DNA of 64,000 nucleotides from Enhydrobacter sp. GTDB lineage: Bacteria > Pseudomonadota > Alphaproteobacteria > Reyranellales > Reyranellaceae. The notes under the pieces were generated by a model. It was not told where the DNA came from. It did not search any database and worked only from the letters and a program-made list of their open reading frames with translations. The stretch is from assembly GCA_025808875.1 (NCBI GenBank), contig CP075528.1, forward strand, positions 4,028,473 to 4,092,472, given 5' to 3'. Made by a program: the position numbers and the translations under genes. Shown here in pieces: positions 1 to 64,000 of this stretch (positions within the stretch are counted from its first letter, which is position 1; each line of letters begins with the position of its first letter).

Positions 1-1623
1 AAAAGACGGGTCGAGCAGCCTGCCCTTGGCATCGACGCGCAAATGGTTGGCGGTACCGGTTGCCACCACCTGAATCATACCTTCACGGATCAGAGCCAGA
101 TGCTGTGGATTGAATCGTAGCGACGGGGCTGCTGGTTTCTCTCGCACCGATGGCGGCGCGAGTTCCTCGCGCGCCGTGGCCTTCGCGAGCAAAACGTTCG
201 GCTGGACCTCATAACCGCCGTTGGCGAGCCGTGCCGTCATGACGGCCAGCTGCAGGGGCGTGGAATTCATGTAGCCTTGGCCGATACCGAGATTGAAGGT
301 ATCGCCGTGCTGCCAAGGCTTACTGTACTTTTCCTGCTTCCATTGCCGCGACGGCTGAATGCCTGCCGATTCCCCCGGCAGCCCGAGTTCGCTGACCTTA
401 CCAAAGCCCAAACGCCCCGCAACCTCGGCAATGCGATCGACACCGGCCCGCCGCGCAGCCTCATAGAAATAGCAATCGCAGGAATGGGCGATCGCCTCGA
501 TCAGGTTCGTCGAGCCGTGGCCGCCCTTGAGCCAACAATGGAACTTGATGTCGCCCAGTATCAGAAACCCGAGGCAGGGCAGTCTGGTCGATGGATCGAC
601 GGCTCGCGATTCGAGCGCCGCCAACGCCGTTACCATCTTGTATGTCGAGCCGGGCGGATATGTACCGGCGATGGCCTTGTTGTGCAGTGGCCGCTCGGGG
701 TTCTCTATCAGTTCGCGCCACTCGGTCTGGCTGATGCCGCGCGCAAAGGCGTTGGGGTCGAACCCGGGTGTCGAGACCATGGCGAGGACGTCGCCGGTCA
801 CAACATCCATCACTACGACCGAGCCGCTCTGATGCTCCTTCAATCGCTCCGCTGCGAAATGCTGCAGATCCAGATCGATCGTGAGCAGCGCATTGGCTCC
901 CGCCTGGCCTTCGGCTCGGTCGAGCTCGCGCACCACGCGACCCACCGCATTCACCTCGACCTGGACGGCGCCGGCGCGGCCACGCAGATCGTCCTCGAGT
1001 AGTCGTTCAGCGCCCTTCTTGCCGAAACGCACGGTAGCGAGATGGAGGAGTGGATCGTCGCGGCCGTCGAGATCCTCGTCGGAGACCCGGCCGGTATAGC
1101 CGACGACATGACTCATCAACTCACCCTCGGGATAGTCCCGGGTCTGGCCAAGATCGATGAAGACGCCCGGCAGGTCGGGCGCGTTGAACTCCAACCGCGC
1201 TACCTCCTCCCAGCCGAGATTCTCACGTACGACGATGGGCTGCAGGTTGCGGCTTCGGCGCAACTCGCGCAGCAGCCGCGCTTTCTCCGGCTCGCCAATC
1301 GACAGAATCTGGTCGAGCCGTTCGAGCAGAAGTTCAGCACCGCGCCCCCGGTCGGACGTGACCATGGCTCGGAAGTTATTGCGGTTGACAGCGAGGGGTT
1401 GGCCGGTGCGGTCGAAGATCAGGCCGCGCGACGGTGGCAGCAGCCGGAGATTGATGCGGTTCTCTTCCGCGAGAGTGGCGAAGCGCTGGGTCTCCAGTAC
1501 CTGCAACTCGTAGAGCCGGCCCGCAAGAGCGGCGAACAGTACAGCCTGGCCACCACCCAGCAGCAGGGCGCGACGCGTAAAGAGCCCGGAACGCTCGCCA
1601 TCGCCCTTGCGAAAACGCATCAT
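1..1623 (-). CDS. mrdA: Penicillin-binding protein 2, partial (runs off left edge)
   Basis: Inner-membrane peptidoglycan transpeptidase of the elongasome; its active domain cross-links lateral wall in the periplasm with RodA under MreB control. The 541 codons present give a short basic cytoplasmic tail, one membrane anchor (about residues 17-38), the dimerisation part and much of the transpeptidase domain. The nucleophile motif STYK is at Ser326 and the SCD motif begins at Ser381. The frame leaves the window before the KTG motif, so the 3' end is missing by position, not by mutation. The start ATG at 1623 overlaps the mreD stop as ATGA, which indicates translational coupling; a second ATG follows directly. 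rodA would be expected next, outside the window. Confidence 0.96.
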   Translation of the reverse strand, partial: MMRFRKGDGERSGLFTRRALLLGGGQAVLFAALAGRLYELQVLETQRFATLAEENRINLRLLPPSRGLIFDRTGQPLAVNRNNFRAMVTSDRGRGAELLLERLDQILSIGEPEKARLLRELRRSRNLQPIVVRENLGWEEVARLEFNAPDLPGVFIDLGQTRDYPEGELMSHVVGYTGRVSDEDLDGRDDPLLHLATVRFGKKGAERLLEDDLRGRAGAVQVEVNAVGRVVRELDRAEGQAGANALLTIDLDLQHFAAERLKEHQSGSVVVMDVVTGDVLAMVSTPGFDPNAFARGISQTEWRELIENPERPLHNKAIAGTYPPGSTYKMVTALAALESRAVDPSTRLPCLGFLILGDIKFHCWLKGGHGSTNLIEAIAHSCDCYFYEAARRAGVDRIAEVAGRLGFGKVSELGLPGESAGIQPSRQWKQEKYSKPWQHGDTFNLGIGQGYMNSTPLQLAVMTARLANGGYEVQPNVLLAKATAREELAPPSVREKPAAPSLRFNPQHLALIREGMIQVVATGTANHLRVDAKGRLLDPSF

Positions 1624-2192
1624 GACGTCGTCTCGCCTGGCTTGGCGGTGCCGCGGGACGGTTCCGGCACGTTCAGGGGATCACGCGGATAGATGCGCGC
1701 CAGCACAGGAGCCAGCAACGGATAAATCACGATCACCACGGCGTACTGGATCAGCGCAGGACGGGGATCGATGGCCGTCCATGTCCAGATCGCCGTCAGC
1801 ACCCAGACCAGAATGACGAATCCACCGCATAGGATAGCGAAGCCGATCCACAGGAACAGGAACGGCACGCCGATCAGATAGCGCCGATTGGCAACCACGG
1901 CGTGGCGTATCAGCACGAAGCCGAGCGCGCTCGCTCCGACGGGGGCGCCCGGCCCGCCGAGCAACAAGTCAAGCAGGATGCCCATGGCGAGCAACAGCGG
2001 TCCCGGCAGACGCTCGGGCGTGGCGAGGCTGAACTGGAAGACAACGAGCGCGGGCAGCAACGGCAATGCGTCAGAAAGGTACGGTGCGCGAAGCGGGGCC
2101 AACGTCAGCAGCACGAAGAACAACAACACGGTGCCGGGCAGCAGCAGGCGTCCCCATCGATCCAGACCGGCGATCAATCCGTCGGCGCGCAT
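1620..2192 (-). CDS. mreD: Rod shape-determining protein MreD
   Basis: Small polytopic inner-membrane protein of the elongasome that works with MreC. About 190 residues, almost entirely hydrophobic, with five or six predicted membrane segments and few charged loops, the usual size and character of MreD. The open frame extends 12 codons further upstream, but that would overlap mreC. I chose the ATG at 2192 because it lies one base after the mreC stop. The stop overlaps the PBP2 start. The call rests mostly on position between mreC and mrdA, because MreD is poorly conserved. Confidence 0.9.
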   Translation of the reverse strand: MRADGLIAGLDRWGRLLLPGTVLLFFVLLTLAPLRAPYLSDALPLLPALVVFQFSLATPERLPGPLLLAMGILLDLLLGGPGAPVGASALGFVLIRHAVVANRRYLIGVPFLFLWIGFAILCGGFVILVWVLTAIWTWTAIDPRPALIQYAVVIVIYPLLAPVLARIYPRDPLNVPEPSRGTAKPGETTS

Positions 2193-2193
2193 G

Positions 2194-3066
2194 TCAGCGC
2201 GCCCGCGACGCCGGAGGAGCAGCGGCACCGCTCACGAGCCCGGTGACTCCGTAGTCGACGACACGCACGAATTCCAGGCGCGAGAAGTCGGCGAATGGTC
2301 GAACGCGCACGTAGCTGTCGATCTGGACGACCTCGCCGATCGGGATGCCGAGCGGGAAACTGCCGCCATCGCCCGAGGTGACGATACGGTCGCCACGCTG
2401 GATGCCGGCCAGACCTTGCAGCAAGGTGAGGCGCGGTTGCGGAGAGTTGTCGCCTGACAGGATCGCGCGCTCGCGCGTGCGCTCCACCAAAACGGGCAGG
2501 CGCGAATTGACATCGGTGACGAACAGCACGCGCGCGCTGTTGTCTCCGACCTCCGCGACGCGGCCGGCGAGGCCTTCGCCCGTCAGCACGGCCTGGCCGG
2601 TGCTGACTCCGGCACGGCGCCCGACATTGAGGAGTGCGCCGCGCACGTAGGCACTGACGCTGTCGCCAACGACGCGGGCGGTGATGAAGGACGCCTCCGG
2701 TCCCTCACGGAACTGCGACAGCTCGCGTAGGCGCAGATTCTCGTTCTCCAACCGACGCGCCGCCGTCTGCCACGCCAGCAGACGGGCGTTTTCCTCGCGC
2801 AGCCTGGCATTCTCCTCGCGCAACGACGCGAACTCCTTGAGGTCCGCGATGGCCCGGTTGGCAGCGGCGACGGGCCGCGCAATAGCCTCGAGCGCGGGCG
2901 TGGCGAAGTCGAGGGCAACGACTCGGGCCTCCTCGACCAGAACGGTATCGGCCTTGCCGATCAACATGGCGGCGAACGCACTGATCACAAGCAGGACCAA
3001 GGCGAAGCGCTGCACGACGGCGCGCACTTGCCCAGCAACAATCTCGTAATCGTCCCGAATCGCCAT
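2194..3066 (-). CDS. mreC: Rod shape-determining protein MreC
   Basis: Bitopic periplasmic scaffold of the elongasome that binds PBP2 and links it to MreB. One N-terminal membrane segment (about residues 18-38) is followed by a charged coiled coil (about 75-125, with two REENARL repeats) and then the beta-rich MreC core. At 290 residues it is normal for the family. The final residues are Ala/Ser/Arg-rich and probably disordered. It lies 131 bp downstream of mreB on the same strand and one base before mreD, so mreC, mreD and mrdA form one unit, probably transcribed with mreB. Confidence 0.95.
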   Translation of the reverse strand: MAIRDDYEIVAGQVRAVVQRFALVLLVISAFAAMLIGKADTVLVEEARVVALDFATPALEAIARPVAAANRAIADLKEFASLREENARLREENARLLAWQTAARRLENENLRLRELSQFREGPEASFITARVVGDSVSAYVRGALLNVGRRAGVSTGQAVLTGEGLAGRVAEVGDNSARVLFVTDVNSRLPVLVERTRERAILSGDNSPQPRLTLLQGLAGIQRGDRIVTSGDGGSFPLGIPIGEVVQIDSYVRVRPFADFSRLEFVRVVDYGVTGLVSGAAAPPASRAR

Positions 3067-3197
3067 TGGCAGTCTAGTTTACCAGCGATGCCGCCCTGAG
3101 GCGAAGCCGATGGGCCTCCCCGAACGACCAGACACGGCACATTCCGTCGAGAACGAGGCGAGCGTCAGAACCCGTCGCTTCGCTCAGATGATATCGG

Positions 3198-4256
<1,059 letters not shown>

Positions 4257-4506
4257 TTATTAGGGAATTCCCGCTCGCTCAGCGCCCTGCCTGACACCTT
4301 GGCGCTGCACTGCGGTTTAAACCTAGAGACTGGACCTCGCAAGGCGTTTCAAGGACCGGGCGCGCCAAACTGCCTGCATCCGTCAGGCAGGAGGCAAGGG
4401 TCCGCCCGATGTCCATTCGGCGGCGGACACGTCCGACACTCATGGCATCGGTATCGGAGGGGATTCGTCCGGATGTCCGCCTCATCCGACGAATCCACGA
4501 TTCTCG

Positions 4507-5655
4507 CTACAGGCCCATCATCTTGGCGATGGTATTGCGCTGGATGTCGTTGGTGCCGCCGCCGATCGAGCCGACCCTCGTGTCGCGGAACAGGCGCTGG
4601 ATGTCGTGTGCCATGGTGTAGCCCGCCCCGCCCATGATCTCCATGGCGAGGTGGGCGCACTTGAACTCACCGTCGGTGCCGAGAATTTTGGCGATCGCGG
4701 TCTCCTCCACCGGATCGAGGCCGGCATCCAGCATGTCGGCCAGGCGATAGGTCAGCGCCTGCGTGCTCTTCAGCATCACCCGCATGTCGGCGAACTTGTG
4801 CTGGATGGCCTGGAACTTCGACACCGGCTGGCCGAACTGCACGCGCTCCCGGGCGAAGCGCTTCGCGTACTCGATGGCGAAATGCATGTTGCCGCAAGCC
4901 TGCGCCGCGAGACAGAGCCGCTCGAGGTTCAGTCCCTTCATCAGGCCGGACCAGCCGCGATTCTCTTCGCCGATCACATGGTCCGCCGGGACGAACACGC
5001 CATCGAAGAAGATCTCGTTGGGATGCGTCGTGCGCCTTCCCAGGGTCTCCAGCGGCCTCATGCCGACCCCCGGTGCATGCGCGTCGACCCAAAAGAGAGT
5101 GACGCCCTTGTGGCGCGCCTCGCTATCGGTCTTGGCGACGACCACGAGAAAGTCGGCGACATGCGCGGCGCTGATGTAGAGCTTCTGACCGGAGAGCCGA
5201 AAGCCGTTGCCGTCCCGCACGGCGCGGGTCTTGATCCCCGAGGCGTCCGATCCGGTGTCGGGCTCGGAGAGCGCGAAGGCGGCCTTCAGCCGGCCGGCGC
5301 TGATCTCGGGCAGGTAGCGCCGCCTGAGATGCTCGCCCGCGGTGAGTTGCAGGTGCATGCCGCCATAGACGACGGTCGGCAGATAGAGCGAGGAGGCGCC
5401 GCTGTAGTGCCGCGCCAGTGACTCGACCAGGACGACGAGATCCTTGCGGCTGCCGCCCATGCCGCCGTAGGCGGGATCGTAGGGCAGCGCCATGTAGCCC
5501 GCCGCCGCCAGCGCGTCGAAAGCGGCGTGCGGGAACTCGCTCGCCGCATCGAGCCGCCGGACCTCCTCGGCCGGCAGCGCGCGCGCCAGCAGCTCCGCCA
5601 CGTTACGGCGGATCAGTGCCTGCTCCTCAGTGAGGCCGAAATCGTCGAGGGTCAA
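4507..5655 (-). CDS. Acyl-CoA dehydrogenase family protein
   Basis: FAD enzyme of the acyl-CoA dehydrogenase superfamily, expected to oxidise an acyl-CoA thioester at the alpha-beta bond and pass electrons to ETF. The 382 residues hold the three usual parts: N-terminal helical domain, middle beta domain with the signature FALSEPDTGSDASGIKT, and C-terminal helical domain ending in the conserved MGGAGYT and IGGGTNDIQRNTIAKMMGL region. Its start overlaps the stop of the upstream alcohol dehydrogenase as ATGA, so the two are probably co-translated and may act in one degradation route. The substrate cannot be read from the sequence. Confidence 0.92.
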   Translation of the reverse strand: MTLDDFGLTEEQALIRRNVAELLARALPAEEVRRLDAASEFPHAAFDALAAAGYMALPYDPAYGGMGGSRKDLVVLVESLARHYSGASSLYLPTVVYGGMHLQLTAGEHLRRRYLPEISAGRLKAAFALSEPDTGSDASGIKTRAVRDGNGFRLSGQKLYISAAHVADFLVVVAKTDSEARHKGVTLFWVDAHAPGVGMRPLETLGRRTTHPNEIFFDGVFVPADHVIGEENRGWSGLMKGLNLERLCLAAQACGNMHFAIEYAKRFARERVQFGQPVSKFQAIQHKFADMRVMLKSTQALTYRLADMLDAGLDPVEETAIAKILGTDGEFKCAHLAMEIMGGAGYTMAHDIQRLFRDTRVGSIGGGTNDIQRNTIAKMMGL

Positions 5656-6752
5656 TCGAACACCACGACGCCGCGCGCCACCTCGCCCGCCATCATGCGC
5701 TTGAAACCATCGTTGATCTCCTGGAGCCTGTAGGTGCGACTGATCAGCCCGTCAATGTTGAGCTTCTTGCTCATGTAGTGGTCGACGAGGACGGGGAAGT
5801 CGAGGTTGGGCCGCACAGAGCCGTAGAAGGTGCCGCTCACCGTCTTCTCGGCGAACACCATCATGAAGGGCGAAAACTGCGCCTTGATGGACGGAGCCGA
5901 GATGCCGACCGCCACCGAATGGCCGCCCGGCGCCAATGCGTCGAAGGCGAGCGCCTGGGTCTTCTCGATCGAGACGGTGTCGAAGGCGTAGTCGACACCG
6001 AGGCCGCCCGCGATCTCTTTCACCTTCTTGACCGGATCGTTGTCTTTGGCAGTGTTGATGACGTGGGTCGCACCGAAGGTCCGTGCCATCTCGAGCTTGT
6101 TGTCGAGGATGTCGGCAGCGACGATCTTGCCGGCGCCCGAGATCATGGCACCTTGAACGGCGTTGAGGCCGACTCCGCCGCAGCCGATCACCAGCACCGA
6201 CGAACCCGCCTCGATTTTGGCGTGCCGCGTGACGGCGCCGACACCTGTTGCCACGCAGCAACCGACCAAGGCGGCTTGCGGCCATGGCATGTCCTTGCGG
6301 ATCGGCACCACCATCTCTTCCGGCACCACGACCTGCTCGGCAAAGGTGCCGATACGCGCCATCTGGTTGACGCCCTGCCCTTTGTGCTTGATGCGCAGGG
6401 TGCCGTCGTAGAGAGCGCCCGGAGGGGCGCTGGCGCGGCCGATGCAGAGTACGGTGCGGCCCTGGCTGCAATAGCGACAATGGCCGCAATGCGGGCGGAA
6501 GGAGAAGATGACGTGGTCGCCCGGCTTCACCGTCGTGACGCCCGGTCCGCACTCCAGGATTTCACCCGCCGCCTCGTGACCCGGCACGATCGGCATGGGT
6601 GAGGGCCAGTCGCCATTCATGACGTGCCAGTCGCTCTGACACACGCCGGAGGCCCGCATCCGCACCTTCACCTCGTTGGCCTTGGGCGGGTCGAGTTCAC
6701 ATTCGACGACCCGCAGGGGCGTATTGGGCTCGAACAGAACGGCCGCCTTCAT
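5652..6752 (-). CDS. Zinc-dependent alcohol dehydrogenase
   Basis: Medium-chain NAD(P)-dependent alcohol dehydrogenase with catalytic zinc ligands in GVCQSDWH and GHEAAGEI. A complete structural zinc loop (CGHCRYCSQGRTVLC: Cys-X2-Cys-X2-Cys-X7-Cys) is present, as is a Rossmann motif, VIGCGGVGLNAVQ, near residue 175. The 366-residue length fits the class III / NDMA-dependent-like branch. It is the first gene of a two-gene unit with the acyl-CoA dehydrogenase and lies 44 bp from a divergent SDR gene. An alcohol-to-aldehyde step feeding acyl-CoA metabolism is an inference; the true substrate is unknown. Confidence 0.9.
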   Translation of the reverse strand: MKAAVLFEPNTPLRVVECELDPPKANEVKVRMRASGVCQSDWHVMNGDWPSPMPIVPGHEAAGEILECGPGVTTVKPGDHVIFSFRPHCGHCRYCSQGRTVLCIGRASAPPGALYDGTLRIKHKGQGVNQMARIGTFAEQVVVPEEMVVPIRKDMPWPQAALVGCCVATGVGAVTRHAKIEAGSSVLVIGCGGVGLNAVQGAMISGAGKIVAADILDNKLEMARTFGATHVINTAKDNDPVKKVKEIAGGLGVDYAFDTVSIEKTQALAFDALAPGGHSVAVGISAPSIKAQFSPFMMVFAEKTVSGTFYGSVRPNLDFPVLVDHYMSKKLNIDGLISRTYRLQEINDGFKRMMAGEVARGVVVFD

Positions 6753-6796
6753 GAATTTCTCCTCCCGAAGCGCGCCGCCACTATATCATCGGCGCC

Positions 6797-7552
6797 ATGA
6801 CGAAAACCCTTCTCATCACCGGCGGCGCTTCGGGCATTGGCGCCGAGACCGCACGTCGCGCGGCGAAACGCGGCTATCGGGTCGCCATCAACTACCGCTC
6901 GCGGGATGCGCAGGCGATGGGCGTGGCGGCCGACATCGCGGCCGCGGGCGGCAAGGCGATCGCGCTGCCCGGAGACGTGGCGCACGAAGCCGATGTCGTG
7001 CGGCTGTTCGCCGAGACCGAGCGAGCCCTGGGACCGATCAGCCATCTGGTGAACAGCGCCGGCTTCAGCCAGCGCACACGGGTCGACGAGTATGACGCCG
7101 CCCTGCTCGGCAAGTTCTTCGCCATCAACGTCATCGGCCTGATGCTGTGCTGCCGCGAGGCCACCAAGCGCATGTCGACCCGGCACGGCGGCAAGGGCGG
7201 CGCGATCGTCAACGTCTCGTCGATGGCCTCGACTCTCGGCGGCCGGCTGGGCTCGACCGCCTATGCCGCGACCAAGGGCGCGGTCGATTCCTTCACCAAG
7301 GGGTTTGCCCGCGAGGTGGCGGCAGAAGGCATCCGCGTGAATTCGATCCGCCCCGGCATGGTGCTGACCGAGATGACCGAGGGAAACCTCGGAGACTCGG
7401 CGTTCCGCGCGCGCATCGAGGCATCGATCCCGATGCATCGGGTTGGCGAAAGCCACGAAATCGCCGACGCCATTCTGTGGCTCCTGTCCGACGAAGCCTC
7501 CTTCGTCACCGGCGCCATGATCGATGCGGCCGGTGGCGGGTACATGATTTGA
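6797..7552 (+). CDS. SDR family oxidoreductase
   Basis: Classical short-chain dehydrogenase of 251 residues. The N-terminal cofactor motif is GGASGIGAETARR, NSAG follows near residue 91, and the catalytic Ser and YAATK (Tyr-X3-Lys) are in place. The C-terminus GAMIDAAGGGYMI is typical of glucose or 3-oxoacyl reductase-like members. NYRSRDAQ after beta-2 suggests a preference for NADPH because of the basic residues. It is transcribed away from the alcohol dehydrogenase and may share its promoter region. The substrate is not predictable. Confidence 0.9.
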   Translation: MTKTLLITGGASGIGAETARRAAKRGYRVAINYRSRDAQAMGVAADIAAAGGKAIALPGDVAHEADVVRLFAETERALGPISHLVNSAGFSQRTRVDEYDAALLGKFFAINVIGLMLCCREATKRMSTRHGGKGGAIVNVSSMASTLGGRLGSTAYAATKGAVDSFTKGFAREVAAEGIRVNSIRPGMVLTEMTEGNLGDSAFRARIEASIPMHRVGESHEIADAILWLLSDEASFVTGAMIDAAGGGYMI

Positions 7553-7590
7553 CCGCCGCCAGTGTCTTTTGGGCACCGTGCGGGTCGCCG

Positions 7591-7611
7591 TTTCGCCGCT
7601 CTGCGGCGAAA
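7591..7611. terminator. Hairpin between convergent SDR and ilvC genes
   Basis: An 8-bp perfect stem, TTTCGCCG / CGGCGAAA, with a 5-nt loop lies between the convergent 3' ends of the SDR and ilvC. There is no long T tract on either strand, so it may be a weak or Rho-assisted terminator. Confidence 0.35.
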
Positions 7612-7668
7612 GCGGCTTGCTCGCGCTTGGTTACAAGCGCTGCCGCCCGCCGGCGCCCATGAAGGCGC

Positions 7669-8721
<1,053 letters not shown>

Positions 8722-9345
8722 CTAGCGGTCCGACAGGGCGAGGCGCAAGCCAAGAAGTGCCAGCGCTCCGCCCATGACCCGGTCGAGCCAGACCTTGGCC
8801 CGACGATAGACGGCCCGTGCCGGGCTGCCCGAGAAGAGCAGGGTTACCAGCGCGTACCAGGTGAATTCGTTGACGGCGACGATGGCCAGCACAAGGCCGG
8901 CCATCCAGCCCGGCATGTCGGCCGGCAGCAGCGACAGGAAAACGCTGCCGAAGAACACCATGATCTTGGGGTTCGAGAGTGCGAGCAGGAGGGCGCGGCG
9001 GAAGCTGCGCCAACTGCTGCCCGCCTCCGCCGACGCCGCCACTTCCGGCATCGGATCGCGAGCGTGCCGCCACAGCATGAACGCGAGGTAGAGCAGGTAG
9101 AGCGCACCGCCGATGCGCATGATGAGATGGAGCCATTCGAAACGGGCGAACAGCGCCTGCAGGCCGAACAAGGCAGCGGCCGCCCAGGCGAGCGCCCCCA
9201 GCATGGTGCCGAGCGCGGCCGCCAGCCCGGCACGGCGACCCGAACCGATCGCGGCCTGCGCGACCAGCATGAAACTGGGGCCGGGGCTCGCCACGGCGAG
9301 CAACTGGACGAGCGCAAAACCCAGCAGAACGATCGCCGTTTCCAC
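8722..9345 (-). CDS. LysE/RhtB family amino acid exporter inside the ilv operon
   Basis: Inner-membrane exporter of the LysE/RhtB superfamily: 207 residues, about six membrane segments and the family signature SPGPSFMLVAQAA near the N-terminus. The start is a GTG lying one base after the ilvH stop, so it is almost certainly co-translated with the acetolactate synthase genes. From position, branched-chain amino acids or their intermediates are the natural candidate substrates. The family also exports lysine, threonine, homoserine and others, so the substrate is inference only. ilvC follows after 33 bp. Confidence 0.88.
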   Translation of the reverse strand: METAIVLLGFALVQLLAVASPGPSFMLVAQAAIGSGRRAGLAAALGTMLGALAWAAAALFGLQALFARFEWLHLIMRIGGALYLLYLAFMLWRHARDPMPEVAASAEAGSSWRSFRRALLLALSNPKIMVFFGSVFLSLLPADMPGWMAGLVLAIVAVNEFTWYALVTLLFSGSPARAVYRRAKVWLDRVMGGALALLGLRLALSDR

Positions 9346-9346
9346 G

Positions 9347-9859
9347 TCAGAGCGCCTCGCCGCCGCGCGACATGGCGACGACGCCGGTGCGGCCGACCTC
9401 GACCAGGCCGAGCGACTGCATGAGCCCGATGAAGCTCTGCACCTTGTCGGTGGTGCCGGTGACTTCGAAGACGAAGGAATCGATCTTGGCGTCGATCACC
9501 TTGGCGCGGAACACGTCGGCGAGCCGCAGCGCCTCGACACGCTTGTCGCCGATGCTCCTGACCTTGACCAACGCCAGCTCGCGCTCGATGTGCGGTCCCT
9601 CCGAGGTGAGGTCCCTCACCTTGTGCACAGGAACCAGCCGGTCGAGCTGCGCCTTGATCTGCTCGATGATCATCGGCGTGCCGGTCGTCACGATGGTGAT
9701 GCGCGACAGGTTCTCCTTCGCATCGGTTTCGGCGACAGTGAGGCTCTCGATGTTGTAGCCGCGACCGGAGAACAGGCCGACCACCCGCGCCAGAATGCCG
9801 GGTTCGTTGTCGACCAGGACGGAGATGGTGTGGCTCGACGCCGCCTCGGGAGCGATCAC
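9347..9859 (-). CDS. ilvH: Acetolactate synthase small (regulatory) subunit
   Basis: Regulatory subunit of acetohydroxyacid synthase; it binds the catalytic IlvB subunit and gives valine feedback control. The 170 residues contain an N-terminal ACT domain (TISVLVDNEPGILARVVGLF, about residues 12-32) and the C-terminal ALS_ss_C domain. The start is a GTG at 9859 that overlaps the ilvB stop as GTGTGA, so coupling is tight. The frame stays open far upstream inside ilvB, but that extension is only a shadow of ilvB. It is followed one base later by the exporter gene. Confidence 0.95.
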   Translation of the reverse strand: MIAPEAASSHTISVLVDNEPGILARVVGLFSGRGYNIESLTVAETDAKENLSRITIVTTGTPMIIEQIKAQLDRLVPVHKVRDLTSEGPHIERELALVKVRSIGDKRVEALRLADVFRAKVIDAKIDSFVFEVTGTTDKVQSFIGLMQSLGLVEVGRTGVVAMSRGGEAL

Positions 9860-11625
9860 ACCAGCACCATGCCTTCCTCGGATACGGGCTTGGCGGCACG
9901 GTCGTCGGGGCCGAGCAGCATGTCGTAGTGCGCCGCCCCCGACGGGATCATCGGGAAGCAGTTCTCCGTTTTGTCGACGCCGACATCGACGATCACCGGC
10001 TTCTTGATGCGGATCATCTCCTCGATGACGCCGTCGATCTCGGAAGGCTTGTCCGTGCGCAGGCCGACCGCGCCGAACGCCTCGGCCAGCCGCACGAAAT
10101 CGGGCAGCGATTCCATATAGCTCTCGGAATAGCGGCCGCCATGCAGCAGTTCCTGCCACTGCCGCACCATGCCCATGTACTGGTTGTTGAGGATGAAGAT
10201 CTTCACCGGCAACCGGTACTGCGCCACGGTCGACAGTTCCTGGATGTTCATCATGATCGAGGCCTCGCCGGCGACGTCGATCACCAGCGCGTCGGGATGG
10301 GCGATCTGCACGCCCATCGCGGCGGGAAAGCCGTAACCCATGGTGCCGAGGCCACCCGAGGTCATCCAGCGGTTGGGCTGCTCGAACTTCAGGAACTGCG
10401 CCGCCCACATCTGGTGCTGGCCCACCTCGGTGGTGATGTAGTGGTCCTTGTCCTTGATGTGGTGATAGAGCCGCTCTAGGGCGTACTGCGGCTTGATCGT
10501 CTGCTTGTCCTGCGTGTAGGCGAGGCAGTTGCGGCCGCGCCATTCGTCGATCTGGGCCCACCACGCCTTCAGCGCTTTCTGGTCGATCCTGGGCTGGCGG
10601 CTCTTCCACAACTTGATCAGATCTTCCAGCGCCTGGCCGGCATCGCCCACGATTGGCAGGTCGACGCGCACGTTCTTGTTGATCGAGCTGCCGTCGATGT
10701 CGACGTGGATCTTCTTCGACCTGGGCGAGAATTCGGCGATCTTGCCGGTGATGCGATCGTCGAAGCGCGCACCGATGTTGATCAGCACGTCGCAATTGTA
10801 CATCGCGAGATTGGCCTCGTAGGTGCCGTGCATGCCGAGCATGCCGACGAATTGCCTGTCCGACGCGGGATACGACCCGAGTCCCATCAGGGTGTTGGTG
10901 ATGGGATAGCCGGTCATGCGCACGAACTGGGTCAGCAGCTTCGACGCGCGGGGGCCCGAATTGATCACGCCGCCGCCGGTGTAGAAGACCGGCCGCTTGG
11001 CCTTGGCGATCAGGTCGAATGCCTGCTCGATCCGCTTCGGGTCGGGCTTGGTCTGCGGTTTGTAGCTCTTGTGCTCGACCGGCTTCCTTGGGGCCGCGTA
11101 GTCGTGCTTGTTCATCAGCACGTCCTTGGGCAGATCGATCACCACCGGGCCGGGGCGACCCGAGCGCGCCACGTAGAAAGCCTCGTGCACCGTGCGCGAC
11201 AGGGCGTTGACCGACTTCACGAGATAATTGTGCTTGGTGCAGGGCCGCGTGATGCCCGTCGTGTCGGCTTCCTGAAAGGCGTCGTTGCCGATCAGATGGG
11301 TCGGCACCTGGCCCGTCAGACAGACGATGGGGATCGAATCCATCAGGGCGTCGGTGAGGCCGGTCACGGCATTGGTCGCGCCGGGGCCGGACGTCACCAG
11401 CACCACGCCGACCTTGCCGGTCGAGCGCGCGTAGCCTTCGGCGGCGTGCACGGCCGCCTGCTCGTGACGCACCAGGATGTGACGCAGCCGGTTCTGCTTG
11501 AAGATCGAATCGTAGATCGGAAGGACCGCGCCGCCGGGATAGCCGAAGACGACCTCGACTTCCTCGTCGATCAGGGCTTTCACCAGCAGATCGGCGCCAG
11601 TCGTGGCGGGCTCCTCGGGCTTCAT
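9856..11625 (-). CDS. ilvB: Acetolactate synthase large (catalytic) subunit
   Basis: ThDP- and FAD-dependent enzyme that makes acetolactate or acetohydroxybutyrate, the first common step of branched-chain amino acid synthesis. The 589 residues from ATG 11625 contain the N-terminal ThDP-binding domain with the active-site Glu in RHEQAAVHAAEGYAR, the FAD/central domain, and the C-terminal domain. I chose this start for its clear AGAAGGAG site; an upstream in-frame ATG would add 11 residues. The metal-binding motif reads GEASIMMN, with Glu where the usual motif has Asp (GDxS). First gene of ilvB-ilvH-lysE-ilvC. Confidence 0.97.
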   Translation of the reverse strand: MKPEEPATTGADLLVKALIDEEVEVVFGYPGGAVLPIYDSIFKQNRLRHILVRHEQAAVHAAEGYARSTGKVGVVLVTSGPGATNAVTGLTDALMDSIPIVCLTGQVPTHLIGNDAFQEADTTGITRPCTKHNYLVKSVNALSRTVHEAFYVARSGRPGPVVIDLPKDVLMNKHDYAAPRKPVEHKSYKPQTKPDPKRIEQAFDLIAKAKRPVFYTGGGVINSGPRASKLLTQFVRMTGYPITNTLMGLGSYPASDRQFVGMLGMHGTYEANLAMYNCDVLINIGARFDDRITGKIAEFSPRSKKIHVDIDGSSINKNVRVDLPIVGDAGQALEDLIKLWKSRQPRIDQKALKAWWAQIDEWRGRNCLAYTQDKQTIKPQYALERLYHHIKDKDHYITTEVGQHQMWAAQFLKFEQPNRWMTSGGLGTMGYGFPAAMGVQIAHPDALVIDVAGEASIMMNIQELSTVAQYRLPVKIFILNNQYMGMVRQWQELLHGGRYSESYMESLPDFVRLAEAFGAVGLRTDKPSEIDGVIEEMIRIKKPVIVDVGVDKTENCFPMIPSGAAHYDMLLGPDDRAAKPVSEEGMVLV

Positions 11626-11650
11626 GACACGGGTCTCCTTCTGACAAATG

Positions 11651-11677
11651 CGCCGCAAAACCCGGGGTTTTGCGGCG
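11651..11677 (-). promoter_or_regulatory. 12-bp perfect palindrome in the ilvB leader
   Basis: CGCCGCAAAACC and its exact complement flank a 3-nt loop. The element lies 25 nt upstream of the ilvB start codon, just before the ribosome site, at about the expected transcription start. It could be an operator or a 5' stem-loop in the mRNA. It lacks a T tract, so a simple attenuator terminator is less likely. Confidence 0.55.
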
Positions 11678-11682
11678 GGCGG

Positions 11683-11711
11683 AACCTAATGGCGGTATCC
11701 ACAGGGGTCAA
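11683..11711 (-). promoter_or_regulatory. Candidate ilvB promoter
   Basis: On the minus strand, TTGACC (11711-11706) and TAGGTT (11688-11683) are separated by 17 nt. The -35 is close to consensus and the -10 is weak. Transcription would begin near 11676, at the base of the leader palindrome. Prediction by eye only. Confidence 0.45.
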
Positions 11712-11755
11712 CCAAAAACGGCACGAAACGCAAAGTTTTAGACCTCTGAATTGGT

Positions 11756-11763
11756 CAAATATT
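11756..11763. repeat. Left 8-bp target site duplication of the IS
   Basis: CAAATATT directly abuts the left terminal repeat and is repeated exactly at 13711-13718. An 8-bp duplication is typical of the IS1595 superfamily. Confidence 0.93.
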
Positions 11764-11789
11764 GCGGATTATCCCGTTGACACAAGGTA
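11764..11789 (+). repeat. Left terminal inverted repeat of the IS
   Basis: Starts GCGGATTATCCC and pairs with the right repeat at 22 of 26 positions. Confidence 0.93.
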
Positions 11790-11831
11790 AGGCGCGGGCG
11801 TAGAAGTGCCTCAACACAAGGGATTGAGGCA

Positions 11832-12704
11832 ATGGAACGCTTCACGGTTAAGGATTTCTTTAAGCGGTTCCCTACCGATGAAGCGTGCCTTGAGGCCATC
11901 AAGGCGAAGCGCATGGGCGGGGAACGGATGACGTGCGCCAAGTGCGGCAGGGACGCTCGGTTCTATCGGATAGAGGGCCGTCGCGCTTATGCCTGCCAGT
12001 TTTGCGGCGACCATTTCTACCCGTGCGTGGGAACCCCCTTTGAGGATAGCCGCACGTCGCTCCAGACGTGGTTTTACGCCATGTACTTATTCACCACGAC
12101 GCGCCACGGCGTTCCGGCGAAGGAGCTGGAGCGCCAGCTTGGCGTCACCTACAAAACGGCCTGGCGCATCGCGCGCAAGCTCCGCGAACTCATGGGCAGC
12201 GAGACGGGCGGCGGCCTGCTGGGTGGCGACATCGAGATCGACGAAGCCTACTTCGGCGGTAACAAGCGCGACGGTACGCGTGGCCCCAGCTCGACCGGCA
12301 AGACGGTTCTGATCGGCATGAAAGAACGTGGCGGACGTGTTCGCGCGGTCAAATTGCCGGATGCACGTCAGGCTTCCATTCGCGGCGCCATCGAGGCGAA
12401 TGTCGCCAAGAAAGGCTCGCGCGTCATGACCGACCAACACCGCAGCTACAAGTTACTGCGGCAGGCCGGATGGAATCACGAGAGCGTCAACCACGGCATC
12501 TACGAGTATGTCCGCGGCGACGTGCACACGAATTCGATTGAGAACTTCTGGGGCCGGCTGAAGGCGTCGATCAACGGAACGCACATTCACGTCAGCGGGA
12601 AGTATCTCGGCGTCTATGCTGGCGAGTTCGCCTTTCGCGCTAGCCAGAGGCACGACCCCGTCGGGATGTTCGACCGGCTGCTTTCGGCTTCTTGCCGGGT
12701 TTAG
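11832..12704 (+). CDS. IS1595 family transposase
   Basis: DDE-type transposase of the ISXO2/IS1595 group, 290 residues, apparently intact. An N-terminal zinc ribbon is formed by Cys35-X2-Cys38 and Cys55-X2-Cys58. A short helical region, AKELERQLGVTYKTAWRIARK, resembling the family's HTH follows. The catalytic domain has Asp137 in IEIDEAYFGG, Asp201 in MTDQHRSY, and the third motif HTNSIENFWGRLK (Asn234/Glu237). In this superfamily the third acidic position is known to vary. It begins 68 bp inside the left end. Its 3' end overlaps a small antisense frame by 65 bp. Confidence 0.95.
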   Translation: MERFTVKDFFKRFPTDEACLEAIKAKRMGGERMTCAKCGRDARFYRIEGRRAYACQFCGDHFYPCVGTPFEDSRTSLQTWFYAMYLFTTTRHGVPAKELERQLGVTYKTAWRIARKLRELMGSETGGGLLGGDIEIDEAYFGGNKRDGTRGPSSTGKTVLIGMKERGGRVRAVKLPDARQASIRGAIEANVAKKGSRVMTDQHRSYKLLRQAGWNHESVNHGIYEYVRGDVHTNSIENFWGRLKASINGTHIHVSGKYLGVYAGEFAFRASQRHDPVGMFDRLLSASCRV

Positions 12705-12846
12705 ATGCTTTGCCCACCAACTTCCCGAAGGCGACTGGATCGGCCCCTTTGGGGTAGCGCTTGGTCTGTTCATCCACAAACTCCGAAAGCCGACCGCCCT
12801 TTTGGGCGTCGGCTAGCGTCAATCCGTCCTTCTTTTTCTTTGGCAT
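12640..12846 (-). CDS. Small basic hypothetical protein, possible IS passenger
   Basis: Open frame of 68 residues inside the IS, antisense to and overlapping the last 65 bp of the transposase. The product is strongly basic (MPKKKKDG start, Lys/Arg-rich tail), with a central segment LTLADAQKGGRLSEFVDEQ that has the look of a conserved small-protein motif. No membrane segment or known catalytic motif is visible. I see no good ribosome site. The function is unknown. It could be a passenger gene or a chance frame; the ordered N-terminal half slightly favours a real gene. Confidence 0.4.
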   Translation of the reverse strand: MPKKKKDGLTLADAQKGGRLSEFVDEQTKRYPKGADPVAFGKLVGKASKPGKKPKAAGRTSRRGRASG

Positions 12847-13045
12847 TTCGGATAGAACTCACCATGTGGTCAGCACGCCGTGGCCGCCGGGGTTATCCCC
12901 GACGACCACGAGCGGCCGAGCTGATGGAGCCCTAGCTAGTTGGGCAAGACGGCTCGCCACATGGGCATATCACCTTTCTCCCTGGTCGGGTCTGGTGGTT
13001 AGGCTCTAGGAGTTTTGAGGGTGGCCACCCTCGCTGCTCCCGGTG

Positions 13046-13070
13046 AACGGCCCCGTGCGGGGCCGTTTTT
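13046..13070 (+). terminator. Rho-independent terminator inside the IS
   Basis: A perfect 9-bp stem, AACGGCCCC / GGGGCCGTT, with loop GTGC runs straight into a T tract on the plus strand. It lies 342 bp after the transposase stop and 9 bp before the convergent passenger gene's stop. It would end rightward transcription within the element. Confidence 0.8.
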
Positions 13071-13078
13071 CGTGCGAC

Positions 13079-13504
13079 CTAGTCGGCCTTGTTACGCAAT
13101 CGGTAACTGCCGCCTCCAAGGCGCTCGAAATCGGTCGACCATTCGGTCAGAAACTTGGCGAGCGTCTGCATCGGATTGGTCTCAGTCCCCATGATGCCGA
13201 GTTCCTTCAGACGATTGAGCATGTCGAGTCGGTGGACGGTGCCGCCCCTTTCCTGGGCCAGCGAAACCGCCGCCTTGCGCGCACGCTCGAACTTTGTTTC
13301 TGCCCCCGGCGTGTACGCCGGACGCGGCGCACCGTTCGCGACCGGCGGGGCAGCGGCGAGAGCCGACACCTGGACAGGCGTGGTCCGCTCCCGAAGCCGC
13401 ACCCCAGGGGCGGGCGGGTAATGGAGGAGCAGCGCCCGAATCTTGGCGGCCTTAGCCTCCAGCTCGGCAAGCTCCTTCCTGAGAGTCGTGGGCACGTCGA
13501 TCAT
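13079..13504 (-). CDS. IS passenger protein: coiled coil plus winged-helix-like domain
   Basis: Leftward gene in the second half of the IS, 141 residues from the ATG at 13504. A GTG at 13552 would give 157. Neither start has a clear ribosome site. The N-terminus (LRKELAELEAKAAKIRALL) is a coiled coil, followed by a Pro/Ala-rich linker. The C-terminal 60 residues (GGTVHRLDMLNRLKELGIMG through FERLGGGSYRL) have the spacing of a HARE-HTH or similar winged helix, suggesting nucleic-acid binding. No nuclease or transposase motif is visible. It may regulate the element or be an unrelated passenger. Confidence 0.6.
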   Translation of the reverse strand: MIDVPTTLRKELAELEAKAAKIRALLLHYPPAPGVRLRERTTPVQVSALAAAPPVANGAPRPAYTPGAETKFERARKAAVSLAQERGGTVHRLDMLNRLKELGIMGTETNPMQTLAKFLTEWSTDFERLGGGSYRLRNKAD

Positions 13505-13683
13505 GGGGAGGAGCCTAGTGGAGTGGAGTTCCCTTGGCAAGAGCTGGACCACAGCACGTGGAGGGAATCTCGGGAATCTTTGTTCTCGTCGATGTTCTCA
13601 TCCCGGCGGGAAGCCGACGCCCTCCCAAAACGCCCGATTTCTACGGCGCCAATTTAGTCTTGAAGGCGTCGGGCTGATCGTCT

Positions 13684-14619
13684 CTACCCTGTCTCTAAGG
13701 GATAATCCGCCAAATATTTCTCAACCGAGGCCAAAGCTGCCGCTGAGCGGGGATCGACCACTAGATCTGGCGTGAGCTGATGCTTGAACCACGTCATCTG
13801 GCGTTTGGCATATTGCCGGGTGTGATCGATGGCGATCCGACGCACGTCGTCGAGCGACAACTCGCCCCGAAAATGGCGGAACAGCTCCGGCGCGCCATGC
13901 GCCTTCAGACCGGGCCAGCGTGGGTCGGGGTGTCGGTCGAACACGGCCCGCGCCTCGGTCAGCACGCCTTGTTCGAGCATCGCCTCGAACCGGCGCGCGA
14001 TGCGCTCGCGCAGCCACGCCCGGTCGGGCGACAGCAGCACCGTCGCGAAGCGCCAGGGCGCCACCTCTCCCTCCCCCGTCTGCCAATCGCTGAGCGGCCG
14101 GCCGGTCGTGGCGACCACCTCCCACGCCCGCACATGGCGCTGGCGATCACCGGGCTCGAGGCGCGCCACGATGGCCGGGTCGCGCTCGGCGAGACGCGCC
14201 CGAAAGGCCTCGGCGCCCATCGCCTGCCAGTCGGCGTTGGCCCGGTCGCGCGCACTCTCGGGGACCGGCGGGATGGTGGAGATGCCGCGCATCAGCGTGC
14301 GCAGATAGAGGCCGGAACCGCCGCACAGGATCGGCAGGCGGCCGTGCGCCAGGCAGGCATCGATCTCAGCCGCCGCGAGAGCGCGCCAACGCGCCGCCGA
14401 CAGCGTTTCGCCGAGCGGCAACACGCCGTACAGCACGTGCGGAGCGCGCGCGCGTTCGATCGCCGTGGGCTGCGCCGTCAGGATCGGAAAGGCGTCGTAG
14501 GTCTGCATGGCGTCGGCGTTGATCACCGTGCCGCGCCGCCGCCCGGCGAGGGCGAGCGCCAGCGCAGACTTGCCGCTCGCGGTCGGCCCGGCGATGACGA
14601 CGACGGAAGGCTTTTCCAT
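13684..14619 (-). CDS. miaA: tRNA dimethylallyltransferase MiaA, C-terminus rewritten by an IS
   Basis: Transfers a dimethylallyl group to N6 of A37 in tRNAs that read UNN codons. The 311 residues have the P-loop GPTASGKSALA at residue 11 and the usual MiaA fold, ending near MTWFKHQ and a variable tail. The last eight codons (ADYPLETG, then TAG) lie inside the IS terminal repeat. Before insertion the frame would have continued as TNSEV and stopped with TAA at 11738-11740, still visible on the far side of the element. Thus five native residues were replaced by eight. Because the extreme C-terminus is variable in this family, the enzyme probably still works. Confidence 0.95.
   Translation of the reverse strand: MEKPSVVVIAGPTASGKSALALALAGRRRGTVINADAMQTYDAFPILTAQPTAIERARAPHVLYGVLPLGETLSAARWRALAAAEIDACLAHGRLPILCGGSGLYLRTLMRGISTIPPVPESARDRANADWQAMGAEAFRARLAERDPAIVARLEPGDRQRHVRAWEVVATTGRPLSDWQTGEGEVAPWRFATVLLSPDRAWLRERIARRFEAMLEQGVLTEARAVFDRHPDPRWPGLKAHGAPELFRHFRGELSLDDVRRIAIDHTRQYAKRQMTWFKHQLTPDLVVDPRSAAALASVEKYLADYPLETG
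13685..13710 (-). repeat. Right terminal inverted repeat of the IS
   Basis: Reverse complement begins GCGGATTATCCC and matches the left end at 22 of 26 positions. It also encodes the last residues of MiaA. Confidence 0.93.
13711..13718. repeat. Right 8-bp target site duplication of the IS
   Basis: CAAATATT, identical to 11756-11763. In miaA it encodes part of the KYL residues just before the junction. Confidence 0.93.
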
Positions 14620-14647
14620 GCGCGACGCAGTTTGCTAGAGCCGGAGC

Positions 14648-15514
14648 GTGAAGAACACCCTCGTCCTGATCGGCCGCCTCGACGATGCCATCCTGCAGGC
14701 CGCGACCGAGGCCCTGCGTGCCGGCGGCGCCAGCGTCGGCGCGCCCCGCTGGCTCGATATGGGCCACGCCTGCGACCTGCCGTTCGACGGCGCGGCAAGC
14801 GAGGTGCTGCTACCCGGCGTCGATGCGGTGATCGTGCCGAGCGACGGGCGGCGCAAGAAGCTGCTCGTCGCCGACATGGAATCGACCATGATCGAAAACG
14901 AGATGCTCGACGAGCTTGCCGAGTTTCTCGGCCTGCGCGAGAGGATCGCCGGCATCACGGCCCGCGCCATGAACGGCGAGATCGATTTCGCCGGCGCGTT
15001 GCGCGCGAGAGTGGGCCTGCTGAAGGGGCTTGCCGTCGGCAGGCTCGACGAGGCGGCGCACCGCATCCGCTACACCCCGGGCGGCGCGACGATGATCGCC
15101 ACCATGAAGGCCAACGGCGCCTTCTGTGCGCTGGTGTCGGGGGGCTTCACCCATTTCACCGGGCCGGTGCGCGAGAGGCTGGGCTTCGAGCTCGATGCGG
15201 CAAACGTGCTGAACCATGACGGCCGCACGCTTGCGGGAACGGTCGAGGCGCCCATCCTCGGCAAGGAGGCCAAGCTCGCGACACTGCGACGGCTGGCCGA
15301 CGAGCGTGGCCTGGCCCTCGAAGCGACGCTTGCCGTCGGCGACGGCGCCAACGACCTGCCGATGCTGCAGGCGGCCGGGCTTGGCGTCGCCTACCGGGCC
15401 AAGCCGGCGGTCGCGGCGCAGGTGCGTGCCCGCATCGATCACGGCGACCTCACCGCCCTGCTCTACCTGCAGGGCTATCGCCGCCGCGACTTCATCGAGA
15501 GGAAGGACCCATGA
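14648..15514 (+). CDS. serB: Phosphoserine phosphatase SerB
   Basis: HAD-family phosphatase that makes serine from O-phosphoserine in the cytosol. It has 288 residues with a GTG start. The N-terminal ACT-like region (about 1-65) precedes the HAD domain: nucleophile motif ADMEST with Asp76 and Glu78, motif II in LVSGGFTHF, and motif IV GDGANDLPML. This is the usual SerB arrangement. It is divergent from miaA (28 bp between starts) and overlaps the next gene by ATGA, so the reductase is probably co-expressed. Confidence 0.95.
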   Translation: MKNTLVLIGRLDDAILQAATEALRAGGASVGAPRWLDMGHACDLPFDGAASEVLLPGVDAVIVPSDGRRKKLLVADMESTMIENEMLDELAEFLGLRERIAGITARAMNGEIDFAGALRARVGLLKGLAVGRLDEAAHRIRYTPGGATMIATMKANGAFCALVSGGFTHFTGPVRERLGFELDAANVLNHDGRTLAGTVEAPILGKEAKLATLRRLADERGLALEATLAVGDGANDLPMLQAAGLGVAYRAKPAVAAQVRARIDHGDLTALLYLQGYRRRDFIERKDP

Positions 15515-16515
15515 CCGACGCCGTCCAGATCGTGCTCGCCAAGCGCCCGGCGGGCGCCGTCACGCCCGACTGCTTCCGCCGCGAGGAGACAAGGCTGCCG
15601 GCGCTGGCCGACGGCCAGATCCTGGTGCGCTCACGCTTCCTGTCGCTCGATCCCTATATGCGGCCGCGCATGACGGAGCTGCGGTCCTACACGCCCGCCT
15701 TCGAACTCGACAAGCCCCTGACCGGCGGCGCGATCGGCGAGGTCGTCGAGTCGAGGAACCCGAGATACGCCAAGGGCGATGCCGTGATCGGCATGCTGAA
15801 CTGGGCGACGCACACCGTCCATGACGGCAAGGGCCTGCGCAAGATCGATCCTGGCGCAGCACCGCTGTCGGCCCATCTCGGCGTGCTCGGCATGCCCTCC
15901 TTCACCGCCTGGTACGGCATCCGCCAGATCTGCAAGCCCAAGGCGGGCGAGACGGTGTTCGTCTCGGCGGCGACCGGCGCCGTCGGCCAGGTCGCGGGCC
16001 AGCTCGCCAAGCTCTCGGGCGCGCACGTCGTTGGCTGTGCCGGCGACGACGAGAAATGCCGGTGGGCGGTGCGCGAGGCGGGATACGATTCCTGCTTCAA
16101 CCACAGGACCGAGGGCGACTACGGCGCGGTGCTGGACAAGCTCTGCCCGCAGGGCATCGACGGCGACTTCGAGAATGTCGGCGGGCCGATCTTCCACGCG
16201 GTCTTCGCCCGGCTCAACAATTTCGGCCGGGTCGCCTTCTGCGGGGCCATTTCGGAGTATCAGGACAAGGAGCCGATCGCCGGCCCGCCCAAGATGTTCG
16301 CGATCGTGCAGAAGCGCCTCACCCTGCAGGGCTTCATCATCTCCGACCATGTCGGCCTGATGGGCGAATTCGTGGCCGAGGTCGGCGGCCTGGTGAAGGC
16401 CGGCAAACTGAAGGTGCGCGAGACCGTGATCGACGGCCTCGATCGAGCCCCGCAGGCCTTCATCGGCCTTCTGCGAGGCGAGAATTTCGGCAAGCTGGTC
16501 GTCAAGGTGAGTTGA
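15511..16515 (+). CDS. NADP-dependent oxidoreductase, LTB4DH/CurA-type MDR
   Basis: Zinc-free medium-chain reductase related to leukotriene B4 12-hydroxydehydrogenase, prostaglandin reductase and curcumin reductase; such enzymes reduce alkenal or enone double bonds. The 334 residues carry the typical LSLDPYMRPRM motif near residue 46 and a cofactor-binding segment, VSAATGAVGQVAGQLAK, near 150. No structural-zinc cysteine loop is present. The start overlaps the serB stop (ATGA). A link to serine metabolism is not evident; detoxification of reactive carbonyls is the usual role. Confidence 0.9.
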   Translation: MTDAVQIVLAKRPAGAVTPDCFRREETRLPALADGQILVRSRFLSLDPYMRPRMTELRSYTPAFELDKPLTGGAIGEVVESRNPRYAKGDAVIGMLNWATHTVHDGKGLRKIDPGAAPLSAHLGVLGMPSFTAWYGIRQICKPKAGETVFVSAATGAVGQVAGQLAKLSGAHVVGCAGDDEKCRWAVREAGYDSCFNHRTEGDYGAVLDKLCPQGIDGDFENVGGPIFHAVFARLNNFGRVAFCGAISEYQDKEPIAGPPKMFAIVQKRLTLQGFIISDHVGLMGEFVAEVGGLVKAGKLKVRETVIDGLDRAPQAFIGLLRGENFGKLVVKVS

Positions 16516-16893
16516 GGCACGGCGGACCGCGTTTCGGCCGCCGGCCGCGTCGGGCCACAGGACACCCCACGGGGTCCTTCGCGGGTCCTCACAGGCGAGG
16601 ACAGCTCGGATGCAGATGCCATCGGCATCCGAGTCGATTCGTCCTCGAGTCCTAGCAGTCCCCTGCAGTCCTCGGTGTCCACTCATCCACAGGCGCCGCG
16701 GATGCGGATGTCTCATCGATGTCTCACCTCGTGGGACATCGTAAATCACTGATATGAATAGATAATCGACCGAATGTCTCATCGAGACACAAGACACACG
16801 CCGCAGAATCCGTTGCGGAAACTGCGGAAACTGCGCGAACCCGCCCGAGGGGCACCCGAAGCGGTGCCGGGCCCGAGATCCGCTTTTCTCTGG
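16516..16893. other. 378-bp convergent intergenic region with serial hairpins
   Basis: No gene is apparent. The region between two convergent genes contains several short perfect inverted repeats: GTCCTC/GAGGAC (16585-16602), TCGGATGC/GCATCCGA (16606-16632), and TGTCTC/GAGACA with a 3-nt loop (16775-16789). The word ATGTCTCA or ATGTCTC occurs three times (from 16708, 16719 and 16774). Variants of GTCCTC also recur. It could be a set of terminators, a repeat cluster or a structured RNA; nothing decides between these. Confidence 0.5.
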
Positions 16894-18390
16894 CTACTTC
16901 GTCAGCCTCAGCGCCGCGAAGCGCGGGTCGCCCTGTCGCTCGACGAAGAGCAGGACCGACCGCTTCTTCTGCGCCTGCAGCTTGCCGACGATGTCGCTCA
17001 CCTCCTGGGGTGACGCCACCGCCTTCTGGTCGACCTCGAGGATGACGTCGCCGGCCTGGAGTTGCTTGTCGGCAGCCGGGCTGTTGGGCGCCACCTTGGT
17101 GATGACCACGCCCTTGACGTTGTCGGAGAGGCCGAACTTCTCGCGCAGCTGGTCGGTCGGCTTCTGCAGCGTAAGGCCAAGCTGTTCGATGGTCGAGACG
17201 ACCGGCTGGTCGGCCGCCCCTCCCGGCTTTCTGGCTCCGCCTTGAGCCGACACGTTTTGCTTCTCCGGCTCGTCCTGTTCGCCGATCCGGAGCTTGAGCG
17301 TCTGCTCCTTGCCCTGCCGCCAGACCACGACATCGACGTTGCTGCCGACCCGGGCATTGGCGACCAGGCGGGGAAAGCGCCGCAGATCGGCGATGTCCTG
17401 GCCGGCGAACCTGAGAATGATGTCGTTGCGCTTGATGCCCGCCTTGGCGGCGGGACCGTCGGCTACGACATTGGCGACCAGCACGCCCCGCGCCTTGTCG
17501 AGCCCGAAGCTGTCGGCGATGTCTTCGGTCACGCTCTGGTAGCTGACGCCGACCCAGCCGCGCCGGACCCGCCCGTACTCGCGAATCTGGTCGGCGATGT
17601 CGCGCACGATATTCGACGGAATCGAGAAGGCGAGACCCGCGTTGGCGCCCGATGGCGAGTAGATGGCGGTGTTCACGCCGACCACCTCGCCGTCCTCGTT
17701 GAACAGCGGGCCGCCTGAATTGCCCTTGTTGATCGCGGCATCGGTCTGCAGGTAGTCGTCGAGCGCCTCGGTGCCGAGCGACCGACCGCGGGCCGAGATG
17801 ATACCGGCCGTGACGCTGTGGCCAAGGCCGAACGGGTTGCCGATGGCAATCACCCAATCGCCGATCCTGATCTTGTCCGAATCGCCGAACTTGACCGCCG
17901 GCAGCGGCTTCTTGCCCGGCGGCTCGACCTTGAGCAACGCCACGTCGATGCGGCTGTCGGAGCCGATCAGCTTGGCCTTGAGCTGGGTATCGTCGCGCAG
18001 GATGACCGTGATGTCCTCGGCGCCCTGGATGACGTGGTTGTTGGTGATGATGTAGCCGTCGCCGTCGATGATGAAGCCCGAGCCCAGCGACGTGCCACGA
18101 CGCCGCTGCTGCTCCTCGCTGCCGCCGCGACGATCGAAGAATTCCTTGAACAGCTCCTCGAACGGCGAGCCCGGCGGCAGTTGAGGCATGTCGCGCAGGC
18201 GCGGCCCTTGTTGCGGCACGTTCTGCGTCGTCGTGATGTTGACGACGGTCGGCATCAGTTCGTCGACCAGCGCGGCGAAGCTTCGCGGCGTGTCGCGGCC
18301 CAGCGCGGGCGGCGCCAGCGCCAAGCCAACAGCGGCAACGGCCGCCAAGGCGACCCCTCTCGAATACACAGCAAAATCAACGAGAATCAC
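16894..18390 (-). CDS. degP: DegP/DegQ (Do) family periplasmic serine protease
   Basis: Periplasmic heat-shock protease and chaperone that degrades misfolded envelope proteins. It has 498 residues: a signal-peptide-like hydrophobic N-terminus ending near residue 31, a trypsin-like domain with triad His119 (TNNHV), Asp149 (DVALL) and Ser225 (GNSGG), then two PDZ domains (about 300-390 and 420-495). The Q-linker between PDZ domains is Pro/Gly-rich. It lies downstream of hflK-hflC but behind a strong terminator, so it probably has its own promoter in the 197-bp gap. The choice between DegP and DegQ is not firm. Confidence 0.93.
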   Translation of the reverse strand: MILVDFAVYSRGVALAAVAAVGLALAPPALGRDTPRSFAALVDELMPTVVNITTTQNVPQQGPRLRDMPQLPPGSPFEELFKEFFDRRGGSEEQQRRRGTSLGSGFIIDGDGYIITNNHVIQGAEDITVILRDDTQLKAKLIGSDSRIDVALLKVEPPGKKPLPAVKFGDSDKIRIGDWVIAIGNPFGLGHSVTAGIISARGRSLGTEALDDYLQTDAAINKGNSGGPLFNEDGEVVGVNTAIYSPSGANAGLAFSIPSNIVRDIADQIREYGRVRRGWVGVSYQSVTEDIADSFGLDKARGVLVANVVADGPAAKAGIKRNDIILRFAGQDIADLRRFPRLVANARVGSNVDVVVWRQGKEQTLKLRIGEQDEPEKQNVSAQGGARKPGGAADQPVVSTIEQLGLTLQKPTDQLREKFGLSDNVKGVVITKVAPNSPAADKQLQAGDVILEVDQKAVASPQEVSDIVGKLQAQKKRSVLLFVERQGDPRFAALRLTK

Positions 18391-18536
18391 GTCCGACCTC
18401 CAGCGGCGCTCAAGGCCAATCGGTCGGAAAACGGCCGGCGCCGCAACTTCGACCCACGTCTACATGAGGGCCGATTGTGGCGCAAATAAAGAGGCCGTTA
18501 TGTCATCGCCGTTGCAGGCTTTTCCGACCCTGCCAC

Positions 18537-18580
18537 GAAAAAATCCGGGCGGCGTGGCAAGTCTGCCACAGCCGCCCGGA
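18537..18580 (-). terminator. Rho-independent terminator after hflC
   Basis: On the minus strand a stem of 15 paired bases with one bulged base (CCGGGCGGC plus GTGGCA arms at 18545-18579) and a 4-nt loop is followed by a run of six T. It ends hflK-hflC transcription before degP. Confidence 0.88.
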
Positions 18581-18587
18581 CCCTGGT

Positions 18588-19472
18588 TCACTTGGTCGCC
18601 GCCGTACCGGCCGGGTCGTTGAAGTACCGGAAAAAGTCGCTGTCGGGGCTCAGGATCATGGTCGAGGTCCCGCCACCGAACGACTGCTTGTAGGCCTCCA
18701 TGCGTCGCCAGAAGGCATAGAACTGCTGATCCTTGCTGAAGGTGTCGGCATAGATCTTGGTCGCTTCGCCGTCGGCCGCACCCATGGTGATCTGAGCAGT
18801 CAGGCCGGCATCGGCCTTGATCACCGCCACCTCGCGGTCGGCGGTTGCCTTGATGCGCTGGTTCTCCTCGTCGCCTTCGGCGCGCAGCTGACCGGCCTCG
18901 CGCTCGCGATCCGTCTTCATGCGATTGAAAACGGATTGCGAGTTGGCCGCCGGCAGATCGGCACGCCGGATGCGGACGTCCACCACCTCGACGCCGAGAT
19001 CTCGGGTCTTGGCGTCGACTCGCCGGGTGATCTGGTCCATCAAACCGGCACGTTGCTCGGTGAGCACGGCATGCAGGGGCACGCCCGACAGGACGCCGCG
19101 AATCTCTGAATTGATCAGCGAATCGAGCAGGCCGCGGAGTGTCGGTTCGCCGCCCGGAACGGTCTCGGCAAACAGCTTGGCGTTCAGGATGCGGTACCGG
19201 GCATAGGCGTCGACGACCAGACGCTTCTGGTCGCCGGCGATGATTTCGAACTCCTCGGCCTCGTAGTCGAGCAGCCGGCGATCGATGCGCTGGATGTCCT
19301 GGATCAGCGGCACCTTGACGTAGAGACCGGGTTCGGTCTTGGGGTTGCCGACGATGGCGCCGAACTGGCGGACCAGCACCTGCTTGGTCGGATCGATACT
19401 GTAGAAGGTCTGGGTGACCAGGAAGATGGCGACCGCGAGCGCGATCAGCCCGATGATGGCACGGTTGCTCAT
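18588..19472 (-). CDS. hflC: Protease modulator HflC
   Basis: SPFH/prohibitin-family membrane protein that assembles with HflK into a large periplasmic cage around the FtsH protease and limits its access to membrane substrates. It has 294 residues with one N-terminal membrane segment (about 5-23), then the SPFH domain and a long helical region rich in Glu, Ala and Arg. The start overlaps the hflK stop (ATGA). A strong terminator lies right after the stop. Confidence 0.96.
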   Translation of the reverse strand: MSNRAIIGLIALAVAIFLVTQTFYSIDPTKQVLVRQFGAIVGNPKTEPGLYVKVPLIQDIQRIDRRLLDYEAEEFEIIAGDQKRLVVDAYARYRILNAKLFAETVPGGEPTLRGLLDSLINSEIRGVLSGVPLHAVLTEQRAGLMDQITRRVDAKTRDLGVEVVDVRIRRADLPAANSQSVFNRMKTDREREAGQLRAEGDEENQRIKATADREVAVIKADAGLTAQITMGAADGEATKIYADTFSKDQQFYAFWRRMEAYKQSFGGGTSTMILSPDSDFFRYFNDPAGTAATK

Positions 19473-20671
19473 CGCGTGCCTCCCGCCTGCGGCTGGGGCT
19501 GGGGCTGGGCCGGGGACCGCGGTGCGCCGGCCGCCGGCGGTTGGCCGGATCGCAGCTCGGGCAACGCCAGGTAGGGTATCACGCCGGGGCCCGCGCTGTT
19601 GCGATCGACCATCACCTTGTTCACGTTGCGCAACACTTCCTCGATGGCTTCGATGTAGAGACGCTCGGACGTGATGTCCTTGGCCTTGACGTACTGATCG
19701 TAGACCTGGGTGAAGCGCTCGGCGTCGCCCTTGGCACGGGCGACGGTCTGGGCCTTGTAGCCCTCGGCCCGCTGGATGATCGACTCGGCCTCGCCCTTGG
19801 CCCGTGGCAGGACCTGGTTACGGTAGGTGTTGGCCTCGTTGATGCTGCGCTCCTTGTCGGCGCGCGCCGCCTGCACGTCGCGGAAGGCCGCGATGACCTC
19901 CTGCGGCGGGTCGACACGCAAGAGCTGCACCTGGGCGATGCGTGCCCCCAGACCATATTCGTCGAGAATGCGCTGCAGCAGGTCCTTGGTGTCCTGCTCG
20001 ATGCGGGTGCGACCCTCGGTCTGGGCGAACTGCAGGTTCGACTTGCCGATGACCTCGCGCATGGCGGCCTCGGCGCCCCAGCGCACCGCCTCCTCGCCGT
20101 TGCGCACGGCGAAGGCGAACTTGAAGACGTCCTTGACCTGCCACAGCACGGCAAACTCGATGTCGAGGATGTTCTCGTCGCCGGTCAGCATCAGGTTCTC
20201 GGTCGTGGTCGGACGGGTGGCGCCGCGATTGAACGGCCCGCGCTCGGTGGCGGCACGCGAGCCGACCACGGTGCGCCGCTGATCCTGCACGTTAACGACG
20301 ACGACGCGCCCGATCGGGCCCGGCGGGTTGTAGTGCAGGCCCGGCTCGACCGGCTTGCCGTAGGGCTTGCCGAAGACGAGCTGAATCGCCTGCTGGTTGG
20401 GCTGCACCCGGAAGAAGCCGGTGAGCATCCAGACCACCAGCGCGGCCAGCACGACGAGGATGATGCCCTTGATCGAGCCGAAGCCGCCCGGAATGAGATT
20501 CTTCAGGCGTTCCTGGCCCTTGCGAATGACGTCTTCCATGTCGGGAGGCCGGCGCGATCCGAACGGACCACCGCCACCGCCGCCGCCGCCGCCGCCTCGA
20601 CCGCCGCCCCACGGGCCGCCGCCGCCACCACCGCCGCCCCACGGGCCGCCGCTATTGTTGTTCCACGCCAT
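19469..20671 (-). CDS. hflK: FtsH modulator HflK
   Basis: Partner of HflC in the FtsH-regulating complex. Of 400 residues, about the first 40 are an extreme glycine-rich tract containing two GGPWGGG repeats. The membrane segment (about 74-93) and the SPFH domain follow, then the coiled-coil region and a Pro/Gln-rich tail. Gly-rich N-termini are normal for HflK, though this one is long and simple in sequence. It is divergent from mrp across 123 bp, which must hold both promoters. Confidence 0.95.
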   Translation of the reverse strand: MAWNNNSGGPWGGGGGGGGPWGGGRGGGGGGGGGGPFGSRRPPDMEDVIRKGQERLKNLIPGGFGSIKGIILVVLAALVVWMLTGFFRVQPNQQAIQLVFGKPYGKPVEPGLHYNPPGPIGRVVVVNVQDQRRTVVGSRAATERGPFNRGATRPTTTENLMLTGDENILDIEFAVLWQVKDVFKFAFAVRNGEEAVRWGAEAAMREVIGKSNLQFAQTEGRTRIEQDTKDLLQRILDEYGLGARIAQVQLLRVDPPQEVIAAFRDVQAARADKERSINEANTYRNQVLPRAKGEAESIIQRAEGYKAQTVARAKGDAERFTQVYDQYVKAKDITSERLYIEAIEEVLRNVNKVMVDRNSAGPGVIPYLALPELRSGQPPAAGAPRSPAQPQPQPQAGGTR

Positions 20672-20794
20672 TCGTCACCTCGAACGTCGCCCCTGCCGGC
20701 CTTTGCTTTCGCTTCGCGCTGCATATATGTGACGACGGACGCACCTGCAATCAAGCGGGCACGACACATTATTGCGGGACGGGAGCGGGCCACC

Positions 20795-21940
20795 ATGGCG
20801 GACATCACGGAGCAGGCAGTTCGCGCCGCTCTCGACGCCGTGATCGATCCGGCCAGCGGCAAGAGTGTCGTCGCCGCCGGCATGGTGAGCGGCATCGCGA
20901 CGCGCGGCGGCCATGTCGCGATCACGCTCGACGTCGATCCGACGCGGGGGCCCTCGCTCGAGCCGCTGCGTCAGGCTTGCGAACAGGCGGTGCGTACCTT
21001 GCCCGACGTCTTGTCGGCGACCGCGGTGATGACCGCTGAACGCGCTGCCCCCGCGGCCAAACCCGCGGCGCGCCCGGGGCACGGACACGGCCACACGCAC
21101 GGCCGGGGCCAAACCGCGCCGGGCGGCGGCCGCATCGAGGTGCCCGGCGTGAAGCACATCATCGCCGTGGCGTCGGGCAAGGGCGGCGTCGGCAAATCGA
21201 CGACGGCGGTCAACCTCGCGCTCGGCCTCGCCGCCAACGGCGTCGCGACGGGCCTGCTCGACGCCGACATCTACGGGCCCTCCATGCCGCGCATGCTGGC
21301 GGTCAAGGAGAAACCCGAATCGCTCGACGGCAAGTTGCTGAAGCCGATCGAGCGCTATGGGCTGCGCACCATGTCGATCGGCTACATCGTCGCCGAGGAT
21401 ACCCCGATGATCTGGCGTGGCCCCATGGTGTCGAGCGCGCTCGAGCAGATGCTGCGCGACGTGCAATGGGGCGAGCTCGACGTGCTGGTGGTCGACATGC
21501 CGCCCGGCACCGGCGACGCCCAGCTCACGCTCGCTCAGCGGGTCGCGCTGGCCGGCGCCGTGATCGTCTCGACGCCGCAGGACATCGCGCTGGTCGACGC
21601 GCGCAAGGGGCTGAGCATGTTCCGCAAGGTGGCCGTGCCGGTGCTCGGCATCGTCGAGAACATGAGCTACTTCCTGTGCCCCAAGTGCGGCGAGCGCTCT
21701 GAGATTTTCGGCCATGGCGGCGCGCGCGAGGAAGCCGACAGGATGGGCGTGCCGTTTCTCGGCGAGATACCCCTGCACCTCGACATCCGCACGACGTCCG
21801 ACAGCGGCCACCCGATCGTGGTCGCCCGGCCCGACGGCGCGCATGCCCAGATCTACAAGAACATCGCCGGCCGGGTGTGGAAGCAATTGTCGTCCAACCA
21901 GCGCGGCCCACGCGCGGCGCCGCGCATCGTCGTGCGCTGA
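20795..21940 (+). CDS. apbC: Mrp/ApbC family Fe-S cluster carrier ATPase
   Basis: Cytosolic P-loop NTPase that carries and transfers iron-sulfur clusters. From the ATG at 20795 (GGAGCGGG ribosome site) it has 381 residues: an N-terminal MIP18/DUF59 domain (about 1-85), a linker with a His-Gly cluster GHGHGHTHGRG (about 96-105), and the ATPase domain. That domain has the deviant Walker A SGKGGVGKSTTAVN from residue 128 and the cluster-binding Cys pair CPKC. The frame is open for over 1.2 kb upstream, but that is the shadow of hflK. The His-rich linker may bind metal, which is an inference. Confidence 0.95.
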   Translation: MADITEQAVRAALDAVIDPASGKSVVAAGMVSGIATRGGHVAITLDVDPTRGPSLEPLRQACEQAVRTLPDVLSATAVMTAERAAPAAKPAARPGHGHGHTHGRGQTAPGGGRIEVPGVKHIIAVASGKGGVGKSTTAVNLALGLAANGVATGLLDADIYGPSMPRMLAVKEKPESLDGKLLKPIERYGLRTMSIGYIVAEDTPMIWRGPMVSSALEQMLRDVQWGELDVLVVDMPPGTGDAQLTLAQRVALAGAVIVSTPQDIALVDARKGLSMFRKVAVPVLGIVENMSYFLCPKCGERSEIFGHGGAREEADRMGVPFLGEIPLHLDIRTTSDSGHPIVVARPDGAHAQIYKNIAGRVWKQLSSNQRGPRAAPRIVVR

Positions 21941-21941
21941 C

Positions 21942-22529
21942 TTAGGCCCGCTTCCTTCGTTTCGCTGCCGCTCGTCGCGGCGTCCGCCACTTGCCGATCA
22001 TGCCGTGCACGCCGATCATGGCGCCGGCGACCAGTTCCAGCGCAAGGAAGCGACGCTCCTCGACCCAACCGGGCAGCTGGATGTTCAATGCCAGGTCGCG
22101 GCGGAAGCCGAACTGGTTGTAGTATTCGGGATCGCCGACCAGGACGATGCGACTGTGGCCCTGCATGCGCGATTGCGCCATCGAGTGCCACATCAGCGCC
22201 TTGCCGTAGCCGAGACCACGCAGCTCCGGCGAGATCGCCAGCGGCCCGAGCAGCACCGCAGGCCACCGTTCGTTGACCAGGATCGGCCAGTTGCGGATCG
22301 ACGCCACCAGCCGGCTCCTCTGATCGAGCGCCACGAAGCAGAGATCCCTGATCGGCGGCACATCCTCGCGCAGGCGATAGACGGTCTTGTGCATGCGGTC
22401 CGGCCCGAAGGCAGCCGCGGTCATCTCCTCGATCGCCTGTGAATCACGCGGACGCTCGCGGATCAGCCGGAGGCGGCCGGGAACCTTTTGCATGACGCCA
22501 TTTATGGCAGCGGACAATGCCGCGCTCAA
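21942..22529 (-). CDS. GNAT family N-acetyltransferase
   Basis: Predicted acetyl-CoA-dependent N-acetyltransferase of the type often annotated as putative acetyltransferase COG3153. It has up to 195 residues. The acetyl-CoA motif A reads LGPLAISPELRGLGYGKALM, followed by VLVGDPEYYNQFGF, a pattern typical of this subgroup. The C-terminus is strongly basic. The start could be 22529 or the in-frame ATG at 22493; the latter leaves more room for promoters of the divergent NTF2-like gene. The substrate is unknown. It converges on mrp with a 1-bp gap. Confidence 0.82.
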   Translation of the reverse strand: MSAALSAAINGVMQKVPGRLRLIRERPRDSQAIEEMTAAAFGPDRMHKTVYRLREDVPPIRDLCFVALDQRSRLVASIRNWPILVNERWPAVLLGPLAISPELRGLGYGKALMWHSMAQSRMQGHSRIVLVGDPEYYNQFGFRRDLALNIQLPGWVEERRFLALELVAGAMIGVHGMIGKWRTPRRAAAKRRKRA

Positions 22530-22546
22530 TGTTCTAGCGTAGTGGG

Positions 22547-22921
22547 ATGCTCACCGACGAAATCCACGCCGTGCTGCTGGCCAAGGCGGACGCCCTAAGG
22601 CGCCGCTCGGCCGACGACATGGCGGCCCTGCTGCATGCCGACTTCGTCAACGTCACCGCGGGCGGCTACAAGTTCGACAAGGCGGGCTATATCGAGAATG
22701 GCTGTACCTCAGGCCGGCTGATCTTCCGCAGCCAGAAGGTGAGCGACCTGGATGTCCGCCAGTTGGGCGACGTCGCCGTCGCCACCATGGTGCTGGACGA
22801 CCATTTCGCCATGGGCGGCCGTGAGATCATCGCGACCTTCAAGTCGCTCTGCGTGTTCAAGAAAACTGACGGCCGCTGGCTGTGGGCCGCCGGTCAGACA
22901 ATGCGGCCGAGCCTATCCTAG
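22547..22921 (+). CDS. NTF2-like (DUF4440) protein
   Basis: Small cytosolic protein of 124 residues with the cone-shaped NTF2-like pattern: an N-terminal helix ([25 protein letters not shown]), a strand with [14 protein letters not shown], and a C-terminal beta sheet containing WLWAAGQ. Members include ketosteroid isomerase-like enzymes and non-catalytic binding proteins. No catalytic Asp pair can be assigned with confidence, so the role is open. It overlaps the convergent thyX end by a few bases. Confidence 0.8.
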
Positions 22922-23848
22922 GCCCAGGGCGGCCATTAGCTCGCGCCACTCGCGCGGATTGAGGCCGCTCGATTTCTGGTCGACCTTCTCGCCGGCAATC
23001 ATGCGCTTGACCGCGGCGAGACCGGTCTTCGAGAGCTGCGCGCCGCCCATCCGGTATTCTGCGAAGGCATCGTGGCAGATCGGACACCAACGCCGCAGCG
23101 TATCGATCATGACGTCGGCATAGACCCGGATTTCGTACTGGGCGTGGGCGTCGGCGCGCAGCGACAGGAAATGCATGAGGTTGTGCAGGTTGGTCTTCCA
23201 GTACCACTGCGTATAGAAGGCGAGCGACAGGTTCATGCGCGCGAGCTCGCGCGCCAGGCCGGAGCGCTCCGGATCGAGTGGTTCGCCGCTCTCCCCCTCG
23301 TTCAGCATCTCCATGTAGTGCTCGTAGACCAGCTCGGCGTCCTTCTTGAGGAGCGAGAAGACGCGCTCGGCCTCCTTGCCAGCCAGCACCCGCTCGCGGC
23401 CCTGGCGGTTGGCCTTGCTCTGGGCCGCGAGATGCTCGGGGCGGGGGACGTAGAACTCGTTGTCGAGGATCGAGTAGCGCGCCGAGTACTCGTTCACGTT
23501 CGCCGTGCGATGGCGAATCCACTGCCGTGCAACGAAGATCGGCAGCTTCACATGGTACTTGATCTCGCACATCTCGAACGGCGTCGTGTGGCGATGGCGC
23601 ATGAGGTAGTTGATCAGCCCGCGATCCTCGCTGACCTTCTTGGTGCCGCGTCCGTAGGAAACGCGGGCCGCCTGCACCACCGCCGCGTCGTCGCCCATGT
23701 AGTCGATCACCCGGACGAAGCCGTGATCGAGCACCGGCAGAGCCTGGTAGAGAATCTCCTCGAGGGCGGGCGCGATCGGGCGCCGCGTCGGCTGCGTGTC
23801 GTCGCGCGCCTGGTCGATCTCGGCCTGTTGCTCGGTGGAGAGGGGCAT
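22913..23848 (-). CDS. thyX: FAD-dependent thymidylate synthase ThyX
   Basis: Makes dTMP from dUMP using methylene-tetrahydrofolate, with FAD and NADPH as reductant. It has 311 residues, rather long for the family. The ThyX signature region [13 protein letters not shown] spans residues 112-124 and holds the FAD/dUMP-binding Arg and His residues. The C-terminal part carries the [10 protein letters not shown] region. No thyA is present in this window; whether it occurs elsewhere cannot be said. Its start lies 118 bp from the tmRNA gene, which runs the other way. Confidence 0.96.
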
Positions 23849-23931
23849 CGTCGCTTGTCCTTGGTTGGTCGCGGACTCTATTGGCCGCGGCGATGCGCTT
23901 CCATGGGGAAATCGGCGGGTAGAGCAACGCC

Positions 23932-23960
23932 TTCAAAAAGCCCGGCGGAATGCCTATATT
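23932..23960 (+). promoter_or_regulatory. Candidate ssrA promoter
   Basis: TTCAAA (23932-23937) and TATATT (23955-23960) with 17-nt spacing. Start of transcription near 23967 would give an acceptor piece of about 80 nt ending in CCA at 24046, the expected size for a two-piece tmRNA. Confidence 0.5.
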
Positions 23961-23966
23961 GGCAAT

Positions 23967-24253
23967 GTCGGGCAACCGACTATGGCGATAAACGCCGCGT
24001 GGCATAAGCGTTTCGGACCCGGGGGCGGTACCCGGCGCCTCCACCATTCTCCTCCGCCTCGTCGAGGCGGAATCGATGGGGGCGAAACAGGATCGACGAG
24101 CGTGGTAAAGGCGCGGTTTTTGCCCGGCATGGTTCCGCCGCAAAGGGCCACACACAAGTGCCAACGATAACGACGTTGCACTCGCTGCTGCCGCCTAAAC
24201 AGCGGACGTAAGCGCGGTTCCGGGAGGGGCACCGGGCAACAGAAGCCCCTCCC
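23967..24253 (+). ncRNA. ssrA: Transfer-messenger RNA, circularly permuted two-piece form
   Basis: Rescues stalled ribosomes and tags the nascent peptide for ClpXP. The gene order is permuted: the acceptor piece comes first, ending with the T arm (CCGGG/CCCGG) and CGCCTCCACCA at 24036-24046. A spacer of about 31 nt follows, then the coding piece beginning GGGGGCG at 24078. That 7-mer pairs fully with CGCCTCC, including the G-U pair at position 3 that alanyl-tRNA synthetase reads. The tag frame 24160-24198 encodes ANDNDVALAAAA and stop. The coding piece ends in a stem GGGAGGGGC/GCCCCTCCC (24222-24253). The 5' end is approximate. sspB follows 82 bp later. Confidence 0.94.
24222..24253 (+). terminator. 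Closing hairpin of the tmRNA coding piece, possible terminator
   Basis: Perfect 9-bp stem with a 14-nt loop at the end of the ssrA coding piece, followed by ACTTTC. It may be a mature tmRNA helix, a processing or termination signal, or both. Confidence 0.5.
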
Positions 24254-24335
24254 ACTTTCACACGCATCTTCGCATGTCGATGCGATTGACTCTCGCAGAT
24301 CGCGGGTCGATGCTCCGCGGAAATTCCGGCAGGCC

Positions 24336-24887
24336 ATGAACGATCGCTTTCACTACGACGCCCTCGTCGACGACGCGCTGCGCAGCGTCGTGCGCCGCGT
24401 GCTGCGCCAGGTCGCAGACAAGGGCCTGCCCGGCTCGCATCACTTCTACATTTCATTCCGGAGCACCGATCCCGGCGTCCAGTTGCCGGAGTATTTGCGC
24501 GCCAAGTATCCGGAGGAGATGACTATCGTCCTGCAGCACCAGTACTGGGATCTGGTGATCGAGGAAGAGTTCTTCGGCGTGACGGTCAGCTTCAACAAGC
24601 AGCAGGAGCGGATCAAGGTGCCGTTCGCGGCGTTGTCGGCCTTCGTCGATCCGTCGGTGCGATTTGGCCTGCAGTTCGACCGCAAGGACAAGCCCGCGAC
24701 TGGAGGAAAAGCCGATCCCGCCGCCGCACCGCCGACGCCCTTGCCAGCACCGGAGAAGCGACCGTCCCTCGGCGCCCCGGCGGCCGATGCCAAGTCGCCC
24801 GCCGAGGCCGCGCCGGCGGGCGCGGAGGCGGAAAAGACCGAGCAGGTCTCGAAGGTCGTCAAGCTCGACAGCTTCCGAAAGAAGTAG
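24336..24887 (+). CDS. sspB: ClpXP adaptor SspB (alpha-type)
   Basis: Adaptor that holds ssrA-tagged proteins and delivers them to ClpXP. It has 183 residues: a substrate-binding domain (about 1-115, with HHFYISFRSTDPGVQLPEY and the FFGVTVSFN strand) and a Pro/Ala-rich flexible linker. A short conserved C-terminal tail, VVKLDSFRKK, fits the ClpX-binding peptide. Its position 82 bp after the tmRNA gene on the same strand places tag and tag reader side by side. The N-terminal domain and tail arrangement match alpha-proteobacterial SspB. Confidence 0.93.
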   Translation: MNDRFHYDALVDDALRSVVRRVLRQVADKGLPGSHHFYISFRSTDPGVQLPEYLRAKYPEEMTIVLQHQYWDLVIEEEFFGVTVSFNKQQERIKVPFAALSAFVDPSVRFGLQFDRKDKPATGGKADPAAAPPTPLPAPEKRPSLGAPAADAKSPAEAAPAGAEAEKTEQVSKVVKLDSFRKK

Positions 24888-24944
24888 ACGCAAGCTGGCT
24901 TTTGCGGCTTAACGCGCCGTCGATTTTGCGCGCCCGGAGAAGAC

Positions 24945-26561
24945 ATGCCCGATTTCCAGTTCCAGGAAATGTTCCCCAGCGGCAAGGACAACACGCCCTA
25001 CCGCAAACTCTCATCCGCCCACGTCGGCGTCGCCCGGTTCAACGGCCGCGAGGTCCTGACAGTCGATCCCGAGGCGCTGACGCTGCTCACCGCCGAGGCG
25101 TTCAAGGACATCTCCCACCTGCTGCGGCCGGGCCATCTCCGGCAACTGCGCAACATCCTCGACGACGGTGAGGCCTCGCCCAACGACAAGTACGTGGCGC
25201 TCGAGCTGTTGAAGAACGCCAACATCGCTGCCGGCGGCGTACTGCCAATGTGCCAGGACACGGGCACCGCCATCGTCATGGGCAAGAAGGGTCAGGCGGT
25301 GTGGACGGGCGGCGGCGACGAGGCGGCCATCGCGCGGGGTGTGTTCAAGACCTACACCGAGACCAACCTGCGCTACAGCCAGGTCTCGCCGCTGTCGATG
25401 TTCAAGGAAGTGCAGACCGGCACCAACCTGCCGGCGCAGATCGACATCTACGCGACCGACGGCGACGCCTACAAATTCCTGTTCATCGCCAAGGGCGGCG
25501 GCTCGGCCAACAAGAGCTATCTCTACCAGCAGACGCCGGCCGTGCTGAACGAGGCCGCGTTGCTCAAGTTCCTCGACGCGCAAATCCGCACGCTCGGCAC
25601 TGCGGCCTGCCCGCCCTACCATCTCGCCATCGTGGTCGGCGGCACCTCGGCCGAGATGAATCTCAAGACGGTGAAGCTCGCCTCGACGCGCTACCTCGAC
25701 GACCTGCCGGGCGCGGGCAACGACAAGGGCGTCGCCATCCGCGACCGCGAGATGGAGCGAAAGGTGCTGGAGTTGACGCGGCAGATGGGCATCGGCGCGC
25801 AGTTCGGCGGAAAATATTTCTGCCACGACGTGCGCGTGATCCGGATCGCCCGCCACGGCGCCTCCGTGCCGATCGGTCTCGGCGTCTCGTGCTCCGCCGA
25901 CCGCCAGGCCATGGGCAAGATCACGCGCGACGGCATCTTCCTCGAGCAGCTCGAGACCAATCCGGCGCACTACCTGCCCGAGGTCGAACCCGCGCAGCTT
26001 TCGGGCAGCGTCGTGTCGGTCGACCTGAACAAGGGCATGACCCACACGCTTTCGGTGCTGGCCCGGCATCCGGTGAAAACGCGCGTGAATCTGACCGGCA
26101 CCCTGATCGTCGCCCGCGATTCGGCGCACGCCAAGCTGAAGGAGCGGCTGGACGCGGGCCAGGGCCTGCCCGACTACTTCAAGCAGTTCCCCGTCTACTA
26201 CGCCGGTCCAGCCAAGACGCCGGAGGGCATGCCGTCGGGCTCGTTCGGCCCGACCACGGCCGGACGCATGGATTCCTACGTCGATCTTTTCCAGGCGCAC
26301 GGCGGCTCGATGGTCATGCTGGCCAAGGGCAACCGCAGCAAGCAGGTGGTCGACGCCTGCAAGAAGCACGGCGGCTTCTATCTCGGCTCGATCGGCGGAC
26401 CGGCGGCCATCCTCGCCAAGAACTGCATCAGGAAGGTCGAGGTACTGGAGTATCCCGAGCTCGGCATGGAGGCGATCTGGCGCATCGAGGTCGAGGATTT
26501 TCCCGCCTTCATCGTCACCGACGACAAGGGCAACGACTTCTTCGGCGAGCTCAGAATCTGA
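24945..26561 (+). CDS. fumA: Class I fumarate hydratase
   Basis: Oxygen-sensitive [4Fe-4S] enzyme converting fumarate to malate in the TCA cycle. It has 538 residues, the single-chain form with alpha and beta domains fused. The first cluster cysteine is at Cys103 in PMCQDTGTA, and others probably lie in GVSCSADRQ and KNCIRK. The C-terminal beta domain contains [16 protein letters not shown]. It starts 57 bp after sspB and ends at a strong hairpin terminator. Confidence 0.95.
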
Positions 26562-26571
26562 AAAAGGAGAA

Positions 26572-26598
26572 CCCCGGGAGGTTGCCCTCCCGGGGTTT
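26572..26598 (+). terminator. Rho-independent terminator after fumarase
   Basis: Perfect 10-bp stem CCCCGGGAGG/CCTCCCGGGG with loop TTGC, followed by TTT. It lies 10 bp after the fumarase stop. Confidence 0.82.
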
Positions 26599-26659
26599 GC
26601 TGTCCCGCGACGCTCGATCCGATATCCCCAGAGGATCTCGCGCCGCCTCCCAAAACTCT

Positions 26660-27211
26660 CTAGCTCCGGCAACCCTCTTCGCGGCCGCACCAGCGGTCGA
26701 TCCAGATATTGCCATGACGCTCGTTGATCACCTGCAGCCAACTGCCGCGGCAGCCCAGGACACGGAACTTCAGGTCGTCGCCCTCGATTCGCGACACCTG
26801 GCGGCCCATCAGGCCGGGCCGGGTGTAGGTCGTGATCGCGCCGTCGATCTTCGTGCCGACCTCGAGTTGGTCCGCCGGGATCCAGCCGAACTGCATCGAA
26901 GCGCCGCCATTGCGCGGGGTGAAGCCCGCGGCCGACGCGAGCACGATGCGGGCCCAGCCGCTGCGGCTCGAATCGAGCGTGACCGCCGACGCCACCGGAC
27001 CGTCCGGGTGCGCGGTCGTGAACTCGCCGATGACGGCGCCTTCCGGCGTCGGCTGGGCGCGAACGGCGATAGCCTCGCCGGGATGCAGCAACGCATAGGC
27101 CTGACCGGCCTGGCACGACCCGGCGTAACCGGTGCTGGCATCGACCGAGCGCTCGAGGACGGCGAAGCCCGCGAGCACAGCGATCGTGCCGATGATGGCG
27201 CGAATCGTCAT
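26660..27211 (-). CDS. Secreted SH3-domain protein
   Basis: 183-residue protein from ATG 27211 with a probable signal peptide (hydrophobic residues 4-24, cleavage after ERSVDA or so). Two bacterial SH3-like repeats follow: one around residues 45-105 (HPGEAIAVRAQPTPEGAVIG ... FGWIPADQLE) and one around 118-170 (TYTRPGLMGRQVSRI ... WIDRWCG). Such proteins usually bind cell wall or other periplasmic partners. Four cysteines may form disulfides. No enzyme domain is attached. An ATG four codons upstream is also possible. Confidence 0.78.
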   Translation of the reverse strand: MTIRAIIGTIAVLAGFAVLERSVDASTGYAGSCQAGQAYALLHPGEAIAVRAQPTPEGAVIGEFTTAHPDGPVASAVTLDSSRSGWARIVLASAAGFTPRNGGASMQFGWIPADQLEVGTKIDGAITTYTRPGLMGRQVSRIEGDDLKFRVLGCRGSWLQVINERHGNIWIDRWCGREEGCRS

Positions 27212-27394
27212 GGTCCTTCCCACAATGCTTGGCGGCAGATCCCCATCTGCCGACCAATCCCCGCAGCCGTTTTAGCAATCCGCCCCGACCGGAGTCGTGG
27301 CACACTTTGTATGCTTTGTTTCCGGCAGCGGCCTCGGTTGAAATGCCGATTTATCGCATTCTGACAATGGCTTGCGCGGCAGCACTCGAACCCG

Positions 27395-28093
27395 ATGCCG
27401 GAGGAATACCCCGTGGATCTCGCCAAACCCCATCTCGATGTCGGCCTGTTCTCGAACAGGCGCGACGAACAGCTCGCCTTCTGGCAGCGCACGGTTGGCT
27501 TGCCCTACGACCATATGGGCAAGCTGGGCGGCGGCGTGCAGCAGCACCGCCACCACATGAACGGCTCGATCCTCAAGATGAACCACGCCCGCAACCTGCT
27601 GCCGGCAATGGCGCCTTCGGGGATCGTCGCGTTAGAGATCGCGCGCGTGGGCATCGCCGCCCGGCGTGATCTCAGGGATCCCGACGGCAACCGCGTCGCG
27701 CTGGTGCCGAAGGGCGAGAACGGTGTCGAGGGAATTGCCATCCTGTTGCGGGTCAACGATCCCGCCGCGCATGATCGCTTCTGGACTCACGTCATGCAGT
27801 ACGAGCGAGTAGGCGACGGCCGCTATCGCTGCGGTGATTCGCTGATCGTCGTCGCCGAGCAAGGCGCGATCGAGCACCGCGGGCAGAAATGGCGCGGCCC
27901 CGGCTATCGCTACACGACCGTGCAGGTGTCCGATTGCGTCAAGGAATACGACGGCATACTCGCACGCGGCGGAACGTCAGGAGGCGACGTGCGCGTGCTG
28001 GGCGAGACCGTGCGGTTCGCCTTCGTTTGCGATCCCGACGGCAATCACATCGAGATCAGCCAGCGCGCCAGCCTGACCGGCGGGCGCCTGTAG
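27395..28093 (+). CDS. VOC family (glyoxalase/dioxygenase fold) protein
   Basis: Vicinal-oxygen-chelate fold protein of 232 residues with two beta-alpha-beta-beta-beta modules. The first begins HLDVGLFSNRRDEQLAFWQRTVGLP and ends RDLRDPDGNRVALVP. The second begins IAILLRVNDPAAHDRFWTHVM and ends FVCDPDGNHIEISQ. His and Glu residues at the ends of the modules are likely metal ligands. The reaction (glyoxalase, dioxygenase or epimerase) cannot be told. An in-frame GTG at 27413 is an alternative start. It converges on a DUF6481 gene with a 5-bp gap. Confidence 0.85.
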   Translation: MPEEYPVDLAKPHLDVGLFSNRRDEQLAFWQRTVGLPYDHMGKLGGGVQQHRHHMNGSILKMNHARNLLPAMAPSGIVALEIARVGIAARRDLRDPDGNRVALVPKGENGVEGIAILLRVNDPAAHDRFWTHVMQYERVGDGRYRCGDSLIVVAEQGAIEHRGQKWRGPGYRYTTVQVSDCVKEYDGILARGGTSGGDVRVLGETVRFAFVCDPDGNHIEISQRASLTGGRL

Positions 28094-28098
28094 CGATC

Positions 28099-28503
28099 CT
28101 ATTTGCCGCGCGATTCGAGCGCGGCCTTGAGGTCCTGGAGGCCAAGCGCGGCGGGGCGCGCCTTACGGCTGAGCCGAGCCGACTCCTTGGCCGCCGCCTC
28201 GGCCGCAAGCCTGGCTTCCTCGGCCCGGCGCTTGGCTTCCTCGACCGCGATCCGTTCGGCTTCGGCCTTGGCCTGGGCCTTGGCCGCGCGCTCGGCGCGC
28301 TGGCGCTCGCGTTCGGCTTCCTTGGCCCGGCGTCGTTCCGCCTCGCGCTCTTCTCGCTGGCGCGCCGCCGCGAGGCGGGCGTCCTGGCGGGCGGCGAACT
28401 CCGGATCACTCGCCGGGTCCTTCTGCTTGGCCTTCTCGAGCAGCGCGGCGCGTGCCTTGGCCTGGGTTTCCAACCTGTCGGTGAGGGTGTCCTTGCTCTT
28501 CAA
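28099..28503 (-). CDS. DUF6481-like charged helical protein
   Basis: 134-residue protein that appears to be one long charged helix: repeated Ala/Glu/Arg/Lys heptads (EREAERRRAKEAERERQ) predict a coiled coil from about residue 15 to 115. The start is taken as the TTG at 28503 because GGAGAG lies 8 nt upstream and it avoids overlap with typA; the frame is open further upstream. It lies 16 bp after typA on the same strand. Function unknown; similar proteins are common in alphaproteobacteria. Confidence 0.72.
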   Translation of the reverse strand: MKSKDTLTDRLETQAKARAALLEKAKQKDPASDPEFAARQDARLAAARQREEREAERRRAKEAERERQRAERAAKAQAKAEAERIAVEEAKRRAEEARLAAEAAAKESARLSRKARPAALGLQDLKAALESRGK

Positions 28504-28519
28504 CGCTGTCCTCTCTCCT

Positions 28520-30352
28520 CTACTCGGCCGCCAATGCGGCGGCCTGCTTCTTGGCGCGCTTACGATCCTCGGGGTCGAGGAAGCGCTTGCGCAACCGGAT
28601 CGACTTGGGAGTGATCTCCACAAGTTCGTCGTCCTCGATATAGGCGATCGCCTGCTCGAGCGACATGCGGCGCGGCGGCGTGAGCCGCACCGCCTCGTCC
28701 TTGCCGGCCGCCCGGATGTTGGTGAGCTGCTTGCCCTTCAGGACGTTGACATCGAGGTCGTTGCCGCGGCTGTGCTCGCCGATCAGCATGCCTTGATAAA
28801 CCGCGGTACCGGGGTCGACAAACATCGGGCCGCGCTCTTCGAGGTTCCACAGGGCGTAGGCCACCGTCGTGCCCTCGGCATTGGCGATCAGCGCGCCATT
28901 GCGTCGCCCCGGGATCGCACCGCGGAACGGCCCATAGGAGTGGAAGATCCGATTCATCACGCCGGTGCCGCGCGTGTCGGTCAGGAATTCGCCGTGATAG
29001 CCGATCAGGCCGCGCGACGGCGCGTGGAAGACCAGCCGGGTCTTGCCGGCGCCCGACGGGCGCATGTCCTGGAGCTCGCCCTTGCGCTGGGAGATCTGCT
29101 CGACGACGACGCCGGTATAGGCGTCGTCAACGTCGATCACGACTTCCTCGATCGGCTCGAGCCGCTGGCCAGTGGCCGCATCGGTCTGGAACAGCACGCG
29201 CGGGCGGCCGACCGCGAGCTCGAAACCTTCGCGGCGCATGGTCTCGATCAGCACGCCGAGCTGCAACTCGCCGCGACCCGCGACCTCGTAGGAATCGGTG
29301 TTGTCGGTGTCGCGTACCCGGATGGCGACGTTACCCTCGGCCTCGCGCATGAGGCGCGCGCGGATCATGCGCGTCGTCACCTTGTCGCCCTCGCGACCGG
29401 CGAGCGGCGAGTCGTTGACCATGAAGTTCATGGCGAGTGTCGGCGGGTCGACGGGCTGGGCCGGCAATGCCGCCTCGACCGTCAGGTCGCCCAGCGTGTC
29501 GGCCACCGTCGCCGTCTTGAAACCGGCGACGGCGACAATGTCGCCGGCCTCGGCCTGGTCGATCGGCTGGCGCTCGAGGCCGCGGAAGGCGAGCAGCTTG
29601 GTGACGCGCGTCTCCTCGATCTTCTCGCCCCTGGCATCGAGCGCCTTGAGCACGGTGTTGGGCTTGATCGTCCCCGACTGGATGCGACCGGTCAGGATGC
29701 GGCCGAGGAACGGATCGGACTCCAGCGTCGTCACAAGCATGCGGAATGCCGGATCGCTGTCGATCCGCGGCGCCGGCACGTGGCGCAGGATCAGGTCGAA
29801 CAGCGGCGACATGTCCTCGTGCTCGGCTTCCAGCGATTCGGCTGCCCAACCCTGCTTGGCCGACGCGAACAGTGTCGGGAAGTCGAGCTGCTCGTCACTC
29901 GCCTCGAGCGCCGAGAAGAGATCGAACACCTCGTCGTGGACTTGGTGGGCGCGCGCGTCGGGGCGGTCGACCTTGTTGATCAGCACGATCGGCCGCAGGC
30001 CGAGCCTGAGCGCCTTGCCGAGCACGAACTTGGTCTGCGGCAATGGGCCCTCGGCCGCGTCGACCAGCAGCACGACCCCGTCGACCATCGACAGGATGCG
30101 CTCGACCTCGCCGCCGAAGTCGGCGTGGCCCGGGGTGTCGACGATGTTGACGCGCGTGTCCTTCCACACCACCGACGTGGCTTTGGCCAGGATGGTGATG
30201 CCGCGCTCACGCTCCAGGTCGTTGGAATCCATGGCGCGCTCGGCGACCTGCTGGTTCTCGCGGAAGGTGCCGCTCTGCTTGAGCAGGCAATCGACCAGCG
30301 TGGTCTTGCCATGGTCGACGTGCGCGATGATCGCGACGTTGCGGATGTCCAT
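28520..30352 (-). CDS. typA: Translational GTPase TypA/BipA
   Basis: Ribosome-binding GTPase of the EF-G/LepA family, involved in ribosome assembly and stress growth. It has 610 residues. G1 is [12 protein letters not shown] at residue 9, G2 lies in [12 protein letters not shown]3 is [14 protein letters not shown] and G4 is NKVDRPDAR. Domain II, the EF-G III and V-like domains and the TypA-specific C-terminal domain (ending [17 protein letters not shown]) follow. Full length and apparently intact. Probably first in a unit with the DUF6481 gene. Confidence 0.97.
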
Positions 30353-30453
30353 ATTGTCTTCCGGAGGGGGTTCTCGGGCGCGGTATATACGCAGGGCTCA
30401 TGCCATCGGCAAGACGGGTTGAGCAGGAGTCTTGCCGCTGCCACAATTCTCCC

Positions 30454-30672
30454 ATGCGCAAGCGATCGGTCGTGATCGGCGGCCACGCCACCAGCATCTC
30501 GTTGGAGGACGAGTTTTGGGACGAGCTGACCGCGATCGCGCGAGGCCGCGACCTGTCGCTTGCCGGTCTGATCCAGCAGATCGACCGGGAACGGGGCGAC
30601 CGATCCAATCTTTCAAGCGCGTTACGGCTATATGTCCTGGAGACGCTGCGTCAAAGGGTCAGTCGAGATTGA
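30454..30672 (+). CDS. Ribbon-helix-helix domain protein (RHH_4 type)
   Basis: Small 72-residue protein whose whole length is the alphaproteobacterial RHH_4 pattern: RKRSVVIGGHATSISLEDEF forms the ribbon, FWDELTAIARGRDLSLAGLI the first helix, and NLSSALRLYVLETLR the second. Likely a dimeric DNA-binding protein. The ATG at 30454 gives the conserved MRKRS start; the frame is open further upstream. Its last 14 bases overlap the 3' end of the convergent nitroreductase. Confidence 0.85.
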   Translation: MRKRSVVIGGHATSISLEDEFWDELTAIARGRDLSLAGLIQQIDRERGDRSNLSSALRLYVLETLRQRVSRD

Positions 30673-31489
30673 ATCCCTTGCCGCGCACGAAAGCACCGAA
30701 ATCGGCGCGCTCCGGCACCGAATATTGCCGCGCCTTGTCTTCCGACCAGCCATAAGTGTCGCTCTGGCCGAAACGGTCGGTGTAACGCTGGATCTTGTAG
30801 GGCTGCACCGCATGCCGGCGGCGGTCGTAGGCTTCGATCTTCCGGCGCAGCCCCGTCTCGTCGTAGCGATCGCGATGGATCGTCACGTCGAGGCCGAGCC
30901 GGGGACTCATCACCCCTTCGAAGGCCGGCCACCCCGCTCCGAGCGCGGCAGCCGGGAAAACATGCCGCGGCAACCCCAGAATGTCGGAAACCTGGCCGGC
31001 ATGGTTGCGGATGGCGCTGATCGGGCAGGTGCCGAGCCCGACCCGGTCGGCGGCGGCGATGAAGGTCGCCAGCACGATTCCCGCATCGACCGATGCATTG
31101 AAGAATGGATCTAGGTGGTCGTTGACGAACGGCTGGCCGCGCCATTCGAACAGCAGGCGGTGACGACGATTGTTGGCGCAGAACACCAGGAACACCGGCG
31201 CCGCCTGGACCCAGGGATTGTCCGGCAGCAGCGCTTCCAGCTTCTCGCGCTGCTCGCGATCCGACACGATCACGATGTCCGCCTGCTGGAGATCGCTCTT
31301 GGAGGGAGCCGAGAGCGCCACGGCGCAGAGCGTCTCGACCAGCGCCGGGTCGACGGGCTTGTCGAGATAGCGCCGCATGACCCGGCGGTTGGCCATGTCG
31401 GCCAGCTCATCCACGCCGCGCGGCGCCTCGGCGAGCGCCGGCGCCGCCCCGAATCGCGCCTTGAGCACGTTCATCAATCGATCGAGCAA
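30659..31489 (-). CDS. Nitroreductase family protein
   Basis: FMN-dependent oxidoreductase of the nitroreductase superfamily, 276 residues, longer than the basic fold of about 200. The FMN-phosphate region MANRRVMRRYLDKPVDP is near residue 32, and SAPSKSDLQQADIVIV near 61 is typical. ASVDAGIVLATFIAAADRVGLGTCPI forms the central helix region. The C-terminal 60 residues carry aromatic motifs (DTYGWSEDKARQYS). The substrate may be a nitroaromatic, quinone or enone. It lies 12 bp after the AsmA gene on the same strand. Confidence 0.88.
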   Translation of the reverse strand: MLDRLMNVLKARFGAAPALAEAPRGVDELADMANRRVMRRYLDKPVDPALVETLCAVALSAPSKSDLQQADIVIVSDREQREKLEALLPDNPWVQAAPVFLVFCANNRRHRLLFEWRGQPFVNDHLDPFFNASVDAGIVLATFIAAADRVGLGTCPISAIRNHAGQVSDILGLPRHVFPAAALGAGWPAFEGVMSPRLGLDVTIHRDRYDETGLRRKIEAYDRRRHAVQPYKIQRYTDRFGQSDTYGWSEDKARQYSVPERADFGAFVRGKGFNLD

Positions 31490-31501
31490 GACGTCTCCTG
31501 A

Positions 31502-34500
31502 CTAGCGGCCGAACGGATTGGGGATAGGCAATCCGGGGATGAGCGATCGCTGCTGTTGTTGCTGCTGTTGTTGCTGGGGAGACTGCCCGCCGCTGCCGGT
31601 CAGCGTGTTGGTGAAGCCCGGCGGATCCTTTGCCGTGCCACGAACGACGTTGTAGCTGAGCCGGGTGGTCGGGCCGCGGACGGTCGTGATCAGATACGGT
31701 GCGGACGTGTCCTCGGCGATCACGAAGTTGATCGTGGTGTCGGTGGTCGACGCGCCGAGATTGGTGCGCGTGCTCACATTGGCCGTCGCCCTGTTGCCGC
31801 GCACCACCAGGCCCTTGTCGGTGACCACGCCCCCCACGATGTCGACCTGCCCGGAGATCGGGCTGTCGTGGTTGGCGAACCGGTTGAGCACTAGGGATAT
31901 CGCGCTCAACAGATTGCTGGCGACGTTGCGGTTGCCGCCGATCGCCCCCAGCACATTGCCGAGCGTGTTGTCGATGAGCGCGCCGGCGGCGCCGGTGGCG
32001 ACCGACCCTATGGCCAGCAGGGCCTTGTCGGCACCGGCGAAGACGTGCCCGCCGAGCTGCGCGCCTCCCGTCAGGGACTTCATGATCTGGTCGTTCGTCG
32101 AGCCCGAACCCTTCAGGGCAATGCCGGTGGCGCTCAACTTGCCGTCGATCGTCACCTTGACCGCGCTGCCGAATTGATTGGTCCCCGACGTCGCGCGCAA
32201 CATCTCGCTCAGGATGATGCCGTTGACGTCGCCCTTGAAGTCGATGCCGAGGGCGGGGCCGCTGCCGTTGAGCACGCCCGACAGTGCGACCGTGCCGCCG
32301 TACAGGCCGCTCTTGAAGTGCGACAGCGTGAGCACGCCGTCCTTCAACTTCATGGCGATGTCGGCGTTGTTGAAGCGCATCGGCGACATCAGCAGCGTCG
32401 CCGCGACGAGCTTGACGTCGGCGTCCACGCTGCGCAGCGGTGCGGTGTCGATCGGCTTGCTGGCCGCCGCCGGTCCGGCCCGGCCGCCCGTCGTCGCGCC
32501 GCCGGCGCCGCCGATCTTGTCGAGGTCGAGCGAGGGCGACTTCAGGTTGGCCGTGATCGTCGGCTTGCCCGCCAGCTTGGCGTCGATCGAACCTTCGAGC
32601 GTCTGTCCGTTCAAGGCAATGCTGCCCTTGTAGGCTGCCGACTGCGGCGCGCCCTTGGATGCGCCGGGCAAGGCGAGCGTGCCGGTCGCCTTGATCGCAT
32701 GACCCATCGCCGTCACGTTGACGTCGCGCAACGTCAACTGCTCGATGGTCCCCGCAAGCCCGCCCGACGCCTTGACGGGACCGAGCCCGGCGACGGCCAT
32801 CGACCCGGCGACCTTCAGCACCTTGTCCATGTCCGGGGCATCGAAGTTGAACGCGATGTCAGGGCGCGGCGCCGGCGACGTCACGTTCGCCACCGAGCCG
32901 CGCACGGCCAGGCGCGCGCCGCCGAGATTGGACACCTTTATGTCGTTCAGACGAAGCGTGCTGCCCTGCAGGGCAACGTCGACGTCGACGCCAGAGATCG
33001 GCTGCTTATTGTAGATCAGCCGGGCGATCTTCGCCTTGAGCCCGACCGTCGGTCCGGCCGGCGCCGGACGATCGGTCACCGCGGACGCGGCGGCCGGCGG
33101 CGACTTTTGTGGCGACGTACCGCCGGCCAGGAAGGGGTCGACGTCGAGCGTGTCGATATCGAGCGTGGTGACGATCGACAGGGGCACACCGAAGGTGACG
33201 ACGATCCCACCGGTGCCCTTGATGTCGTCCAATTCGAAGGCAGCATTGCTGACCTGGACATTGCCGCCCGTCGAAGCCATGCGGCCCTTGAGGCTGAGGC
33301 GGGTGAGCTTGCCGGAGGGTACCGCCGACACGTCGATCGCGAGCCAGGCCAGGGTGTCGCGCAGCTTGGGACCGACGAGGCTGAAATCACCGCTGACGGT
33401 CGGCCGCGCCGGATCTCCGCCGAGAGTCGAGCGTGCCTGGAGACTCATGTCGCCCGGCAGCGTCGCGGTGAGCCGCGGCACGGCGACGGCGCCACGCTTG
33501 GCGTCGATCTCGATGGCGACGTTGCGGACGGCTGCCTTGTTGTAAATGACTTCGCCAACCTCGATCGCGACGCTGGCGGCGAGGTCGGGCGGGATGCCAC
33601 CGGCCGCGGCAGGTGCGGCCGACGGTGCCGCAGGAGTCGATTTGGCCGGGCCGGCCGGAGCGGCAGGTTGCGTCAAGGCGGCGATGGTCCTGTCGAGATC
33701 GAGCTTGGGTACGACGACCTTGCCCTCGATCGCCAACGCCGGCTTCAGCGCCACGGCGAGCGTGCCGGAACCGGCGTTCTCACCGATGGTGAGGCGGAAG
33801 TCCCTGGCGGCGACAGCCGTCTGCGAGGCGTCGATGCTGCCATCGAAAGCGAACTTGCCGGCAAGCAGCGGCGGCACTGGCTGTGGCGGCAATCCGGCGA
33901 GTCCGCTCAGCGCCGCAACGAACGTATCGAAGCGGTCGGCGGCGATGGTCGCCGCGCCGCCCAGGCGCGCGTTGGGACCGAGCTCGCTCAGCGTGCCCTT
34001 GAATCCGACCTTGCCGCCCCCCGCCTCGAGCGACACGGTCATGGCGTGGCCCTGGCTGCCCTTGCCGCTCACCGACAGGTCGAGCTTGAGAGGCGCGCCG
34101 TTGAGGACGGCGCCGCCCGCCAGTGCGTACGGACCTTCGAGCGAACCGACCGACGCCGTGAAATTGGCCTTCTCCGCCGCCATCGAGATTCCCGCCTTGG
34201 CGTCGCTGAACAGCAGCGTGCCGTTCTCGATCACCATGCGACCGAGCGACAGCGGCTTGGGCGACGTCGGCTTCGGAGCCGCCGGCCTGGCTTCGGCGAC
34301 GGATGGCGCGAACTCCCAGTTCGGCTTGCCCTCGGCGTTGATCTCCAGGACGATTTTGGGTTCGACCAGAACGACTTCGCTGACCTCGAAGTCGCCGCCG
34401 AGCAGCGGCAGCAGGGCCGGTTTGACGCTCACCGACTTCAACTCGACCATGTGCGGATTTTTGGCGCCCGGCACATTGAAGAAGGTCACGCCGGTGACGG

Positions 34501-34705
34501 TCGCGGTGGGGGTCGGCAGCAGCGACAGGGTGATCGGCCCGTCGATCTTGAGATCGCGGCCGGTCGCCTTCTTCACTTCCGCGACGATGGTCGGCTTGAA
34601 GGAGTTGGCGTCGATGAACCACGGGGCAATCACGGCCGCCGCCGCCACGAGACCGACGGCACCGCCGACGCCGAACAACAGCTTCTTGCGCAGCGAAGGG
34701 CTCAT
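31502..34705 (-). CDS. AsmA family protein
   Basis: Large envelope protein of 1067 residues with one N-terminal membrane helix (about 5-29). A long repetitive beta-rich region with the AsmA domain at the start (WFIDANSFKPTIVAEVKKATG) and AsmA_2 at the C-terminal half follows. Proteins of this group form a hydrophobic groove across the periplasm and are linked to phospholipid transport to the outer membrane. A Gln10 tract encoded by mixed CAG/CAA codons lies just before the C-terminus. The start at 34705 is set by a strong AAAGGAGGAA site; an ATG 15 codons upstream has none. Confidence 0.9.
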   Translation of the reverse strand: MSPSLRKKLLFGVGGAVGLVAAAAVIAPWFIDANSFKPTIVAEVKKATGRDLKIDGPITLSLLPTPTATVTGVTFFNVPGAKNPHMVELKSVSVKPALLPLLGGDFEVSEVVLVEPKIVLEINAEGKPNWEFAPSVAEARPAAPKPTSPKPLSLGRMVIENGTLLFSDAKAGISMAAEKANFTASVGSLEGPYALAGGAVLNGAPLKLDLSVSGKGSQGHAMTVSLEAGGGKVGFKGTLSELGPNARLGGAATIAADRFDTFVAALSGLAGLPPQPVPPLLAGKFAFDGSIDASQTAVAARDFRLTIGENAGSGTLAVALKPALAIEGKVVVPKLDLDRTIAALTQPAAPAGPAKSTPAAPSAAPAAAGGIPPDLAASVAIEVGEVIYNKAAVRNVAIEIDAKRGAVAVPRLTATLPGDMSLQARSTLGGDPARPTVSGDFSLVGPKLRDTLAWLAIDVSAVPSGKLTRLSLKGRMASTGGNVQVSNAAFELDDIKGTGGIVVTFGVPLSIVTTLDIDTLDVDPFLAGGTSPQKSPPAAASAVTDRPAPAGPTVGLKAKIARLIYNKQPISGVDVDVALQGSTLRLNDIKVSNLGGARLAVRGSVANVTSPAPRPDIAFNFDAPDMDKVLKVAGSMAVAGLGPVKASGGLAGTIEQLTLRDVNVTAMGHAIKATGTLALPGASKGAPQSAAYKGSIALNGQTLEGSIDAKLAGKPTITANLKSPSLDLDKIGGAGGATTGGRAGPAAASKPIDTAPLRSVDADVKLVAATLLMSPMRFNNADIAMKLKDGVLTLSHFKSGLYGGTVALSGVLNGSGPALGIDFKGDVNGIILSEMLRATSGTNQFGSAVKVTIDGKLSATGIALKGSGSTNDQIMKSLTGGAQLGGHVFAGADKALLAIGSVATGAAGALIDNTLGNVLGAIGGNRNVASNLLSAISLVLNRFANHDSPISGQVDIVGGVVTDKGLVVRGNRATANVSTRTNLGASTTDTTINFVIAEDTSAPYLITTVRGPTTRLSYNVVRGTAKDPPGFTNTLTGSGGQSPQQQQQQQQQRSLIPGLPIPNPFGR

Positions 34706-34783
34706 GGTTCCTCCTTTCCGGACGAGCGAAACACTAGCGCAACGCGCCACGGCGCGGCATAGAGAAATTCATCCGACGCAGCC

Positions 34784-34975
34784 ATGGCCGACATCGTCAA
34801 TCTCCGCCGCGCGCGCAAGGAAAAGGCGCGGCGCGAACGTCAAACCGAAGCCGAAGCCAATCGGCGGCGTTTCGGCCGCACGCGCGAGCAGCGCCGGGCC
34901 GACGAGGATGCCGAGCGGCGCGCCGAACGGTCCCACGACAGCAAGCGCCTCGTCCCCGATCGCGATGAGCCCTGA
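34784..34975 (+). CDS. DUF4169 family protein
   Basis: 63-residue protein made mainly of Arg, Lys, Glu and Ala, with the conserved start ADIVNLRRARKEKARRERQ and the FGRTREQRRADE box that define DUF4169. Predicted to be helical and cytosolic. Function unknown. It stands alone between the divergent AsmA gene and the convergent HxlR regulator. Confidence 0.88.
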   Translation: MADIVNLRRARKEKARRERQTEAEANRRRFGRTREQRRADEDAERRAERSHDSKRLVPDRDEP

Positions 34976-35037
34976 CCGCCGCGACGCTCGGCGTCGGAGT
35001 CACCCCGGAATCCGGGGAGCCTTCGGAACCGACCGCT

Positions 35038-35550
35038 TCAGTTGCGGTTGCCGGAACGGTTCAGCGCGCGCCTCTCGAAGAAATCGCGCGTGCCCTGGTC
35101 GGCGCCCGGTCCGGCGACCGCGCGGACATTGGTGAGTTCGAGCCGGCGGCCGCTCGTCGCATCGATCAGCACCGGGTCGAGCAGTCGGTCATCCGACCGA
35201 TCGACCAGATCCATCGGCCTGCCGTTGCGGGAAGCCGCACCGAAGCGGTCGCCCCATTGCTTCAGTCCGACGATGACAGTGAACAGCGCAGCGCCCTTCT
35301 CGGTCAGGCGGTACTCGTGGCGCAACGGGCGCTGGCGATAGGCCGTTTTGCGGAACACGCCGGTCTCCACGAGCTTCTTCAATCGCGCCGTCAGCACATT
35401 CCGGGCGATGCCGAGATTCTCCTGGAAGTCGTCGAAACGGCGGACGCCGTAGAAGGCGTCGCGAACGATCAGCAGCGTCCATGGCTCGCCCACGACATCG
35501 AGCGCCGAGGCAATCGAACAATTCATTTGCTCGTAACTGGTGCGCCGCAT
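35038..35550 (-). CDS. HxlR family transcriptional regulator
   Basis: Winged-helix regulator of 170 residues from ATG 35550. The HxlR domain covers about residues 8-100: NCSIASALDVVGEPWTLLIV, the recognition region with IARNVLTARLKKLVETG, and the wing HEYRLTEKGAALF. The Cys in NCSIA is the residue that senses quinones or electrophiles in some family members. The 70-residue C-terminal extension (VDRSDDRLLDPVLIDATSGR) is common in a subset. An ATG seven codons upstream is possible. No obvious target is adjacent. Confidence 0.9.
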   Translation of the reverse strand: MRRTSYEQMNCSIASALDVVGEPWTLLIVRDAFYGVRRFDDFQENLGIARNVLTARLKKLVETGVFRKTAYRQRPLRHEYRLTEKGAALFTVIVGLKQWGDRFGAASRNGRPMDLVDRSDDRLLDPVLIDATSGRRLELTNVRAVAGPGADQGTRDFFERRALNRSGNRN

Positions 35551-35682
35551 GACGCGAAGTATAGGCGTCACTCGTCCATGTGCAAATCTTGGCCGCGCGA
35601 TGCGCCACGGTCCTCGTCCCGGGCAAAATCACCGCCGCCTTGCAACCATGTCGGCGCAGCCGACCTGCGACGGCGGTGCCCA

Positions 35683-35715
35683 ACAAAAACGCCCGGACGT
35701 TGCCGTCCGGGCGTT
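35683..35715 (-). terminator. Rho-independent terminator after the BI-1 gene
   Basis: Perfect 11-bp stem ACGCCCGGACG/CGTCCGGGCGT with loop TTGC, followed on the minus strand by a run of T. It lies 24 bp after the stop of the Bax inhibitor-1 family gene. Confidence 0.85.
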
Positions 35716-35738
35716 CGTCTCGATGGGATTGGTTCTCG

Positions 35739-36506
35739 CTACTCGCGTTCCTGTCCCAGGAACATCATGAGGAACTGGAACAGGTTCACGAAGTCGAGGT
35801 ACAGGCTCAGCGCACCGAACACAGCCATCTTCTCGGCGACATCGGTGCCCCAAGCGTCGGCGTACTGCTCCTTGATCCGCTGGGTGTCGTAGGCGATCAG
35901 GCCCGAAAAGATCAGCACGCCCGCGACCGAGATGATGAAGGTCATCGTGCCCGACGGGAAGAACATGTTCACGACGACGGCCAGGATCAGGCCGATCAGG
36001 CCCATGAACAGGAATTTGCCGAAGGCCGAAAGGTCGCGCTTGGTGGTGTAGCCATAGAGGCTGAGCGCACCGAACGCTGCGGCGGTGATGAAGAACGTCC
36101 GCGCGACGCTGGCGCCGGTGTAGCGGAACAGCAGCAGCGACAGGCTGATGCCCATCAGCGCCGTGACCGCCCAGTAGACCGCCTGGACCGAACCAAGGCT
36201 CATCTTGGCGGCCCGGAACGACACCAGCAGCAACAGGCCGAGCGGCGCCAGGATCGCGATCCAGCCCAAGCCATTCAGCCCCACCGGAATGACGTTGCCG
36301 CCCCGGGTCACGCCCATCTCGAAGAAGATGGTCTGCAACGCCGGGAAGTTGAACAGAGCGAACGCCACGATGCCCGAGAGGACCAGACCGGACGCCATGT
36401 AGTTGTAGACCCGCACCATGTGGGCGCGCAGACCGGCATCGAACGATGCCTGGTCGGCGATGACTCCGCCAGCACGGCCAAAGGTGTTGAAGTTCTGGTT
36501 CGCCAT
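35739..36506 (-). CDS. Bax inhibitor-1/YccA family membrane protein
   Basis: Polytopic membrane protein of about 255 residues with seven predicted membrane segments and the BI-1 C-terminal motif (VLIFSGLIAYDTQRIKEQY). The ending ALSLYLDFVNLFQFLMMFLG is the classic signature. Bacterial members (YccA, YbhL) modulate FtsH or act as pH-sensitive calcium leak channels. ATG 36506 is chosen because GGAGG lies 10 nt upstream; ATGs three and seventeen codons earlier are less likely. A strong terminator follows. Confidence 0.92.
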   Translation of the reverse strand: MANQNFNTFGRAGGVIADQASFDAGLRAHMVRVYNYMASGLVLSGIVAFALFNFPALQTIFFEMGVTRGGNVIPVGLNGLGWIAILAPLGLLLLVSFRAAKMSLGSVQAVYWAVTALMGISLSLLLFRYTGASVARTFFITAAAFGALSLYGYTTKRDLSAFGKFLFMGLIGLILAVVVNMFFPSGTMTFIISVAGVLIFSGLIAYDTQRIKEQYADAWGTDVAEKMAVFGALSLYLDFVNLFQFLMMFLGQERE

Positions 36507-36643
36507 TTCGATCATGCCTCCAAAGGGGGCCTCCTTGCCGGGCCCCTTCGGCAACCAATTTGGGCACGCAGCCCGTCTGAATCAATAGTTATCGTAGGCT
36601 GCCCGTCCCGCCGATCGGCAGTGATTCTCCGCAAAGAAGCCGT

Positions 36644-39160
36644 TCATTCATTGCGTAACAAGGCCAGCGGCCGCTGCCGCAATGCTGCCAAAGTTCCGGC
36701 CAAACCGAAAGCGAGCGTCAGGACCATCGCGCCGATGGCGACGCCGACGGCGACCGTCGGCAGAAAACTCCACTCCAGCCGCATGAGGCGGCGCACGATG
36801 AGCCAGGCGCCCAGCGTTCCCACCCCGAGGGCGGCGACGGCGGTGGCGAGGCCAAGTGCCGCGAACTCCCAGGCGAAGATGCCCGCGATCCTGGCCCGTG
36901 TGGCGCCGAGAACCTTCATGACGACCGCTTCGTGGACGCGACGACGCTGTGTCGCCAGCATGGCGCCCGCCAGCACCAGCAGGCCGGCAAGGATGCTGAG
37001 CAGCCCGATGACGCGGCTGGCCAACCCGATATTCGCGAGCACCCCGGATGCCGTCTCGATGGCGTCACGGATGCGCACCACCGTGACATTGGGAAAATTG
37101 TCGGTCACGGCCCTGAAGATCGCGTCCTCGGCCTCGGGCGTCGACCTGATCGTGGCAAGGAACGTGTGAGGGGCGCGGTCGAGCACACCAGGCGACAGCA
37201 CGAACACGAAATTGATGGTCAATGTCGTCCATTCGATGCGACGCAGGGAGGCGATACGCGCCTCGATGTCCCGGCCAAGGATGTTGACGGTGATGGTGTC
37301 ACCGACGCCGAGACCAAACGAGTTGGCCAGGTTGGCGTCGAAGGAGACCAGTTGCGGGCCGCGATAGTCGGGCGCCCACCATCGGCCGGCGACGATCTGG
37401 GAACCTTCCGGCGGCGTCGCCGCATAGGTGATGCCGCGGTCGCTCTCGACGGCCCAGCGCGCCTCGGAAGGAACGGCCATCTCGCTCACGGGCTTTCCGC
37501 CGATGCGGGTGATACGTCCGCGCAGCGACGGCACCTTGTCGAGCGCGCCCGCACCGGGGATGCCAGCCAGCGCCTTCTCGAATTCCGGCATTTGACTCGA
37601 CTGGACGTCGACAAAGAAGAAGGCCGGCGCATCCTGCGGGATACGCTGCGTGATCTGTTCGCGCAGATTGCCCTCGACCAACGCCGTGGCCACCAGGACG
37701 GTGAGGCCGAGGCCGAGCGACAGCATGACGATCGGCGTTGGCGCTCCGGGCCGGTGCAGGTTGGCGAGCGCCAGCCGAAGGGCGGCGAACCGCGGCTTGC
37801 CGGCCCGCGCCGCGGCCGCCATGACCAGCCTCGCCAGAAGCGGAAAGGCGATGAACGCGCCGATCGCCCCCAGCACGAACCAGGCGGCGATCCGCCGGTC
37901 CGGGGCGGTCTGCACGGTGAAGCCGGCCAGCACCAGGGCGACGCCGCCGACCACCAGAATGTCGCGCACGGCGAGGCGCTTCCGGTCGACCACGGCGCCG
38001 CGCATCAGGGTCGCGGCAGGCACGGCGCGCGCCCGCACGAGCGGGACCAGGGCGAAGAGCAGCGACACCAGCAGGCCGAACGTCGCCGCGATCGCCAGCG
38101 GCTTGAAATAGAGCGCCACCCGCGCGCGCACCGGCAGTATGTCGCCGACGAGCCCCTGCGCGAGGAAGGGCAGTGCCGCGCCCGCCGCCACGCCGACGGC
38201 GATGCCGACCAGCGCCAGCACGCCGATCTGGACGAGATACGTCGTGAACACCAGGCGCTCCGGGGCACCGAGGCACTTCAGCGTGGCGATCGTGTGAAGG
38301 CGCCCGGCGAGGAAGCTGGCGATCGCGTTGCCCACCCCGACGCCGCCAACGAGCAACGACGCGAGCCCGATCAGGCCGATGAACTGCGTCAGCCGATCCA
38401 GCCAGAATCGGATGCCGCCGCCGGCTTCCGCCAGGCCGCGCAGGCGCCAGCCGGCATCGGGAAAACGCGTCTTGATGTCCTCGATGACCGCGCGATCCGA
38501 CGATCCCGGCGGCAGGCGCAGGCGGTACTCCCAGTTCAGCAGGCTGCCAGGCTGGACCAGCTCCGAATCGGCCAGCGCCGCATACGATGTCATGAGGCGC
38601 GGGCCGAGGCTCGCGAAGGCGTTCAGGCCGCGATCCGGTTCGCGGGCGATGACCGCGCGCACCTCGACGACGGCCTCGCCGACCTTCACCCGATCGCCGA
38701 GCGCGATGTTCATGCGGCGCAATGCCGATTCCTCGACGACGGCGCCCCAAACGCCGCCGCGCTCGGCGAGCGCCTCCGAGAGATGCGTGCCGCCTTGCAG
38801 CTCGATCGCGCCGTAAAGCGGATAGATCGGTTCGACCGCCTTCAATTGAACGAGCGTCGTGCGGCCTTCCGGCCGCTCGGGACGGGCCATGGCGCGGGCA
38901 TCGACCCAGCGCACGAGCTGTCCGCGTCCGCCGAGATAGGCCATCTGTTCGGGGGTGGCCTGCCGATAGAGCAGTGAGATGGCCACGTCGCCGCCCAGGA
39001 TTTCGCGGGCGTCGGCCCGCAGACCTTCCTCGATGGCACGGCTGAACGACAGGATAGCGGCGATCGCCCCGACCCCGAGGGCAAGACAGGCGAGGAACAG
39101 GCGAAAGCCACTCAGTCCGCTGCGCATCTCGCGACGCGCCAGCCGCAGCGCAAGTGTCAT
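36644..39160 (-). CDS. ybbP: ABC transporter permease, YbbP/FtsX type
   Basis: Inner-membrane protein of 838 residues with about ten membrane segments: one near the N-terminus (about 18-38), two FtsX-type blocks of three and a central group. A large periplasmic region lies between them, the layout of YbbP. It forms a mechanotransmission-type ABC complex with the ATPase encoded just upstream, overlapping by ATGA. The order tesA / ybbA-ybbP, with tesA divergent, is the same as in E. coli, which supports a shared role in envelope lipid or lysophospholipid handling. Confidence 0.9.
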   Translation of the reverse strand: MTLALRLARREMRSGLSGFRLFLACLALGVGAIAAILSFSRAIEEGLRADAREILGGDVAISLLYRQATPEQMAYLGGRGQLVRWVDARAMARPERPEGRTTLVQLKAVEPIYPLYGAIELQGGTHLSEALAERGGVWGAVVEESALRRMNIALGDRVKVGEAVVEVRAVIAREPDRGLNAFASLGPRLMTSYAALADSELVQPGSLLNWEYRLRLPPGSSDRAVIEDIKTRFPDAGWRLRGLAEAGGGIRFWLDRLTQFIGLIGLASLLVGGVGVGNAIASFLAGRLHTIATLKCLGAPERLVFTTYLVQIGVLALVGIAVGVAAGAALPFLAQGLVGDILPVRARVALYFKPLAIAATFGLLVSLLFALVPLVRARAVPAATLMRGAVVDRKRLAVRDILVVGGVALVLAGFTVQTAPDRRIAAWFVLGAIGAFIAFPLLARLVMAAAARAGKPRFAALRLALANLHRPGAPTPIVMLSLGLGLTVLVATALVEGNLREQITQRIPQDAPAFFFVDVQSSQMPEFEKALAGIPGAGALDKVPSLRGRITRIGGKPVSEMAVPSEARWAVESDRGITYAATPPEGSQIVAGRWWAPDYRGPQLVSFDANLANSFGLGVGDTITVNILGRDIEARIASLRRIEWTTLTINFVFVLSPGVLDRAPHTFLATIRSTPEAEDAIFRAVTDNFPNVTVVRIRDAIETASGVLANIGLASRVIGLLSILAGLLVLAGAMLATQRRRVHEAVVMKVLGATRARIAGIFAWEFAALGLATAVAALGVGTLGAWLIVRRLMRLEWSFLPTVAVGVAIGAMVLTLAFGLAGTLAALRQRPLALLRNE

Positions 39161-39867
39161 TGCGCGGCCATCGCCGCGGACGTCCGCTCGTCGCCGACGA
39201 CAATGCCGTCGGCGATGCGCAGGATTCGATCGCAGCGCCCGGCCAACGCCATGTCGTGCGTGATCAGGATGAGGGTCGCGCCTTCGGATCGGGCGAGGTC
39301 GAACAGCAGATCCATCACCTGCTTGCCGGTCGCGCCGTCGAGGTTGCCCGTCGGCTCGTCGGCCAGCAGCAGCTTGGGCCTGCCGACGAAGGCGCGTGCC
39401 ACCGCCACTCGCTGCTGCTCACCGCCGGAGAGTTGCGCCGGATAGTGGCCGAGCCGGTGGCCGAGGCCGACACGTTCGAGCGCGCCCTGCGCGAGATCGA
39501 AGGCGTCGCCACGGCCGGCGAACTCGAGCGGCAACGCGACGTTCTCGAGCGCCGTCATGGTCGGGATGAGGTGGAAGCCCTGGAACACGATCCCGAGGTG
39601 ATCGCGCCGCAGCCGGGCTCGCGCGTCGTCGTCCATCGGACCGAGATCCCGGCCCACGACCTCGACGCGGCCCGAGGTCGCCCGCTCGAGCCCGCCTGCG
39701 ACCATCATCAGGCTCGACTTGCCGGCACCCGACGGGCCAACGACGGCGGCGATCTCGCCGGCGACGATTTCGAGCGACACGCCGCGCAGGATATTGACCG
39801 TGCCGGCATCGCTTGCCATGTCGAGGTGAACGTCGCCGAGGCGGACGATGGGCTGAAGGACGGTCAA
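39157..39867 (-). CDS. ybbA: ABC transporter ATP-binding protein, YbbA/LolD type
   Basis: Cytosolic ATPase subunit for the YbbP-type permease. It has 236 residues from a TTG start at 39867 with GGAG 8 nt upstream. Walker A is [10 protein letters not shown], signature LSGGEQQR, Walker [10 protein letters not shown], and the H-loop THDMAL. The frame stays open into the opposite tesA gene, but that N-terminal part has no homology-like pattern and is a shadow. Only 21 bp separate it from the tesA start, so the promoters must lie inside the neighbouring coding sequences. Confidence 0.9.
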
Positions 39868-39888
39868 GCGGACTCCGGAAAGGGCGCG

Positions 39889-40566
39889 ATGAAGCTGAGC
39901 AATGGATATGGTGGTTTTGCGGCAGCGGTCAATTCGCTGCTGGTGCTGCTGTTGTGCCTCCTGCCGGTGCATGCACAAAGTGCGCCCGTCAGGATCGCCA
40001 TGCTGGGAGACAGCCTGACGGCGGGCTACGGCCTGCAGCCGAATCAATCGCTTGCCGCGCGTCTGGAGGCGGCGCTGCGGTCACAGAAGCGTGACGTCGT
40101 CGTCCTCAACCATGGTGTCTCCGGCGACACCACCGCGGGCGGCCTCGACCGCGTCGACTGGATGATGGGCGACAAGCCCGACATCGTGCTGGTGGCGCTG
40201 GGCGCCAACGATGCTTTGCGCGGCGTCGATCCGGCCGCAGCGGAGCGCAATCTCGACGGCATCGTCAAACGGCTGAAGGAGGCCGGCGCCACGGTCTGGC
40301 TGGCGGGCATGCTGGCACCCCGCAACTACGGAGCCGACTACGCCAGGGCGTTCGACGGCATCTACAAGCGGTTGTCGGAGAAGTACGACGTGCCGCTCTA
40401 TCCCTTCCTGCTCGACGGCGTGGCGCAGGAACCCGCCCTGAACCAGGCCGACGGCATCCATCCCAATGTCAAGGGCGTGGACACGATCGTCGAACGGATG
40501 CTCCCGTTCGTCACCAGCAACCTCGACGCCCATGCCACGTCTGTTCGTCGCCCTGCCCGTCCCTGA
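39889..40566 (+). CDS. tesA: Arylesterase / lysophospholipase TesA (GDSL family)
   Basis: Secreted SGNH hydrolase with thioesterase, arylesterase and lysophospholipase activities in the family. It has 225 residues from ATG 39889 with a GGAAAGG site. The signal peptide (about 1-32, ending VHAQSA) is followed by block I MLGDSLTAGYG with the catalytic Ser, block III GANDALRG and block V DGIHPN with the Asp-X-X-His pair. It is divergent from ybbA-ybbP as in enterobacteria. Its last 35 bases overlap the next gene. Confidence 0.94.
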   Translation: MKLSNGYGGFAAAVNSLLVLLLCLLPVHAQSAPVRIAMLGDSLTAGYGLQPNQSLAARLEAALRSQKRDVVVLNHGVSGDTTAGGLDRVDWMMGDKPDIVLVALGANDALRGVDPAAAERNLDGIVKRLKEAGATVWLAGMLAPRNYGADYARAFDGIYKRLSEKYDVPLYPFLLDGVAQEPALNQADGIHPNVKGVDTIVERMLPFVTSNLDAHATSVRRPARP

Positions 40567-41077
40567 CGAGATTTCCGCTGCTCTCATGACGTTGCAGTCG
40601 GGCGTGCCCGACGCACGCTGGGTGCCGGCGGAGAATTTCCACGTCACGCTGTGCTTCGCGGGCGACGTTCAGGGCGTCGTCATGCGCGACCTCGAAGAGG
40701 AGCTGGGCGATGTCGCCGGCCCGCGCTTCACGGTAGCGCTCGCCGGCGTCGAGCAGTTCAGCTCGGGCAAGCAACCCAGGGCGCTCGTCGCCCGGGTGGA
40801 GAAGAGCGACCGTCTCGACTGGCTGCAACAGAAGGTGTCGACCGTGGCGCGCAACTGCGGCATCGAGGTCGAACGGCGCAAGTTCCGTCCGCATGTCACG
40901 CTCGCCCGCTTCCCCAACGGTGCCGAGGCCGGCCATCACCTCGCGCAGTTCATGGCGAGCCACGCCCGGTTCCAGGCGGGGCCCTGGGTCGCCGAGCACT
41001 TCTCGCTCTACTCCAGCCGCATCGGTCGCGCCGGTTCGATCTACACCGAAGAGGCGGCCTATACTCTCACCTTCTGA
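40532..41077 (+). CDS. thpR: RNA 2',3'-cyclic phosphodiesterase ThpR
   Basis: 2H-family phosphodiesterase that opens 2',3'-cyclic phosphates at RNA ends. It has 181 residues with the two His-X-Thr motifs, HVTLCFAGD near residue 38 and HVTLARFPNG near 125, at the expected distance. The start ATG lies inside the end of tesA in another frame, so the two are probably translationally linked. It converges on a phosphotriesterase-type gene with a gap of 9 bp. Confidence 0.93.
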   Translation: MPRLFVALPVPDEISAALMTLQSGVPDARWVPAENFHVTLCFAGDVQGVVMRDLEEELGDVAGPRFTVALAGVEQFSSGKQPRALVARVEKSDRLDWLQQKVSTVARNCGIEVERRKFRPHVTLARFPNGAEAGHHLAQFMASHARFQAGPWVAEHFSLYSSRIGRAGSIYTEEAAYTLTF

Positions 41078-41086
41078 AACATCGAT

Positions 41087-42136
41087 CTAGGCGAAGGTCA
41101 GCAGCCGCCTCGGGTTGCGCACCAGGATGCCGTCTATCTCGTCCTCGCTGTAACCGCGCGAGCGCATCATCGGCACGACATTGCGGAAGATATGGCCGTA
41201 GCCGTGACCGCCGAAGCTGGTCAGTCGCGTGCGGTAGCAGATGTCGTGGCTAATGACGATGCGGTCGATATGGCCGTGCTCGATCAAGGCCCGGATCAGC
41301 CCGAGCCGCGTCGCATCGTTGGGCATGTCGATGTCGGACAGCCCGTAGTAGCTCGCCTCCTGGCCGAACAGGTCGAACTCGATGGTGACGCCCGAATCGG
41401 CCAGCCGCAGCAGGCGGGTCTCGTCGAAGATGGTGCGGTCGATATGGCTGATCACCATGCGCTCCGTCGGATGGCTGACGGCACGCGCGAAATCGGCGAC
41501 CTCCTGCGGCTGGTCGGGATGTCGGCCGGGGTGGACGTTGATCGCCGCCCCGGTCTCCGATGCAGCGATGAAGGCCGCACGCATCACTCGCTTCTCGGTT
41601 TCTGTCCATGGCGCCTGGCAGCCGATCTCGCCGATCATGCCGGCGCGCACGTCGGTGCCCCAGGCGCCGTGCAGTATCTGGCCGATCATCTCCTCGGCGA
41701 AATCATCGACGGCGCGACCATGGTTGCGCGGATCCTGGTAGTCGTTGACGTAGTAGCCGCAGCCCATGATCAGATGCACGCCGGTGCCCGCGGCAATGCG
41801 CTGCAAACCCTTCGGATCGGGCGACAGGCCACCGCAGGTCAGCTCGACGATGGCGTCACCGCCCTCGCTCTTCATCGCCTTCACCTCGCGCGTGGCGATG
41901 TCCTCGAGATCGAGCATGTACTTGCGGCCCGCGCGCTTCAGGCCGCGCCCGTAGTTGATCTGCCAGACGTTCTCCAGGGTGATCTCGGGGCCGAGATCGT
42001 TGTCGGAGCGCGTGCCGGGCGGACGAATGTCGCACAGCACATGCTCGTGCATCAGGGTGCGGCCGAGCGTGCCGGGCTCGATCGGACCGAGCACCGTCTG
42101 GACCTTGCCTCTGAGCTCTTGGCGCGTCGTCGACAT
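41087..42136 (-). CDS. Phosphotriesterase family hydrolase
   Basis: Metal-dependent amidohydrolase-superfamily enzyme of 349 residues from ATG 42136. Metal ligands are visible: HEHV (His-X-His) near residue 30, Glu in MIGEIGC at the position of the bridging residue (Glu as in the PHP branch, where true phosphotriesterase has a carboxylated Lys), His in INVHPGRH, His in VISHIDRT and Asp in ISHDICYR. Relatives act as lactonases or esterases, so organophosphate cleavage should not be assumed. It is divergent from the dimethylformamidase-like gene, 37 bp apart. Confidence 0.88.
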   Translation of the reverse strand: MSTTRQELRGKVQTVLGPIEPGTLGRTLMHEHVLCDIRPPGTRSDNDLGPEITLENVWQINYGRGLKRAGRKYMLDLEDIATREVKAMKSEGGDAIVELTCGGLSPDPKGLQRIAAGTGVHLIMGCGYYVNDYQDPRNHGRAVDDFAEEMIGQILHGAWGTDVRAGMIGEIGCQAPWTETEKRVMRAAFIAASETGAAINVHPGRHPDQPQEVADFARAVSHPTERMVISHIDRTIFDETRLLRLADSGVTIEFDLFGQEASYYGLSDIDMPNDATRLGLIRALIEHGHIDRIVISHDICYRTRLTSFGGHGYGHIFRNVVPMMRSRGYSEDEIDGILVRNPRRLLTFA

Positions 42137-42173
42137 TCGGGCGACTATAGCGGCGGTCCATGGGGAGAAAAGC

Positions 42174-44336
42174 GTGACAGCACCGCTCATCGGCTACGCC
42201 GACCGCATCTCGGCTCGCGTCGGCGAAAAAATCGCCTTCAAGGTGTCGAGCGCCGGGCCGGACCCCTTCCAGGCCTCGCTCGTGCGCATCGTGCGCGGCG
42301 ATCCGAATCCCGGCGGCCCGTCCCGCAAGTTCGTGGACCTCTCCGACGTCTTCCACGGGCGGTTCGCCTCGCGCGTCCAACGCGCGCATCCGGGTTCCTA
42401 CGGGCTAATCGAAGGTGCCGCTGCGCTCGCCCGCCACGGCGCGCTGTTCGTCGAAGCCCTGATTTGGCCGACGTTGCCGCAGGACGGCCCCCAATCGGTG
42501 ATCTCTCGCCGCGATGCGGCGAGCGGCGCCGGGTTCTCGCTGGTGCTGACGCCCGACGGCATGACCTTCGAGACCGGGTCGGCGCGGGTGACGGTCGGCA
42601 AGCCATTGCGCGCCCACGCCTGGTATCGCGTCTGGGCGAGCGCCGATCCGGCAACCGGGGTCCTGCGCGTCGGACAGCAGCCGCTCAGGCGCGCCCACGC
42701 GATCGACGACGAAGGCGAGGTGACGCTAACCGCGCCGGGAATGGCGATCGACGCGGCACGACCGATCCTGATCGCCGCCGAGGAAGCCGCCGATCGTCCG
42801 GCGCATCGCTGTTTCAACGGCAAGATCGAAGCACCATCGATCGCCGGCATCGCCGCCTGGGACTTCTCGCGCGGCATCGATTCGATGGAGATCGAGGACA
42901 CTGGGCCCAACGGCCTGCACGGCAGGCTGGTCAACCTGCCGACACGCGCCATGAAGGGAGCCGCATGGAACGGGAAGGAGCGCGACTGGACCAAGGCGCC
43001 GCACCACTACGCCGCCATCCATTTCCACGACGACGACCTGCACGATTGCGGCTGGACCGACGACTTCGCATTCACCGTGCCGAAGGAGCTGCCAAGCGGC
43101 GCCTACGGCATGGCGCTCGCCTGCGGGCCGCATCGCGACATCATTCCCTTCTTCGTCCCGCCGCCGCGCGGCGAGGCGACGTCCAAGGTCTGCTACCTCG
43201 CTTCGACCTTCACTTATCAGGTCTATTCCAACTTCTCGCGCGGCGTATTCGACGACGCCTTCCGCAGCCGCGTCGCCGACTGGAAGGCATTCCCTCACAA
43301 TCCCGACGACCACAGGGACTACGGTTTGGCGACCTACAACCACCACCGCGACGGTTCGGGTGTCGCCTATTCCTCGATGCTGCGGCCGCTCCTGACCTGG
43401 CGTCCCGACTTCCTCTCGTTCAACGACGCAGCGGGTTCGGGGCTGCGCCACCTGCCGGCCGACACCCATTTGACGGGCTGGCTCGATCGCATGGGCATCG
43501 AGTTCGACGTCGTCACCGATCACGATCTCGACGACGAAGGCGCGGCGCTGCTTGCGCCCTACAAGGTCGTCGTGACCGGCTCGCATCCGGAGTACCACAC
43601 GGCGGCGACGCTCGATGCGCTGCAGACCTACACCGAGACCGGCGGCCGGCTGATGTATCTCGGCGGCAACGGCTTCTACTGGCGCGTCGCGCGCACGCCC
43701 AAGGTGCCGGGCGCGATCGAAGTCCGCCGCACCGAAGGCGGCATTCGCACCTGGGCGGCCGAGCCCGGCGAATATTACCACGCCTTCGACGGCGCCTATG
43801 GCGGTCTGTGGCGGCGCTCCGACAGGCCGCCCAACCTGCTGGCGGGAATCGGATTCTCCAGCCAGGGCACCTTCGTGGGCGATTCCTACCGAAGGGCGCC
43901 GGCGTCGCGCGACAATCGCCACGCCTGGATCTTCGAAGGCGTCAGGGACGAACTGTTCGGCGGCTACGGCTTCTCGGGCGGCGGCGCGGCGGGGTTCGAG
44001 CTCGACCGGCTCGACCATCGCCTGGGCAGCCCGCACAACACAGTCGTGCTGGCGACGTCGGAAGGCCATGATCGTCGGAACTTCGTCGTCGTCCACGAGG
44101 AGCGGCTGGGCTTCACCACGACGATTCCGGGTGAAACCTTGGAGCAGTTGATCCGCGCCGACATGGTCTATGTCGAGAAGCCCGCGGCGGGCGCCGTATT
44201 CTCGGTCGGCTCGATCACCTATTGCGGCAGCCTGCCGCACAACGACTTCGACAACGACGTGTCGCGGCTGACCTTCAACGTGCTCAACCGGCTGGGCGAA
44301 CTTGGAGCGACATGGCCTTTTCGGCTGCCGGCCTGA
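42174..44336 (+). CDS. N,N-dimethylformamidase large (beta) subunit-like protein
   Basis: 720-residue protein from a GTG start (GGGGAGA 6 nt upstream) resembling the large subunit of dimethylformamidase, a mononuclear-iron amidase that splits DMF to dimethylamine and formate. It has an N-terminal region, a concanavalin-like module (about 85-260, ending IAAWDFSRGIDS) and a C-terminal Rossmann-like catalytic region. The HPE triplet (His471, Glu473) in TGSHPEYHT and Tyr348 in FTYQVYSN fit the iron-site pattern as I recall it. No small-subunit gene of about 130 residues is next to it, so the substrate may differ. Confidence 0.82.
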   Translation: MTAPLIGYADRISARVGEKIAFKVSSAGPDPFQASLVRIVRGDPNPGGPSRKFVDLSDVFHGRFASRVQRAHPGSYGLIEGAAALARHGALFVEALIWPTLPQDGPQSVISRRDAASGAGFSLVLTPDGMTFETGSARVTVGKPLRAHAWYRVWASADPATGVLRVGQQPLRRAHAIDDEGEVTLTAPGMAIDAARPILIAAEEAADRPAHRCFNGKIEAPSIAGIAAWDFSRGIDSMEIEDTGPNGLHGRLVNLPTRAMKGAAWNGKERDWTKAPHHYAAIHFHDDDLHDCGWTDDFAFTVPKELPSGAYGMALACGPHRDIIPFFVPPPRGEATSKVCYLASTFTYQVYSNFSRGVFDDAFRSRVADWKAFPHNPDDHRDYGLATYNHHRDGSGVAYSSMLRPLLTWRPDFLSFNDAAGSGLRHLPADTHLTGWLDRMGIEFDVVTDHDLDDEGAALLAPYKVVVTGSHPEYHTAATLDALQTYTETGGRLMYLGGNGFYWRVARTPKVPGAIEVRRTEGGIRTWAAEPGEYYHAFDGAYGGLWRRSDRPPNLLAGIGFSSQGTFVGDSYRRAPASRDNRHAWIFEGVRDELFGGYGFSGGGAAGFELDRLDHRLGSPHNTVVLATSEGHDRRNFVVVHEERLGFTTTIPGETLEQLIRADMVYVEKPAAGAVFSVGSITYCGSLPHNDFDNDVSRLTFNVLNRLGELGATWPFRLPA

Positions 44337-44793
44337 GCATCTCGAGCAGGCCGTTGCAACCCGACTCGATCAGGTCGAGGGCCCGCTCGTAGCCCGTGGC
44401 CGGCCCGCCGTACGGATCGGCCACTTCCGCGACGCCGATATGGGGCGCGAAGCGCATGAACATCTGCGGCCGATCCATTTTGCCGCGCGGCGCGATCCAG
44501 CGCATCGCCGCGAGATGCGTCTTGTCCATGGCGAGCGGAAAGTCGAAGCGGTCGAGATCCTCGTTCGCGAGAAGCCGGGCACGATGGTCGGATATGTCGT
44601 AGCCACGCCGCGCGGTGGTCTCGCGCGCGAGCAACGAGGCCGGTTGCCCGACATGCCCGTCGAACGTGCCGGCGGAATCGATGTCGAACACGTCGGCGTA
44701 GCCTGCCCGGCGCACCAGCGTGCGAAAGACGCCCTTCGCCATGGGCGAGCGGCAAATGTTCGCCGTGCAGACGAAGAGGACACCGATGGTCAT
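44284..44793 (-). CDS. Low molecular weight protein tyrosine phosphatase
   Basis: Cytosolic phosphatase of 169 residues from ATG 44793. The P-loop is CTANICRS with Cys9 and Arg15, and the general-acid loop is DPYGG. Bacterial members control capsule or polysaccharide kinases, or are related to arsenate reductases. The C-terminal 53 bp overlap the 3' end of the convergent dimethylformamidase-like gene. It is divergent from the sirtuin, 35 bp away. Confidence 0.92.
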   Translation of the reverse strand: MTIGVLFVCTANICRSPMAKGVFRTLVRRAGYADVFDIDSAGTFDGHVGQPASLLARETTARRGYDISDHRARLLANEDLDRFDFPLAMDKTHLAAMRWIAPRGKMDRPQMFMRFAPHIGVAEVADPYGGPATGYERALDLIESGCNGLLEMLRPAAEKAMSLQVRPAG

Positions 44794-44828
44794 GGTCCGC
44801 GAGCCTAGCACAGGGTTAGATTGGGAAC

Positions 44829-45563
44829 ATGCACCAGGATTTCTTTCCCGCCGGGATCGTCGTGCTGACCGGCGCCGGCATCTCCAAGGAAAGCGGCATC
44901 GACACCTTCCGCGACAAGGACGGGCTGTGGGCGCGCGTCGACCTCGAGGAGGTCGCCACCATCGAGGCGTGGCACCGCGACAAGAAGAAGGTGCTCGACT
45001 TCTACAACGACACCCGCCGTGCCTTCCGCGCGGCCCATATCGAGCCGAACGCGGCGCATCGCGCCCTGGCGCGCCTGGAGCGCGAGTACCAGGGCGAGGT
45101 CACCATCGTCACCCAGAACATCGACCCGCTGCACGAGATGGCGGGCTCCCGGAAAGTGCTGCATATGCACGGCCGGGACGGCGAGATCCGCTGCATGACG
45201 TGCGGCACGGTCAGCGAGTCCGACGCCGACCTGACGCCGCGATCCACCTGCACCAATTGCGGTGCCGTGGGCGAGCTGCGTCCCAACATCGTCTGGTTCG
45301 GCGAGATGCCGCAGCACATGGACGAGATCTACCAGATCATCGATCGCTGCGGACTCTTCGTGTCCATCGGCACGTCGGGCAACGTCTATCCCGCCGCGGG
45401 TTTCGTGCTGCAGGCGCGCCGCCGCGCTCGCGCCCATACAGTCGAGCTCAATCTCGAACCGACCGACAACGAGCCGCTATTCCAGGAACGCATCTACGGT
45501 CCCGCCACGCAGGTCGTGCCGCCGTTCGTTGCGCGCTTGCTCGAGCAGGGCTGGAGGCAATAG
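44829..45563 (+). CDS. cobB: Sir2 family NAD-dependent protein deacylase
   Basis: Removes acetyl or acyl groups from protein lysines using NAD; in bacteria it often reactivates acyl-CoA synthetases. It has 244 residues with the NAD motif GAGISKESGIDTFR at the N-terminus, TQNIDPLH (usually TQNIDGLH), catalytic His in LHMHGRDG and the zinc site CMTCG...CTNCG. NIVWFGEMP and SIGTSGNVYPAAGF complete the Rossmann part. It starts a pair with the acyl-CoA dehydrogenase 8 bp downstream. Confidence 0.95.
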   Translation: MHQDFFPAGIVVLTGAGISKESGIDTFRDKDGLWARVDLEEVATIEAWHRDKKKVLDFYNDTRRAFRAAHIEPNAAHRALARLEREYQGEVTIVTQNIDPLHEMAGSRKVLHMHGRDGEIRCMTCGTVSESDADLTPRSTCTNCGAVGELRPNIVWFGEMPQHMDEIYQIIDRCGLFVSIGTSGNVYPAAGFVLQARRRARAHTVELNLEPTDNEPLFQERIYGPATQVVPPFVARLLEQGWRQ

Positions 45564-45571
45564 GAGAAAGC

Positions 45572-47353
45572 ATGCCCGACATGTCGACGCTCGCGCCCCA
45601 CGGCGCACACCATATCGCCCCGGACATCCACGGCCGGAACTTCTACGCCATCGACCGCCAGTTCCAGGACCTGCTGTCGCTCTACATGGATCCCGCCCTG
45701 CTGAGGCAAATGGCGCCCCACTTCGAGCGCATGGGCGAACTGGCCGGCAACCGGCTCGACGAGCTCGCCTTCATCGCCGACCGCCATCCGCCCGTCCTGC
45801 ATCCGCGCGACCGCTTCGGCCGCGACGAGGATTGGATCGAATACCACCCGGCCTATCGCGAGATGGAGAAGGTCGCCTTCTGCGACTTCGGCATGCACGT
45901 CATGAGCCACCGTCCGGGCGTGCTCGGCATGACCGAAACCGCCCATCCGCTCGTGAAATACGGTTTCACCTATTTGCTGGTGCAGGCCGAGTTTGGCCTG
46001 ATGTGCCCGGTGTCGGTCAGCGACACCTCCAACTACGTCATCAAGCGCTTCGGCTCCGAGGCACTCAAGAAGCTGCTGCTCGACCGCCTGCTATCGACCG
46101 ATCCGGCGACCATGCTCAAGGGCACGCAGTTCATGACCGAAAAGGCCGGCGGCTCGGACGTCGGTGCCATCGAGACCGAGGCCGAGAGGATCGGGGTCGG
46201 CGCCGACGGCGTCGAGCGCTGGAAGCTCCATGGCCAGAAGTGGTTCTGCAGTCACGCCGATGCCGATGTCGCGGTTTTGCTCGCCCGGCCACGCGGCGCG
46301 GCGCCGGGAACGCAGGGGCTCGGCATGTTCGCCATGCCGCGCCGGCTCGAGGACGGCTCGCGCAACGCCTATCGGATCGTCCGGCTCAAGGACAAACTCG
46401 GCACGCGCTCGATGGCCTCGGGCGAGATCGTCCTCGACGGCGCGGTCGCCTACCTGGTGGGCGACGCGGAGCGCGGCTTCAAGCAGATGATGGAGCAGGT
46501 CAACCTGTCACGGCTGAGCCACGGCGTGCGCGCCGCCTCGATGATGCGGCGCTGCCTCAATGAGGCGATGGCCGCCGCCCGCGGCCGCACGGCCTTCGGC
46601 AAGGCGATCGGCGAATACCCGCTGCTGCGCCGGCAATTGATGAAGATCATGCTGCCGACCGAGCAGGCGCTCTCCATGTACGCCTTCTCGGCCGACGCCA
46701 TGGCCAAGGCAAACAAAGGAGACAAGGATGCCGCCAACTTGCTGCGCATCCTCACGCCGGTCTACAAGTTCCGGGCCTGTCGCGACAACATCCCCGCCGC
46801 CAGTCAGGCGCTCGAGGTCCGCGGCGGCCTTGGCTACATCGAGGAATGGGCGACGGCACGCCTGGTGCGCGATGCGCAGATCGGCACGCTGTGGGAGGGC
46901 ACCTCCAACATCAATGCGCTCGACGTCGTGCAACGGGCCGTCGGCAAGTCGGGCGGCCACAAGACGCTCACCTCGGCGCTCAAGGCGAAGTACGAGCCGA
47001 GCGGCAGCCTGCCTGGACAATACAAGGGCCTGCTCGGCGCGACACTCGAGCGCGTCGAGCGCTTCGTCGAGGCGGTTGCCGCCGATCCACGGCACGAGAA
47101 GCGCTCGCGGATGGCGGCCGGCGCACTCTACCACGCCGCCACGGCAGCGTTGCTCGCTTGGGAGGGCTCGACCCTTGGCGCCACGGGAGGCGACGCGCGA
47201 CGCCTGCTGTTGTCGCGCATGGTCATCGAGCATCGCCTGGCGCCGCAGGACCCGCTGTCGCTCGGCGAGTCCTCCTGGGAGCAGGAGGCGATGGACCTGT
47301 TGCTCAGCGACGCACCCGTGCCGCTTTCGAAGGCGACGGCGCTGCTCTCCTGA
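45572..47353 (+). CDS. Acyl-CoA dehydrogenase, long (590-residue) form
   Basis: FAD-dependent acyl-CoA dehydrogenase of 593 residues with a GGAG ribosome site. The N-terminal part includes PVSVSDTSNYVIKRFG, the middle domain has the signature FMTEKAGGSDVGAIET near residue 190, and the FAD domain contains EVRGGLGYIEEW and LWEGTSNINALDVVQRA. The extra C-terminal helical domain is of the AidB/large acyl-CoA dehydrogenase type. It follows the sirtuin closely; its 3' end overlaps the convergent CoA-transferase by 50 bp. The exact substrate is unknown. Confidence 0.9.
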   Translation: MPDMSTLAPHGAHHIAPDIHGRNFYAIDRQFQDLLSLYMDPALLRQMAPHFERMGELAGNRLDELAFIADRHPPVLHPRDRFGRDEDWIEYHPAYREMEKVAFCDFGMHVMSHRPGVLGMTETAHPLVKYGFTYLLVQAEFGLMCPVSVSDTSNYVIKRFGSEALKKLLLDRLLSTDPATMLKGTQFMTEKAGGSDVGAIETEAERIGVGADGVERWKLHGQKWFCSHADADVAVLLARPRGAAPGTQGLGMFAMPRRLEDGSRNAYRIVRLKDKLGTRSMASGEIVLDGAVAYLVGDAERGFKQMMEQVNLSRLSHGVRAASMMRRCLNEAMAAARGRTAFGKAIGEYPLLRRQLMKIMLPTEQALSMYAFSADAMAKANKGDKDAANLLRILTPVYKFRACRDNIPAASQALEVRGGLGYIEEWATARLVRDAQIGTLWEGTSNINALDVVQRAVGKSGGHKTLTSALKAKYEPSGSLPGQYKGLLGATLERVERFVEAVAADPRHEKRSRMAAGALYHAATAALLAWEGSTLGATGGDARRLLLSRMVIEHRLAPQDPLSLGESSWEQEAMDLLLSDAPVPLSKATALLS

Positions 47354-48449
47354 GCACCTCGTCGGTGTGTTCACCGAGCAGCGGCTCGCGGTAGAGCGGC
47401 CGCGACGGCTCGTCCCTGAACCGTACGGCGGGCGCGAAATGCAGGCGACCGTCGCCGTCCTCCACCATGAAGCCGCGCTTCTTGAGGTTCGCATCGGCGA
47501 TGGCTTCGGGCAGCGTGTTCACTGGCCCATAGCAGATGTCGAGCGTCGCCAGCCATTCCATCCAATGCGCCAGCGGCTTGGCCTTGAACGTTGCTTCCAG
47601 GAATTCCATGACCGGCTTCTGGTGCGCGCCGGGCCATTCGCAGAGCGGCGCCATGTCGGGCTTGCCCAGCGCCGTGAGCAGGTTCTTGATGAACTTCATC
47701 TCCTGCCCGGCGAGCACGAGCTGGCGGCCGTCGGAGGTATCGTAGACACGATAGAAGGCCGAGCCGCCGGTCGTGCGCTGCTGCTTGACGTCAGGATGCT
47801 TGTTCTCGGCGAAGGCGCTGCCGACGACGTTGGCGCACGACGCCATCAGCGCCTCGTGCATGGAGATGTCGATATAATCGCCCTTGCCTGTGGCCGTGCG
47901 GCGCAGCAGCGCCATGAGCACACCCGACAAACCGTGCAGGCCGCTCACCAGGTCGGCGACGGGAATGCCGGGAATCGCCGGCCGTCCGTCGTCACCGAGT
48001 GTGAGGCTCAGCACGCCGGTCATGGCTTCGAGCGCCAGATCGTGCGCGGCGCGGCCGGGATAGGCGCCGTCCTGGCCGAAGGCCGAGATCGAGCAGTAGA
48101 CGATGCCGGGATTCGCAGTCTTCACCGCCTCGTAGCCGATGCCGAAGCGCACGGCGACGCCCGGGCGGAACGACTCGACCAGCACGTCCGCTTCGCACGC
48201 CAGACGGAAGAGATCGGCGCGGCCCCGCTCGCTCTTGAGGTCGAGTACGACGCTCTTCTTGCCGCGGCCCATGTTGCGGAAGAACACCGACGTGCGCTCG
48301 TCCGGCGGACGGATGTGGCGGCCGGGATCGCCCTCGCCGGGCGGCTCGACCTTGATCACCTCCGCGCCATGGTCGGCCAATGCCGTGGTCAGGTACGGTC
48401 CCGGCAGGAACCAGGAAAGGTCGACGACCTTGATGCCTTCGAGTTTCAT
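47304..48449 (-). CDS. CaiB/BaiF family CoA-transferase (copy 1)
   Basis: Class III CoA-transferase of 381 residues, moving CoA between a carboxylic acid and an acyl-CoA. The N-terminal pattern GIKVVDLSWFLPGPYLTTALADHGAEVIKVE and the VLDLKSERG box are typical. The catalytic Asp is expected in AHDLALEAMTG. The start overlaps the stop of the second CoA-transferase (ATGA). The two share the family fold but differ clearly in sequence, so they are not a recent duplication. Confidence 0.92.
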   Translation of the reverse strand: MKLEGIKVVDLSWFLPGPYLTTALADHGAEVIKVEPPGEGDPGRHIRPPDERTSVFFRNMGRGKKSVVLDLKSERGRADLFRLACEADVLVESFRPGVAVRFGIGYEAVKTANPGIVYCSISAFGQDGAYPGRAAHDLALEAMTGVLSLTLGDDGRPAIPGIPVADLVSGLHGLSGVLMALLRRTATGKGDYIDISMHEALMASCANVVGSAFAENKHPDVKQQRTTGGSAFYRVYDTSDGRQLVLAGQEMKFIKNLLTALGKPDMAPLCEWPGAHQKPVMEFLEATFKAKPLAHWMEWLATLDICYGPVNTLPEAIADANLKKRGFMVEDGDGRLHFAPAVRFRDEPSRPLYREPLLGEHTDEVLRRAAPSPSKAARVRR

Positions 48450-49588
48450 GTCGATTTGTCCAGATAGGTCTCGTTGTCGGCGCCGAGCGGCGAGCAGGCG
48501 GATTGCGACAGCCGCGCGCCGTCGACCCGGATCGGATTAGCGATCACGCGCAAGGCACCCCTCGCCGGATGCGGCACCGACGACACCATGCCCGTGTTCC
48601 TCGGAAAGGCGCCGTCGAGCGCCTGGTCGAGGCGGTGGACCGGTGCGGCCGGCAACAGGCCGTTGAACGCCGCGAGCCACTCGCCGGTCGTGCGCGCGCG
48701 GAAGCTTGGGTCGAGCATGTCGGTCAACTCGGCGCGATTGCGCGCCCGCGTGTTGGGATCGGCAAAGCGCGGATCGTCCAGCAGATCCCTTCGGTCCATC
48801 GCCTCGACCAGCGACAGCCAGAACTTCTGGGTCATGCACATGACGAAGATCCAGCCGTCCCGGGTCGGAAACGTCTGCACGGGCGCCAGCGAAAGATGTG
48901 CGCTGCGCGGCACGCGCGGCGAGACGTCGCCTTCGTTGAGATACCACACGCCGGGATAGGTGAGCTGGTGCATGGCGACGTCGAACAGGCAGGTCTCGAC
49001 GTCGCCGCCCCGCCCCGTGGTGCGCGCGCGCAGCAGGCAGGCGAGCAGGCCGACGACACCGGTGAGGCCGCTCATGCTGTCGATCAGCGACACGCCCACG
49101 CGTGTCGGCGGTCCCTCCGGATCGCCGGTCAGCTCCATCAGGCCGGCCTCGGCCTGCATCAGGAAGTCGTAGCCCGGCCAGTCGGCGCGCTCGCCGGCGC
49201 GGCCGTAGGCCGAGATGTGCAGGCAGACAATCGACGGCTTCAGAGGCGCGAGGCTCGCATAGTCGATGCCGAGCTTGGCCGGCTGGGTGCCACGCAGATT
49301 GTTGACCACGCAGTCCGCCGTCTTCGCCAGCACCTCGAACTGCCGGCGCCCTTCCGCTGTCTTGAGGTCGATGGTCACGCTCTTCTTTCCGAGGTTCCAG
49401 GCCTGGAAATACTCGCTGTCATTGGCACCGAGCTTGTAGGGCCCGACGTGGCGCGAGGGATCGCCGTCGGGCGGCTCGACCTTGATCACCTCGGCGCCGA
49501 GCTCGGCCAGGAACATCGTGCCGTAAGGTCCCGCGCCGAACTGCTCGAGCGTCAGAACACGTATCCCGGCGAGCGGCTTTCCGTTCAT
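48446..49588 (-). CDS. CaiB/BaiF family CoA-transferase (copy 2)
   Basis: Second class III CoA-transferase, 380 residues from ATG 49588, which overlaps the stop of the upstream acyl-CoA dehydrogenase (ATGA). N-terminal LAGIRVLTLEQFGAGPYGTMF, VTIDLKTAEGR near residue 70 and the catalytic region WPGYDFLMQAEAGLM are visible. Two adjacent CaiB-type genes may form a heteromer, as in some benzylsuccinate or mesaconyl systems, or two separate enzymes. It is the middle gene of a three-gene operon. Confidence 0.92.
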   Translation of the reverse strand: MNGKPLAGIRVLTLEQFGAGPYGTMFLAELGAEVIKVEPPDGDPSRHVGPYKLGANDSEYFQAWNLGKKSVTIDLKTAEGRRQFEVLAKTADCVVNNLRGTQPAKLGIDYASLAPLKPSIVCLHISAYGRAGERADWPGYDFLMQAEAGLMELTGDPEGPPTRVGVSLIDSMSGLTGVVGLLACLLRARTTGRGGDVETCLFDVAMHQLTYPGVWYLNEGDVSPRVPRSAHLSLAPVQTFPTRDGWIFVMCMTQKFWLSLVEAMDRRDLLDDPRFADPNTRARNRAELTDMLDPSFRARTTGEWLAAFNGLLPAAPVHRLDQALDGAFPRNTGMVSSVPHPARGALRVIANPIRVDGARLSQSACSPLGADNETYLDKST

Positions 49589-50742
49589 ATGACGGCGTTC
49601 CGCCGCGCCCACTGGCGGGCGATGATCAGGCGCTGCATCTCGTTGGTGCCCTCCCCGATGCAGGTCAGAGGCGCGTCGCGGTAGAGCCGCTCGATGTCGT
49701 ATTCCTTGGAGTAGCCGTAGGCGCCGTGGATGCGCATCGATTCGGTGCTGTTCTCCAGCGCCGCCTCCGAGGCGAAGTATTTCGCCATGCCGGCTTCCAT
49801 GTCACAGCGCTCGCCGCGGTCGAACGCACCCGCCGCGTCGAGTGTCAGCAGTCGAGCGGCGCGGGCACGCGTCGCCATCTCACCGATCTTCAACGCGATG
49901 GCCTGGTGCTCGATGATCGGCTTGCCGAAGGTCTTGCGCAGTTGCGCGTAGCTGGTGGCGAGCCTGAGCGCCCCCTCGGCGATGCCGACGCCGCGCGCCG
50001 CCACGTTGATTCGTCCCAGCTCGAGACCGCCGGCAACCTGGGTGAAGCCTCGACCCTCGACCTCGCCGATCAGATGGTCGGCCGGGATCTCGTAGTCCTC
50101 GAAGATCAACTCGCCCGAATCGATCGACTTGTAGCCGAGCTTCTCCAGCTTGCGGCCGACCCGGAAGCCCGGTCCCTTGGGCGCGATGAACAGGCTCATG
50201 CCGGAGTAGCGCGGACTGGCCTCCGGATTGGTCTTCACGAGAAGTGCAAAGCACGATCCCTCGACGCCATTGCTGATCCAGGTCTTGGTGCCGTTGATGA
50301 CGTAGTGGTCGCCCCGCCGGCGTGCCGTCATGCGGATCGCCTGCAGATCCGTCCCCGCATCCGGTTCGGTCAAGGCGAGCCCACCCCGCACCTCGCCCGA
50401 GGCGAACTTCGGCAGCCAGTGCCGCTTCTGCGGTTCGGTGCCGAACTTTTCGACCGCCAGCGCCAGCATCAGATGGGAGTTGAAGATGCCGGTGATCGCC
50501 ATCCAGACCGAAGAGATCCGCATGACGATCTCGGCGTAGGTGGTGGCCGGCAGGCCGAGCCCGCCATGCTCCGGCGACACGGTCGCGCCGAACAGGCCGA
50601 GCTCCTTCATCTGCTCGACGATCTCGGCGGGCCATCTGTCGGCGTGGTCGAATTCCTTGACCCGGGGCGCCACCTCGCGCTCGATCCAGCGGTCGATGGT
50701 CGCGAACAGCTGCGCCTCGTCGGCCGCGTCGATCTTGTGCAT
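49585..50742 (-). CDS. Acyl-CoA dehydrogenase, first gene of the CoA-transferase operon
   Basis: FAD-dependent acyl-CoA dehydrogenase of 385 residues, normal size. The signature LALTEPDAGTDLQAIRMTA is near residue 120 and IHGAYGYSKEYDIERLYRDA near 350; GEGTNEMQRLIIARQW closes the protein. The family's catalytic Glu is expected in the last third. It leads an operon with two CoA-transferases, all joined by 4-base overlaps. Activation of an acid by CoA transfer, then oxidation, is the simplest joint role. Confidence 0.92.
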   Translation of the reverse strand: MHKIDAADEAQLFATIDRWIEREVAPRVKEFDHADRWPAEIVEQMKELGLFGATVSPEHGGLGLPATTYAEIVMRISSVWMAITGIFNSHLMLALAVEKFGTEPQKRHWLPKFASGEVRGGLALTEPDAGTDLQAIRMTARRRGDHYVINGTKTWISNGVEGSCFALLVKTNPEASPRYSGMSLFIAPKGPGFRVGRKLEKLGYKSIDSGELIFEDYEIPADHLIGEVEGRGFTQVAGGLELGRINVAARGVGIAEGALRLATSYAQLRKTFGKPIIEHQAIALKIGEMATRARAARLLTLDAAGAFDRGERCDMEAGMAKYFASEAALENSTESMRIHGAYGYSKEYDIERLYRDAPLTCIGEGTNEMQRLIIARQWARRNAVI

Positions 50743-50793
50743 TTGTTCCTCCGCGCTGTGGCGACACCGTGAAAAGACGCCCGCGGCGAGTCA

Positions 50794-51366
50794 ATGCTAT
50801 CGTGCCGCACCGTGACCGCCGCGACGAAGACGAGGAGCAACCCGCGCAGCCATCTCGTGCCCGACCTGCTGGCGCCGGGCCTCGACCTGGTGTTCTGTGG
50901 GACCGCTCCGAGCCCGGCGTCCTATCGGGCGCGCGCCTACTACGCCAACCCGGGCAACGCGTTCTGGGCGACGCTCCATGCCGTGGGCCTCACGCCCGAG
51001 AAGCTGGCGCCCGGGCGCTATCCCGAGCTGCTGACTTGGGGCATCGGCCTCACCGACCTGAACAAGACCGAGTACGGCTCGGATCACGAACTGAGCCCGC
51101 AGGCGATGGACGCCCGGGCGCTGCGCCGCAAGCTGCGCAGGTACAGGCCGGCGGCGGTCGCCTTCACCAGCAAGCACGCCGCCTGTCTCGGCCTCGGCGC
51201 CAGATTCGTGGAATACGGCCGACAGCCGGAACAGCTGGAGGGCGCGGCCGTCTTCGTGCTCGCCTCGCCGTCGGGCCGTGCGCGCTCGTTCTGGACGCTT
51301 GCGCCCTGGCGGGCAGCGGCGGATTTCGTCGCCGAAAGACGCAGGCTGCGCGAACGCGCGGCCTAG
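50794..51366 (+). CDS. mug: Mismatch-specific uracil-DNA glycosylase (Mug/TDG type)
   Basis: DNA repair enzyme that removes uracil or thymine-type damage opposite guanine. It has 190 residues from ATG 50794; a GTG at 50812 is an alternative, and neither has a clear ribosome site. Motif 1 reads VFCGTAPSPASYRARAYYAN, followed by PGNAFW, and motif 2 reads LASPSGRAR. These place it in the Mug family of the UDG superfamily. The C-terminus WTLAPWRAAADFV is typical. It is a single gene, divergent from the acyl-CoA dehydrogenase. Confidence 0.88.
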   Translation: MLSCRTVTAATKTRSNPRSHLVPDLLAPGLDLVFCGTAPSPASYRARAYYANPGNAFWATLHAVGLTPEKLAPGRYPELLTWGIGLTDLNKTEYGSDHELSPQAMDARALRRKLRRYRPAAVAFTSKHAACLGLGARFVEYGRQPEQLEGAAVFVLASPSGRARSFWTLAPWRAAADFVAERRRLRERAA

Positions 51367-51372
51367 TACGGA

Positions 51373-51828
51373 TCAGGCGCCGGGCTGGACGCGACGCGAT
51401 TCTTCTTCCGCCTTCGCCTCGATCGCCTCCATGTCGTCGTCGCTCAGGCCGAAATGATGGCCGATCTCGTGGATCAGCACGTGCCGGATGATGTGCGGCA
51501 AGTCCTCGTCCGATTCGCACCAGTAGTCGAGGATCGGTCGGCGATAGAGGAAGATGCGATCGATGTCGTTGGCGATGTGGCTCGCTCCGCGCTCCATCAT
51601 CGACACGCCCTGATAGAGGCCGAGCAGATCGAACGGCGAGTCGAGTTCCATCGCCTTCTCGATCTCGTCCGACGGGAAGTCGTCGACCTGGATGCGCACA
51701 TTGCCGACATGCCGGCGGAACTCCTCGGGGATCGTCGCGAGCGCCTCGGCGGCGATCGCTTCGATGTCCTCCAGGGTCGGCGCGACGCCGAAGCAGGGCG
51801 TGCGCCGCGGATTGGTGAAGACCGGCAT
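51373..51828 (-). CDS. Zincin-like metallopeptidase family protein
   Basis: Small metalloprotease-like protein of 151 residues from ATG 51828. The zinc motif HEIGHHFGLSDDDM (His-Glu-X2-His with downstream Asp) lies near residue 119, typical of the minimal MTS/DUF1025 family. The N-terminus contains LEDIEAIAAEALATIPEEF. In-frame upstream ATGs at 51840 and 51918 exist. The family is cytosolic in prediction and its substrates are unknown. It is divergent from the pterin dehydratase. Confidence 0.85.
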   Translation of the reverse strand: MPVFTNPRRTPCFGVAPTLEDIEAIAAEALATIPEEFRRHVGNVRIQVDDFPSDEIEKAMELDSPFDLLGLYQGVSMMERGASHIANDIDRIFLYRRPILDYWCESDEDLPHIIRHVLIHEIGHHFGLSDDDMEAIEAKAEEESRRVQPGA

Positions 51829-51944
51829 GACTCCCCCCATATAGGAGCCCGGCGCGCTCGCCAAGGGCCTGTCGATGACCGACTGTTCATCGATTGCCGC
51901 GAAAGGTCTAGTCTCCATATCCCACAGCGACGAAGGAGGGATCG

Positions 51945-52232
51945 ATGACCGCCAGGCTCACCGGCGCGGCGCGCAACGACGCGCTCGCCACGTTGAACGG
52001 CTGGAACGAAGTCGCCGGCCGCGACGCCATCCAGAAGAGCTTCAAGTTCGCCGACTTCAGTCAGGCCTGGAGCTTCATGACGCGCGTGGCTCTCGCCGCC
52101 GAGAAGGCCGACCACCATCCCGAATGGTTCAATGTCTACAACCGGGTCGACATCGTGCTCAGCACGCACGACGCGGGCGGGCTCAGCGAGAAGGACATCT
52201 CGCTGGCCCGCTTCGTCGATTCCGTGGCGTGA
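51945..52232 (+). CDS. phhB: 4a-hydroxytetrahydrobiopterin dehydratase
   Basis: Pterin-4a-carbinolamine dehydratase that recycles the pterin cofactor of aromatic amino acid hydroxylases. It has 95 residues, full family length. The active-site motif is [16 protein letters not shown] near residue 53, with the two His and the Trp that define the family. A GGAGGG ribosome site precedes the ATG. No phenylalanine hydroxylase is in the window, so an accessory molybdopterin-related role is also possible. Confidence 0.93.
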
Positions 52233-52241
52233 TGCCGAACG

Positions 52242-52445
52242 TCACTGCTTGGCCTTCGCCTTGCCCTTCTCTTCGGCCTTGGCGAGTTCGGCAGCCTCCG
52301 GCGAATCGATGGCCCGCTCGGCCTCCCGCGCGGCCTTGTCGACCTTGCCCTTCTCCAGGAACTTCTCCGTCCGGGTGTTGTAGTCGCGGGTCGCGCTGTA
52401 GCTGCCTTCGCCTTCGACTCCGGTGCCGGGCTTCTTGTCCTGCAT
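52242..52445 (-). CDS. Small hypothetical protein, charged
   Basis: 67-residue protein rich in Lys, Glu and Ala. Its N-terminus GTGVEGEGSYSATRDYNTRTEKFLEKGKV is reminiscent of small stress-type proteins seen in many proteobacteria, and its tail is Lys/Ala repeats. Predicted disordered to helical, no membrane segment. I do not recognise a named family with confidence. It lies convergent to the pterin dehydratase. Confidence 0.6.
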   Translation of the reverse strand: MQDKKPGTGVEGEGSYSATRDYNTRTEKFLEKGKVDKAAREAERAIDSPEAAELAKAEEKGKAKAKQ

Positions 52446-52532
52446 GCGATGCTCCTCGGCTTGTTGCGCAGGGTTAACGCGCGACGGCGGCCGAGGTTAC
52501 GCGCGTCCGCCGCTCGCGGGCGGGGCCGCGAT

Positions 52533-52772
52533 TCACTTCTGCAGATAGGGTTCCACCTTGCCCGTCAGCTTGATGGTGAGCGGATTGCCGCGCCGGTCGA
52601 CCGTCTTGCCGACAGCGACGCGAATCCAACCCTCGCTCACGCAATATTCCTCGACGTTGGTCTTTTCCTGGCCATCGAACCTGATGCCGACGCCGCGCGA
52701 GAGCAGCGCCTCGTCGTAATAGGGGCTTTTGGGGTTCGTCGACAGGCGATCGGGCAAGGTGGTTTCGGTCAT
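52533..52772 (-). CDS. DUF3297 family protein
   Basis: 79-residue cytosolic protein matching DUF3297 over its length: DRLSTNPKSPYYDEALLSRG, then VGIRFDGQEKTNVEEYCVSEGWI and VDRRGNPLTIKLTGKVEPYL. Function unknown. The pattern is strongly conserved in proteobacteria. Its start is 19 bp from the chrA stop on the same strand. Confidence 0.88.
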   Translation of the reverse strand: MTETTLPDRLSTNPKSPYYDEALLSRGVGIRFDGQEKTNVEEYCVSEGWIRVAVGKTVDRRGNPLTIKLTGKVEPYLQK

Positions 52773-52791
52773 GCCCGCGCTTATAGCGCGA

Positions 52792-54150
52792 CTACCACGC
52801 CAATGCGTAGACCACGCCCGCCATCGAGCTTGCCAGCAGCACCGACACCATCCCCCACTTCAGCCAGAACACCGCCACGGCGGCAGCGGCGGCGAGCACG
52901 ATGGCGGGGACATTGGCTGAAGCGAGGATGGGCAGCTCGACCGCGGCACCCAGCCATCGAATTTCCTCGTGACGGGCGAAAAGCACCTGCAGGGCGAACC
53001 AGACCGCGAGGTTGAGGATGACCCCGACCACCGCGGCAGTGATGGCGCCGAGTGCGGCCGACAGCGCCTTGTTGGAGCGCAGGCCCTCGACGAAGGGCGC
53101 ACCCAGGAATATCCAGAGGAAGCAGGGCGTGAACGTGACCCACGTCGTGAGCAGGCCGCCCAGGGTGCCGGCGAGCAGCGGATCGAGGCCGCTGGCCTGG
53201 CGCAACGCGCCAAGGAAACCGACGAATTGCGTCACCATGATCAGCGGCCCCGGCGTGGTTTCGGCCATGCCGAGACCGTCCAGCATCTCGCCGGCCGTCA
53301 CCCACTGGTAGTGATCGACCGCCTGCTGCGCGACATAGGCCAGCACCGCATAGGCGCCGCCGAACGTCGCCACCGCCATCTTGCTGAAGAACAGCGCGAT
53401 CTGCGTGAAGACATCACCGCCACCCAGCCAAAGGAAGAGCACCGCGATTGGCGCCAGCCACAGCGCCAGGAACACTGCGCTGATCTTGAGCGACCAGGCG
53501 AGATTGGGCCGCGCATGCGGCGGCGTTTCCTCGCCCAGCAGCGAGTCGGCATCCGCGACCTGCTTGTTGCCGACCTTGCCGTGGCCGCCGCCCGCCAGGA
53601 ACGGCGCCCAGGCCAGACGTCCGCCGAGCCATCCCAGCAGTCCCGCCGCCAGGATGATGAGCGGGAACGGCACGTCGTAGAAAAAGATGGCGATGAAGGC
53701 GAAGGCGGCGACGGCGCGCATCACGTTGTTCCTGAGCGCGCGCTTGCCGACGCGCAGCACGGCCTCGATCACGATCACCAGCACCGCGGCCTTCAGCCCG
53801 AAGAACAGGCCCTGCACCAGTGTGACCTTGCCCAACAGCACGTAGATCCAGGAAAGCGCCATGATGGCGAGCAGGCCCGGCAGCACGAACAGCGTGCCGG
53901 CGAGCAGGCCGCCCTTCGTCCTGTGCATCAGCCAGCCGATATAGACGGCGAGCTGCTGTGCCTCCGGACCGGGCAGGAGCGTGCAATAGTTCAGCGCCTG
54001 CAGGAAGCGAGTCTCGCCGATCCACTTCTTCTCCTCGACGACGATGCGGTGCATGACGGCGATCTGGCCGGCCGGACCGCCGAAGCTGAGTGCCGCGACA
54101 CGGGCCCATACCCGCACCGCCTCGCCGAAGGGCACGCCATGGTCCGTCAT
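52792..54150 (-). CDS. chrA: Chromate transporter ChrA
   Basis: Inner-membrane CHR-family transporter that expels chromate. It has 452 residues, the long two-domain form: two homologous halves each begin with an FGG motif (SFGGPAGQIAVMHRIVVEEKKW near residue 20, and FGGAYAVLAYVAQQAV near 268) and carry five or six membrane segments. PGPEAQQLAVYIGWL and TPGPLIMVTQFVGFLGA are the paired helix motifs. A hydrophilic loop rich in Gly and charged residues separates the halves. The start overlaps the chrB stop (ATGA). Confidence 0.95.
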   Translation of the reverse strand: MTDHGVPFGEAVRVWARVAALSFGGPAGQIAVMHRIVVEEKKWIGETRFLQALNYCTLLPGPEAQQLAVYIGWLMHRTKGGLLAGTLFVLPGLLAIMALSWIYVLLGKVTLVQGLFFGLKAAVLVIVIEAVLRVGKRALRNNVMRAVAAFAFIAIFFYDVPFPLIILAAGLLGWLGGRLAWAPFLAGGGHGKVGNKQVADADSLLGEETPPHARPNLAWSLKISAVFLALWLAPIAVLFLWLGGGDVFTQIALFFSKMAVATFGGAYAVLAYVAQQAVDHYQWVTAGEMLDGLGMAETTPGPLIMVTQFVGFLGALRQASGLDPLLAGTLGGLLTTWVTFTPCFLWIFLGAPFVEGLRSNKALSAALGAITAAVVGVILNLAVWFALQVLFARHEEIRWLGAAVELPILASANVPAIVLAAAAAVAVFWLKWGMVSVLLASSMAGVVYALAW

Positions 54151-55121
54151 TTGTCGCCCTGCTTGATGGCGAACGAATCGTAGAGACCGTCCAGCAGCAT
54201 CCCGCCGCGCGCCAGACGCTGTTCGTCGTCGACGCCCGGCAGGGCGATGCCTGCGATCAGACTCTTCACGCCCGCGGTCTCGGCGCGGCCGTACTTGTCG
54301 TCCTTCAGATCGATGTCGTGCACGATTTCGGCGATTGCGATGAGTGCCGGGTCATCGAGACCCGCATGCGCCGCCAGCACCTCGAAGGTGCAGCGGTCGC
54401 CCTGATGCGTGAACTCCCCCTCGAACATGTCGAAGCGCAGCTCGCCCGGCTCGGGCCGGTAGCCGCTCGACGGCACGAACTTGAAGCGCGCGTCGCGATC
54501 GATGAAGCGGCGGATCAACCAAGCCGAGGCGATGCGGTCGACCTGGACATGCTCGCGTGTCACCCAGGTGCGCTCGCTGAGCGCGCCAGCCGGTGGCGGC
54601 GGTTGGCTTGCCTTCACCTCATCCTCCTTTTGCTGTTGCTCTTCCAGGCCCGACACCAGGCCTTGCGCGGCGAGACGCCCATTGGCGCCAAAGAAGTCGA
54701 TGGCGACGACGGCGTCGAGCTGCTTGCGCAGCCGTGCGACCTGCGCCGCGATCTCGGCAAGCTCGCGGTCCGTCGCATCGTCGTTCCGGCGGGCGGCGAT
54801 TTCGCGCGCCTCCACCGCGATGCGCGCATAGTCCTCGTCGCGCGCATTGTCGAACAGGGCCTGCATCTCATGGTCGGTGAAGCCCTCGACCAGCGAGGCT
54901 TCGCAGATCATCGCCTCGCCGCCGCTCTCGACGATCTCCTTGGCGAGCCAGGCGAAGTCCTCCTGCGTCTCGCTGTTGGCCGGCAACGCGTAGACCGAGC
55001 CTTTCACCGTGACGGCGCCGAGCGCCTGCAGCCGGCGCCATATCTTCACGCGGGCATAGGCCGGTTTGGCGGGCAGCTGGTGGATCAGCAACAGCCATCG
55101 CGTGGGGATCTCCCTATGCAT
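54147..55121 (-). CDS. chrB: Chromate resistance regulator ChrB, full-length
   Basis: 324-residue protein of the ChrB family, known as chromate-responsive regulators of chrA. The N-terminal domain (about 1-150) starts with TRWLLLIHQLPAKPAYARVKIWRRL, a PaaX-like winged-helix pattern. A charged linker follows, then the C-terminal domain from residue 188 (TWVTREHVQVDRIASAWLIRRFIDRD), which is shared with the stand-alone protein encoded at 56435. It is the first gene of chrB-chrA. The divergent intergenic region holds candidate operator repeats. Confidence 0.92.
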   Translation of the reverse strand: MHREIPTRWLLLIHQLPAKPAYARVKIWRRLQALGAVTVKGSVYALPANSETQEDFAWLAKEIVESGGEAMICEASLVEGFTDHEMQALFDNARDEDYARIAVEAREIAARRNDDATDRELAEIAAQVARLRKQLDAVVAIDFFGANGRLAAQGLVSGLEEQQQKEDEVKASQPPPPAGALSERTWVTREHVQVDRIASAWLIRRFIDRDARFKFVPSSGYRPEPGELRFDMFEGEFTHQGDRCTFEVLAAHAGLDDPALIAIAEIVHDIDLKDDKYGRAETAGVKSLIAGIALPGVDDEQRLARGGMLLDGLYDSFAIKQGDK

Positions 55122-55156
55122 CGTTCATCCGTATCATGCCCACGATGGAAATAGCA

Positions 55157-55220
55157 ACACTCGTATCATTTCCTTCTTGAGATTCTGAAAAACAACGCTA
55201 GATTTAATTGAAACGAGTGT
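55157..55220. promoter_or_regulatory. Inverted ACACTCGT elements between the divergent chr operons
   Basis: ACACTCGT at 55157-55164 and its complement ACGAGTGT at 55213-55220 face each other 48 bp apart. With flanks they match at 11 of 13 positions (ACACTCGTATCAT against ACACTCGTTTCAA). GTATCA also occurs at 55131, 55163 and 55219. The AT-rich stretch between them is the likely promoter area for both directions. A binding site for ChrB or another regulator is inferred. Confidence 0.5.
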
Positions 55221-55236
55221 ATCAAAGGTGAAATGA

Positions 55237-55458
55237 ATGTCTCTCCTGACCCTGCCGAACATGCCAACCGGCGCGGTTGGCGATCGACACAGCCGCCCAG
55301 CGGTGTGGCCGCAACTCCTCGCCGCGGCGGCCCAGTGGCGCCAGCGGCAGAGGACGCGCCAGCAGCTTCGCGGCCTCGACGACCGGCTGCTGGCCGACGT
55401 CGGACTGACGCGCGAGCAGCGGCGCATCGAATGCGCCAAAGCGCCCTGGCAGCCCTGA
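55237..55458 (+). CDS. DUF1127 domain protein
   Basis: 73-residue protein with the small DUF1127 motif at its C-terminal half: QRTRQQLRGLDDRLLADVGLTREQRRIECAKAPW, here split as ARQLxxLDDRxLxDIGLxR-like. Alphaproteobacterial members bind RNA or tune phosphate, carbon or motility responses. It is first in the rightward operon, 29 bp before the dismutase gene. Its place near chromate genes may mean co-regulation, which is inference. Confidence 0.85.
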   Translation: MSLLTLPNMPTGAVGDRHSRPAVWPQLLAAAAQWRQRQRTRQQLRGLDDRLLADVGLTREQRRIECAKAPWQP

Positions 55459-55487
55459 CCATGACCTTTTCGAGGGAGCACCGATCC

Positions 55488-56438
55488 ATGCCCGCTCATG
55501 CCCGACCAATCTCGTTCAAACCCTCCCGCCTCGTCGGCTTGTCCTGGCGTCTCATCGCCAGCCACTACGAAAACAACTACGGCGGCGCGGTGCGCCGCCT
55601 GAACGCGATCCATGGCGAGCTCGCGGGCCTCGATCCCGCGGCCACGCCGGGCTTCCGGCTGAACGGACTGAAGCGCGAGGAGCTGATCGCCACCAACTCC
55701 ATGCTGCTGCACGAGGTCTATTTCGACGGCCTGGCGGGCCCGAGCGAAGGTGGCGGCGGCGAACCGCAAGGCGCGCTCGCCGAGGCGCTCGCACGCGACT
55801 TCGGCTCGATCGTGCGCTGGAAGGCGGAGTTCGTCGCCATGGGCAAGGCGCTGGGCGGCGGCTCGGGCTGGGTGGCGCTCACCCGCTCGCCGCGCGACGG
55901 CACGCTCTCCAACGTCTGGTCGGCCGATCACACGCACGCCCTGGTCGGAGGCACGCCGCTGCTCGCGCTCGACATGTACGAGCACTCGTATCACCTCGAC
56001 TTCGGCGCCAACGTCGCGGCCTATGTCGACGCCTTCATGAACAACCTCCACTGGCCGCGCATCGGCCGCCGCTTCGCCGGCGAAGCGGCGCCGGCGTCGC
56101 CGCACGTCATCGACACGCCGACTGCGCGGCAACGTCTGGACCAGGAACCGGGACTGTTCGTCATCGACGCGCGGCTGGCCGACGATGCGGAGCTTGTTCC
56201 CGTCGGCCTGCGCGGCGCCCGACGCGCGCCGCCGGACAAGGTGGACGCGCTGGCGGCTTCCTTGCCCAAGGGTAGCAAGGCGCTGGTCTACTGCGCCTGG
56301 GGCTTCGAGATCGGCGGCAACTGCGCCGCCAGGCTGCGCGAGAAGGGCATCGACGCCGTCGCCATTGCCGGCGGCCTCGGCGCCTGGCGTGCCGACGGAC
56401 TTCCCACCCAAGCCCTCGAGAAAGGAGATCTCCCATGA
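55488..56438 (+). CDS. Fe/Mn superoxide dismutase fused to a rhodanese domain (ChrC-ChrE type)
   Basis: 316-residue fusion. Residues 1-195 form an Fe/Mn superoxide dismutase with likely metal ligands His26 (SHYENNYGG), His75 (LLHEVYFDG), Asp162 and His166 (LDMYEHSYH; Tyr where most dismutases have Trp). Residues 205-308 form a rhodanese domain with the active Cys269 in LVYCAWGFEIG and GGLGAWRADGLP near its end. No signal peptide, so it is cytosolic. ATG 55488 is used because GAGGGAG lies 9 nt upstream; one at 55461 is also in frame. It overlaps the next gene by ATGA. Removal of superoxide made during chromate reduction is the likely role. Confidence 0.9.
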   Translation: MPAHARPISFKPSRLVGLSWRLIASHYENNYGGAVRRLNAIHGELAGLDPAATPGFRLNGLKREELIATNSMLLHEVYFDGLAGPSEGGGGEPQGALAEALARDFGSIVRWKAEFVAMGKALGGGSGWVALTRSPRDGTLSNVWSADHTHALVGGTPLLALDMYEHSYHLDFGANVAAYVDAFMNNLHWPRIGRRFAGEAAPASPHVIDTPTARQRLDQEPGLFVIDARLADDAELVPVGLRGARRAPPDKVDALAASLPKGSKALVYCAWGFEIGGNCAARLREKGIDAVAIAGGLGAWRADGLPTQALEKGDLP

Positions 56439-56890
56439 AGTGGGTCACGAGAGAGCGTCCCAAGATCGACCGCATCGCCTGCCCGTGGCTGATCGCGCGG
56501 TTCATCGACAAGGAGCCGGAGTTTCTCTACGTGCCGCCGGCCGAGGTGCTGTCGACGGCCGAGGAAACGGGTGCCATCCCCTACGACATCCCTGACGTCA
56601 AATTCAGTCATGTCGGCGACAAATGCTCGTTCGACGCCTTCATCGCCGAATACAGGCTCGACGCGCCTGGGCTCGACAAGCTCGCCGACATCGTGCGCGG
56701 TGCCGACACTTCTCGCCTCGACTTGACACCGCAATCGCACGGCCTGTTCGCCATCTCGCTCGGCCTCGGCCACGTCTACACCGACGACCACGAGATGCTG
56801 AAGCACGGCATGGTGATGTACGATGCGCTCTATGCCTGGTGCCGCCATCTGGCGGGCGCGACGCACAACTGGCCGCCGAAGATGAACTGA
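56435..56890 (+). CDS. Stand-alone ChrB C-terminal domain protein
   Basis: 151-residue protein homologous to the C-terminal half of the full-length ChrB encoded at 54147: MKWVTRERPKIDRIACPWLI corresponds to WVTREHVQVDRIASAWLI there. It lacks the N-terminal winged-helix part, so it should not bind DNA by itself. Conserved Cys17 in ACPWLI, Cys in GDKCSF and several His could bind metal or oxyanion. The operon position after the dismutase fusion suggests a sensor, enzyme or partner role in chromate resistance; none is established here. Confidence 0.86.
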   Translation: MKWVTRERPKIDRIACPWLIARFIDKEPEFLYVPPAEVLSTAEETGAIPYDIPDVKFSHVGDKCSFDAFIAEYRLDAPGLDKLADIVRGADTSRLDLTPQSHGLFAISLGLGHVYTDDHEMLKHGMVMYDALYAWCRHLAGATHNWPPKMN

Positions 56891-56895
56891 GCATC

Positions 56896-57325
56896 ATGAC
56901 GCACACGGCGGCGAAGCCGGCTGCGCCAACGGCGCGCACGCGACGGATGCTGGAAGGCCCCATCGTGCCGACGATGCTGGGCATCGCCGTGCCCAACCTC
57001 GTCGTCAACGTCGTCCTGATCTCGGTGACGGCCAGCGGGCTTCTTGTTCAGCGCCGTGTTCCTGCTTGGTCATCGGCTGCATGGCGCTCGGCGCGTACAT
57101 CGCATCCGGGCGCACGTCCATCGCCGGCTTGCCGTCGGTTCGCCTGGAGTCCCGCCTGTTCGGCGAGATCCTGCGCGTGGGCGTGCCGATGTGCTCGGCG
57201 GATGGCTTGCGGTTCAGGTCCTGCAAACGGGCCTGGTCGGGCTCGGCGTGGTCACCGCGCTCGGACTGACCGTGTGGGGCCTCGTGCAGGCCGTCGCGTT
57301 CCGCTTCCACGCCCGTTTGAGGTGA
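56896..57325 (+). pseudogene. MATE family efflux transporter remnant
   Basis: About 430 bp that read as three pieces of a MATE transporter in three different frames. Frame 1 begins at 56896 with the normal start region (RTRRMLEGPIVPTMLGIAVP). Frame 3 carries a middle piece near 57066-57200 (VIGCMALGAYIASG ... SRLFGEILRVGVPM). Frame 2 carries the C-terminal piece near 57220-57325 (GVVTALGLTVWGLVQAVAF). A full gene would be about 1.35 kb, so several internal deletions and at least two frameshifts have occurred. It lies 5 bp after the ChrB-domain gene, within the operon. Confidence 0.82.
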
Positions 57326-57329
57326 CATC

Positions 57330-58253
57330 ATGACGCTGCATCTGCTGGGCCATGTCGACCTGCCGGCACACACCGGCGAGGGTGGCTTCGACCACGCGGC
57401 CGTGCACGAAGCCACCGGCCACGTCTATGTCGCGCATACCGCAAACGGCACCGTCGATGTCCTCGACGGCCAGAAGCATCTCTTCTCGATCCCCGACCTG
57501 CCCGGCGTCGCCGGCGCCCTGGTGAGCGACGAGGCGCAACTGGTCTTCACCTCCAACCGGGCCGAGAACACGGTCGGCATCTTCCCTCCCGGTCGCGATC
57601 CGCCGGTGACGAAGATCGAGGTCGGCGTCAGGCCCAACGGCCTCGCCTACGATCACCGGCGCCGACTGCTGCTCGTCGCCAATGTCGGCGAGCCCGCGAT
57701 CGCCGGATCGCACACGATCACCATGGTCGACGTCGCCTCGCGCGCCGTGCGGGCCGAGATCGCCGTGCCGGGTCGCACGCGCTGGGCGATATCCGATGCA
57801 AGCCGCGGCCTGTTTTACGTCAACATCATGGACCCGGCGGTGATCGCGGTCATCGACGCACACAGGCCCGATGCGCTGGCCTACATGTATGGCGTCCCCG
57901 CCGCCGGCCCGCACGGGCTCGATTTCGACCCGGCGACGCGGCGGCTGTTCTGCGCCTGCGACGAAGGCCGCCTGATCGCGCTCGATGCCGCCACCGGCCG
58001 GATCCTGGGCGACGCGCCGCTGAGCGGCGTGCCCGACGTGGTGTTCCTTCATCGGCCGCGCCAACGGCTCTTCGTCGCGGTGGGCGATCCCGGCGTCATC
58101 GACCTGTTCGACACCGCGACAATGAAGGGCCTGGGCCGCGTCGAAACCGAGAAGGGTGCTCACACCACCGCGCTCTCGGCCTCGCGTGATCTGCTCTACG
58201 CCTTCCTGCCGCAGACCCATCGCGCCGCCGTCTACCGCGTCGAGGAGGCCTGA
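57330..58253 (+). CDS. YncE-like beta-propeller protein
   Basis: 307-residue protein of repeated beta-sheet blades in the YVTN/YncE style: VYVAHTANGTVDVLDG, LVFTSNRAENTVGIF, LLLVANVGEPAIAG, LFYVNIMDPAVIAVID, LFCACDEGRLIALDAATG and LFVAVGDPGVIDLFD give six or seven blades. No signal peptide is visible, unlike many relatives, so it is probably cytosolic. Such folds serve as binding scaffolds or lactonases. It starts 4 bp after the MATE remnant and ends 1 bp before the next gene. Function unknown. Confidence 0.85.
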   Translation: MTLHLLGHVDLPAHTGEGGFDHAAVHEATGHVYVAHTANGTVDVLDGQKHLFSIPDLPGVAGALVSDEAQLVFTSNRAENTVGIFPPGRDPPVTKIEVGVRPNGLAYDHRRRLLLVANVGEPAIAGSHTITMVDVASRAVRAEIAVPGRTRWAISDASRGLFYVNIMDPAVIAVIDAHRPDALAYMYGVPAAGPHGLDFDPATRRLFCACDEGRLIALDAATGRILGDAPLSGVPDVVFLHRPRQRLFVAVGDPGVIDLFDTATMKGLGRVETEKGAHTTALSASRDLLYAFLPQTHRAAVYRVEEA

Positions 58254-58254
58254 C

Positions 58255-59247
58255 ATGGCCAACCGCAATCCGGATCTGCTGATCCTGTCCCGCGACGACA
58301 TCGCGAGGCTGATGACCTACGGCGACTATGTCGACGCCGTCGAGGCGGCCTTCGTGGCCGTCGCGCGAGGAGAGGCCGTCGCGCCGCCGGCTTCCGCCCT
58401 GCACGTGCCCAACGGCTCGTTCCATGCCAAGGGCGCGGCCCTGCTCGGAAGCGACCCGTGCGTCGCCATCAAGCTCAATGGCAACTTTCCCGGAAATCCG
58501 GACGCCAACGGTTTGCCCACCGTCCGGGGGGTGATCTATCTCGCCGATGGCCGCGACGGACGGCCTCTCGCGGTGATGGATTCGATCGAGGTGACCATCA
58601 AGCGAACCGGTGCGGCGACCACGCTGGCCGCGCGCCACCTCGCGCGCAAGGACTCCAGGGTCGCCACGATCTGCGGCGCCGGTGTGCAAGGCCGCATTCA
58701 GCTCGAGGCGATCGCGGCCGTCGCGCCGCTCGAGCGTGTGCATGTCTGGGACGTCAAGCCCGACGCCGCGATGCGGCTGGCACGCGAGATGTCGGCCGGT
58801 CTTGCACTCGACATCCGGCCGTCGCCGGACCTGACGCCGGTTCGGACAAGCGACATCGTGGTCACCTGCAGCTCGGCCAGGCAGGCGTTTCTCACGCCGG
58901 ACCTCGTCCGGCCCGGCACGTTCATCGCCGCCGTGGGCGCCGACAACTCCGACAAGAGCGAGATCGATCCGCGGCTCTATGCGGCAAGCCAGATCGTCGT
59001 CGATTCGCTGGATCAGGCGGCCGAGATCGGCGACCTGCACCACGCGCTCGCTGCCGGCACGGTGACGCGCGAGCACGTCCACGCCACGTTGGCCGAAATC
59101 CTGTCGGGCACCAAAGCGGGCCGTACCGACGCGCGCGCCATCACCGTTTTCGACAGCACCGGGATGGGGCTGCAGGATGTCGCGGCGGCGGCGGCAATCT
59201 ACCAGCGGGCGATCGCTGCCGGCGCCGGCACCCGCCTTCCCTTGTGA
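58255..59247 (+). CDS. Ornithine cyclodeaminase / mu-crystallin family protein
   Basis: 330-residue NAD(P)-dependent enzyme of the ornithine cyclodeaminase family, which also includes alanine dehydrogenases, ketimine reductases and 2,3-diaminopropionate-related enzymes. The N-terminal region has LSRDDIARLMTYGDYVDAVE and the substrate-binding IKLNGNFPGN. The Rossmann motif reads ICGAGVQGRIQLEAIA near residue 139, and AVGADNSDKSEIDPRL near 222 is typical. The start ATG lies one base after the propeller stop, so the two are co-translated. The substrate is not predictable; ornithine itself is only one option. Confidence 0.88.
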   Translation: MANRNPDLLILSRDDIARLMTYGDYVDAVEAAFVAVARGEAVAPPASALHVPNGSFHAKGAALLGSDPCVAIKLNGNFPGNPDANGLPTVRGVIYLADGRDGRPLAVMDSIEVTIKRTGAATTLAARHLARKDSRVATICGAGVQGRIQLEAIAAVAPLERVHVWDVKPDAAMRLAREMSAGLALDIRPSPDLTPVRTSDIVVTCSSARQAFLTPDLVRPGTFIAAVGADNSDKSEIDPRLYAASQIVVDSLDQAAEIGDLHHALAAGTVTREHVHATLAEILSGTKAGRTDARAITVFDSTGMGLQDVAAAAAIYQRAIAAGAGTRLPL

Positions 59248-59254
59248 TCGCGCG

Positions 59255-60016
59255 CTACTTCGGCGCCATGCGGATGGCGCCGTCGAGGCGGATCACTTCG
59301 CCGTTCAGCATGCGGTTCTCGACGATGTGCATGGCCAGTGCCGCGTACTCCCCGGGATCGCCGAGCCGCGAGGGGAAGGGGACCTGCGCGCCGAGGCTCT
59401 TCTGCGCCTCGGCCGACAGGCCCATCATCATGGGCGTGAGGAACAGGCCGGGCGCGATGGTGCAGACGCGGATGCCCATGCTCGCGAGGTCGCGCGCGAT
59501 CGGCAGGGTCATGCCGACGACGCCGCCTTTGGAGGCCGAGTAGGCGGCCTGGCCGATCTGGCCGTCGAAGGCGGCGACCGAGGCCGTATTGACGATGACC
59601 CCGCGCTCGCCGTCTTCCATCGGCTCGGCCTGGCTCATCGCCCACGAGGCGAGGCGGATCACGTTGAAGGTGCCGATCAGGTTGACCTGGATGACCTGGC
59701 TGAACATGCCGAGATCGTGCGGGCCCGACTTGGAGATGGTGCGGGCGGCGCGGCCGATGCCAGCGCAATTCACCACGACGCGCGGCGCGCCGAGCTTCTC
59801 GACCACGGCCTTCACCGAGGCTTCCGCGTTGGCGGCATCGGCCACGTTGGTCTTGAGATAGAGGCCGCCCAGCTCGCTGGCCTTCTTCTCGCCGAGCTCG
59901 TCCTGAACGTCGAAGATCGCCACCTTGGCGCCCGCGGCCGCCAGCGCCGAGGCCGTGGCGCCGCCCAAGCCCGATGCGCCGCCGGTGACGATGACGGCCT
60001 GACCCTTGACGTTCAT
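59255..60016 (-). CDS. SDR family 3-hydroxyacyl-CoA dehydrogenase (HSD10-like)
   Basis: 253-residue short-chain dehydrogenase. [15 protein letters not shown] is near residue 11, NCAGIGRA near 84, and the catalytic YSASKGG near 156. The insertion and the ending [18 protein letters not shown] match the type II 3-hydroxyacyl-CoA dehydrogenase group, which acts on short branched 3-hydroxyacyl-CoA (isoleucine breakdown) and related alcohols with NAD. It converges on the ornithine cyclodeaminase gene with a 7-bp gap. Confidence 0.92.
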
Positions 60017-60096
60017 TGGTGTCCTCCTTGGTTGGGGGCGCTTTTAGCACGCGCCACCCCCTTGCCAAGATGCCCGGCAGGCCCAACTTTTGGCCC

Positions 60097-60456
60097 ATGA
60101 GCGCACTCAGCCAAACGGCCAGCGACGAGCAGGTGGCGCGCGAGGGGTTCTGGACCAAGGCGCGCCGCACCGTCGGCAGGGTTCCCTTCACCGAGCAGGC
60201 GGTCGCGGCCTTCCACTGTGCCGCCGATTCCGCCACGCCGCTGCAGATTCGCGCCACGTTGTGGGGCGCGCTGGCCTATTTCGTGCTGCCGATCGACGCC
60301 ATTCCCGACATGCTCGCCGGCCTCGGCTACACCGACGATGCCGCGATCATGCTGGCTGCCTTCACGGCGGCGCGCACGCACATCACCGCGGCGCATCTCG
60401 ACAGGGCGCGCGCCTGGCTGTTCAAGGCGCCGGCGGCCGCCGTTCCGGCGGAGTGA
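60097..60456 (+). CDS. DUF1232 (YkvA family) membrane protein
   Basis: 119-residue protein from ATG 60097. The DUF1232 motif ALAYFVLPIDAIPDMLAGLGYTDDAA lies near residue 66 and includes a short membrane-spanning or membrane-associated helix. Function unknown across the family. An ATG 27 codons upstream at 60016 overlaps the divergent SDR start and is unlikely. The 3' end overlaps the convergent EamA gene by 35 bp. Confidence 0.85.
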   Translation: MSALSQTASDEQVAREGFWTKARRTVGRVPFTEQAVAAFHCAADSATPLQIRATLWGALAYFVLPIDAIPDMLAGLGYTDDAAIMLAAFTAARTHITAAHLDRARAWLFKAPAAAVPAE

Positions 60457-61357
60457 CCCGCGCCTCGCGCTTTCGTTCCCTCGCGAGCTGGGCCTCGCGA
60501 TGGGCGATGTAGATCGCCGAGGCGATGACGATGGCGGCGCCGACATAGGTCCAGACCACCGGAACCTCGCTCCACAGCAACCAGCCGACGAAGACGGCGA
60601 AGGGCAGGCGCAGATACTCGAAGGGCGCCACCGCCGACATCTCGCCGACCTTGAACGCCTGGACCCAGAAATATTGCCCGACCGTGGCGGTGAGCGCGAC
60701 GCCGACCGCCAGCGTCCAGCCCCAGAGATCCGGCCAGCGCCACAGCCACAGCGCCGGGGGCAGCAGCAGCAGGGTCGAGAAGATCGCGAACTGGGTGAGG
60801 ATCATCAGCGGCGATTCGGTATCCGACAGCCGCTTCACCAGCAGGATCGAGAAGGCGACCATGGCGGCATTGGCGATGGCGACCAGCGCGCCGAGTTGAA
60901 GCGTGCCCTCGCCGGGACGCACCATCACCAGCACGCCCACGAAGCCCACGATGGTCGCCGACCAGCGCCGCCAGCGCACCTTCTCGCCGACGATCAGCGC
61001 CGCCAGCAGCACCGCGAAGAGCGGTTGCGAGAAGGAGATCGCGGTGGCGTCGGCCAGCGGCAGCATGGCGACGGCGTAGAAGCCCAGCACCATCGAGGTC
61101 GTGCCCGCCAGGGTGCGCCAGAAATGGCCCTTGATGCGCTTGCTGTGCCACGGCACGACGCGACCGGTGGCGATGATCGGAGCCAGCAGCGCCAGGCCGA
61201 TGACGGAGCGCAGGAAGGCGGTCTGCACGCTCTCGATCTGCTCGCTGAGCAGCCGGATCATGGCGCCTGTCGTGGTGAAGATGAAGCCGCCGGTCACCAG
61301 CCACAGCGCGCCCTGCACGTTGGGCGGCAGCCGGTAGAGCCAGGCGGCGAGCTTCAC
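60422..61357 (-). CDS. DMT superfamily (EamA) transporter
   Basis: 311-residue inner-membrane protein with ten predicted segments arranged as two EamA repeats. The first half ends in SQPLFAVLLAALIVGEKVRWRRW and the second in FAVFVGWLLWSEVPVVWTYVGA, both typical. Substrates in this family include amino acids, nucleosides and sugars, so none can be named. It starts with GTG one base after the stop of the acyl-CoA synthetase gene, indicating one operon with it and the acetyltransferase. Confidence 0.9.
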   Translation of the reverse strand: MKLAAWLYRLPPNVQGALWLVTGGFIFTTTGAMIRLLSEQIESVQTAFLRSVIGLALLAPIIATGRVVPWHSKRIKGHFWRTLAGTTSMVLGFYAVAMLPLADATAISFSQPLFAVLLAALIVGEKVRWRRWSATIVGFVGVLVMVRPGEGTLQLGALVAIANAAMVAFSILLVKRLSDTESPLMILTQFAIFSTLLLLPPALWLWRWPDLWGWTLAVGVALTATVGQYFWVQAFKVGEMSAVAPFEYLRLPFAVFVGWLLWSEVPVVWTYVGAAIVIASAIYIAHREAQLARERKREARVTPPERRPPAP

Positions 61358-61358
61358 C

Positions 61359-62894
61359 TCAGATCTTCCGCTCGCGGCTCGCCCAATAGGGCTCGCGCAG
61401 CGTCTTCTTGAGCACCTTGCCGACCGGGCTGCGCGGCAGGGCCGCCAGGAAATCGATCGACTTCGGCGCCTTCACGCCGCCGAGCTTGTCCCTGGCGAGG
61501 GCGATCAGCTCGTCGGCCGTCACCCCGGCACCGGGCTTGAGCTCGACCACGGCCTTCACCGCCTCGCCCCATTTCTCGTCGGGCACGCCGATCACGGCGC
61601 AATCCTGGACGGCGGGATGGCTCCACAGCACCTGCTCGACCTCCGACGGGAAGACGTTGAAGCCGCCGGAGATGATCATGTCCTTCTTGCGGTCGACGAT
61701 GTAGACGAAGCCGTCCTCGTCGATGACGCCGATGTCGCCGGTGTGATGCCAGCCGAAGGTCGAGGTTTCCCCGGTCGCCTGCGGATTCTTGTAGTAGCCC
61801 TTCATGACGAGACCGCCGCGGACCACGATCTCGCCGCGCTGGCCGCGCGGCAGGATGCGACCTTCGTCGTCCATCACCTCGACGCGCATCAAGGGCGCCG
61901 CCTTGCCGCAACTCGCCAGGCGGTGGCGCTTGTTGCCCGTCAGTGCCTCGAGATGGTCCGCCGGCGAGAAAAAGGTACAGACCATCGCCGCCTCGGCCTG
62001 GCCGTAGGTCTGCGTGAGCACCGGCCCGAACACGTCGATCGCCTCGACGAGCTTGTCGACCGACATCGGCGCCGAGGCGTAGACCAGGTTGCGCAGCGAG
62101 CTGTAGTTGTGTTTGCGCACGTCGGGATGCGCCAGCAGGATGTAGATCAAGGTCGGCGGCATGTAGACGTGGGTCACGCGATGCCGCTCGATCGCCGCCA
62201 GGATCGCGCCCGGATCGGACGTGCCCATGAAGATGTTGGTGCCACCGTAGGGCAGCATGGGAAACGAGCAGACGCCCGCGGCATGCGTCATCGGAGCAAC
62301 CATGAGATGGACCGGCGGCGTGTCGAACGGCATGCAGGCCCAGAAGATCGAGTTCATGGTCTCGATGCCGCGATTGGTGATCTGCACGCCCTTGGGCCGG
62401 CCAGTGGTGCCACCCGAACTGATGAGGATGGCGACGTCGTCGGGTGCGTCGGGCAGGTCCGGCGCCATCCCCCCGAACCCGGCGAGCCAGGAGTCGAACC
62501 CGGACGAATCGAGGCAGATGAACGTCGCGATTTTCGGGCAGCCCTCGCGGATGCGGGGCAGATAGCCCTCGAAGCTCGAATGGTAGAACAGGCATTCGAC
62601 GTCGGTGTTGTCGAGGATGTAGAGGTTCTCGTCGAGCGCATTGCGCGCGTTGACCGGCGCCCAGATCAGGCCGGCGCGCTGGATGCCGAGCAGCGCCGCA
62701 TAGGCCATGGCATGGTTGGGACTGTAGACCGCGACCTTGGCGCCGGGCCTCAGCCCGCCTGCCAGCAGGCCGTTGGCGATGCGATGCGTCGTCTCCCGAA
62801 CATCCCTGTAGGTCCAGCCGCGGGTACCGTCGTGAAGACAATGCCGGTCGGGATGGAGATCGGCGCCGCGGTCGAAATAGTCGATCAGACGCAT
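61359..62894 (-). CDS. AMP-binding acyl-CoA synthetase
   Basis: ATP-dependent acid:CoA ligase of 511 residues, FadD/class I type. The P-loop-like motif ILISSGGTTGRPKGVQ lies near residue 165, the A5 motif is QTYGQAEAAM, the A7/A8 region is WHHTGDIGVIDEDGFVYIVDRKKDMIISGG, and the catalytic Lys of A10 is in SPVGKVLKKTLRE. The chain length of the substrate is unknown. The start overlaps the stop of the upstream acetyltransferase (TGATG), and the EamA gene follows one base after it. Confidence 0.94.
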   Translation of the reverse strand: MRLIDYFDRGADLHPDRHCLHDGTRGWTYRDVRETTHRIANGLLAGGLRPGAKVAVYSPNHAMAYAALLGIQRAGLIWAPVNARNALDENLYILDNTDVECLFYHSSFEGYLPRIREGCPKIATFICLDSSGFDSWLAGFGGMAPDLPDAPDDVAILISSGGTTGRPKGVQITNRGIETMNSIFWACMPFDTPPVHLMVAPMTHAAGVCSFPMLPYGGTNIFMGTSDPGAILAAIERHRVTHVYMPPTLIYILLAHPDVRKHNYSSLRNLVYASAPMSVDKLVEAIDVFGPVLTQTYGQAEAAMVCTFFSPADHLEALTGNKRHRLASCGKAAPLMRVEVMDDEGRILPRGQRGEIVVRGGLVMKGYYKNPQATGETSTFGWHHTGDIGVIDEDGFVYIVDRKKDMIISGGFNVFPSEVEQVLWSHPAVQDCAVIGVPDEKWGEAVKAVVELKPGAGVTADELIALARDKLGGVKAPKSIDFLAALPRSPVGKVLKKTLREPYWASRERKI

Positions 62895-63427
62895 CAGGCC
62901 GCTCCCGGCGCCGTTCCGTCGCCCGGGCCGAGCGGCCGCTGCATCAGCACGCTGTCGAGCCAGCGTCCGAACTTGAAGCCGATGCTCCTGATGGTGCCGA
63001 TCGTCTCGAAGCCGCACGCGGCGTGGAGCCTGATCGAGGGCGTCTGCGCAGAATCGCCGATCACCGCCACCATCTGTCGCTTGCCGAGCGCCGTGCACTG
63101 CTCGATCAGCGCCGGCAGCAGCGCCTTGCCGACCCCCTGCCCCACCGCATCGTTGTCGATGTAGATCGAATCCTCGACGGAGTACTTGTAGGCCGGCCGC
63201 GGCCGCCAGTTGCCGGCATAGGCGTAACCCAGCACGCGGCCCTGCCGCTCCGCCACCAAATGGGGCAGGCCGAGATCGAGCACCGACGCACGCCGCTTCT
63301 TCATCTCGGCGAGATCGGGCGGATCGACTTCGAACGATGCCGTGCCGTGCAGCACATGATGGGCGTAGATTTCGGCGCAACGCGCCACATCGGCCTCGGT
63401 CGAGGCCCTGACGATCAGCTCACTCAT
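62894..63427 (-). CDS. GNAT acetyltransferase, phosphinothricin acetyltransferase-like
   Basis: 177-residue N-acetyltransferase resembling the Pat/MddA/YncA group, which acetylates methionine sulfone, methionine sulfoximine or phosphinothricin. IVRASTEADVARCAEIYAHHV opens the protein, ASFEVDPPDLAEMKKR follows, and the acetyl-CoA motif is NDAVGQGVGKALLPALIEQC. Housekeeping members occur in most bacteria, so no resistance should be assumed. It is the first gene of a unit with the acyl-CoA synthetase and EamA transporter. Confidence 0.9.
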   Translation of the reverse strand: MSELIVRASTEADVARCAEIYAHHVLHGTASFEVDPPDLAEMKKRRASVLDLGLPHLVAERQGRVLGYAYAGNWRPRPAYKYSVEDSIYIDNDAVGQGVGKALLPALIEQCTALGKRQMVAVIGDSAQTPSIRLHAACGFETIGTIRSIGFKFGRWLDSVLMQRPLGPGDGTAPGAA

Positions 63428-63445
63428 GCCGACGCTTATAGCGCG

Positions 63446-64000
63446 TCAGTTGGGCCCGCGCCGAATCGCGCCGGGGTCCGGCCCGTCGTACTTGAAGAGG
63501 GAATCGGCGAGCTGCAGGCCGGTCTTGAGATCGGTCAGCGAGACGTCGACCTTGTTGCCCCGGCTGTCGACGATCGACCAGCCGCGCAGGGCAAGCGGGT
63601 TCGCCGCCAGACGGACGATCACCTTGCCCTCCTGCGGACGACGGGTCTGGGTCAGGGTGAGGCGCAGCTCGCCGTCGACTCGCTGGAGCTGTTCGACCGT
63701 CAAGTCGCCGGACAGGTTCATGGGATCGCGCACCAGGAACGACGCGGCCGTCCAGCCGATCGGCCATTGGCCGAAATCCCGGGTCGCGGGATCCCACAGC
63801 GTGACCTGCAATCCGTCGGCGACGATCTTCAGTTGGGAAGGTGAGTCGTACTCGAACCGCATGCGTCCGGGACGGCGCACGTAGAGATTGCCCTGGACGA
63901 TCGAACCGTCCGGATTGCTCTGGACGAATCGGGCCTGCAGCGTCCGGATCGAGTTGAAGTAGCTCTCGATCTCCGGGACGCCCGGTTGGGCATGCGCCGG
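63446..64000 (-). CDS. lolA: Outer-membrane lipoprotein carrier LolA, partial (5' end outside window)
   Basis: Periplasmic chaperone that carries lipoproteins from LolCDE to the outer membrane. The 184 codons in the window begin inside the signal peptide (PAHA, likely cleavage site, then QPGVPEIE) and run to the stop. The beta-rich mature chain includes LQARFVQSNPDGS, RRPGRMRFEYD, LWDPATRDFGQWPIG, and the closing SLTDLKTGLQLADSLF. Missing only the start of the signal peptide because of the window edge. It lies 18 bp upstream of the acetyltransferase gene on the same strand. Confidence 0.93.
   Translation of the reverse strand, partial: PAHAQPGVPEIESYFNSIRTLQARFVQSNPDGSIVQGNLYVRRPGRMRFEYDSPSQLKIVADGLQVTLWDPATRDFGQWPIGWTAASFLVRDPMNLSGDLTVEQLQRVDGELRLTLTQTRRPQEGKVIVRLAANPLALRGWSIVDSRGNKVDVSLTDLKTGLQLADSLFKYDGPDPGAIRRGPN

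Follow-up and report, generated by a model that had tools for sequence, protein, structure and literature searches.

An IS1595-family element at the 3′ end of miaA in Enhydrobacter sp. and its cargo-carrying relatives

The miaA-ilvB junction and the inserted element

The window analysed here, a stretch of 64,000 nucleotides from Enhydrobacter sp. (assembly GCA_025808875.1, contig CP075528.1, positions 4,028,473 to 4,092,472), contains the tRNA modification gene miaA and the acetolactate synthase gene ilvB on the minus strand, with a mobile element of 1,947 bp (11764-13710) lying between them (Table 1). The miaA product, which matches PF01715 (E=9e-71) and TIGR00174 (E=4e-62) and is 79% identical to its nearest relative, is encoded by a single gene in the host genome.

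The element is flanked by exact 8-bp copies of CAAATATT, as had been proposed in the original prediction. Its inverted ends had also been described as intact, which holds for the first 12 bp, where the two are identical, and is looser further in, with 13/14 and 21/25 positions matching overall. The transposase is of the IS1595/ISXO2 type, matching PF12762 (E=3e-35), PF12760 (E=6e-8) and NF033547 (E=1e-57; 195 bits, cut-off 75), and a Pfam match spans positions 2-152 of the 153 in the domain. Judged by these matches, together with the terminal inverted repeats and 8-bp direct repeats of the IS1595 family, a layout that recurs in 30 related elements, the element is of a known kind and belongs to this family. 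It is present in a single copy; a search of the host genome for a second match to its transposase found none.

Table 1. Coordinates of the features at the miaA-ilvB junction (positions within the window)
Feature	Position	Strand	Details
ilvB (acetolactate synthase large subunit)	9856..11625	-	PF02776, PF00205, PF02775; ATG at 11625 aligns with relatives
ilvB upstream region, intact	11626..11737	-	conserved block, promoter-like pair, CGCCGCAAAA/TTTTGCGGCG hairpin; conserved in relatives
Former last miaA codons (TNSEV, TAA)	11738..11755	-	outside present miaA; alignment with 29 relatives
Left 8-bp target duplication CAAATATT	11756..11763	.	exact duplicate of 13711-13718
Left inverted repeat	11764..11789	+	GCGGATTATCCCGTTGACACAAGGT; 12/12, then 21/25 match to right end
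IS1595-family transposase	11832..12704	+	290 aa, uninterrupted; PF12762, PF12760, NF033547
Small ORF, 68 aa	12640..12846	-	convergent with and overlapping transposase 3′ end; profile searches
Candidate cargo ORF, 157 aa	13079..13552	-	no recognised family
Right inverted repeat	13685..13710	-	minus-strand bases 13710-13684 (27) encode ADYPLETG and TAG
Right 8-bp target duplication CAAATATT	13711..13718	.	holds last host-encoded miaA codons
miaA (tRNA dimethylallyltransferase)	13684..14619	-	311 aa; last 8 residues IS-derived; PF01715, TIGR00174

In its present form the minus strand reads GAG AAA TAT TTG, then GCG GAT TAT CCC TTA GAG ACA GGG TAG, giving MiaA the ending EKYL-ADYPLETG with the stop codon at 13684-13686. 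Removal of the element and one copy of the duplication restores AAA TAT TTG ACC AAT TCA GAG GTC TAA, that is EKYL-TNSEV with the stop codon at 11738-11740. Five tail codons were thus exchanged for eight, and MiaA has 311 residues now against 308 before. The predicted restored frame and its TAA, the origin of the present C-terminus and stop codon in the IS end, and the net gain of three residues were all confirmed on the sequence. The word "replaces", which had been used for the last codons, fits the frame, which now ends in ADYPLETG, but not the DNA, as the old codons survive at a distance of 1.95 kb and, with 8 bp duplicated, no base was lost.

The conserved core of MiaA ends before this point. 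The IPPT domain occupies residues 39-281, the TIGR00174 match covers residues 6-283 and scores above its cut-off, and alignments to PDB homologues end at residue 279-289. PF01715 is matched over positions 1-243 of 243, making the IPP transferase core complete, and the stretch after residue ~283 is variable in relatives and lies beyond the known fold. On these alignments the new tail is outside the conserved enzyme core, which is untouched, and MiaA would be expected to stay active with it. The special significance given to the altered end was not upheld, the change being beyond the core, and the description of the enzyme as essential-type was overstated because miaA is dispensable in E. coli.

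Element-free relatives and the region upstream of ilvB

The comparison covered 29 further miaA loci of the genus (L003-L031), taken from genomes other than the host's, and none of them contains the element. In all 29 the MiaA tail stops at the equivalent point with a YL(T/D)(N/K)-type ending (e.g. YLTKTEA, FLTNSEA, YLDNLDV), and none of them combines absence of the element with an ADYPLETG end or with loss of the TNSEV-like end. The sequence after the stop codon is closely similar throughout (AACTTT(A/G)CGTTTC-type), and ilvB, read in the same direction, follows at a distance of ~0.1 kb, in agreement with the proposal that the insertion moved miaA 1.95 kb away from a gene that it once closely preceded.

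Nearly all relatives keep a promoter-like pair between miaA and ilvB (TTGA(C/T)(C/T), 17 nt, TA(T/C/G)NTT-like), which in the window reads TTGACC-17-TAGGTT, and in nearly all of them, as in the window, an inverted repeat CGCCGCAAAA...TTTTGCGGC precedes the ilvB start; both features lie between the insertion and ilvB. A scan for consensus promoters and terminators returned nothing at its thresholds, the conserved TTGACC-17-TANNTT pair being seen by comparison, and an Rfam search for a known RNA element near miaA and ilvB gave no match. It is presumably from this pair that ilvB is transcribed, and since the whole conserved upstream region is kept, separation from miaA probably leaves ilvB joined to its promoter. 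Just downstream of the pair, the inverted repeat CGCCGCAAAA/TTTTGCGGCG (11651-11677, minus strand) is conserved in the genus, and paired A-T to C-G changes occur in it in L023 and L030.

A further conserved block of DNA (11715-11770, minus strand, AAATWWTTG...GTCTGAAACTTTACGTTTC) spans the last miaA codons and the intergenic start in L003-L031. The ilvB upstream block contains a GAAAC/GTTTC-type dyad in relatives, and the block at 11715-11770 has a GAAAC-N5-GTTTC dyad in most of them. Leu303 of MiaA is encoded by TTG in 29/29 relatives, against a TTG share of 9% among the other leucine codons of the gene, a count from relatives that are not independent and to which no probability is attached. 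The block runs on past the miaA stop codon, and the last miaA codons apparently are constrained as DNA rather than as protein. This conservation could plausibly reflect a cis-acting element ahead of ilvB, and the block is possibly an ilvB regulatory site. The insertion cuts the edge of this constrained block, and regulation might change, with the duplicated AATATTTG keeping the start of the block on the ilvB side.

Target sites and cargo of related elements

Besides the window's own element, 30 others whose transposases are related had their ends resolved, giving 31. Their 8-bp target duplications have a mean GC content of 26% in flanks with a mean of 62%, and 8-mers drawn at random from those flanks give 62% (SD 3%). 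When GC is taken over 48 bp, the miaA insertion site falls among the lowest 0.2% of values in the window. Two of the other elements lie exactly on host stop codons, adding five residues each to an acyltransferase (L068, SQLSP) and an amine oxidase-like protein (L099, SDISP), and because of these cases an IS-encoded C-terminus is a recurring outcome. An orientation suited to reading from the host gene into the cargo was considered and rejected, flanking genes on each side pointing toward the element in 14 cases and away in 16. In L088 a long flanking ORF, possibly spurious, reads through the right IS1595 end into the cargo frame for ~222 codons.

A small ORF convergent with the transposase is common to 21/31 resolved elements (e.g. 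L063, L068, L072, L077, L083, L087), overlaps the transposase 3′ end in all but one of the 21, and in most is about 57-83 aa long with the pattern LxxAxxxGRLxxF. The N-terminal part of the ORF, which is outside the transposase, was tested separately against a profile of seven members; it was matched in the held-out L063 copy (E=2e-11) and the window copy (1e-6), the others being weaker, or undetected when the non-transposase part is very short. The small ORF often adjoins or overlaps a cargo gene, and this gene varies between elements: when the longest non-transposase ORFs were compared, related cargo was seen in just two pairs, besides one element found twice in one genome. Recognisable cargo in related elements includes type IIG restriction-modification, IrrE-type peptidase, DUF7946/7947 and trypsin-like proteases that are PDC-S45-like and close to a defence candidate model (elements with recognisable cargo are L080, L103, L066, L074, L092, L087 and L097).

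Between its ends the window's element holds a candidate gene unrelated to transposition, the 157-aa ORF, where relatives hold clear cargo. This ORF has no Pfam, NCBIfam or PADLOC match and no relatives in the plasmids or 288 other genomes searched, and its single-sequence structure prediction is poor (mean pLDDT 61). A relationship to the L072 cargo was rejected as too weak (score 45 against 31 +/- 5 for shuffles, 24/1000 of which scored as high).

Passages of two papers (PMC3129680, PMC11891212) that cite Siguier, Gagnevin and Chandler (2009) give the name transporter IS (tIS) to IS1595-family members with passenger genes, among them ISNha5, which carries a regulator. The miaA element resembles tIS in its IS1595-type DDE domain and zinc ribbon, in its inverted ends and 8-bp duplications, and in having candidate ORFs between the ends that would not serve transposition. 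It differs in that its candidate cargo is an orphan ORF, in that identity to the closest transposases found does not exceed about 64%, and in the conserved small ORF, which is absent from the tIS passages; the accessible literature passages, from sources other than the founding paper, contained no description of such an ORF beside an IS1595 transposase. Together these elements could represent an undescribed IS1595 transporter group, in which a constant transposase, ends and antisense-overlapping small gene accompany interchangeable cargo that often lies just upstream of the small gene or overlaps it and is sometimes defence-like (restriction-modification, trypsin-like protease, IrrE-type peptidase). 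In such a group the small protein would have a conserved accessory role, perhaps in the regulation of transposition or of the cargo; the proposal is tentative, with slightly more doubt than confidence attached to it.

Origin and consequences of the insertion

The insertion at miaA is a genuine but ordinary event. Very probably it was a single chance insertion, in which a candidate cargo-carrying transporter IS of the IS1595 family would have transposed once into the AT-rich miaA 3′ end and duplicated 8 bp. On this reading it is by chance that the frame through the right inverted repeat runs eight codons to TAG, costing MiaA five tail residues and adding eight, and the ilvB-side copy of the duplication leaves the whole conserved upstream region in place. 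Since the MiaA core is untouched and that region is kept, the insertion is most likely near-neutral, and the element would have persisted by sparing both neighbours.

Selection of gene 3′ ends by the element itself, with IS-encoded C-termini as a favoured outcome, would give a similar picture. A called host stop codon is found within 25 bp of 10/31 elements, where random placement predicts 2, and in three cases the element is at or within the closing codons of a convincing gene. The gene calls in these proximity tests are heuristic, however, and the apparent excess disappeared when the control was limited to survivable positions (intergenic sequence and gene 3′ ends), 34% of which are equally close, against 9/20 observed, which is no clear excess. 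A preference of this kind was rejected on that control and is improbable as the cause of the miaA insertion. The position is explained by AT-rich target choice and the removal of harmful insertions.

Readings in which the insertion matters to its host fare slightly worse still. It could be adaptive if the altered MiaA tail, or the distance that now separates miaA from ilvB, changed enzyme activity or branched-chain amino-acid regulation, and its place within a conserved block reaching into the last miaA codons lends this some weight; yet the block is kept on the ilvB side from AATATTTG onward, the MiaA core is unchanged, and no spread or recurrence was found at the miaA site, which makes adaptation very unlikely. 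Equally hard to credit is damage that would make the strain a miaA hypomorph: the last eight MiaA residues are indeed foreign, but just five native residues were lost, from a tail that varies among relatives outside the known fold. The near-neutral chance insertion is accordingly preferred over all three.

Literature searches for proteins whose C-terminus comes from an IS, and for insertions of an IS into miaA, yielded nothing directly comparable. The insertion of ISAba1 in adeS, where the IS supplies an outward promoter and an N-terminally truncated protein results, with a strong phenotype (PMC3498117), is alike in that a host protein is altered by the end of an IS, whereas in miaA just the last five codons change.

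At this locus a housekeeping enzyme acquired its C-terminus from the end of a mobile element with no obvious damage, and 29 empty sites are available for comparison. The miaA insertion alone changes little. The data on the related elements show that AT-rich target choice and selection against disruption leave such elements at gene ends, and they draw attention to a small gene that is conserved in IS1595 elements with cargo.
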